Origin: Lactobacillaceae bacterium
Lineage (GTDB): Bacteria > Bacillota > Bacilli > Lactobacillales > Lactobacillaceae
Assembly (NCBI GenBank): GCA_031289015.1
Contig: JAITQG010000001.1
Span: 1 to 34,032 of the forward strand
Direction: 5' to 3'
Length of the DNA: 34,032 bases
How positions within the stretch are numbered: position 1 is the stretch's first letter; every line of letters begins with the position of its first letter. Under the pieces are notes generated by a model. The model searched no databases and was not told the origin of the DNA. It saw only the letters and a list, made by a program, of their open reading frames with translations. A program made the translations under genes and the position numbers. Of this stretch, positions 1 to 34,032 are shown one piece after another.

Positions 1-109
1 TTCGCAAATGTTTTTGTATTAAGCTCGAAAACTTAATACTCCTATCCATTTGTTCATCGAAACGTTATTCAGTTTTCAATGTTCTACGTTGCCTTTTGAC
101 AACTTTTAT
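1..109 (-). other. Leader of an rRNA operon (16S lies off the left edge)
   Basis: Read on the minus strand, this stretch follows two strong promoters. It contains the TTGAAAACTGAATAA-type sequence that commonly flanks rRNA genes in lactic acid bacteria (boxA/processing region). It also has a perfect 8-bp hairpin, GTATTAAG/CTTAATAC, at 16-39. No 16S sequence is reached before the window ends. An rRNA operon directly downstream of lysS is a usual arrangement in Lactobacillaceae, which supports the call. Confidence 0.7.
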
Positions 110-138
110 ATCTTAGCAAATTCACAATTCACTGTCAA
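110..138 (-). promoter_or_regulatory. rRNA operon promoter P2
   Basis: On the minus strand there is a perfect -35 TTGACA at 138-133, a 17-nt spacer, and a -10 TAAGAT at 115-110. It is the promoter nearer the rRNA leader. Tandem sigma-70 promoters of this quality are typical of rrn operons. Confidence 0.75.
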
Positions 139-204
139 CACTTTTTGCCGAATTAATTCAACGAAGCGACGATTGATTTGCTTACAAATTTGCAGTGCTA
201 AAAT

Positions 205-233
205 AATATACCGCTCTTATTAATGTTCGTCAA
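205..233 (-). promoter_or_regulatory. rRNA operon promoter P1
   Basis: On the minus strand, -35 TTGACG lies at 233-228, followed by a 17-nt spacer and -10 TATATT at 210-205. It sits 95 bp upstream of P2 and is preceded by an A/T-rich stretch (about 240-300) that could serve as an UP element. It lies beyond the lysS terminator, so it starts a new unit. Confidence 0.7.
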
Positions 234-335
234 TAGCTTTTGTTTAGATTGTTTTTCCGAACGTTAATCATTTAACGCTCTTTAACTTTCTTTACCAAAA
301 CCAAATGCTTTACTACAAGGAACAATCAAGGGTAA

Positions 336-372
336 CAAAAAAGTTGCAGCACCTGTTAGGTAATGCAACTTT
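336..372 (-). terminator. Rho-independent terminator of lysS
   Basis: On the minus strand the stem AAGTTGCA/TGCAACTT (371-364 with 348-341) is followed by a run of T. It begins 8 nt past the lysS stop codon and separates lysS from the rRNA promoters. Confidence 0.85.
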
Positions 373-379
373 ATTTTTA

Positions 380-1879
<1,500 letters not shown>

Positions 1880-1899
1880 TCATTTATTTAGTCTTATAT

Positions 1900-1927
1900 A
1901 GTTTAGCAAGAATCACGGGCATTTCAA
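1900..1927 (-). promoter_or_regulatory. Possible lysS promoter
   Basis: In the hslO-lysS gap, the minus strand shows TTGAAA (1927-1922), a 16-nt spacer and TAAACT (1905-1900). The -10 is weak (4/6), and the -35 begins right after the hslO stop codon. A lysS-specific promoter is plausible, but readthrough from hslO is equally possible. Confidence 0.35.
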
Positions 1928-1928
1928 G

Positions 1929-2837
1929 TTAATCGGCCGAATTTGCTTGCTTGGCTTCGATAATTGCACGTAAATCATCGGCATCAAAGATAATTTGCTT
2001 GCCGGTAAACTTATCAACAATTTCAGCGCCGAGGTCTTCTTCAAGGAAAATTTGGAGTTGTTCAAGTGGTAACGTTGCCAGCATCCGGGCATATTCATGC
2101 TTCGTGATATCAGGGAACAAAGCAACGTCGGTAGTGGCCAATACTTTGACCTGACGAGCCCCAAACAAATGTTCTACAATCGCCAGTGGCCCATCACTAT
2201 TGGCTAAAATCGTCGCCACATCACCGAGCTTTTGGGCATTGGCATAGAATTTATCCAAATCAGCCTTCGTTGCATCAGGCAAAGCTGAGACGATTACACC
2301 ACCAGCTGCACGCACTGTCCCATCATCTAAGACTTCAACAGAAGCAATCAAGACAGAATCGATTTGTTCAGACTTGATCATATAGTAGGTCAAATCATCA
2401 TCAATGCGCCCGCTCAAGAGTTCGACTTGGCCCGTGAATTGTTCAACGTGATTGTCGCCGTCATCCATTTGTTTTGTGACGTTGACGAAACCATCAATCC
2501 CGACCGCGTTGGCAACATCGCGGCGGCCTTTATCATCGCGTGCTAAATTAACGCGGGGATTTTCAACATAGCCACGCACTTCACCGGTGGCGCTGGCTTC
2601 AGTGATGATGCGCCCAGCTGGGCCACCACCATCAATTGTGATAGCTAGTCGTTCTTCGCCTTTGAGCACGGCGTTTGAGACCAATAGTGATGAAATTAGG
2701 GCGCGGCCTAGGATTTCAGTACCTAGTGGGGTTGCGTCGTGGAATTGACTTGCCTCATTCATTAGGTCCGTTGCTTCAAGGGCAATCGCACGGAAGTTGT
2801 TATCGGTGGTGATTGTGCGAATTAATGTATCTGCCAT
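1929..2837 (-). CDS. hslO: Hsp33-family chaperone lacking the redox-switch cysteines
   Basis: Belongs to the Hsp33 (HslO) family of cytoplasmic holdase chaperones. These are normally activated when oxidation releases zinc from four cysteines in a C-terminal CxC...CxxC motif. I place the start at the ATG at 2837 (MADTLIRTIT), which has AAGGAG 8 nt upstream. An upstream in-frame ATG adds 12 residues without support. The 302-residue product keeps the Hsp33 core, including ITIDGGGPAGRI and ASATGEVRGYVENP. The positions of the cysteines (about 241-243 and 271-274) read PDITKHEY and VDKFTG, and I find no cysteine anywhere in the protein. Folding is probably intact, because the C-terminal helix region still aligns (GAEI...FDADDLRAII). 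Control must differ from the E. coli paradigm. Confidence 0.93.
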   Translation of the reverse strand: MADTLIRTITTDNNFRAIALEATDLMNEASQFHDATPLGTEILGRALISSLLVSNAVLKGEERLAITIDGGGPAGRIITEASATGEVRGYVENPRVNLARDDKGRRDVANAVGIDGFVNVTKQMDDGDNHVEQFTGQVELLSGRIDDDLTYYMIKSEQIDSVLIASVEVLDDGTVRAAGGVIVSALPDATKADLDKFYANAQKLGDVATILANSDGPLAIVEHLFGARQVKVLATTDVALFPDITKHEYARMLATLPLEQLQIFLEEDLGAEIVDKFTGKQIIFDADDLRAIIEAKQANSAD

Positions 2838-2864
2838 TTTTGTGCTCCTTTGGTTTTTCTTTAT

Positions 2865-2870
2865 ATTATA
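2865..2870 (-). promoter_or_regulatory. Possible -10 element for hslO
   Basis: A TATAAT lies 28 nt upstream of the hslO start on the minus strand. No convincing -35 is seen at 17 nt. ftsH upstream ends in a terminator and a repeat element fills the gap, so hslO needs a local promoter. This is the only candidate I found. Confidence 0.35.
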
Positions 2871-2887
2871 CATTAGTCTGAGGGGGA

Positions 2888-3039
2888 CTTAGCCGTTTCA
2901 CGGCTAAGAATTTTGTTTTGGGGCGAAAGGGGCTCCGCGTTGGCGCCATAGAGGTGGGCGACACGGTCCCACCTCTATTGCACCAATGCGGAGCCCCTTC
3001 CCTAACCAACCCCAAAGACCTAGCCGTGAAACGGCTAAG
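2888..3039. repeat. Structured intergenic repeat, copy 1 (compact form)
   Basis: A 152-bp element bounded by inverted copies of a self-complementary hairpin. The left one is CTTAGCCG-TTTCA-CGGCTAAG at 2888-2908, and the right one at 3019-3039 is its near-perfect inverse. Inside, two 30-nt arms (2929-2958 and 2968-2997) are inverted repeats matching at 27/30. They start GGGGCTCCGC and carry ATAGAGGTGGG, separated by CGACACGGT. The whole element can fold into one long hairpin on either strand. It shares the blocks GAATTTTG, GGGCTCCGC[AG]TTG and GCGACACG with the elements at 9585-9773 and 33872-34032. Confidence 0.85.
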
Positions 3040-3041
3040 AA

Positions 3042-3072
3042 AACAAAAAAAGAGACCGAAAACCACGGTCCC
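3042..3072 (-). terminator. Rho-independent terminator of ftsH
   Basis: On the minus strand GGGACCG...CGGTCTC (3072-3066 with 3058-3052, one G:U pair) is followed by seven T residues. It lies 18 nt after the ftsH stop codon. Confidence 0.85.
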
Positions 3073-3089
3073 TAAATCTAAATATCTAA

Positions 3090-5162
3090 TTAATCAACAG
3101 TATCACTAGGTTCCAAAATCTCAGCTTCTTTACTAGCTTCCTTGTGACCTTCAACCGCCTCAGAAACCTTGCGATTAGCTTCATCCTTAGCTTCGTCATA
3201 CGTCATAGGTGTAGCAGGTTCATCCTCGCCTGGGACTGCTGGCATTGCCCCAGTCTCAAACAAACTCAAAATTTGCTTTTCATCCAATGTTTCATACTTC
3301 AACAAAGCTTGCGCAATCGCTTCGTGACGATCCTTGTGCTCAGTAATGATGTCAATGGCCTTTTGATGACCTTCACCTGTCAAACGACGAACTTCTTCGT
3401 CAATCAAGCGGGCTGTTTCATCAGAGTAGGCTGCTGATTCACCATAAGAACGACCCACGAATGGTTGACTACCATTCTCGAGTTGCACCATTCCAAGCTT
3501 CTCAGACATTCCGTACTCAGTAACCATTGAACGTGCAATACCAGTCGCTTGCTCAAAGTCATTTGATGCGCCGGAAGATTGTTGATCAAAGACCAATTCT
3601 TCAGCGGCACGTCCACCCATCAAACCAGCAATTTGGTCCATGGCGTCCGTCTTGTTCATCAACATTTGATCTTCACGCGGCAACATGATGGCATATCCAC
3701 CTGCACGTCCACGTGGTACGATCGTAACCTTGTGCACGACACGCGCTTCGTTTAAGACCAAACCAACAATGGCGTGACCAGCTTCGTGATACGCAACTGT
3801 CTTGCGTTCCTTTTCAGAAACTACCCGATCCTTCTTAGCCGGTCCAGCGATGACCCGATCTTCGGCTTCATCCACGTCAGCAGCTTCGATTTCTTTCTTG
3901 TCTTGACGAGCAGCTAACAACGCCGCTTCATTCAACAAGTTGGCCAAATCAGCCCCTACGAACCCTGGAGTTTGCTTGGCGATTTCGCGCAAGTCAACAT
4001 CCTTGGCCAATGGCTTATTCTTGGCATGGACATGCAAAATGGCTTCACGACCCTTAACGTCAGGACGTCCAACCAAAATCTTTCGGTCAAAACGGCCTGG
4101 CCGGAGCAAAGCTGGATCCAATACGTCAGCCCGGTTGGTGGCGGCCATCACGATAACACCTTCGTTACCTGAGAACCCATCCATCTCGACCAACAATTGG
4201 TTCAACGTTTGTTCACGTTCATCGTGGCCACCACCCATGCCGGCACCACGTTGGCGACCAACAGCATCAATTTCATCAATAAAGATGATTGATGGGGCTG
4301 ACTTCTTTGCATTTTCAAACAAATCACGGACACGCGAAGCTCCGACACCGACGAACATTTCAACGAAATCAGACCCTGAAATCGAGAAGAATGGTACGCC
4401 AGCTTCACCAGCTACGGCACGTGCCAACAAAGTCTTACCAGTTCCAGGAGGGCCCTCTAACAAAACACCCTTTGGAATCTTGGCACCAAGCTTGGTGAAC
4501 TTCTTTGGATCACGCAAGAATTCGACCACTTCGACCAATTCTTGCTTTTCCTCTTCAGCACCGGCAACGTCACTGAACCGCACCTTGTTGTCTTCGGGAT
4601 CAGATGGCTTAGCTTTAGTTTTACCAAAGCCCATCATGCCACCAGGGCCACCTTGACCACCCTTGCCCATGCCACCCATCATTAGGTAGAAGAAGCCGAC
4701 CATAATAATGACGGGAATTAACGTCATCAAAACAGAACCCCAGATATCTGAAGGTTGTTCCTTTGTCGTAATATCTGTCTTACTCTTTTCAGCAGCCTTT
4801 TGAATTTCGGCAACAACTGAATCGTTTGATAAGACTTGAGTCGTAAAGGTAGTAACCTTGGTCTCAGTCTCACCGGTGATGGCCGCAAAGAGTGAATTAT
4901 CAGCCTTCTTAGTAGTTGACTTCTCTTTTTGCGCTTTACGATACGTTCCCTTTACATCGTAAACACCAGCTCCAGGTTGGATTTCAAACTTTTTGATTTT
5001 CTTATCTTGCAATTGCTTAACGAATTCTGACGTCGTGACCTTTTTGACCGTGGTCGTTTGCGTAGGTCCAGCGACCCAGTAAACCAACCCTAAAATGGCG
5101 AGGATCACGATGACGTAAAACAAGCTATTGCGAACGAAATTACCGTTCGGACGATTGTTCAT
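3090..5162 (-). CDS. ftsH: ATP-dependent zinc metalloprotease FtsH
   Basis: Membrane-anchored AAA+ protease that degrades damaged membrane proteins and selected cytosolic regulators, working as a hexamer. The 690 residues show a first membrane helix (about 12-31), an extracytoplasmic domain, and a second helix (about 142-162) followed by a Gly/Met-rich linker. The AAA module has Walker A GPPGTGKT (237-244), Walker B IIFIDEID (about 292-299) and the second region of homology ending RPGRFDR. The zinc site is HEAGH (459-463). The start ATG at 5162 has GGAGGGAC upstream. It lies 116 bp after hpt and has its own terminator. The acidic C-terminal tail rich in Glu/Ala/Lys is typical of lactic acid bacteria. 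Confidence 0.98.
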
Positions 5163-5278
5163 CTGTCCCTCCTACTTTGCAGTTTTATAACTACACTTTT
5201 AATTTAAATTTTGTCGTTCATCACCAGGCTAAGTTTACCTGGTTGAATTGTAATTTTAGCACAAATTTCGCATTTTGA

Positions 5279-5866
5279 TTAGTGTGCCGGTGTAACATCA
5301 ACAATATCTTGATGTTCTGGTGCATACACAGCGCGCTTCAAAACCCCAACGTATGGCAAGTTCCGGTACAAATCTTGATAATCCAAGCCATACCCAACCA
5401 CGAATTCTTTAGGCACATCAAAGCCGATATAATCAACATGGGCTTCCACAACGCGACCGTCTTTTTTATCCAGTAAACTAGCGACCTTGACTGACTTGGC
5501 GCCTCGTTCATTTAACATGTGAATCATAAATTGCAATGAACGCCCGGTATCAACGATGTCTTCCATGATGATGATGTCGCGCCCGTGGATGTCTGAGGTG
5601 ATGTCAGTCACTAATTGGACTTCCCCAGAACTCGCCACGCCACCGTTATAACTAGAAACATTGATAAATTCAACTTCAGCGTATTGCATATGGCGCATCA
5701 CATCGACTGTCCATAATGCGGCCCCCTTCAAAACTGAAAGGATAATTGGCGTTTTGTTTTCATAATCGTGTGCTAATTGCGTACCAATGCGTTTAGCCGC
5801 GGCCGCAATGTCAGCTTCACTATATAAAACGCGTTCAATATCGTTATTCATATCCCATTGAGTCAT
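5279..5866 (-). CDS. hpt: Hypoxanthine phosphoribosyltransferase
   Basis: Salvages hypoxanthine and guanine to IMP and GMP with PRPP in the cytoplasm. The 195-residue type I phosphoribosyltransferase has the LKGA loop (46-49) and the PRPP-binding motif MEDIVDTGRS (101-110). It also has KDGR and a purine-binding C-terminus (VDYIGFDVPKEFVVGYGLDY). I take the ATG at 5866 as start because AGGTGG lies 10 nt before it. The in-frame ATG at 5851 (MNNDIERV) is nearer the family's usual start but has a weaker ribosome binding site. It sits between tilS and ftsH, as in many Firmicutes. Confidence 0.96.
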   Translation of the reverse strand: MTQWDMNNDIERVLYSEADIAAAAKRIGTQLAHDYENKTPIILSVLKGAALWTVDVMRHMQYAEVEFINVSSYNGGVASSGEVQLVTDITSDIHGRDIIIMEDIVDTGRSLQFMIHMLNERGAKSVKVASLLDKKDGRVVEAHVDYIGFDVPKEFVVGYGLDYQDLYRNLPYVGVLKRAVYAPEHQDIVDVTPAH

Positions 5867-5960
5867 GTGTTTTTTACCACCTATCTAATTCGCGTGCTTT
5901 TCATTACACATTGATATAAGTTTAGCACGAATTAGCGTCCTTGTTAGCTCAAACCCAAAA

Positions 5961-6935
5961 TTATTTACTTTGAATTAGCAGTTTGTTTTGCGCCCGCACA
6001 AATTGGAGCGCACCTTCCAAGTCAACCGTGCCACGATTGACACTCTGGTTGCGCATCAGTTGCAAAGCCTGGCGTAATTGCGAATCTTTTATTTCATAAT
6101 AACCTTGATGGGTTACCCACTGTTGCATCACCAAAAGGGTCGCTGCATCGGGTTGATTCCAGGAGTACGTGCCAGCTTCGATCGCATTAATCGCTTGTTG
6201 CATGGCTGGTTCGGCAAGCGTTTGAAGCGCATCAATTTGTTGCATGGTGGCTAATAAGTGTTGATCAAAGGCTTGGTTGAGCACCCGCAACTCAGGCAAA
6301 ATCGTTTGGCGTAGCTTGTTACGCGCAAACGACTCATCATTGTTGGTGTAATCTTCAACCCACTCCATGATTTGCGTATCAATTAAACTGGGCAAAATTT
6401 GTTTGGTGAGGTGTAAAAATGGGCGCACAATTTGTTGGCGGCCGCGTTGCTGCAATTCAGCCATCCCCTGTAACTGCGATAACCGGCCCCCACGGATTAA
6501 TTTGAACAAAATCGTCTCAACTTGATCATCTTGGTGATGTGCGGTCACAATTTTATTGGCTTGCCATTCATCAGCGCGGTGGGCCAACAATTGATACCGA
6601 CGATCCCGCGCTTGTTCTTCCACGGCATGGGTTGGTTCAACCTCCCATTGCACGCGTTCGACAGCAAAATGGGCTAACCGATCCGCATTGGAATCAAACC
6701 AACTCCGCATAAATTTTTCTTCATCAGCAGCATCCGCGCGTAATTGATGATTAATGTACACCGCGCTGACAGTCGGTTGGATATCGACCGGCAAATTGCC
6801 ATCTGTTAGCCACGTCAATAAATGCAGCGAATCAAACCCACCAGACACCGCCACAACAACGTGATCTTGGTTGGATAATAATTGATTGGATCGAATGTGT
6901 TGAATTAAATTAGCCCGCAATACTTTAGCTTGCAT
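5961..6935 (-). CDS. tilS: tRNA(Ile)-lysidine synthetase, short form
   Basis: Converts C34 of the CAU-anticodon tRNA-Ile to lysidine using ATP and lysine, so that it reads AUA codons as Ile. The N-type ATP pyrophosphatase fold is clear. It has the PP-loop SGGFDS (31-36), HHQDDQVET, and NKLRQTILPEL, the usual end of the catalytic domain. At 324 residues it is much shorter than the roughly 430-470 of E. coli or B. subtilis TilS. I see a divergent helical segment after the catalytic domain but no recognisable TilS C-terminal domain. There is no frameshift signature around the stop. The ATG at 6935 has GAGGGAGG 6 nt upstream. It lies just past a terminator-like hairpin, so it may rely on readthrough from divIC. 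Confidence 0.92.
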   Translation of the reverse strand: MQAKVLRANLIQHIRSNQLLSNQDHVVVAVSGGFDSLHLLTWLTDGNLPVDIQPTVSAVYINHQLRADAADEEKFMRSWFDSNADRLAHFAVERVQWEVEPTHAVEEQARDRRYQLLAHRADEWQANKIVTAHHQDDQVETILFKLIRGGRLSQLQGMAELQQRGRQQIVRPFLHLTKQILPSLIDTQIMEWVEDYTNNDESFARNKLRQTILPELRVLNQAFDQHLLATMQQIDALQTLAEPAMQQAINAIEAGTYSWNQPDAATLLVMQQWVTHQGYYEIKDSQLRQALQLMRNQSVNRGTVDLEGALQFVRAQNKLLIQSK

Positions 6936-6960
6936 AGTTACCTCCCTCTACAAAATCAAA

Positions 6961-6996
6961 AAATAGGCCGGGACAAAACTAGTTTTTGTCTCGACC
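6961..6996 (-). terminator. Terminator-like hairpin between divIC and tilS
   Basis: On the minus strand a 14-bp stem, AGGTCGAGACAAAA paired with TTTTGTCCCGGCCT, is followed by TATTTTTTG. It follows the divIC stop by 13 nt and precedes the tilS start by about 26 nt. No promoter is visible between hairpin and tilS, so it may only partly terminate. Confidence 0.8.
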
Positions 6997-7009
6997 TCAT
7001 TAGTTGATA

Positions 7010-7393
7010 TTAATCTTCAGTGTTTCCATCAGGCAAGTTAAAGACCACTTCACCCTCTTTGGTATACATATAACGTGAACGAATCAACTTTTCAACGTAC
7101 GCATCGTCTTTTAAGTTCTTGCGTTGTTGATTCAAATCTTTGTTAACCTTTTTTGACTTAGCAAGTTGCTCTTGTTGGTATTGCGAATTAGCCGAAGCTT
7201 CACGCAATTGTTGATATTGGAACAAAACTGCCATGACCGATGCCACGATCGCACCGACCATGATGCAATAGAAGACACGCCGACGTCGCCGATGCACAAT
7301 TTGTGCGTGGGTCGCCTGTTCTGCAGGGAAACGAGCGGCCGTATGGTTCAATGGGCGGATGTTATTATTCATTTGTCCAACTGCTTGAGCCAT
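7010..7393 (-). CDS. divIC: Septum formation initiator DivIC/FtsB family
   Basis: Single-pass divisome protein that forms a complex with DivIB and FtsL at the septum. The start I choose is the ATG at 7393 (MAQAVGQMNN), preceded by AAGGAG at 8 nt. The longer reading begins inside that ribosome binding site. The 127 residues have a short cytoplasmic N-terminus ending in HRRRRR (34-39), one membrane helix (about 40-58), and a Gln/Lys-rich coiled coil (about 60-95). The family signature YVEKLIRSRYMYTKEGEVVF follows. It lies between rqcP and tilS, its standard position. Confidence 0.93.
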   Translation of the reverse strand: MAQAVGQMNNNIRPLNHTAARFPAEQATHAQIVHRRRRRVFYCIMVGAIVASVMAVLFQYQQLREASANSQYQQEQLAKSKKVNKDLNQQRKNLKDDAYVEKLIRSRYMYTKEGEVVFNLPDGNTED

Positions 7394-7591
7394 GCAATCG
7401 CTCCTTTCCATAACTAATGTATAGTAAAACCTTTTCGATTATCACTTTACGCTTATTAAGAAATGGGGCGAGTTATTTACATTTGTCTTAACTTTTTTAT
7501 ATGAAAATGTAACGTTGCGTTACGAAACCCACCGCTACGGCATTTTCACCTTAATAAAAATTTAAACTTTAGGCATATTTTAGGCACAAAA

Positions 7592-7870
7592 TTATTCAGC
7601 GGGCTCGTCGTAATTCTTCTCGTAATTTTCACTTACAATACTATACATATGCTCAGCGGCTTCTTTTTTGGTCGTCTCCACAATGCGTTCAATTTTGACC
7701 ACCATCGTCTTGTTTCCAAACCGAATCGTCAACTCATCGCCGAATTTTACATCCGATGATGACTTGGCAGTTTTACCATTAATATCGATCCGGCCTTGGT
7801 CAGAAATCTCCTTGGCAATCGTCCGCCGCTTGATTAAGCGTGAAACCTTCAAATATTTATCTAATCGCAT
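7592..7870 (-). CDS. rqcP: S4-domain ribosome quality control factor RqcP (YabO)
   Basis: Small S4 RNA-binding protein. In B. subtilis RqcP binds the 50S-peptidyl-tRNA complex and helps RqcH add poly-alanine tails to stalled peptides. From the ATG at 7870 the product is 92 residues, with the S4 core [16 protein letters not shown], then the GRIDINGK turn, then [19 protein letters not shown] precedes this ATG, and the yabM stop codon ends one base before it. An in-frame upstream ATG would overlap yabM and add six residues. The C-terminus is acidic. The position after yabM and before divIC matches the family's conserved context. Confidence 0.92.
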
Positions 7871-7871
7871 G

Positions 7872-9464
7872 TTATTGCTTCCTTTCATACAAAAACGTAT
7901 ACAGTCGATCGCCCTTTGGCAATAACGACCATTCTTCTTGATTCATTAATTGGGTCCACCAGGTCATAAAGATAAACGTCAAGACGCCCACCAAGACGGC
8001 CAGTAAAGTCGTGGCCACACTCGCCATACGTGATATGCCAAACAACAAATCACCAGCGACAAAGGCCGTCCGTGCCAACAAGCCAACCATCCCAATGGTA
8101 GCGCTGAATTTAAGCCACCAACCTTGAGGTAACCAGCCGGCCCAAAGCACTTTAGGCACCCGCCACATCACGTAAGCCAAAATCGGCAACAACGCAACTA
8201 ACGTACTCAAACTAGCCCCGGTAATCCCCAAGTAGCCAACCAATTGGGCATTGAGCACGTATTTTATGACCATCCCTGCAAAGATCACGCCAATCAGGCC
8301 CTGACTGCGATCACAACTTTGCAAAGTGCTCGCCAATACCAAAATCAATGTCGCGGGGATAATGATGCTAGCATACCACATCAAGGCAAACCAGCCTTCG
8401 CGTGAACCAAACAAAAATTGATTCAAACTCGGCATGACGACCATCAAGCCGACCGCTGAAACCGTCGCAATCACGAGTGAAATCCGCGCAATTAACTGGA
8501 AGTCAGCCTTCACGTGTGCATCTTCGCCATTAACGACATACCCACGTAAAGCCGGCAACAATGAAGCGCTAACCCCTGTAGCTAGTACCATCCCTAATTG
8601 TACCAAAGGTTGCCCGCGATCATACACGCCTTTAAGGGCCTCGGCTTGACCGGGCTGCGTGTAATGCATGCTCGCCAGCAAATTTTTGACAGTCATCGAG
8701 TCCATCAATTGCATCAAAACAAGCATCGCCGACAACATCACTAAGACGCCACCTTCGCGATAGAGGCGTTTAAGCAACGGCCACCATCGAAAGGCGGGTT
8801 CGTCTTGTACGCGGTGAGGAATTTTACCACGCCACACTTTTAAGAGCGGTTTGCGCATTAAGATAGCTGAAAAAATAGCGGCAATCGGGGCACCAAGCAT
8901 GGCCACGGCCCCCATTTTGTAGACATCCCAATGTTGGTTGATTGCCCAGGCTGCGGCACCCAAAATAATTGCAACGCGCACAATTTGTTCGACGACTTGG
9001 GAAATGGCCGTGGGGCGCATGTCTAATTGACCTTGCGAGTAACCGCGCCCGATGGCCAAGACGGGCATCAGGATAAACATCCATGACACAGCGCGAATAA
9101 CTGGCGCTAATCGCAAATCATTACCGATGATTCCAGCGATGGGAACGGAAAAGCCAAATAACACTGCAAAGCTGAGTAAGCCGGCGAGCCCAAAGAGCAA
9201 GCTCAAGCGGCGGGCGACGTATTTGGCGTGTTGTTCGTCGGGTTGTTCGCTGACTAATTGGGCTACGAATGCGGGCCACCCGCTTAAGGCTAAGACGATG
9301 CCGATGCCGTAAATTGGGTAGACTTGTTGATAGACGTAAAAGCCGGTGTTGCCTGCCATGTTTTGGAAGGGAACGCGATAGACGGCGCTTAGAATTTTGG
9401 CGATTAGGCCGGACGCGGCTAATAAGCTGGCGCCGGCTACTAATTGGTTCGTTTTACGTTGCAT
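7872..9464 (-). CDS. yabM: MOP-superfamily lipid/polysaccharide flippase (YabM/SpoVB-like)
   Basis: Polytopic inner-membrane protein of 530 residues with about 14 predicted helices. It belongs to the MATE/Wzx/MurJ superfamily that flips undecaprenyl-linked or other glycolipid substrates across the membrane. The N-terminus ([20 protein letters not shown]) and the [18 protein letters not shown] region are typical of the YabM/SpoVB branch. The exact substrate cannot be read from sequence; peptidoglycan lipid II or a teichoic or polysaccharide precursor is possible. The ATG at 9464 has GGAAGGA upstream. It is followed one base later by rqcP, so the two are cotranscribed. Confidence 0.9.
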
Positions 9465-9499
9465 CGCTTTTGTTCCTTCCTGGGTTTAATTTTTTGGGA

Positions 9500-9542
9500 T
9501 GTGTTCTGCCGGTTTTCTTTTGTTTGGTGTGTTCTGCCGGTT
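9500..9542. repeat. 15-bp direct repeat upstream of yabM
   Basis: TGTGTTCTGCCGGTT occurs twice, at 9500-9514 and 9528-9542, with a 28-bp period. It lies 36-78 bp upstream of the yabM start, where regulator binding is possible. It could also be part of the repeat element that follows. Confidence 0.6.
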
Positions 9543-9584
9543 GCCGACGCTGTCGTCAACATGTTGTGAAATTTGGTTGGGAAA

Positions 9585-9773
9585 GGGCGGAGCATTGATG
9601 CGATAGTGGTGGAACAAGCGAGGTAGCGGCACCAACGCGGTCTTAGGTCGCTGGTTCTGCTTTAGCAGGGCCTGGGACCTTAGACTAGTGGGACCGTGTC
9701 GTCCACCTCTATTGCATCAATGCGGAGCCCATTCCCCCACTAACTCAAAATTCCTTGCCCCTAAAAGGGGCAA
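9585..9773. repeat. Structured intergenic repeat, copy 2 (long form)
   Basis: The element has inverted arms of 28 nt at 9585-9612 and 9703-9730 (shared motif GCATTGATGC and ATAG[AT]GGTGG). Its terminal hairpin GCCCC-TAAAA-GGGGC lies at 9757-9771. On the minus strand the order is hairpin, GGAATTTTG, GGGCTCCGCATTG, then GACGACACGG. That is the same order as copy 1 and copy 3 on the plus strand. Between the arms lies about 90 bp of further structured sequence (for example CTGCTTTAGCAG, and GTCTTAGGTC/GACCTTAGAC). It includes CAAGCGAGGTAGCG, which copy 3 carries in the opposite orientation. It fills most of the yabM-mfd gap. Confidence 0.82.
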
Positions 9774-9778
9774 CAAAC

Positions 9779-12700
9779 CTATTGTTCAGAAACAAACCCC
9801 CGAACAAAATCAAGAACCCCAGGTAACCAATCATCAATCGTCATCTTAGGCTGAATCACCAAATCAATCTTAGTAGGTGAAACCCCAATCGCCTGCCCCC
9901 GCAAACCAGAAGGCTTCAAACTAGCCAACCACTCAACATCAGCCCCAGCAAGCTCAACTCCAAATGTAACATGAATAATGTTTTGCTTAACAAAATCCTG
10001 CTTAATTTGTGCAATCCCAGCAGCATCTGCCAGACTCTTAAGCTGCGAAATAACCAACAAACGTTGCGCAGCTTCTGGTAATTCACCAAACCGATCAACC
10101 AAATCAGCCTCAATCTCAGCAAATTGCTCTGGCTGATTAGCCTTACGAATTCGTTGATAGAGGTCAATCTTTTGCGGACCATCTGCCACATAACTAGCTG
10201 GCAAATAGGCTTCCACTTGCAAGTCCAGTTCAGCATCGGTTTTATGCTCAGCGGTTTGCTTGCCTTGCTTAGTCGCCACTGCTGCTTGCAACATTTCAGT
10301 ATACAAATCATACCCCACGGCATTGATGAAGCCGTGTTGTTGTTGGCCTAGCAAGTCGCCAGCGCCACGAATCGAGAGGTCGCGCATGGCAATTTTAAAG
10401 CCTGATCCCAACTCTGTGAAATCTCTAATCGCTGCTAACCGGCGTTCACTTTCTTCTGTCAACGAACGAGTTGGTGGGTACATAAAGTAGGCATAGGCGA
10501 CGTTATGCGAACGTCCCACGCGGCCTCGTAATTGGTAGAGTTGCGCTAAGCCCATGTGATCGGCGTTTTCGACAATCAGCGTGTTCGCGTTTGGAATATC
10601 CACGCCGGTTTCAATAATCGTCGTGGTTACCAAGACGTCATATTCACCATTGATAAAATCAGTCAAAATGCCTTCGAGTTGGACTTCTGGCATTTGGCCG
10701 TGGATGAACCCAACTCGGGCTTCAGGCACCAAACTTTCGACATAGCCAACGACGCGTTCGATATCTTCAACCCGATTGTGCAGGTAAAAAGTTTGGCCGC
10801 CCCGCGCCATTTCACGTTCAATGGCTGCCCCGATTGCTTGACCATTTTGTTCCATGACATAGGTTTGGATGGGATACCGATTGGCGGGTGGTGTTTCGAT
10901 AACAGATAAGTCCCGGGCGCCGACCATCGCCATATTCAACGTGCGCGGAATTGGTGTAGCTGTTAGCGTCAAAACATCGACGTTAATTTGTAATTGCTTG
11001 AGGCGTTCTTTATGCTTCACCCCAAAGCGTTGTTCCTCATCGATGATCAATAAGCCTAAATCATAAAATTCGATATCTTTTGACAATAGCCGATGCGTAC
11101 CGACAATCATGTCGATTTCATGCAACATTAGTTTTTCAACAATTTGCTTGGCTTGTTTGGCCGTTTGAAAGCGCGACAAAATGGCGACACGGACCCCTAG
11201 ATTTTCAAAGCGGGCGCGCATCGAGTCATAATGTTGTTGAGCTAGAATCGTTGTCGGCACTAGCATGGCGACTTGTTTGTGTTCGTGGATGGCTTTATAC
11301 GCTGCTCGGAACGCGACTTCGGTTTTCCCAAAGCCGACATCCCCCACCAACAAACGATCCATTGGCCGCGCTTTTTCCATATCCTTTTTGATTTCGGCCG
11401 CTGAACGCAATTGATCGGGCGTTTCGGGGTATGGAAAGGCATCTTCAAAGGTGCGAATCGCATCATCATCTGGTCCAAACGCGTAACCTTGCTTGAGTTC
11501 GCGTTCGGCATAGAGTTGGATTAGTTCATCGGCAATATCTTCGACGCGTTTGGCAACTTTGGCTTTGGCTTTTTGCCATTCGATGCCGCCGAGTTTATTG
11601 ATTTTCGGCGCTTTTTCCCCGGCCCCAACATATTTTTGGACCAAGTCTAATTGGCTGACGGGGATAAAAATCTTGGCGTTCTTTTGATATGCAATCGTGA
11701 TGTAATCTTGGCGGATCCCGCGTTGTTCGATGGTCTCCATACCTTGATAGACCCCGATACCGTGATTCACGTGGACGACATAATCACCTGGGTTTAATTC
11801 ATTGTAGCTCTTGAGTCGTTCCGCGTTATTTAACGTCTGCCGTTTGGGGGCCTTCTTGCGGACTTGTTGGAACAATTCGCGTTCAGTCAAAACCACCAAA
11901 TTCAACGCTGGCACTTCAAAGCCCGCTGACAATGGCAAAGTGGCTAATTGTGTGCGTTTTGGCGTTAAATTAACTGCAGATGTCTCGTTGATAGGGATTT
12001 TATATTCGGCCAATTCACTGGCTAATTTGGTGGTCCGTTCAGCTGTGTTGGTCAAAAAAACAATCGTCATGCCTTGTTTTTGCCAACGTTGAACTTCACT
12101 TTGCAACAATGGCATTTGCCCGAAAAATTGTTGGCTGGGGCGCACGACGAGATTGCTCAGACTGGTTTGACGTAAATTACCAATCCCCCGTTGCATCGGT
12201 GAGCTAATCACACTGGTATGCTTGTCATCCCGTGCTAAATCAGCAATCTGCACACCAAAATCAGCATCTGGTAAGACACCATGGTGCTCCAAATGTTCAG
12301 CCCACCACTCGCTACTCGTCAACTCTGCTTGCGCGGCGTTTTCTAACATACGCGGATAGTCATCGTAAATCACAATTCCTGCTTGCGGTAGGTAGTCGTA
12401 TAACTTAGCTGGCGTTGGATATAACAAGTGCAGGTATTGGCGGATTTCAGGTAACATCCCGCCTTGGTCCAGTGCGTTAATCAATGGCGTCAACGCTTCG
12501 GTGATGTAGCGTTTATCGGCACCTACCAAAGCATCCCGCGCTTGTGTCATGGCGATTTCGAGTTGGGTTTTGGCGTTTGCTAAGGTAGTTTCATCGGCAA
12601 CCAAATCCGTCGCCGGCAAAATCGTCAACGTTTCAATTGGCGCTAAGCTTTTTTGATCAGCTGCGTCAAAATACCGTAAAGTGTCTAATTCTGTGTCAAA

Positions 12701-13282
12701 AAAATCCATCCGCACGGGGTTTTCTTCATTTAATGGATAAACGTCGACAATCGAGCCCCGAATGGCAAACTCGCCGGGATTATCCACGGCATTGGTGCGT
12801 TGATAACCCATTTTGTGCAAATCTCGTTGGAGGGTTTGTAGGTCATATTCGTGGTCAAAATCGATGGTTATTTGCGCTGCTTTAAAGTCTTTGACCGGTG
12901 GCAAATAGCGTTTAGCCCCGGCAAAGCTCGTGACAATCACCGCATTGGCATCCGTCAATAATAAATGCAGCGCCTGCACCCGGGCTAGTTGAATATCCAG
13001 TGAGGCGACCGCAACTTCAGCCCCGATGGTTTCTTCAGCTGGAAAAAGCGCCACATGGTCATCGCCCAATATGCCGCTAATGTCTTCATATAATTGGTCC
13101 GCATGAAACTGGCTGTCACTAACCAGGATCATGGGTTGTTTGGTGGCTTGGTGTAGAGCTGCATACGTCACGGCGCGAGCGGAACCCGTCACCCCGGTAA
13201 TCACATGGCGGCCGCCCGCCTGTAAAGCTTGGCCTAATTCAGCTAACTCCGGCACATCTAAAAACAATTCGGTTAATTGCAT
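9779..13282 (-). CDS. mfd: Transcription-repair coupling factor Mfd
   Basis: Removes RNA polymerase stalled at DNA lesions and recruits UvrA. The 1167 residues match the family length. Visible domains are the UvrB-like N-terminus, with IRGSIVDVYP, and the RNA-polymerase-interacting CarD-like domain near residue 500 (PGDYVVHVNHGIGVYQG). The RecG-like translocase has Walker A GDVGFGKTEV (about 649), DEEQRFG (about 749), LTATPIPRTLNMA, and the RGRVGRS motif VI. The C-terminal TRCF domain follows. The ATG at 13282 has AGGAAGG upstream. It follows pth by 29 bp, the conserved pth-mfd pairing of Firmicutes. Confidence 0.98.
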   Translation of the reverse strand: MQLTELFLDVPELAELGQALQAGGRHVITGVTGSARAVTYAALHQATKQPMILVSDSQFHADQLYEDISGILGDDHVALFPAEETIGAEVAVASLDIQLARVQALHLLLTDANAVIVTSFAGAKRYLPPVKDFKAAQITIDFDHEYDLQTLQRDLHKMGYQRTNAVDNPGEFAIRGSIVDVYPLNEENPVRMDFFDTELDTLRYFDAADQKSLAPIETLTILPATDLVADETTLANAKTQLEIAMTQARDALVGADKRYITEALTPLINALDQGGMLPEIRQYLHLLYPTPAKLYDYLPQAGIVIYDDYPRMLENAAQAELTSSEWWAEHLEHHGVLPDADFGVQIADLARDDKHTSVISSPMQRGIGNLRQTSLSNLVVRPSQQFFGQMPLLQSEVQRWQKQGMTIVFLTNTAERTTKLASELAEYKIPINETSAVNLTPKRTQLATLPLSAGFEVPALNLVVLTERELFQQVRKKAPKRQTLNNAERLKSYNELNPGDYVVHVNHGIGVYQGMETIEQRGIRQDYITIAYQKNAKIFIPVSQLDLVQKYVGAGEKAPKINKLGGIEWQKAKAKVAKRVEDIADELIQLYAERELKQGYAFGPDDDAIRTFEDAFPYPETPDQLRSAAEIKKDMEKARPMDRLLVGDVGFGKTEVAFRAAYKAIHEHKQVAMLVPTTILAQQHYDSMRARFENLGVRVAILSRFQTAKQAKQIVEKLMLHEIDMIVGTHRLLSKDIEFYDLGLLIIDEEQRFGVKHKERLKQLQINVDVLTLTATPIPRTLNMAMVGARDLSVIETPPANRYPIQTYVMEQNGQAIGAAIEREMARGGQTFYLHNRVEDIERVVGYVESLVPEARVGFIHGQMPEVQLEGILTDFINGEYDVLVTTTIIETGVDIPNANTLIVENADHMGLAQLYQLRGRVGRSHNVAYAYFMYPPTRSLTEESERRLAAIRDFTELGSGFKIAMRDLSIRGAGDLLGQQQHGFINAVGYDLYTEMLQAAVATKQGKQTAEHKTDAELDLQVEAYLPASYVADGPQKIDLYQRIRKANQPEQFAEIEADLVDRFGELPEAAQRLLVISQLKSLADAAGIAQIKQDFVKQNIIHVTFGVELAGADVEWLASLKPSGLRGQAIGVSPTKIDLVIQPKMTIDDWLPGVLDFVRGFVSEQ

Positions 13283-13311
13283 ACTTTTTGCCTTCCTAGC
13301 AAGGTTGCAGG

Positions 13312-13878
13312 TTAATTAAATTTATTCATTAAAGTTGGCATGTCCGTGCCGTCGCTAAAGGCTTCAAAAATCGCCACGGCCTTATCAATGCCGGCTAAAA
13401 TATCGGGTTGTTCATCTTTACCAAATTGTCCCAAAACAAAATCAACGACAGCTTTTTGTTCATGGCGTGGGTGTTCGATGCCAAATTTCAACCGATTGAA
13501 CTTGTCCGTCCCCAAGTGCGCGATAATCGACTTAATCCCATTATGCCCACCGGCCGAACCTTTTTGACGCAGGCGCAACTTGCCTAATTCGATATCCATA
13601 TCATCTTGGACCACCAATAAATCAGCTAAATCCAAGTGATAATACGTCATCAACGGCCCAACCGCGCGACCAGAATCATTCATATACGTCGTTGGCTTGA
13701 CCAACAAAACTTTTTCACCCGCAATATGGACTTCCGCCACAAATGCACTGTGCGGACCATCTTGTTTAAATTGCGTACTGTACTTTTCAGCCAATGCATC
13801 GACGGTCATAAAGCCGATATTATGGCGTGTCTTTGCATATTTTGGCCCGATATTACCAAGCCCAACAATCATTTTCAT
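13312..13878 (-). CDS. pth: Peptidyl-tRNA hydrolase
   Basis: Releases tRNA from prematurely dropped peptidyl-tRNA. The hallmark residues are present: GLGNIG near the N-terminus, the catalytic His in TRHNIGF (about residue 19), TYMNDSG, the Asp in VVQDDMD, and GSAGGHNGI. I choose the ATG at 13878 (MKMIVGLGN), which has GGGGTG 6 nt upstream. The longer reading would start at a GTG that lies inside that ribosome binding site. The resulting 188 residues fit the family. It heads the pth-mfd unit and is divergent from cbpA. Confidence 0.96.
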   Translation of the reverse strand: MKMIVGLGNIGPKYAKTRHNIGFMTVDALAEKYSTQFKQDGPHSAFVAEVHIAGEKVLLVKPTTYMNDSGRAVGPLMTYYHLDLADLLVVQDDMDIELGKLRLRQKGSAGGHNGIKSIIAHLGTDKFNRLKFGIEHPRHEQKAVVDFVLGQFGKDEQPDILAGIDKAVAIFEAFSDGTDMPTLMNKFN

Positions 13879-13887
13879 CTCATTCAC

Positions 13888-13916
13888 CCCATTTGATCAC
13901 AAAACGCACAAATGGG
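13888..13916 (-). promoter_or_regulatory. Hairpin that could mask the pth ribosome binding site
   Basis: In the pth 5' leader (minus strand) CCCATTTG (13916-13909) can pair perfectly with CAAATGGG (13895-13888). The second arm overlaps the GGGG of the pth ribosome binding site, so folding would hide it. A weak upstream promoter is possible (TTTTCA-17-TAAAAT, around 13965-13995). The regulatory role is inference. Confidence 0.4.
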
Positions 13917-14063
13917 CTGAGTCAACCACGACCCACCCCGAGCACTTTGTTTTAATACCTTTATTTTACGCTATTAGCGCACGTTTGAAAAATTTTGCGG
14001 AATTATTCCACCCTCAATAAGCAAAATCCTGGTTAAATCACCACTTTTCAACTTTACTCTCGG

Positions 14064-14092
14064 TATACATATACCCTTGTTCATGTTATTAT
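14064..14092 (+). promoter_or_regulatory. Promoter of the CBS-domain gene
   Basis: TATACA (14064-14069), a 17-nt spacer, and an extended -10 of the form TGTTATTAT (-10 at 14087-14092). The start codon lies 33 nt downstream, with AGGAGGA between. Confidence 0.55.
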
Positions 14093-14124
14093 AATTAGAT
14101 TAGAATTAGAAACAGGAGGAAGAT

Positions 14125-14769
14125 ATGCTAGCTTCATTAATAAAACACCGTGCTGAATTAACGACCGTTACAGAAGATGCGACCATTCAAAACGCCCTTG
14201 ATCTTTTGAATGAAACTTCTTTTCGGGCTATCCCTATTTTGGATGAATCGGGGCAGTTATTTCGTGGGGCAATTTATAAAATGCATATCTATCGCCACCA
14301 AGCCGAACAAGGGGACATGCATTTACCCGTCACGGCTTTGATGCGGAATATGACTAAGTTCATCAATGAAGATGCCACGTTCTTTGAAACGCTCTTCTCA
14401 TTGCGTGATTTGCCCTTCATTTCGGTGTTGGACAACAACAATCACTTCATCGGGATTTTGACCCATAGTCGGTTAATGGAAATGATGGCTGATTCGTGGA
14501 TTACCCGTGATGGTAAATACACGCTCACCCTTTTAACCGATGGAACCCGTGGAAGTTTGGAATCGGCGGCAAAATATATTTCTCGCTACACAAATATTTC
14601 TTCTTCAATCACCTTGAATCCGGATAATAATCATCGGACAGAACGTTTGATTGTGACGCTGCCCGACACGATCAGTGAAGACACGTTGTCTAAAATCATC
14701 CGGGTTCTATCCCGCAAAGGGTTCCATTTAGAATCCTTAGAAGAATTAGATAATATTTCTTACCTATAA
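14125..14769 (+). CDS. cbpA: Tandem CBS plus ACT-like protein, probable c-di-AMP receptor CbpA
   Basis: The 214-residue cytoplasmic protein has two CBS repeats: about 1-65 (TIQNALDLLNETSFRAIPIL) and about 66-125 (LPFISVLDNNNHFIGILTHS). An ACT-like C-terminal half follows (about 130-210, LTLLTDGTRGSLESAAKYI). This layout matches the CbpA group described as c-di-AMP-binding proteins in Listeria and relatives. Ligand binding here is inferred, not visible. The start ATG at 14125 has a strong AGGAGGA. It is monocistronic, with its own promoter and terminator, and diverges from pth. Confidence 0.75.
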   Translation: MLASLIKHRAELTTVTEDATIQNALDLLNETSFRAIPILDESGQLFRGAIYKMHIYRHQAEQGDMHLPVTALMRNMTKFINEDATFFETLFSLRDLPFISVLDNNNHFIGILTHSRLMEMMADSWITRDGKYTLTLLTDGTRGSLESAAKYISRYTNISSSITLNPDNNHRTERLIVTLPDTISEDTLSKIIRVLSRKGFHLESLEELDNISYL

Positions 14770-14781
14770 ATATGCACATCA

Positions 14782-14813
14782 AGCCTAGATTGCTCGCCAA
14801 TCTGGGCTTTTTT
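14782..14813 (+). terminator. Terminator of the CBS-domain gene
   Basis: AGCCTAGATTG pairs with CAATCTGGGCT (one T:G pair), followed by six T residues, 13 nt past the stop codon. Confidence 0.85.
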
Positions 14814-14950
14814 GTCCAGAGATTGGGAGGTTGCTCATACATTCGCAACTAGTTCATTAATAAATACCCCGTACACATCAAATTTCGTACATTTTTTAGT
14901 TAAGCTTAAATTAGGATATAGACTACTTTTAATGAACAGGAGAACTCGTT

Positions 14951-15589
14951 ATGAAATATGCAAGTAAAATTTTGCTAGGCGTGCTTAGCTTGAGCTTTGT
15001 GCTTGGCAACGCTAGTATAGCTTTTGCTGGTGAAGACAATCCGGCAAATGTATATCACGGCAGTGAGAGTACTGGCTATTGGGGAGATAATGCTCTTAGC
15101 GCGGAAGACGAAGGCGAAACTAAGGTGAGTTATAGTATTACTTCATCTTTCACAATTGAGATTCCGGCCATGATTGAATTTGCACCAAATGCCCTGACTG
15201 CCACGGGCGATGTTGTTTTGCATCCATACCCTAAACTCCCCGGTGATGCCGACCTGATTACCGTTCAACCAGCATCAGATTGGCAATTGAGTAACTCAGA
15301 TGGTACCGATAGTGTGTATTATGATTTTGGAACCACTGACGGAGGTGAAGTCTATGATACAAAATATAATCCATACTTTTTTTCGCGAATTAACGATAAA
15401 CTCCCAGTCCCCCAATTGATTTTTAAGACCGATGGAACCGTTGCAGATGAGCGCAGTCAAACGGTCATCGCATCAATTGAAAGCCAAGACGACTTTCAAT
15501 ATGCTGGTGACTATACGGATCCCATAATTTGGACCGTTGCTGTTGTTGAGGAGACTCCAACACCAGGGCAAAAAGAAGGCGGAAAATAA
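14951..15589 (+). CDS. Secreted protein, array member 1 (WxL-like signature)
   Basis: I do not recognise a named family. The 212 residues begin with a Sec signal peptide (MKYASKILLG..., cleavage likely after AFA at 26). The mature part is acidic. Shared features with the next two genes are an N-terminal NVYxxxxxxGYWG segment, a strand-rich SYSITSSFTIEIPA segment (about 60-73), and a PKLPGDA turn. A WQL motif (111-113) lies in TVQPASDWQLSN. The C-terminal PIIWTVAV (191-198) is followed by a short polar tail. The spacing of WQL to IWTV (about 83 residues) resembles the two-motif layout of WxL domains. No LPxTG or membrane anchor is present. The ribosome binding site is AGGAGA. The gene is 51 bp before member 2. 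Confidence 0.8.
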   Translation: MKYASKILLGVLSLSFVLGNASIAFAGEDNPANVYHGSESTGYWGDNALSAEDEGETKVSYSITSSFTIEIPAMIEFAPNALTATGDVVLHPYPKLPGDADLITVQPASDWQLSNSDGTDSVYYDFGTTDGGEVYDTKYNPYFFSRINDKLPVPQLIFKTDGTVADERSQTVIASIESQDDFQYAGDYTDPIIWTVAVVEETPTPGQKEGGK

Positions 15590-15639
15590 TTGGGCTAGAA
15601 AATCTACAAACATAATCCCATAGAAAGGGCGAACATATT

Positions 15640-16302
15640 ATGAAATATACAAGTAAAATTCTTCTCGGCTTGCTTAGTGTCGGCTTGGTCCTGGGCAATG
15701 CTAGTGCAGCTTTTGCCTTCGTTCAAAACCCACCAAATGTATATACATATGAAGACGGCGAGGGCTATTGGGGAGCGCCTGAAGCAGGAGAAGCTAAAGA
15801 AGGTGAGACAGAGGTTAAATACACCATTGAATCAGCCTATTATATCGTGATTCCCGCCACCATGGCTTTTGAAGAGGGCGCAACTGAAGTAACCGGAGAA
15901 GTCACATTAAGAGCGCATCCCAAGCTACCATCAGACGCTAACGAAATTCATGTGTCCCCATCGTCTGATACTGATTATAACTTGATGAATTACGTCCCCT
16001 TAATCGATGATGCAGTTCCATACACATTTGGGACAGTTGAAGATGCAGCATTTGGCACCGATGATGATGATGTTTTCTTCTCTGGTGCGCAAAATCCAGC
16101 CGACGCCTACTTTTCGTTTACGGCTAATGGGACTGAAGAATCAGACCTGTCACAAATTGTGAAAGCCACTGTTGCGGGCGTCAATGCCTTTGCTCACTCT
16201 GGTGAATACCTGGACACTGTCATCTGGACCGTTACTGTGCCACAACCAGAAACTCCTGAACCTGATCAACCTGAGAACCCAAAGAATCCTGTTGAAGAAT
16301 AG
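15640..16302 (+). CDS. Secreted protein, array member 2 (WxL-like signature)
   Basis: Paralogue of the preceding gene, 220 residues, with nearly the same signal peptide (MKYTSKILLGLLS, cleavage after AFA). The YWG segment reads PPNVYTYEDGEGYWG, and the IPA strand is YYIVIPATMAF. The first motif is Tyr-substituted, YNL (113-115). The C-terminal motif is VIWTVTV with Trp196. A long acidic, Pro-rich tail (QPETPEPDQPENP...) follows and could act as a cell-wall spacer, but no sortase motif follows it. The ribosome binding site AAAGGG is moderate. It is probably secreted and beta-rich. The function is unknown. Confidence 0.8.
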   Translation: MKYTSKILLGLLSVGLVLGNASAAFAFVQNPPNVYTYEDGEGYWGAPEAGEAKEGETEVKYTIESAYYIVIPATMAFEEGATEVTGEVTLRAHPKLPSDANEIHVSPSSDTDYNLMNYVPLIDDAVPYTFGTVEDAAFGTDDDDVFFSGAQNPADAYFSFTANGTEESDLSQIVKATVAGVNAFAHSGEYLDTVIWTVTVPQPETPEPDQPENPKNPVEE

Positions 16303-16360
16303 ACAACTCCAACTGCATCCCCAGTAGTAATGATCTTAACCTTATGAAAGGAGGCCCACC

Positions 16361-16978
16361 ATGAAATATCTCACCCGCATTTTACTGGCGACAATTAGCT
16401 TAAGTCTTGGTAGCGCGCTTGGCAGTACCGTAATGGCAAAAGATGTTTATTACCCGCCAAACGTATATACCTATGAAGATGGCTCAGGTTTTTGGGGAGT
16501 TAAAAGTTTGCCAGAACCCGATGAAGGTCAAACCTTGGTTTCTTATACCATCACCCCTAGTTATTGTATCGAGATCCCTGCGACCATCACTTTTGCTGCC
16601 AATGAAACGCAGGCGGATGGCACTGTTACATTATTCCCGCATCCAAAGTTGCCATCCGGTGGCAATGAGATTCATGTCTCGCCTTCCTCGGATTCAAGTT
16701 ACAGGTTAGCGAATGGTGTAGCTGACAGCGTGGATTACGAATTTGGGACTACGGCATCAGAAACTTATGATACGACTGATGATCCCGATTACTTCTCGGG
16801 CGCATCTGATGCTCAAACGGCATACTTGGCCTTTGTGACTGACGGGACAGACGCTGATCAACAAGACCAAACCGTTGTTGCCAACATTGATAATTATGAT
16901 GTCTTTAAATTTTCAGGCGCATACACTGATGCGGTAATTTGGACAATCACCGTGCCCGCTGCACCTGCTGTAAAATAA
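16361..16978 (+). CDS. Secreted protein, array member 3 (WxL-like signature)
   Basis: Third paralogue, 205 residues, with a signal peptide ending near VMA (26). It shares NVYTYEDGSGFWG, CIEIPATITF, HPKLPSGGNEIHVSPSSD, YRL (114-116, in the WxL position) and VIWTITV (Trp194). It is closer to member 2 than to member 1: the segments NVYTYEDG and EIHVSPSSD are identical. It has one cysteine (in SYCIEI), which the others lack there. The strong ribosome binding site is AAAGGAGG. A bidirectional terminator follows it, ending the array. Confidence 0.8.
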   Translation: MKYLTRILLATISLSLGSALGSTVMAKDVYYPPNVYTYEDGSGFWGVKSLPEPDEGQTLVSYTITPSYCIEIPATITFAANETQADGTVTLFPHPKLPSGGNEIHVSPSSDSSYRLANGVADSVDYEFGTTASETYDTTDDPDYFSGASDAQTAYLAFVTDGTDADQQDQTVVANIDNYDVFKFSGAYTDAVIWTITVPAAPAVK

Positions 16979-16991
16979 ATACATAGCGCAA

Positions 16992-17029
16992 AAAAAATGG
17001 CTGAATCCGCTAAGATTCACCCATTTTTT
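16992..17029. terminator. Bidirectional terminator between convergent genes
   Basis: A 16-bp stem, AAAAAATGG-C-TGAATC paired with GATTCA-C-CCATTTTTT, has a run of T on both strands. It serves the secreted-protein array on the plus strand. It also serves the membrane-protein gene on the minus strand, whose stop codon (17028-17030) touches it. Confidence 0.9.
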
Positions 17030-17873
17030 ATTTTTTGCGATTGATAATGCGGATTAACGCAATGATGACGATAATTAACAGCGCAGTTCCAGTCACCACG
17101 CCATAAATCAGCTGGGCCGAATTAATGACCACTTTGGCAAAACTCACTGCCAACTGACGCCCCGCCACGCCAAAGCTCAGCGGCACGGCGTCAATGATAC
17201 GCGACTTGCCCACCAGCATAGCCACAAACCCAACCCCCGAACCAAGTAATGTGGCCCAACTCAGACCCCACAACGTCATTAGTGGATTAAAACGGGTGGC
17301 CCACAGGTGAATTGCCGTGAAAATAACCGCCAAAATCGTCAAGCCCAAAGCCACTAGTGCAATGATCCGCGTATATTGGTTCAAGGCGTTCCGAGCTTGG
17401 TTAGCCGGGGTTTGCAACCGGGGCGTCAAAGCTGAATGGAATTGATCCAAGACTTCATCACTAGCCGCAGTTGGCAGGCCATTCTTGATCAAAAAACTAC
17501 TTAAAACCGTATCCATCGGTTCCAGTGCAAATGGATTAGCTTGGTTGGTATAGAGATTTTTAACCGTTTGATTAATCGTATCTTGGGCAACTCCGTTAGT
17601 AATTAATAAATTTAAATCATTATTACTCAATGGTGACCCAGAAATATAGGGATTTAGCGTCTCAATCATGGTCTTGCGGACCAGCTCAACGCGCGCGGGT
17701 TGCGTCATCGTTTTGGTTGTGTAATTTTCATTAAAAACAGTGATTACCGCAATGACACTCGACACGAGCGCAAAACTCACAAAGACCATTAAAAAATTCA
17801 TCAAAAACGCCGTGCCTTTATCTGGCTCACGTTTTTGGCTACGATTGGTGCGCGATTGGACAAGATTTTCCAT
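17028..17873 (-). CDS. Multi-pass membrane protein of unknown function
   Basis: I do not recognise a family. The 281 residues have a basic N-terminus, one helix at about 22-47, an extracytoplasmic segment of about 120 residues (49-168), and three C-terminal helices (about 170-192, 200-222 and 254-277). The protein ends RIINRKK. The soluble segment has no cysteine or obvious catalytic motif and looks helical. The ATG at 17873 has CAGGAG 9 nt upstream. It has its own promoter and shares a terminator with the convergent array, so it is not part of the WxL operon. A link to surface-protein export or sensing is only suggested by position. Confidence 0.75.
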   Translation of the reverse strand: MENLVQSRTNRSQKREPDKGTAFLMNFLMVFVSFALVSSVIAVITVFNENYTTKTMTQPARVELVRKTMIETLNPYISGSPLSNNDLNLLITNGVAQDTINQTVKNLYTNQANPFALEPMDTVLSSFLIKNGLPTAASDEVLDQFHSALTPRLQTPANQARNALNQYTRIIALVALGLTILAVIFTAIHLWATRFNPLMTLWGLSWATLLGSGVGFVAMLVGKSRIIDAVPLSFGVAGRQLAVSFAKVVINSAQLIYGVVTGTALLIIVIIALIRIINRKK

Positions 17874-17904
17874 GCGGGGACTCCTGGATTACTATATTTC
17901 TTTC

Positions 17905-17933
17905 ATTATACTGGTTTTAGTCGTTAATTTAAA
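17905..17933 (-). promoter_or_regulatory. Promoter of the membrane-protein gene
   Basis: On the minus strand TTTAAA (17933-17928), a 17-nt spacer and a perfect TATAAT (17910-17905) lie 32 nt before the start codon. It follows the terminator of the upstream WxL operon directly. Confidence 0.7.
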
Positions 17934-17971
17934 AAGAAATCACCACAAAGCCTAGAACCTTGTGGTGATTT
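17932..17971 (-). terminator. Terminator of the WxL operon
   Basis: A perfect 12-bp stem, AAATCACCACAA with TTGTGGTGATTT (17971-17960 and 17948-17937), is followed on the minus strand by TTTCTTTTT-type sequence. It ends the operon 29 nt past the last stop codon. Confidence 0.85.
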
Positions 17972-17999
17972 GTTTATTACTATCATGGTTTAACCGCTG

Positions 18000-19055
18000 T
18001 TATTTGCGCTTGAGCCTAATCCCAAGCCCAGTCAACAACGCCCCGACTACCAGCAAGCCGATGATCAACGGTAAGGCCAGGTGGGCGCTTCGTTTGACCG
18101 TGCCCGCTTGCCCATCGCCATTAACTTCGGTGATTTTCTTGTCTTGGATGGTGAAAATTTTGTTAAATTCCCAAATTTGTTTATCCGCATCCTCAAGTTT
18201 TAACACCAGGTGATAACGTCCCGCTGGTAATTTAGCTGTCTGATAATTAAATTCCAGTGCAAATTTTGCCTGTGGCGTGATCGTGCCTGAAGCCAACTTC
18301 AACTCACTGATGGTTTTACCCTTGTTGTCTTGAATGGTGCCAGTCGCCTGAACGTTTTTGATTAATGCATTCGTTGGATTGATCAATTGCACCTTAGTCA
18401 AATTATCACCATTTTCAGCCTTCGTGATAATCTTAGCCAATTTTAAATCAGGTTTTACTTTGACGTTATTTTCTTGCAAGACCATCGCAACTGTATAATT
18501 AAAGACGTTTTTGACGGTTTGTTGTTGCGCATCCACCTTTTGGGTGACACTAATGCCGCCCACGGTAATCCCATTAAACTCATCGCGCGGCACGTCCACC
18601 ACAATCGGAATGTCAGCAACGGTATTGCGCCGCACCAAAATATCGACTTGTGATTTATGGGTCGTACCAAAGGCAACCGTTTTCGTGAAATCAACTGGGC
18701 TAGCCGCATTTATCTCGTCAGTAGTTAGGACATGCTTAGAGTAATCAACCGTTAAATTCCGATTGCAAACTGCTTGATTAGCCGCAATTCGATAGATGTG
18801 TTCCTTAGCCCCATTGATGATTTCAACATGGGCAATTATTTGTTCGGCCGGCTTCACACGCAGCCACCAGTAAGCCAACTTATCATCTGCTTGATGCTTT
18901 TCAAATTTAGGTTTCACTGAAAAACCAACATTCGATTTAGTCGTCACCAGCTCGCTGTTTGTGGCTGGGCGCATACTAATATCTTGAGCGTGCCCAATCG
19001 TATGCATCCCCAATAATGTCAGTAGCGTAATCGCTGTCAACATTAATTTACGCAT
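18000..19055 (-). CDS. WxL-interacting protein, DUF916/DUF3324 type (CscA-like)
   Basis: The 351 residues have a signal peptide (MRKLMLTAITLLTLLG..., cleavage near GHA). A DUF916-like peptidoglycan-binding domain follows (about 25-170, with YWWLRVKPAEQ). Then comes a DUF3324-like domain (about 180-310, ending LPAGRYHLVLKLEDADKQIW.F). A C-terminal helix (about 328-347) and KRK tail complete it. In WxL clusters such proteins bind both peptidoglycan and WxL proteins at the surface. It is the last gene of the operon, 18 bp after the large adhesin-like protein, with ribosome binding site GGGAGGA. It is the second DUF916 protein here and lacks the long cytoplasmic tail of the first. Confidence 0.85.
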   Translation of the reverse strand: MRKLMLTAITLLTLLGMHTIGHAQDISMRPATNSELVTTKSNVGFSVKPKFEKHQADDKLAYWWLRVKPAEQIIAHVEIINGAKEHIYRIAANQAVCNRNLTVDYSKHVLTTDEINAASPVDFTKTVAFGTTHKSQVDILVRRNTVADIPIVVDVPRDEFNGITVGGISVTQKVDAQQQTVKNVFNYTVAMVLQENNVKVKPDLKLAKIITKAENGDNLTKVQLINPTNALIKNVQATGTIQDNKGKTISELKLASGTITPQAKFALEFNYQTAKLPAGRYHLVLKLEDADKQIWEFNKIFTIQDKKITEVNGDGQAGTVKRSAHLALPLIIGLLVVGALLTGLGIRLKRK

Positions 19056-19073
19056 GATAAACTGTTCCTCCCT

Positions 19074-20939
19074 TTATTGCCCAGGTCCACTCACAATTGA
19101 ATATTGCAGCGTAGCATTTTCAGTCGTGGTTTGAGCTTTTAGCGTGTTTGTCGCGGCCAATAATAAGCCTTCACCAGCGGCAAAATGAAAATTATAATTG
19201 CCACCTGCCATCGTTTGCGTGACATTTGATGGCAAATTGGCATCGTCAGTGACTGTCCCAATGTTGTATGGGTCGGTGTTCAAAAGTGTGGCAGTTGGAG
19301 CCCCTGGATTTTGCCAATAATATCTAGTTTTGTCCGGCGACAAATTATTTAGCATCTGAACTTGAACTGTAAAATTAGGATTAGTCCCCCGATCATCCAT
19401 GACGTTGAAATCCATTGACCCATCGCCTGCAATTAATGACCCAAAGCTACCATCGGTGGGTAAGGTCATCAAATCAACCAAAAAATTTCGATTGAGTTGT
19501 GACGTATTCACACCAATTCCGATCGGCTCACTCCACTGCACATACTTAGCTTTTTTCAAAGTGGTTAAATTAGCCGCCGTATAATTTACCGGCGTCATAT
19601 TCGCACTTGCAAATGTCCCGTCAGTTGTCCCAGTCACTTGGCGCAACCATAAATCATTGATCCCGCCAGAACCATCGTTGGTATTTGAAGCGTGGGTTCG
19701 CAACCCAGCTCCGGTAATAACAATCGGCAACTTGGTGTTGCTACTAAACACGGGGGCGGTTTGGGCTTGGAAGGTCACTGAATTAGGATCATTTAAATTC
19801 ATGCTCGACCCGGCACCCGGCACACCTGAAAACAGATTACCCGTTGCTAAGTTGTTAAACAAAATATTACTACCTGCGCCAAAATTAAAGACAGCCTTCT
19901 TAAAGGCATCGACGTTGATGCTACCACCACCAGTGACAATATTAATCTGGCCCCCATTAGCCACATTCACGTACCAGTTATCAAACGTGGTCCACATGAA
20001 CCAACTCCCAAATTCACTTGCGGTGTTTTTCGTTCCGTTGATATTAAATTTAGCGTTTTCACCAATATCCCAGGTGACATCCCCACTTGTATAGTCATCA
20101 TAGTACATTGTGTACGTTTTATTGAGGTTCCAGATTAAGCTCGCGTCATCATCAATTTTTAAGGTATTCGCAGTGTCAGCATATGAATAAAGTGGTTGAT
20201 CGTAGCCCCACGACTGATTTAAAGTCGTTGTCCCATTGACCACTTCGGTATAATACCCACCTTGAATCCATTCACCTTGATTATCGTTACCAGCCATCGA
20301 AGCATCGTTAAAATTATGATTTTGCAATATCGTGAACGTGTTTGTCCCGTAAAACAACGTCTTCCCGTCGTCATTACGAATTGGTCCAGCCCCAGTTGTC
20401 GCTGCCCCATTTGAGACGTCCACATCTTGCCACTTTGTAATGGCGGTCGAATCATTGGTTACTGGAAAAATACCGTTAGCAAGATTATTGATGATTTTTG
20501 CATCTTGCACCATCATCGTGGTTTTGCCAGTAATACCCGAGCTATTTGCATAAAACCCATAATTTCCACGACCAAGACCTGTCGTGTAATTAGTGTCATT
20601 ATCAAAATACAACGTGTGATTATTACCTATAATTGTGACGCCCTTGCCTTCAGTCATGACAGTACCATTATAAGCAGCACTCGACCCCGGCACATCGCTT
20701 GTCACATTTAGATAAACGGTGTTATTATTGGGCGCTTTATTGTAGGTATCTAACATATCTTGCCAGTTGGTAACATTGTAATAAGTTGCGCCCGTAACCC
20801 CAGTCACACTGCCGTCTGTATCCGTTGTCCCGGCCACGACACTAGCTTGACTATGCGGTGCAAATAACACGAAGGCACTTAACATCGCCACCCCGGCCAG
20901 CGCGTATTTAATTTTAGCTATCATTTCCTGTTTCATCAT
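19074..20939 (-). CDS. Large secreted surface protein with degenerate WxL domain (CscC-like)
   Basis: The 621 residues begin with a signal peptide (cleavage near SQA, about 32). A long region rich in Asn, Thr and Gly follows (about 50-450). Its repeated short strands (TVYLNV, VTIIGNNHTLYF, MMVQDAKIINN) suggest a right-handed beta-helix like the pectate-lyase-like adhesins seen in WxL clusters. The last 110 residues align with WxL domains in layout: DDRGTNPNFTVQV (515-527) stands where canonical members have GWxLxV. NATLQYSIV (608-616) stands where they have LxWTL. Both tryptophans are thus Phe/Tyr. The start overlaps the previous stop codon (TAATG). It is probably a cell-wall-bound adhesin. 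The ligand is unknown. Confidence 0.8.
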   Translation of the reverse strand: MMKQEMIAKIKYALAGVAMLSAFVLFAPHSQASVVAGTTDTDGSVTGVTGATYYNVTNWQDMLDTYNKAPNNNTVYLNVTSDVPGSSAAYNGTVMTEGKGVTIIGNNHTLYFDNDTNYTTGLGRGNYGFYANSSGITGKTTMMVQDAKIINNLANGIFPVTNDSTAITKWQDVDVSNGAATTGAGPIRNDDGKTLFYGTNTFTILQNHNFNDASMAGNDNQGEWIQGGYYTEVVNGTTTLNQSWGYDQPLYSYADTANTLKIDDDASLIWNLNKTYTMYYDDYTSGDVTWDIGENAKFNINGTKNTASEFGSWFMWTTFDNWYVNVANGGQINIVTGGGSINVDAFKKAVFNFGAGSNILFNNLATGNLFSGVPGAGSSMNLNDPNSVTFQAQTAPVFSSNTKLPIVITGAGLRTHASNTNDGSGGINDLWLRQVTGTTDGTFASANMTPVNYTAANLTTLKKAKYVQWSEPIGIGVNTSQLNRNFLVDLMTLPTDGSFGSLIAGDGSMDFNVMDDRGTNPNFTVQVQMLNNLSPDKTRYYWQNPGAPTATLLNTDPYNIGTVTDDANLPSNVTQTMAGGNYNFHFAAGEGLLLAATNTLKAQTTTENATLQYSIVSGPGQ

Positions 20940-21505
20940 TACACTCCCGTGACCAAACTATGCGTAATGGTCGCCTCGTATAGCCCGTTGCCAAGCATGG
21001 CTGAATGCGGATTCAACACCATATCGGCTGAAATATCACCGGACGTCTGAGTACCATTGGCATCAGCGTTCCCCACCGCAACTGTCCCTTGGGCTTGATA
21101 GATATCAACGTCACTTGTCCCGGTCACGGCTTGGTTTTGGCCATCTTTAACTGTGGTCAAGAAATTATCTACAGGTAATTTCTTTACTCCCCCGACCAAG
21201 GTAAAAGCCGTAATCTGGGCTTGGATAGTGTAACCAGTACTCCCCCCGCGTAAATCAACCACACGATACTGGTTATCCCCCTGCCCATTCACGTTGCTAG
21301 TGTGATCCCCAATCTTTTCAGTTGGAAACACAATATTTGGGACTGAGACAAAATACAATGCATCACTGGTTGGTGCAACGACGGTAATACTAGCTGTTCC
21401 GTTCCCAGTCGTTGGTGGTGTACTATCGGCAGTTGCTTGGCCGTGAAATTGACCGGTGAAAGCAACTGCAAGGACCGCCGTGATCAATCCTATTAACTTT
21501 TTCAT
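20939..21505 (-). CDS. Small secreted protein with degenerate WxL domain
   Basis: From the ATG at 21505 (AAAGGAG upstream) it is 188 residues. It has a signal peptide (MKKLIGLITAVLAVAFTG..., cleavage near ATA, about 26) and is then almost entirely WxL-like domain. The first motif position reads DLRGGSTGYTIQA (Tyr at about 92), and the last reads GLYEATITHSL (about 174-184). The family's tryptophans are absent, but the order and spacing of the segments (about 85 residues) are kept. The stop codon overlaps the next start, so production is probably coupled to the large surface protein. Eight extra N-terminal residues are possible from an upstream ATG but lack a ribosome binding site. Confidence 0.78.
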   Translation of the reverse strand: MKKLIGLITAVLAVAFTGQFHGQATADSTPPTTGNGTASITVVAPTSDALYFVSVPNIVFPTEKIGDHTSNVNGQGDNQYRVVDLRGGSTGYTIQAQITAFTLVGGVKKLPVDNFLTTVKDGQNQAVTGTSDVDIYQAQGTVAVGNADANGTQTSGDISADMVLNPHSAMLGNGLYEATITHSLVTGV

Positions 21506-21518
21506 GGCTAACTCCTTT

Positions 21519-22292
21519 CTAATTAACACGCTTGATAATCAACAATGCGCTAATGACGAGCAACAAGTACACCCCAACCAAGATGAGCACCGGGCGCCAT
21601 ACGACCCGCCACAAATCATGATTGATATTCATCCGATTTTTACGGTCGGTTGCAGCGGTGATTTTTGCAAACTCCGCCCCTTTGGTTTTAGTCGCTGATA
21701 ACAACTCAGCCTGCACTAAAATCCGTTTGTCCGTTTTCGTACCTCGATCACACGTAACTAGCGAAAGCATGGACGTCGTCGTGTCTTTAACCTGGTTGAT
21801 GTCCGTCTCTTTGATTAATTTTTTAACCGTAACTTGATACTTATAATATTGATTCAAATAATTGACGTAAACTTTGGCACCAGGTTTAATTGTGCTCAAC
21901 TTGCCAAAATGCAGACTTTCATAACCTAGATGGTGCCCTAACAAAACTAAATTATGGTCATTGGGTGTCCGTTCTGGAAACATCGTCACAGCCCCAAAGG
22001 TTAAATTCGCGTTAGTGAGAGCGGCATAAATATTGTCTTCAATCCCCACACTAGGAATAAATACCTGCCCAACCGCCGCATCATGTCGGCCATTAATTAA
22101 GTTTTTCAGCGTCATCGGTTCGATGTTTTCGGCGGCTTTGATCTGCTTGGGCATCTTATTTGCCACGCGCACCGACAGCGTACTAGTTTTGTTGGCCACA
22201 CTCAGTCCCGCTCTGGCAAAAGGCATTACGGCAAAGATTAAAGCCAACGTAAACAAGCCGACAATGGCAATTTTTAATTGTTTATTTGTCAT
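21519..22292 (-). CDS. Sortase with N- and C-terminal membrane helices
   Basis: A transpeptidase that links LPxTG-type proteins to the wall or to each other. The core shows GQVFIPSVGIEDNIY, the catalytic His in LVLLGHHLG (about 120), Cys in LSLVTCD (about 181), and Arg in DKRILVQAEL (about 190). An N-terminal helix and a C-terminal helix (WRPVLILVGVYLLLVISALLIIKR) flank it. The C-terminal anchor recalls class C (pilin) sortases, but no DPW/DPF lid is seen, so I leave the class open. The start is unclear: ATG at 22292, ATG at 22298 or TTG at 22307. All overlap the upstream gene, implying translational coupling. The LPDTG protein at the head of this operon is its natural substrate. Confidence 0.88.
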   Translation of the reverse strand: MTNKQLKIAIVGLFTLALIFAVMPFARAGLSVANKTSTLSVRVANKMPKQIKAAENIEPMTLKNLINGRHDAAVGQVFIPSVGIEDNIYAALTNANLTFGAVTMFPERTPNDHNLVLLGHHLGYESLHFGKLSTIKPGAKVYVNYLNQYYKYQVTVKKLIKETDINQVKDTTTSMLSLVTCDRGTKTDKRILVQAELLSATKTKGAEFAKITAATDRKNRMNINHDLWRVVWRPVLILVGVYLLLVISALLIIKRVN

Positions 22293-23547
22293 AAGCATCT
22301 GGTTCAATCAAAAATACACGCCGGCCATGTTTGATTAAGAGTTTGTATTCGCGCAATGTAACTTGGCGGCGAACTTCAATTTCTTTGCCAAACATGTCTT
22401 CAACCTTTTCACCAATCAAAACTTCTTGGGCTTCTTTGCGACGTTTCCACAAGAAGAACCACAATAACCCGCCTAACAACAAGGCTAGAATTGCTAACCC
22501 AATGTATAACCAAGTCAAATCAGCACGCTTGACGGTGACATCTTGGCGGTTTAACTTTTGGGCTTGTTGGCCAGAAACCGTAAAGTCGCGGTCAAATTCC
22601 CACCGATATTGATAGTTGGTTTTCTTGCCATCAAAAATATCCGTTTGGAATTGGCCTTGCTTGTCTTTAGTGGCAAACACTACGACATGGACATGGTATT
22701 TACCTGGTTTTAACGGATTCCCATTTCCCAAGGCAATCGGATATTTAAAGTTGGAATTAGGCGCCATTTGCATCGCTGTTTTCTTAGCTGAATAGAGCAC
22801 TTTGCTGCCCCGTTTAGCTGAGATTTGCGCGGCCACATCCATTTGATTGACATAAATTGGCAAGGGGTTTTGCAACTCTACATTATAGACATTGCGGAAA
22901 TTGACTTGGCCAGCGTTAACGGTCCCCATCTGCAGCCCCGTCTTTTGAATCGTTTGCGGATCAAAATCCGGCGTCACGCGTTGGCGCATCAACAAGCCCA
23001 TTTGTAATGAGTAAATGTTTTGGATCGCCAAGTTCCCCTTTTGTTTATTGGAATTGGTTTGGTTGGCTTTGTCGCGCGCGGCGTCAGAAAATGTCAAACC
23101 GCCAGCAATGATCCCTTTGACGTCTTGGTTTGGCATGGTGACTTGGGCGATGACTTTTTTCGTTTCACCCGCTTTGAGCGTCACTTGGGCTGGAATGTTC
23201 ACCAAATTTTTCAGATTGAACAATTGGCTTTTATCCGGTTTGATGTTATTGGGCCCATATTCCACCACGCCGTTGCTATTGGTCGTGGCCGCAGCAACTT
23301 TGGCATTGACCGTGATAGTTTGCTTGGTGTTATTAGTGTAGTTAAGCGCTAAATCTTGCTTTTGGTTAGCAGCTAGCTGAATATTGAAAAAGCCATCCTG
23401 TTGATTGATTTGATTCGCTGGTAGCTCCGGTTGAACCGTGAAAGTTAGTTGATTGGCCGCCACGTGCTGGTTGACCATCATCAAACCACCCACAATCAGT
23501 GAAAAACCAATTAGTAAAATTTTAGGTAATCGTTTATCAAAATTCAT
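22282..23547 (-). CDS. WxL-interacting protein, DUF916/DUF3324 type with cytoplasmic tail (CscA-like)
   Basis: The start is the ATG at 23547 (MNFDKRLPKI), with GAGGAGG upstream. The ORF can be opened seven codons earlier without support. The 421 residues have a signal or anchor segment, a DUF916 domain (about 35-170, with TLKAGETKKVIAQVTMP and GIIAGGLTF), and a DUF3324 domain (about 190-330, with LKPGKYHVHVVVFATKD.. and W.F...F.V). One membrane helix (about 352-372) and a charged cytoplasmic tail of about 50 residues ending IEPDAYDK follow. This is the canonical partner that anchors WxL proteins. Its 3' end overlaps the sortase start. Confidence 0.92.
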   Translation of the reverse strand: MNFDKRLPKILLIGFSLIVGGLMMVNQHVAANQLTFTVQPELPANQINQQDGFFNIQLAANQKQDLALNYTNNTKQTITVNAKVAAATTNSNGVVEYGPNNIKPDKSQLFNLKNLVNIPAQVTLKAGETKKVIAQVTMPNQDVKGIIAGGLTFSDAARDKANQTNSNKQKGNLAIQNIYSLQMGLLMRQRVTPDFDPQTIQKTGLQMGTVNAGQVNFRNVYNVELQNPLPIYVNQMDVAAQISAKRGSKVLYSAKKTAMQMAPNSNFKYPIALGNGNPLKPGKYHVHVVVFATKDKQGQFQTDIFDGKKTNYQYRWEFDRDFTVSGQQAQKLNRQDVTVKRADLTWLYIGLAILALLLGGLLWFFLWKRRKEAQEVLIGEKVEDMFGKEIEVRRQVTLREYKLLIKHGRRVFLIEPDAYDK

Positions 23548-23573
23548 AGTTGCCTCCTCAAGGCTCAATAATT

Positions 23574-23596
23574 AATTATCTTCCCCAAAGATAATT
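23574..23596 (-). other. Intercistronic hairpin inside the WxL operon
   Basis: AATTATCTT pairs perfectly with AAGATAATT in the gap between the second WxL gene and the DUF916 gene. The sequence after it on the minus strand (AATTATTG) is a poor T-run. It may set mRNA stability or give partial termination rather than a full stop. Confidence 0.4.
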
Positions 23597-23609
23597 CTTG
23601 CGCTGCCAA

Positions 23610-24401
23610 CTAATTGATTGGCGTATTAGTTAAGATCCACGTTAGCGTTGTTGAATAGTCCTTGGCATCCCGTGGTGTCGTCCCTGGAATCGTCAGCGTG
23701 ACCGCCGGATTGACCAACATTTCTTGGATTTTGGTTGGTTGATTGACATGGGCGTCTGCCTTGCCTGGTTGCGTGATTAATTGGTCTTGGTTGCCAAAAC
23801 GATTAATCCACGTACCCATACCAGTCCCCACCGCCGCGGCCATAACTACAGCTTCGGTCCCATCAGGATTTAATTGCACACTTTGGGCCGCTGGTTGCAT
23901 GGCATCAGTGATCCCAATTAACTCAGGATTTAACAAATTGATTTCCGCACCGCTCAGTTGTTTAAACTGCGCGGTTGGGTTGCTAAATTGCCCGTTTTGG
24001 CGCACTTTGAGCGCCCAACCAGCATCTGACCCACGATTATCCGTGACTTGGACATAATTTGGCACCGTGATTAACTTTTTATCTTGGGTGTAATCTTGTT
24101 GCGCTAACGCTTGATAAGTCACAGTTTGATTCGTAACTGGGTGCTTGCCAAAATTGAAACTAGACACAAAATCTAATGACAAGGGCCCCGCCGAATTGAA
24201 TTGAGGCCCATCATCAGCCGGCGTCAACGGATCAGTTAGCTGTGGATGGTTGGGATTGAGTGGCGGTACAACCTCAGTGGATGGGATGAAGGCAACTTTT
24301 GCTACGGTATCCATGTTGATCATACTATCTGCTTGAACGGTTGGAGTTATGCTGAGCACGCCCCCAACTGCCAGCAGTACCCGAATGAATCTATGAAACA
24401 T
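23610..24401 (-). CDS. WxL-domain surface protein (CscB-like)
   Basis: The 263 residues have a signal peptide (cleavage near VQA, about 24). A short Pro-rich linker (about 40-70) and a WxL domain to the end follow. Both motifs are canonical: DNRGSDAGWALKV (Trp129) and TTLTWILTNTP (Trp255). The domain gives non-covalent attachment to peptidoglycan. Nearly the whole mature protein is WxL domain, as in CscB proteins. The ribosome binding site is AGAGGGAAG. It lies 16 bp after the first WxL gene, of which it is a diverged paralogue (shared PNYVQVTDN, GPLS[IL]DF). Confidence 0.93.
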   Translation of the reverse strand: MFHRFIRVLLAVGGVLSITPTVQADSMINMDTVAKVAFIPSTEVVPPLNPNHPQLTDPLTPADDGPQFNSAGPLSLDFVSSFNFGKHPVTNQTVTYQALAQQDYTQDKKLITVPNYVQVTDNRGSDAGWALKVRQNGQFSNPTAQFKQLSGAEINLLNPELIGITDAMQPAAQSVQLNPDGTEAVVMAAAVGTGMGTWINRFGNQDQLITQPGKADAHVNQPTKIQEMLVNPAVTLTIPGTTPRDAKDYSTTLTWILTNTPIN

Positions 24402-24417
24402 GGCTTCCCTCTTTTCC

Positions 24418-25161
24418 TTAATCTTGAACTGTGGTTGAAGGATTTTGCGTTAATGTCCATTGAAGAGTTGAAGTGTAGGCAGCCGCACGCTTAGTTGATA
24501 CACCTGGCACGCTCAATGTGATTGAATTGGCTGCTGATGTAGCATCGGAACCATAACGCGTAACCCACGTTCCTTCACCTTGGTTGATTGCGGCACTCGT
24601 CACGTTTGAAGCTGTTCCAGGAACTAATGAGTAGCTAGCTGTAGCTGTTGGTGTGCCGGCATCGGTATTTGTACCAGTAACCGCTTCTCCGTTTGCAAAG
24701 TTAATGGCAGCTCCCTTCAATGTGTTGCCCTTAGCGTCAGCCAATTGCGCTTGTTGAGTAACCGTCAAGCCCCAACCTTGATCAGTTCCAGTATTGTCAG
24801 TCACTTGAACATAATTTGGTTTGTCAACAGTGCTTCCATCAGCAGCTACGGCCTTTTGTGCAGCTGCATAATAGGTCTTATCAACACTGGTAATGCTTTG
24901 TGCACCAAAGTCCAAGCTTGAAGCAAAATCGATTGACAATGGTCCGGCCGTACCAGGTTCTGGATCAGTACCATCAGGGTCAACTGGCTTGATTGGGTCA
25001 TCTGGGTTAGTTGGATCCACAGGATTTGTTGGATCAGTTGATGGTGTAAATGCAATTGAGGCCTTTGAGTTGTAGTCGACTGGTGTCGTATCAGCAAAGG
25101 CAAGTGTTGAAAGTGATAGTGTTGCTAACAATGTTGTAGATAATAATGCTGTCTTATTCAT
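24418..25161 (-). CDS. WxL-domain surface protein (CscB-like)
   Basis: The 247 residues have a signal peptide (cleavage near AFA, about 23). A DPTNPVDPTNPDDP-type Pro/Asp repeat linker (43-70) and a WxL domain follow. The motifs are DNTGTDQGWGLTVTQ (Trp130) and STLQWTLTQNP (Trp235). Between them lies the usual GxGTWVTRYG segment. It binds peptidoglycan without covalent linkage. The ribosome binding site is GGGGAGA. Codon choice is even and AT/GC-balanced compared with the diverged neighbours, suggesting high expression (impression only). Confidence 0.95.
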   Translation of the reverse strand: MNKTALLSTTLLATLSLSTLAFADTTPVDYNSKASIAFTPSTDPTNPVDPTNPDDPIKPVDPDGTDPEPGTAGPLSIDFASSLDFGAQSITSVDKTYYAAAQKAVAADGSTVDKPNYVQVTDNTGTDQGWGLTVTQQAQLADAKGNTLKGAAINFANGEAVTGTNTDAGTPTATASYSLVPGTASNVTSAAINQGEGTWVTRYGSDATSAANSITLSVPGVSTKRAAAYTSTLQWTLTQNPSTTVQD

Positions 25162-25184
25162 AATAATTCTCCCCGTTTATTCCA

Positions 25185-25547
25185 TTAAAAACTTTTGCGT
25201 CGATGTACATGTGTAGCAAGCAAGATGAGACTCAAGCCTACTAAAGTGACTGGAACTCCAAATTTTTGCAGTCCCGTAAAATCCCCCGTATCCGGCAAAA
25301 CTGGTTGTTTACCAGCAAGCGTGTTTGCCGCTTGGTAATACGGATTAATCCGGTCTTTAGGTTTAAATACCGTGTTGTTTTCATCGCCCAGGCCATGTGC
25401 AACCTGGTCATCTGGATAACTGTAAGCACCGTAGAAACCTACTTCATTAGTGGTATCTCCTTTAAACCCATCCGCCGTGACTAATGCCGGTGCGCCCATG
25501 GTTAGGCCGCATACCAAAGTAAAAATCAATAGTTTTGTTTTGACCAC
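25185..25547 (-). CDS. Small LPDTG surface protein (CscD-like), GTG start
   Basis: I place the start at the GTG at 25547 because AAGGAGG lies 6 nt before it. The ATG that gives a longer frame is 33 nt upstream and inside the control region. The 120 residues have a signal peptide (cleavage near VTA, about 25) and a short, Tyr-rich mature region of about 60 residues. LPDTG (84-88), a hydrophobic helix and HRRKSF follow. This is a complete sortase sorting signal. Small LPxTG proteins are the CscD component of csc clusters. It is the first gene of the operon, 23 bp before the first WxL gene. Confidence 0.88.
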   Translation of the reverse strand: MVKTKLLIFTLVCGLTMGAPALVTADGFKGDTTNEVGFYGAYSYPDDQVAHGLGDENNTVFKPKDRINPYYQAANTLAGKQPVLPDTGDFTGLQKFGVPVTLVGLSLILLATHVHRRKSF

Positions 25548-25569
25548 AGATGTCCTCCTTACTAAATTG

Positions 25570-25583
25570 TGAAAGCGCATTCA
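25570..25583 (-). promoter_or_regulatory. cre site (CcpA operator) of the WxL operon
   Basis: TGAAAGCGCATTCA differs from the palindromic cre form TGAAAGCGCTTTCA at one base. It lies 9 nt upstream of the AAGGAGG of the first operon gene and just after the likely -10. CcpA bound here would block or roadblock transcription when preferred sugars are present. Confidence 0.65.
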
Positions 25584-25593
25584 GTTAACAGTC

Positions 25594-25623
25594 ATTATGA
25601 TAACTCACAAATTGAACTTAGAA
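25594..25623 (-). promoter_or_regulatory. Likely promoter of the WxL operon with a weak -35
   Basis: On the minus strand CATAAT (25599-25594) or the overlapping TATCAT can act as -10. No good -35 lies 17-18 nt upstream (TTCTAA/TCTAAG). A weak -35 fits an activator-dependent promoter, with the adjacent Mga-like regulators as candidates. This is the only reasonable -10 between the first gene and the hairpin at 25720. Confidence 0.4.
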
Positions 25624-25719
25624 ACTTCCCTAAATTTCGGATTTTTTAAAATTTATGGGAGGAGGTCAAAAAAATTACCGCCTACTTTTAATTAGTTCGC
25701 CAATTAAAAATAACAGCAA

Positions 25720-25754
25720 AAAAGCCCTTGAATCCGGTGATTGCCTGGGCTTTT
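25720..25754. terminator. Terminator-like hairpin in the divergent mga/WxL control region
   Basis: AAAAGCCC pairs with GGGCTTTT around a 19-nt loop. On the minus strand it is followed by six T residues. It lies between two divergent transcription units, where no gene needs a terminator. It may end a leader or small RNA read leftward from around 25.8 kb, or insulate the two promoters. The rest of 25584-25930 is AT-rich, with TATAAT at 25871-25876 (55 bp before mga1) but no clear -35. Confidence 0.6.
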
Positions 25755-25930
25755 AACTAACCATTTGTAAGCTTTCCTAGTGAAGTATCTTTTGTTTGTT
25801 TTTAAATTCAAGCTCCTGTTTATTCAAAAAAAATAAAATTTAATGGAGTGTCTGTAATGTATTTTCAAAATATAATAGGTATAGGGGAATACTGTCGATT
25901 TTTTGTAATTTTTAAACCGGGAGTAATGTT

Positions 25931-27475
25931 ATGAAATTTAGATATTCAGTTTTATTTGAAACCAGACAACTGCAAAAACTTGAATTGTTACATTTTTTAC
26001 GTAATCAACCATGCTTTACCGCAACCAAGAAACAACTGACCCAGCATCTTGAGTTTTCGGCGACTTCGGTTTTGCAAAAATTAATCGATGAACTATTAGT
26101 CGACATTCACGATGCCTACGCTGAGCACAAAGTGGACTTGCTAGTCACGGATAAAACCGTCGCCTTAACCCAGGAGCATTTCATTAGTTTTGATTTTATG
26201 AAGCATTATTACCTTGAAAATTCATGCAAGTTCCAATTGTTAGATGTGTTTTTACAAGAAAAATGCGCAACTGATTATGATTATTTAACATACCTTGATA
26301 TCTCAGAGAAAAAGTTCTATCAAATTCGTACTGAATTAAAAGAAATTTTGGCCCCACATGACATTAAAATTGACCACAATAAGCTTGTCGGGCCCGAAGC
26401 CAGTATTCGTGCTTATGTTTTTGAGGTTTATTTTCATTTTTTTCACAATCAAATTTTCCCGTTTGATAAAAAATATTATGATCTAGCCTTTTATAAAATC
26501 GATAAAATAAATTATCTCTTCAAAATCGATTTAACCAGCTCACAAAAGTTATCAGTGGCCTACATGTTGAGTATTACTAATCTCAGACTACAACATGGCC
26601 ATATTATCCATGATGAACGTGAAATTTTTAACTTCGAACAGTTATTACGTGACAATTCATTAGGTAATGCCATCTATCAGCAGTTTAAAGAAGATTATGA
26701 TTCTGCATTTTTGTCGCCAGAACAATTTCTTCATGAAACCCAAGCCTTCGTTTTGTTTTTGTATTCAACCAATGTGGTACCTTATCATTACGCCGTCGAT
26801 GAATTTGTTTTACCGATTAAAAACAAAATTCTCAAACTCTTTGATACGGTTCCGAGTGCCTATTTCGCATTTTATGGTGTGCGAATGCCAGAAGAAATCT
26901 ATAACAGTTTTACTGATCAGATGACCGCACCGATTTTGCGCTATATTTTTTATCATCACCAAAATTATGTCCCGGATGAGTTTTTAAAATTGCCCGAATG
27001 GCAGGCACAACACCCAATTACGAGCGTGTTTGTGCTATCCTTGTTGAATCGTTTTTCAAAGATTTTACCAATCACCCAAGATTGCAATACGCGCCAGGAT
27101 ATGTTTGAATACATGTGGCTTGATACGATATTAATTACAGCTGGCCTTTTTGACCCAATAAAAATGCTGCCCGCCGTGAATGTTTACATTGATTTTTCAT
27201 ATGCCTTTGACGCTACGAATTACGTAAAGCGCCGATTACTAAGCTTTAAAAATGTCCCAGTTAATATTATGCAACATTGGGACGCCCAAAAAGCTGATTT
27301 TTACTTTAGTGATTTGTCGATGGAATCGCAGTCAAAGGACACCCATAATATCGTCAGCAACAATTATCAAGCGTTCATTTTACCAAACGAGATTCGCGAA
27401 GATACTTGGTCGTTTATTTCGCAGCAAATGATTAATAAAGTGACGACTAAGTTTTGGGCCCAACAGCATTATTGA
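25931..27475 (+). CDS. Mga/AtxA-like transcriptional regulator 1
   Basis: The 514 residues have the layout of the Mga helix-turn-helix family. N-terminal DNA-binding helices lie at about 10-60 (KKQLTQHLEFSATSVLQKLIDEL). A second HTH around 105-150 contains LDISEKKFYQIRTELKEIL. A long helical PRD-like middle and a C-terminal EIIB-like segment with VNVYIDFSYAFDATNYVKRRL (about 415-435) follow. Mga-type proteins activate surface-protein genes and may be tuned by PTS phosphorylation. The ATG at 25931 has GGGAG 9 nt upstream. It is divergent from the WxL operon and ends in a terminator. Confidence 0.82.
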   Translation: MKFRYSVLFETRQLQKLELLHFLRNQPCFTATKKQLTQHLEFSATSVLQKLIDELLVDIHDAYAEHKVDLLVTDKTVALTQEHFISFDFMKHYYLENSCKFQLLDVFLQEKCATDYDYLTYLDISEKKFYQIRTELKEILAPHDIKIDHNKLVGPEASIRAYVFEVYFHFFHNQIFPFDKKYYDLAFYKIDKINYLFKIDLTSSQKLSVAYMLSITNLRLQHGHIIHDEREIFNFEQLLRDNSLGNAIYQQFKEDYDSAFLSPEQFLHETQAFVLFLYSTNVVPYHYAVDEFVLPIKNKILKLFDTVPSAYFAFYGVRMPEEIYNSFTDQMTAPILRYIFYHHQNYVPDEFLKLPEWQAQHPITSVFVLSLLNRFSKILPITQDCNTRQDMFEYMWLDTILITAGLFDPIKMLPAVNVYIDFSYAFDATNYVKRRLLSFKNVPVNIMQHWDAQKADFYFSDLSMESQSKDTHNIVSNNYQAFILPNEIREDTWSFISQQMINKVTTKFWAQQHY

Positions 27476-27601
27476 GTTTACCTCCTGCATCACCATTTGC
27501 GCCTTCTTCGCGACCTGGATTAAACCAATACGCATCCGACAAAATGTTTACCAGTTGGTCAAAATTACTACAAATTAAAGCTTAATCATATATTTGTGCT
27601 G

Positions 27602-27628
27602 AACCCCGTCAAATTGGCCGGGGTTTTT
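27602..27628 (+). terminator. Terminator of mga-like gene 1
   Basis: AACCCCG pairs with CGGGGTT, followed by TTT, about 125 nt after the stop codon. The stretch between stop and stem shows no other signal. Confidence 0.75.
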
Positions 27629-27646
27629 AGTTGGTCAGCAAAATAG

Positions 27647-27675
27647 TAAACAAACTAACTGATTTTTGATATTAT
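27647..27675 (+). promoter_or_regulatory. Promoter of mga-like gene 2
   Basis: TAAACA (27647-27652), a 17-nt spacer and TATTAT (27670-27675) lie 45 nt before the start codon of the second regulator. It follows the terminator of the first, so the two are separate units. Confidence 0.5.
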
Positions 27676-27719
27676 GAAGTTAAGGACATGTCTAGATTTT
27701 AATCGAAGGAGGCTTATGG

Positions 27720-29201
27720 ATGTATAAATTTTTAGATACACCAGATTATAAAAAGCTGCAGATATTGGCCATCTTGGAAAATAACGCAGATTTAATGGCG
27801 TTAAAAATAATTGGTGAACAACTCGATTTATCAAGTTACCAACTCACTAAATGCATTGAGATGATCGAAGCGGATGTACAACACATCGACACCTATAATG
27901 AACCATTTAAATTAGAAATTAAAAACAAACACATCCGGTTGGTTGACAAACCAGCTTGTTCAATTGTGAATGCGTTTGGCCATTATTACGCTAAAAATTC
28001 CCGGTTTGCGCCGTTCATCAAAAGCTTTTTAGTTGAAGATGTCATCCGGCAACGTGACTTTTTGGAAAATAATTTTATTTCGCAGACCTCTTTTTTTGAA
28101 ATCAAAAATGACTTGGCTGAAAAACTCGGCATGATTGACATTCAAATCTCCCCAAAACTTACTTTGTTTGGCGATGAATTATTTATTCGTTCTTTTTTCT
28201 ACAACTATTATTTAAATTTTCATCAAGATCCAGACTTCCCAATGCCGGCCGATATAAAGGCCAAGACGATCGAATTAATGGACGAGCTGACGGGTGCCCT
28301 AAACATCTCATTAACGCATACCGATCAGATCAAATTAATGTATTATCTATCTGTCTCGGCGCGTCGTTTAGAGCACGAGCATTTCATTGATGAAAATATC
28401 GTAAATCGTAAATCATATAAGAAAAATAAAAACATTTGGCCAGCTGACTTGCTCGACAAAACTTTTACCATCTTGACTAAGCATTACCCAACCATTGCGC
28501 CTGCACATTTAAAAACCGAAGCCAGCGCGTTCTTAAATTGTCTCTATGCTGAAAATATGATGTCGATCAATTTTGAGACACTCCCCCACGATCCTGACTT
28601 AGCCAAATTAATTAACTTGTTTGAGGACAGCGTATCGGCGACTTTCAACTTAGAAAAAATCTTTTACGATGATATTTTCGACGCTGAGTTCCAAGAGAAT
28701 TTGCAACGGTTCTTTTTCCGCTTAGTTAATTATGGTTATCCACAGGCAACTTTATTCGATGTCGAAAACTTAACTTTCTTAGAGACGCAGTATTCTAAAT
28801 TGTTCGCCTTTGCGCATGCTTTTGTGCAACAAATGTATCATGCGCTGCACGGTAAAGTGGCCTTTTTCAAACTTTACCAAGCTGAAATCGCCTATGATTT
28901 ACTATTTTTGTTAATTTCCAATCCAAAAATCGCTTATTTGGCCCAAACCGTACATATCGCCATTGATTTCACGTACGGCAAAGCCTATAACGACTACATC
29001 AAAAAGAATATTATTTCATTGAAATCACTGCGGTTAATCGTCAGTGATCACGTCACTGATGAAACCGACATTTTGATTTCAAATCATGTACCTGATTATG
29101 AAAACGTGTTAAAGCTACAATGGACAAATCCGCCAACCACTAACGATTGGGATGATTTGCGCAATATCTTGTTGACCATTAAGGAAACCAAAAATCTCTA
29201 A
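27720..29201 (+). CDS. Mga/AtxA-like transcriptional regulator 2
   Basis: The 493-residue paralogue of the preceding gene has the same order of parts. An N-terminal HTH contains LKIIGEQLDLSSYQLTKCIE (about 28-47). A second HTH lies around FISQTSFFEIKNDLAEKLG. A helical PRD-like middle shares SVSARRLEHEHFI with SITNLRLQHGHII of regulator 1. The C-terminal segment reads VHIAIDFTYGKAYNDYIKKNI. The identity is low and spread over the full length, so the duplication is old. The ATG at 27720 has AAGGAGG 9 nt upstream; a nearer ATG gives a four-codon frame only. It probably controls the adjacent WxL genes or the secreted array. Confidence 0.8.
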   Translation: MYKFLDTPDYKKLQILAILENNADLMALKIIGEQLDLSSYQLTKCIEMIEADVQHIDTYNEPFKLEIKNKHIRLVDKPACSIVNAFGHYYAKNSRFAPFIKSFLVEDVIRQRDFLENNFISQTSFFEIKNDLAEKLGMIDIQISPKLTLFGDELFIRSFFYNYYLNFHQDPDFPMPADIKAKTIELMDELTGALNISLTHTDQIKLMYYLSVSARRLEHEHFIDENIVNRKSYKKNKNIWPADLLDKTFTILTKHYPTIAPAHLKTEASAFLNCLYAENMMSINFETLPHDPDLAKLINLFEDSVSATFNLEKIFYDDIFDAEFQENLQRFFFRLVNYGYPQATLFDVENLTFLETQYSKLFAFAHAFVQQMYHALHGKVAFFKLYQAEIAYDLLFLLISNPKIAYLAQTVHIAIDFTYGKAYNDYIKKNIISLKSLRLIVSDHVTDETDILISNHVPDYENVLKLQWTNPPTTNDWDDLRNILLTIKETKNL

Positions 29202-29210
29202 GCACCACAC

Positions 29211-29253
29211 AAAAAGCGAACCACTGGTATTTTGCCAAGTGACTCGCTTTTTT
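29211..29253 (+). terminator. Terminator of mga-like gene 2
   Basis: AAAAGCGA pairs with TCGCTTTT, with an inner CCACTGG/CCAAGTG part, followed by six T residues. It lies 11 nt after the stop codon. Confidence 0.85.
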
Positions 29254-29275
29254 GTTATTGCTCCTGTTAATCTCA

Positions 29276-29401
29276 ATGAATTTAAATTACCCGATCAGTC
29301 TGCGCGCTGTGGCTGGGATAAATATTGGTTTCTTCTTAATTGATTTTATTTTTGTAGCGATCTTTGCGCTGCTTGCTCAGCGGCGTGAAACTCCAATCTA
29401 A
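29276..29401 (+). CDS. Possible 41-residue membrane peptide or gene remnant
   Basis: An ATG-to-TAA frame of 41 codons encodes MNLNYPISLRAVAGINIGFF and a further hydrophobic stretch ending LLAQRRETPI. That is one convincing membrane helix with a positively charged end. A 14-bp-stem terminator follows 7 nt later. No ribosome binding site is seen, and a terminator lies just upstream with no clear promoter between. It may be the tail of a decayed transporter gene rather than a live gene. I give it low confidence. Confidence 0.3.
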   Translation: MNLNYPISLRAVAGINIGFFLIDFIFVAIFALLAQRRETPI

Positions 29402-29407
29402 TTTTTA

Positions 29408-29460
29408 AAAGAGTTCAAATGAATGTTGTCAGTAATTGGCACCCATTTGAACTCTTTTTT
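29408..29460. terminator. Strong terminator hairpin
   Basis: A perfect 14-bp stem, AAAGAGTTCAAATG with CATTTGAACTCTTT (29408-29421 and 29444-29457), is followed by TTT on the plus strand and has A/T on the other side. It follows the possible small ORF. No longer plus-strand gene needs it, because mga-like gene 2 already has its own terminator. Confidence 0.85.
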
Positions 29461-29489
29461 GCTATTGATCTAAGGCAATCCCATGGACC

Positions 29490-29520
29490 AAAAAAAAAAC
29501 TGAGGCAATTAGCACCTCAG
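29490..29520 (-). terminator. Terminator of the xyl operon
   Basis: On the minus strand CTGAGG/CCTCAG with a 9-nt loop is followed by ten consecutive T residues. It lies 19 nt after the xylB stop codon. Confidence 0.9.
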
Positions 29521-29539
29521 CGTTTTCAATTATTTAAAA

Positions 29540-31051
29540 TTAATTAGTAGCTGCACGACGGTAATCCATCAACTCGTGTGAAACTTCAGCAGTCGCAGCA
29601 TAGACCTTCTTGTAGATGGCATAAACTTGCTTGTACTTTTCAACATTTTCTGGGTTTGGCGTGTATTCCTTACCAAATGATGCAAAGTTTTCAGCGGCTT
29701 CTTGAACTGATGGGAACCAACCCAAACCAACCGCAGCCAAGATTGCAGCACCCATTCCAGGGCCTTGTTCGTTTTCCAATACGACAACCTTCTTATCAAA
29801 GATGTCAGCTTGGATTTGCAACCACAATGGTGACTTAGCTCCACCACCTGAAGCGATAACAGTGTCAAAGTCGGCACCGGCTTCGTCATAAATTTCAAAG
29901 ATATCCTTGAATGAGAAGATGATTCCTTCCAAGACTGAACGCACGAAATCGTGTTGCTTATGCATTGAGTCAACACCCAACCATGAACCACGGATGTCAC
30001 CGTCAGCATATGGCGTACGTTCCCCAACGATATATGGTGTGAACAACAAACCGTTAGCCCCAACTGTTGACTTACCGGCTGAATCAACCAATGGTGTGAA
30101 GTCGTCATCAGGTGCAAAGGTTGACTTGAACCAATCCAATGAATGCCCAGCTGACAAAGTAACACCCATTGAGTAGTACTTACCAGGAATGGCATGGTTG
30201 AAGAAGTGAATCTTACCCTTGTAATCAACATTAGCGTTATCTTCATACTTCAAGACAACCCCAGAAGTTCCGATTGATGACCAAACCATGTTCGGCTTCA
30301 AGATCGCTGAACCAATGGCACCAGCGGCGTTATCGGCTGCTCCACCAAAGATTTGCGTATCAACTGTCAAACCTGAGAACAATGCATATGATTGTGAAAC
30401 GTTACCAGCATATTCGATTCCTTGGATGATGTCAGGGAAGAATGAAGCTGGCAAATCAAAGGCTTCTTGAACTTCCTTTGACCAAGTTCCAGCTGCAACG
30501 TCCATGGCAACAGTTCCTGACGCATCAGAAATTTCCATGGCCAACTTACCAGTCATCCGGTAACGCACGTAATCCTTAGGCGTAACGAAAGTCGCTGCTT
30601 GTGCAAAAATCTCAGGCTCGTTTTCCTTAACCCACAAGATCTTTGGCAAAGTGAACCCTTCCAAGGCCTTGTTACGCGTAACGTCGATGAATTCAGTGCC
30701 CATCTTGTCAGCGATTTCCTTAGTTTGTGGCGTGGTACGTGTATCATTCCACAAAATAGCTGGGCGCAAAACTTGGTTGTTGTTGTCCAACAAAACCAAA
30801 CCATGCATTTGACCAGAATAAGAAATTCCCTTGATGTCTTCAGGCTTCAAACCGTCATTCAAAATCAAGCGAACGATGGCAACCGTAGCTCCGTTCACCC
30901 AATCTTCAGGGTTTTGTTCTGACCAACCGGGCTTTGGTTGTGACAATGGGTAACTATATGATTGTTGGGCAACGATCTTTCCGGCGCGGTCAACAGCTGA
31001 GACCTTAACGGCGGAAGTACCAAGGTCAACACCTAATACTACTTCACTCAT
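29540..31051 (-). CDS. xylB: Xylulokinase
   Basis: Phosphorylates D-xylulose to xylulose 5-phosphate with ATP. This feeds the phosphoketolase pathway of heterofermentative lactic acid bacteria. The 503 residues show the FGGY-kinase layout: phosphate loop GVDLGTSAVK (7-16), the substrate loop SGQMHG (79-84), WNDTRT, and the catalytic-Asp region GGAADNAAGAIG (about 238). The ATP-site GGGAKSPLW and GPGMGAAILAA are in the C-terminal half. The ATG at 31051 has GAGGAAAA upstream. It lies 104 bp after xylA, separated by a hairpin. Confidence 0.97.
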   Translation of the reverse strand: MSEVVLGVDLGTSAVKVSAVDRAGKIVAQQSYSYPLSQPKPGWSEQNPEDWVNGATVAIVRLILNDGLKPEDIKGISYSGQMHGLVLLDNNNQVLRPAILWNDTRTTPQTKEIADKMGTEFIDVTRNKALEGFTLPKILWVKENEPEIFAQAATFVTPKDYVRYRMTGKLAMEISDASGTVAMDVAAGTWSKEVQEAFDLPASFFPDIIQGIEYAGNVSQSYALFSGLTVDTQIFGGAADNAAGAIGSAILKPNMVWSSIGTSGVVLKYEDNANVDYKGKIHFFNHAIPGKYYSMGVTLSAGHSLDWFKSTFAPDDDFTPLVDSAGKSTVGANGLLFTPYIVGERTPYADGDIRGSWLGVDSMHKQHDFVRSVLEGIIFSFKDIFEIYDEAGADFDTVIASGGGAKSPLWLQIQADIFDKKVVVLENEQGPGMGAAILAAVGLGWFPSVQEAAENFASFGKEYTPNPENVEKYKQVYAIYKKVYAATAEVSHELMDYRRAATN

Positions 31052-31087
31052 TTAATTTTCCTCTATTTTTTGGATTTAACTAAAATG

Positions 31088-31118
31088 AAGGACTGGACTA
31101 GAAACTAGCCCAGCCCTT
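31088..31118 (-). terminator. Hairpin between xylA and xylB (possible attenuator)
   Basis: On the minus strand a 14-bp stem, AAGGGCTGGGCTAG with CTAGTCCAGTCCTT (two G:T pairs), is followed by CATTTTAG. It has only four consecutive T, so it is likely a partial terminator that lowers xylB relative to xylA, or an mRNA-protecting hairpin. Confidence 0.6.
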
Positions 31119-31155
31119 CTGTCATGGTTACCCATGCTTAGTTGAGATTATTTAA

Positions 31156-32541
31156 TTACTTGTTGAAAGTTGATCCCAAAACACTGTAGATGTAGTTGTT
31201 TACAGTTGCCTTGATAGCTTCCAAACGTCCTGATTGAACAGTTGCGAAGATTTCTTCGTTTGACTTGTTCAAGATGTAAGCTTCGAAGTCAGCCAAAGTA
31301 GTCTTACCAGCTTCGAAGTCAGCTCCGATACCTGCATCAAATGATGCGTAACGGTTCTTGTAGATGTTTTCGATGAAGTTGTCTTCAACCATCTTGCTTG
31401 CAACACGGAATCCAGCAGCGTAAACATCCATACCAGCCATGTGAGCATAGAACAAATCTTCAGGCTTGAATGAAGCACGACGAACCTTTGAGTCAAAGTT
31501 CAATCCACCAGTAGGCAATCCACCGTTCTTGATGAATTCGTACATAACGAAAGTAGCTTCGTAGATGTCGTTAGGGAATTCGTCGATGTCCCAACCAGTT
31601 TGCTTGTCACCCATGTTAGCATCCAATGATCCCAACAATCCGGCTTCACGAGCAAAGCGAGCTTCGTGTTCGTAAGTGTGACCAGCCAAGTAAGCGTGGT
31701 TACCTTCCAAGTTCAACTTGAAGTCCTTGTCCAAACCGTATGTCTTCAAGAAGGCGATAGTAGTTTGTACGTCAGTATCGTATTGGTGGTTAGTTGGTTC
31801 CTTTGGCTTTGGTTCGATCAAGAATTGACCAGTGTAACCAATTTCGTTAGCGTAATCCTTAGCCAACTTGAAGAATGAAGCGATGTGATCCAACTCACGC
31901 TTAACGTCAGTGTTCAACAATGATTCGTAACCTTCACGACCACCCCAGAATACGTATGATTCTGAGTTCAAACGCTTAGCAATTTCCAATGAGTGCTTGA
32001 TTTGAGCAGCTGCATAAGCAAATACGTCAGCAAATGGAGTAGTTGCTCCACCAGCCAAGAAACGCTTGTTAGTGAACAATGATGAAGTGTTCCAAAGCAA
32101 CTTCTTGCCAGTTTCTTGCATCTTAACTTCGATACGATCAACAACAGCGTCCAAGTTAGCATTAGTTTCTGCCAAGTTAGCACCTTCTGGAGCCAAATCA
32201 CGATCGTGGAATGCAAAGTACTCTACACCCAACTTGTCCATGAATTCGAACATGTAATCAACCTTAGCGATTGCATGGTCCAAATCAGACATGTCATCTT
32301 CACCGTTAACATCCCATGGACGTTCGGCAGTACCTTCACCAAATGGGTCAACCATGCGTTGGTCCATTGTGTGCCAGTAAGCAACAGAGAACTTCAACCA
32401 TTCCTTCATAGTCTTAGTTTCACCATTAATAGTGAAAGTCTCTTCTGGGTTGTAGAAGTTGAAGCCCTTTGCAGCTTCGAAATCAACACCCTTAGCACCA
32501 CCAAGGAATTCTACCTTAGGAAAGTTAAACAATTCTGACAT
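31156..32541 (-). CDS. xylA: Xylose isomerase
   Basis: Interconverts D-xylose and D-xylulose in the cytoplasm, needing Mg or Mn/Co. The 461 residues belong to the long (class II) form with an N-terminal extension. The catalytic His is in FHDRDLAP (His112). Metal and substrate motifs are FLIEPKPKEPTNHQYDTD, NLEGNHA and the SLDANMGDKQTGWDIDEFP block. The ATG at 32541 has GGAGGA 9 nt upstream. It is the first gene of the xyl operon, transcribed towards xylB, under a promoter with a XylR-type operator. No xylR or xylose transporter lies in the window. Confidence 0.98.
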   Translation of the reverse strand: MSELFNFPKVEFLGGAKGVDFEAAKGFNFYNPEETFTINGETKTMKEWLKFSVAYWHTMDQRMVDPFGEGTAERPWDVNGEDDMSDLDHAIAKVDYMFEFMDKLGVEYFAFHDRDLAPEGANLAETNANLDAVVDRIEVKMQETGKKLLWNTSSLFTNKRFLAGGATTPFADVFAYAAAQIKHSLEIAKRLNSESYVFWGGREGYESLLNTDVKRELDHIASFFKLAKDYANEIGYTGQFLIEPKPKEPTNHQYDTDVQTTIAFLKTYGLDKDFKLNLEGNHAYLAGHTYEHEARFAREAGLLGSLDANMGDKQTGWDIDEFPNDIYEATFVMYEFIKNGGLPTGGLNFDSKVRRASFKPEDLFYAHMAGMDVYAAGFRVASKMVEDNFIENIYKNRYASFDAGIGADFEAGKTTLADFEAYILNKSNEEIFATVQSGRLEAIKATVNNYIYSVLGSTFNK

Positions 32542-32602
32542 TTTGTCATCCTCCGAAATATAATCAAATAATCTAGTAGTCTGAGCTAATTCAAGCTCCT
32601 CA

Positions 32603-32629
32603 GTTGGTTAGTTTATGCAAACAACCAAC
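32603..32629 (-). promoter_or_regulatory. XylR-type operator upstream of xylA
   Basis: A 27-bp imperfect palindrome with arms GTTGGTTAGTTT and AAACAACCAAC around ATGC. One extra A lies in the left arm. Palindromes of the TTAGTTTGTTT type are the known targets of XylR in Firmicutes. It begins 12 nt downstream of the -10, where a bound repressor would block initiation or escape, with xylose as inducer. Confidence 0.7.
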
Positions 32630-32640
32630 GTACAAAATTA

Positions 32641-32669
32641 ATTATAAAGCCCTAACATCCTAAATGCAA
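32641..32669 (-). promoter_or_regulatory. Promoter of the xyl operon
   Basis: On the minus strand TTGCAT (32669-32664), a 17-nt spacer and perfect TATAAT (32646-32641). The leader to the xylA start is about 95 nt and contains the operator. Confidence 0.75.
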
Positions 32670-32705
32670 GCAAGGAAGTTCACTAATTATCCGCTTTGAC
32701 AACAT

Positions 32706-32748
32706 AAAAAGCTCAAATTAGCGTGGTTATCACGTTAACTTGAGCTTT
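32706..32748 (-). terminator. Terminator of the cadD-repressor operon
   Basis: On the minus strand AAAGCTCAA pairs with TTGAGCTTT. The stem is extended inside by TTAACGTG/CACGCTAA and followed by TTTTT. It lies about 55 nt past the repressor stop codon and shields the xyl promoter. Confidence 0.85.
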
Positions 32749-32801
32749 ATTAGATTCTTACTAATTTTAGTCATTTTGTTGACAATGTTACAAAGTGCTT
32801 A

Positions 32802-33164
32802 CTATAAGTCGACTTCCACTGTATGATCAACCGCCGCACCCGTATGATCGCAATTTGCTAGCACATGTTCAGCGTGCTTTAAGAGTTGAGTCATGGTCGA
32901 CATAATGTGTGGATCATCTAATGTGTAATAGATTGACTTGCCCCGGCGCTCTTGTGAAATCAACTGGTGATCGCGCAAGTATTTGAGCGTGTGCGACATT
33001 TGTGATTGTTCAATATCAAGCGCGGTTGATAGTTCAGTCACGTTTAACGTTTGTTGCTCTAAAATGTATAAAATCTGCATCCGTGATGGATTGCCAAGGA
33101 TTTTAGCCATTTTAGCGGCTTCATCGAGTTTAGCCTGGTGAATTAAAGTTAATTTTGTACTCAT
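32802..33164 (-). CDS. ArsR/SmtB-family metal-sensing repressor (CadX/CzrA-like)
   Basis: The 120 residues have a winged helix-turn-helix with recognition helix around VTELSTALDIEQSQMSHTLKYL and wing RRGKSIYYTL. The C-terminal helix carries Asp84, His86, His97 and His100. This is the D-x-H-x10-H-x2-H pattern of the alpha-5 metal site in CzrA/SmtB-type zinc and cobalt sensors. The N-terminal ELCVC cadmium motif of CadC is absent. A tail with Cys105, His107 and His114 could add ligands. It lies 10 bp after cadD with GGGAGA as ribosome binding site, so it autoregulates the pair. Confidence 0.92.
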   Translation of the reverse strand: MSTKLTLIHQAKLDEAAKMAKILGNPSRMQILYILEQQTLNVTELSTALDIEQSQMSHTLKYLRDHQLISQERRGKSIYYTLDDPHIMSTMTQLLKHAEHVLANCDHTGAAVDHTVEVDL

Positions 33165-33174
33165 AGTTGTCTCC

Positions 33175-33789
33175 CTAACCTGTTATAAGCTGCAAAATGT
33201 GTTGGACAGCTCCGGTATCAAATAAAATATACACCCCTAAGGCAACATATACCACAAATTGAATTTTATCACTAAAGCGTTCACAGAATTCATGGACTGG
33301 TTTAATTGTCGAAAACCGGTACGCAGCGTAGTTTACGACGGTCAAAATTAGGATGAACATCGCTAAGATAATCGGAATAAACGCAAAATCAATATTTGAG
33401 AAATATGGGATATAGATGGCCAAATTGTCAGCCCCACACGTGGTGATGGTGATAATAATGACGTTCGTGATGATTTTGATATTATTATTGTTCTGGAATT
33501 GGTCCCCGATGTTTTCGGTTTCATCTTCGTCTACTAATAATGCCCGAATCCCCATTACAATTGGGACGATTCCCAAGAGGCCTAGTAGCCATTCTTGGGG
33601 AACTTGTTGGGCGAAGAAGGCTACTAAGATACTTGCTAGAATTAATAACCCGTTTCCTATGTATGATCCGATAAAGATACTGTTTCGTTGTTTTACGTTA
33701 TAGCAGCCAAAGACTACGAGTAAGACTACGAAATAGTCTGAGGTGGTGCCTATGTATGATAAGAGGCCTTGAATAATTGCTTGCAACAT
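33175..33789 (-). CDS. cadD: CadD-family cadmium resistance transporter
   Basis: The 204-residue membrane protein has five to six hydrophobic segments. The family landmarks are an N-terminal GTTSDYF..LLVVFG helix, the basic loop KQRNSIFIGSYIGNGLL, the acidic DEDETENIG linker and the conserved TITTCGADNLAIYIPYF block. CadD confers cadmium resistance in staphylococci and is usually paired with an ArsR-family repressor, as here. It is first in the operon. The ATG at 33789 has AAAGGAAA upstream. The actual metal cannot be told from sequence, and the repressor's site suggests Zn/Co/Cd. Confidence 0.92.
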   Translation of the reverse strand: MLQAIIQGLLSYIGTTSDYFVVLLVVFGCYNVKQRNSIFIGSYIGNGLLILASILVAFFAQQVPQEWLLGLLGIVPIVMGIRALLVDEDETENIGDQFQNNNNIKIITNVIIITITTCGADNLAIYIPYFSNIDFAFIPIILAMFILILTVVNYAAYRFSTIKPVHEFCERFSDKIQFVVYVALGVYILFDTGAVQHILQLITG

Positions 33790-33813
33790 GGAATGATTTT
33801 CCTTTCATTTGTG

Positions 33814-33836
33814 TCTTTCAACAGTTGTTAAGTATA
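33814..33836 (-). promoter_or_regulatory. Likely cadD promoter -10 and operator region
   Basis: On the minus strand TATACT (33836-33831) can serve as -10. It is followed by a small inverted repeat (AACA-GT-TGTT at about 33819-33828, read on the plus strand), where an ArsR-family repressor could bind. The -35 is poor. Confidence 0.35.
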
Positions 33837-33871
33837 TCATATTTTTAGGGTTCGTATATTACGGGTTTGTG

Positions 33872-34032
33872 TCGGCCCTTTCAGGACCGAGGGATTTTGG
33901 GTTGGGTTGGGTCAAGGGCTCCGCATTGCTGCTGTTGAAGGGGGCGACACGAATCAATACGACCAGAATTTTTCGGCCCAAGAGCGTGGGCCAAAAAATG
34001 GGTCTTAATTGTTTCGCTACCTCGCTTGACCC
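33872..34032. repeat. Structured intergenic repeat, copy 3 (cut by the window end)
   Basis: It starts with hairpin TCGGCCC-TTTCA-GGACCGA, then GGGATTTTGGG, then GGGCTCCGCATTG and GGGGCGACACG. That is the same order of blocks as copy 1 on this strand and copy 2 on the other. After a variable, hairpin-forming middle (TTTTTCGGCCCA...TGGGCCAAAAAA) it reaches CGCTACCTCGCTTG, the inverse of a block in copy 2. The window ends there. It lies upstream of cadD. Confidence 0.75.

Follow-up and report, generated by a model that had tools for sequence, protein, structure and literature searches.

Three tandem genes of a Lactobacillaceae bacterium look like members of an unnamed, predicted pilin-like family of secreted domains with a candidate membrane partner

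The described systems closest to the locus reported here are the csc/WxL clusters, the TasA/TapA pair of Bacillus subtilis, and the archaic chaperone-usher pilins CsuA/B and CsuE (SCPU, PF05229). In csc, a membrane-anchored CscA and a small CscB are encoded with a large CscC carrying a C-terminal WxL domain and a small LPxTG protein, CscD (PMC1534035), and for WxLIP the insertion of a hairpin strand into WxL has been predicted (PMC10599100). TasA receives the N-terminus of TapA (PMC10151520), and archaeal threads also assemble by donor strands (PMC9715654).

The window analyzed here, that is, the whole stretch of 34,032 nucleotides from a Lactobacillaceae bacterium, contains three adjacent genes, W1, W2, and W3 (Table 1), for which the original prediction had proposed secreted paralogues with a reduced WxL-like signature. 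The positions and lengths of the three same-strand ORFs at 14951-16978 were confirmed, and their paralogy is evident from identities to W3 of 49% for W2 (E 2.9e-52) and 47% for W1 (E 1.1e-45). Also, both motifs lie where they had been placed, the first being WQL 111 (W1), YNL 113 (W2), and YRL 114 (W3) and the second IWTVAV 193, IWTVTV 195, and IWTITV 193, with a measured spacing of 80-83 residues for the expected ~80. As predicted, a signal-peptide-like segment with an A-x-A end can be read in each translation, and by reading neither an LPxTG motif nor a second hydrophobic segment is present in W1-W3. The intergenic gaps are 50 and 58 bp, the mature proteins have a pI of 4.05, and a promoter/terminator scan gave counts equal to the shuffle level.

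Table 1. Features of the W1-W3 array (positions within the window)
Feature	Coordinates	Strand	Description	Basis
W1	14951..15589	+	secreted single-domain protein, predicted pilin-like, 212 aa	ORF read; boundaries by reading
W1 signal-peptide-like segment	~14951-15028	+		by reading
W1 core domain	~15143-15538	+		by reading
W2	15640..16302	+	secreted single-domain protein, predicted pilin-like, 220 aa	ORF read; boundaries by reading
W2 signal-peptide-like segment	~15640-15717	+		by reading
W2 core	~15832-16233	+		by reading
W2 Pro/Glu-rich tail		+		by reading
W3	16361..16978	+	secreted single-domain protein, predicted pilin-like, 205 aa; structure modelled	boundaries by reading
W3 signal-peptide-like segment	~16361-16438	+		by reading
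W3 core	~16556-16948	+		by reading

The family had not been recognized, and indeed no Pfam or NCBIfam model covers the domain: W1-W3 match no Pfam profile, and the NCBIfam scan of W3 gave a single match, at E 0.0087 and 15.3 bits, the cut-off being 350. A literature search, in which few subscription journals were covered, listed no paper on the domain family or on the membrane protein M described below, both being nameless and hence not searchable by name. With W3 as query, 32 matches (E <=10) were obtained in the bacterium's own genome (2.08 Mb), and reading these places revealed 30 ORFs with the domain (27 besides W1-W3). The proposed diversification by duplication is supported. Nine ORFs of 187-220 aa are single-domain proteins (W1-W3, two on contig 47, one on contig 11, and three on contig 41); the contig 11 match contains a stop codon, and its ORF was read from a later start. 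A further, weak match (L027:3094-3564 on contig 41, E 0.54), with an internal stop codon, lies between two domain ORFs. In 18 proteins of 403-560 aa, the domain is C-terminal to leucine-rich repeats; the four that were scanned all match DUF285 (PF03382), and in the remaining 14 such repeats were recognized by eye. The last strand is followed by 5-10 residues in 17 of these 18 proteins (one was missed by the pattern), leaving therefore no room for an LPxTG motif or a membrane tail. In the other three ORFs, the domain is N-terminal, and the part after it gives a DUF6273 match below the cut-off in one and none in two. The idea of a surface module holds as judged by its company, the small and large proteins being organized as known from WxL proteins.

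The two-motif WxL-like signature did not hold as a feature of the family. In the 27 copies measurable by pattern (three of 30 were missed), [WY]xL is found in 24, and the second-motif position is Trp in just 6 and Phe in 21; the double signature is a trait of one clade and not of the domain family. In a tree of 54 domains, W1-W3 cluster with three other second-Trp copies (support 99/96), and 17 of the 18 own leucine-rich-repeat copies form one group (88/90), own copy L025 falling outside it. Six domains of Po218_bin95 form a separate group (95/97); because the copies of each genome fall in separate tree groups, the tree suggests that the expansion was independent in this genome and in Po218_bin95.

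The proposed kinship to WxL was not borne out. PF13731 matches none of the three window proteins and none of 27 family members at E 0.1. In a profile comparison with 13 WxL domains, the last strand alone was aligned, over 15-19 columns with a probability of 1-10% (profile A4, 19 columns, 10%; profile A3, 15 columns, 0.9%), and an earlier comparison with nine WxL sequences, in which the DUF916 control rested on one sequence, gave 31 columns at 2-8%. PDB 9i25, a solved WxL domain, is absent among the best 50 structure matches to W3, an absence that is uninformative. The view that W1-W3 are small stand-alone wall-binding modules distantly related to WxL would draw on the same motif order, the C-terminal position in large proteins, the last-strand similarity, the small/large organization (PMC9772566, PMC1534035), and a mature pI within the CscB range. 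Nonetheless, given the profile results, the scarcity of the second Trp, and the distribution of DUF916 described next, we regard it as improbable, and by any test run here W1-W3 are not reduced WxL domains.

A link to the neighboring csc cluster had also been proposed. However, DUF916 (PF06030) over the cut-off is found in just five of 21 domain genomes (G000, G291, G366, G380, and G381). The other 16 lack it, and for most of these no completeness is given. They include all 14 Clostridia-class domain genomes, G606 having a match below the cut-off. Such a distribution is what the original prediction had itself named as speaking against it. In this genome, DUF916 genes occupy five regions on four contigs, and the domain is also present only in the window region, no copy being among the matches listed for the other DUF916 contigs (C38, C29, and C52). 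One domain place adjoins csc, and about one within 5 kb would be expected by chance on a rough estimate. A functional link to csc was therefore rejected, and the proximity of W1-W3 to csc/WxL genes is incidental. Separately, a divergent csc-like set adjoins the canonical csc at 18000-21529 (- strand) of the window, with WxLIP at 18000-19055. Two further proteins are encoded there, one of 621 aa that lacks a WxL match and one of 196 aa whose PF13731 match reaches only E 0.024. On reading, each has WxL-type segments in which the Trp is replaced, and this pair seems to represent the genuinely reduced WxL proteins of the window.

The domain of W1-W3 belongs to an unnamed and undescribed Firmicutes family of secreted domains. 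With profile A3 at E 1e-4, it was found in one of 251 sampled Lactobacillaceae, namely this genome, and in none of the 250 others, ten listed genomes of the same genus included; the figure is a lower bound because A3 is biased toward this genome, and Po218_bin95 (G380), named Lactobacillaceae, also carries the domain. At the same threshold, it occurs in 5 of 148 genomes of the order and 1 of 149 of the phylum. In the class of G382, it was found in 4 of 196 genomes with A3 and in 12 of 291 with the broader A4. A scan of named genomes gave nine domain loci, five in Po218_bin95 (a Lactobacillaceae MAG), one in a MAG named Clostridioides, and three in MAGs named as Clostridia. The MAG named Clostridioides (L035) also encodes WxL and WxLIP proteins, and its M shares 60% identity with the M of this lactobacillus, which may reflect a wrong name, wrong binning, or gene transfer.

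The AlphaFold2 model of W3 (mean pLDDT 82.5) finds its closest structural matches in chaperone-usher pilins, the best being CsuE and CsuA/B, and the domain is predicted to be an Ig-like beta-sandwich closest to Csu pilins. Moreover, a broad family profile matched the CsuA/B sequence (E 1.8e-4). This match did not recur with the narrower profiles A3 and A1, and A1 gave an unrelated match to an iota-carbonic anhydrase (E 0.0045). SCPU (PF05229) has no match in W1-W3; 6 of 27 family members match at E <=0.1 (best 5.8e-4, E-values only), and an own copy with a match reaches 17.7 bits, below the cut-off of 22.4. On reading, the chain stops shortly past the last core strand; its N-terminus carries a segment of ~15-40 residues, often with T-x-V-x-Y-x-[VI], that is of low confidence in the W3 model. 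The predicted fold, these features, the small-subunit arrays (2-4 genes in Clostridia and three here), and the donor-strand assembly of TasA/TapA in a Gram-positive (PMC10151520) are consistent with a self-assembling fibre, where, as in TasA and Gram-negative pilins, the N-terminal segment would insert head-to-tail into the next subunit and M would just start or anchor the chain. However, the copies cannot all be fibre subunits because 18 of 30 are C-terminal domains of large proteins, and we consider this explanation unlikely.

Among the neighbors of distant domain relatives, one gene was found to recur. Its product, M, has 155-234 aa, a membrane helix that can be read at the N-terminus, and a conserved ectodomain that in the closest members ends in NGANVET-x-L-[IV]. 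M has no model in Pfam or NCBIfam, and a PDB sequence search gave just weak unrelated matches. A model of the ectodomain built from five sequences (pLDDT 78.5) is all-beta and has two long strands at the C-terminus. No similarity to DUF916 was detected, PF06030 matching none of 16 members at E 0.1 and hhalign giving nothing against four WxLIP sequences; PapD-like matches are weak and occur in 2 of 16 members (best 0.0098). The M of this genome has a pI of 9.56, and M is acidic in 7 of 11 clostridial proteins and in both other Lactobacillales rows. Two M genes are present in this genome, on contigs 40 and 41, none being found across the window, and W1-W3 are an orphan array without an adjacent M. 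The second M gene (L133:4937-5443, contig 40) has no domain gene within the 9.7 kb examined.

With an M model built from seven loci, a blind look at 13 further domain genomes placed M next to the domain gene in nine and did not find it in the examined stretch of G608, G624, G697, and G814; by comparison, it was found in 0 of 18 loci picked for WxL or DUF916. In the Clostridia class, M has matches in 15 of 291 genomes, those in three of the 15 spanning only 43-57 of 166 positions, and is present in 10 of 12 domain genomes (Fisher p 1.9e-13), and among 148 Lactobacillales it is present in 30, including all 5 domain genomes (p 2.6e-4); these p-values ignore the relatedness of the genomes and are inflated because rows of the M profile came from domain loci. 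Leaving out the eight Clostridia-class genomes that gave such rows, the counts are 2 of 4 against 5 of 279 (p 0.003), and without the three Lactobacillales donors p is 0.03, relatedness again being ignored. In 13 of 15 genomes with both, the ends of the matches are 18-203 bp apart; in G697 and G814 they are not close, G697 having a weaker domain protein beside M. This makes M a better partner candidate for the domain than csc.

Twelve of 20 M regions selected for reading hold a domain protein by A4, and in four of the other eight M adjoins a different secreted protein of ~215 aa. The domain profile does not match the other small proteins beside M. In some Lactobacillales, the domain protein next to M is replaced by a second unnamed group of secreted proteins of ~215 aa (L140:5475-6116, L141:3587-4243, L142:4786-5433, and L151:3490-4128). 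Also, one cluster of G369 (L152:4312-6364) unites an M gene with a WxL protein (PF13731, E 1.3e-11) and with a protein that matches the domain weakly (E 8.9e-7).

Several loci combine M with a large protein carrying the domain at its C-terminus, one or more small proteins, and a short protein whose C-terminal part contains a membrane segment. In domain clusters, the latter has an LPxTG-like motif at L134, L044, L045 (LPKAGD), and L137 (FPKTG); at L140, where M adjoins the ~215 aa kind of small protein, it is a canonical LPKTG, with an NCBIfam EF0750_LPXTG match below the cut-off (36.3 bits against 47). For example, on contig 41 of this genome, a 793 aa ORF is followed by M and three domain ORFs, together with a membrane protein in which no LPxTG motif can be seen. 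At its C-terminus, the 793 aa ORF has a weak domain match that is obtained with A4 (E 2e-5 when scaled to 1000 sequences) but not with a narrower model. These clusters repeat the cscA-D plan with unrelated parts.

Based on these data, W1-W3 seem to be components of a so far undescribed system of surface assembly, and not trimmed WxL domains. M would sit on the outer face of the membrane and capture the pilin-like domain, possibly lending a strand to a putatively incomplete Ig fold, and would dock or assemble small subunits and large adhesins at the wall, much as proposed for WxLIP with WxL and as TapA acts on TasA. W1-W3 would then be additional subunits that rely in trans on the M genes of contigs 40 and 41. 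To this reading as a whole, with W1-W3 as orphan single-domain members of a pilin-like family, domains captured or docked by M, and service in trans, we give an even chance. On the other hand, W1-W3 could be freely secreted beta-sandwiches, for example glycan-binding ones, which share ancestry with the M-linked proteins and have no anchor or partner, as their lack of an LPxTG motif or second hydrophobic segment and of an M in the window would allow; yet the family is M-linked elsewhere and two M genes are present in this genome, and this seems to us quite improbable. A broader proposal, tentative and somewhat doubtful, extends docking by M to an usher-less csc-like machine of chaperone-usher-like parts, in which pilin-fold subunits and tagged adhesins would receive strands from M and from each other, spread by transfer among gut Clostridia and Lactobacillales and reaching 30 genes in one lactobacillus.

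No domain model covers either the module or its M partner, and this affects 30 surface-type proteins in a single bacterium as well as the arrays of several Clostridia. If M docks the domains by strand complementation, they would join TasA as a further Gram-positive example of chaperone-usher-type assembly, and the WxL/csc systems would have a counterpart with the same layout.

Finally, the comparison with known systems shows both likenesses and differences. With csc/WxL, a four-part plan is common, that is, an anchored Ig-like protein, a small protein, a large leucine-rich-repeat or other protein with the C-terminal domain, and a small LPxTG protein (PMC1534035, PMC9772566, PMC10599100). However, the domain has no PF13731 match and M neither a DUF916 match nor profile similarity, the membrane helix is N-terminal in M and C-terminal in CscA, and the M/domain clusters occur in Clostridia and scattered Lactobacillales. 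The acidic W1-W3 and the basic M of this genome parallel CscB and CscA (PMC1534035), a split that is not general because M is acidic in most clostridial cases and in both other Lactobacillales rows. TasA/TapA of Bacillus subtilis likewise pairs a Gram-positive secreted beta-sandwich with a membrane-associated Ig-like helper and follows a donor-strand logic (PMC10151520), whereas the camelysin match (Pfam) is absent from W1-W3 and all 27 family members. As for the archaic chaperone-usher pilins CsuA/B and CsuE, the model of W3 resembles them; nonetheless, an outer-membrane usher is not expected here because the host is Gram-positive, and in this bacterium the domain also serves as the C-terminal module of large leucine-rich-repeat proteins.
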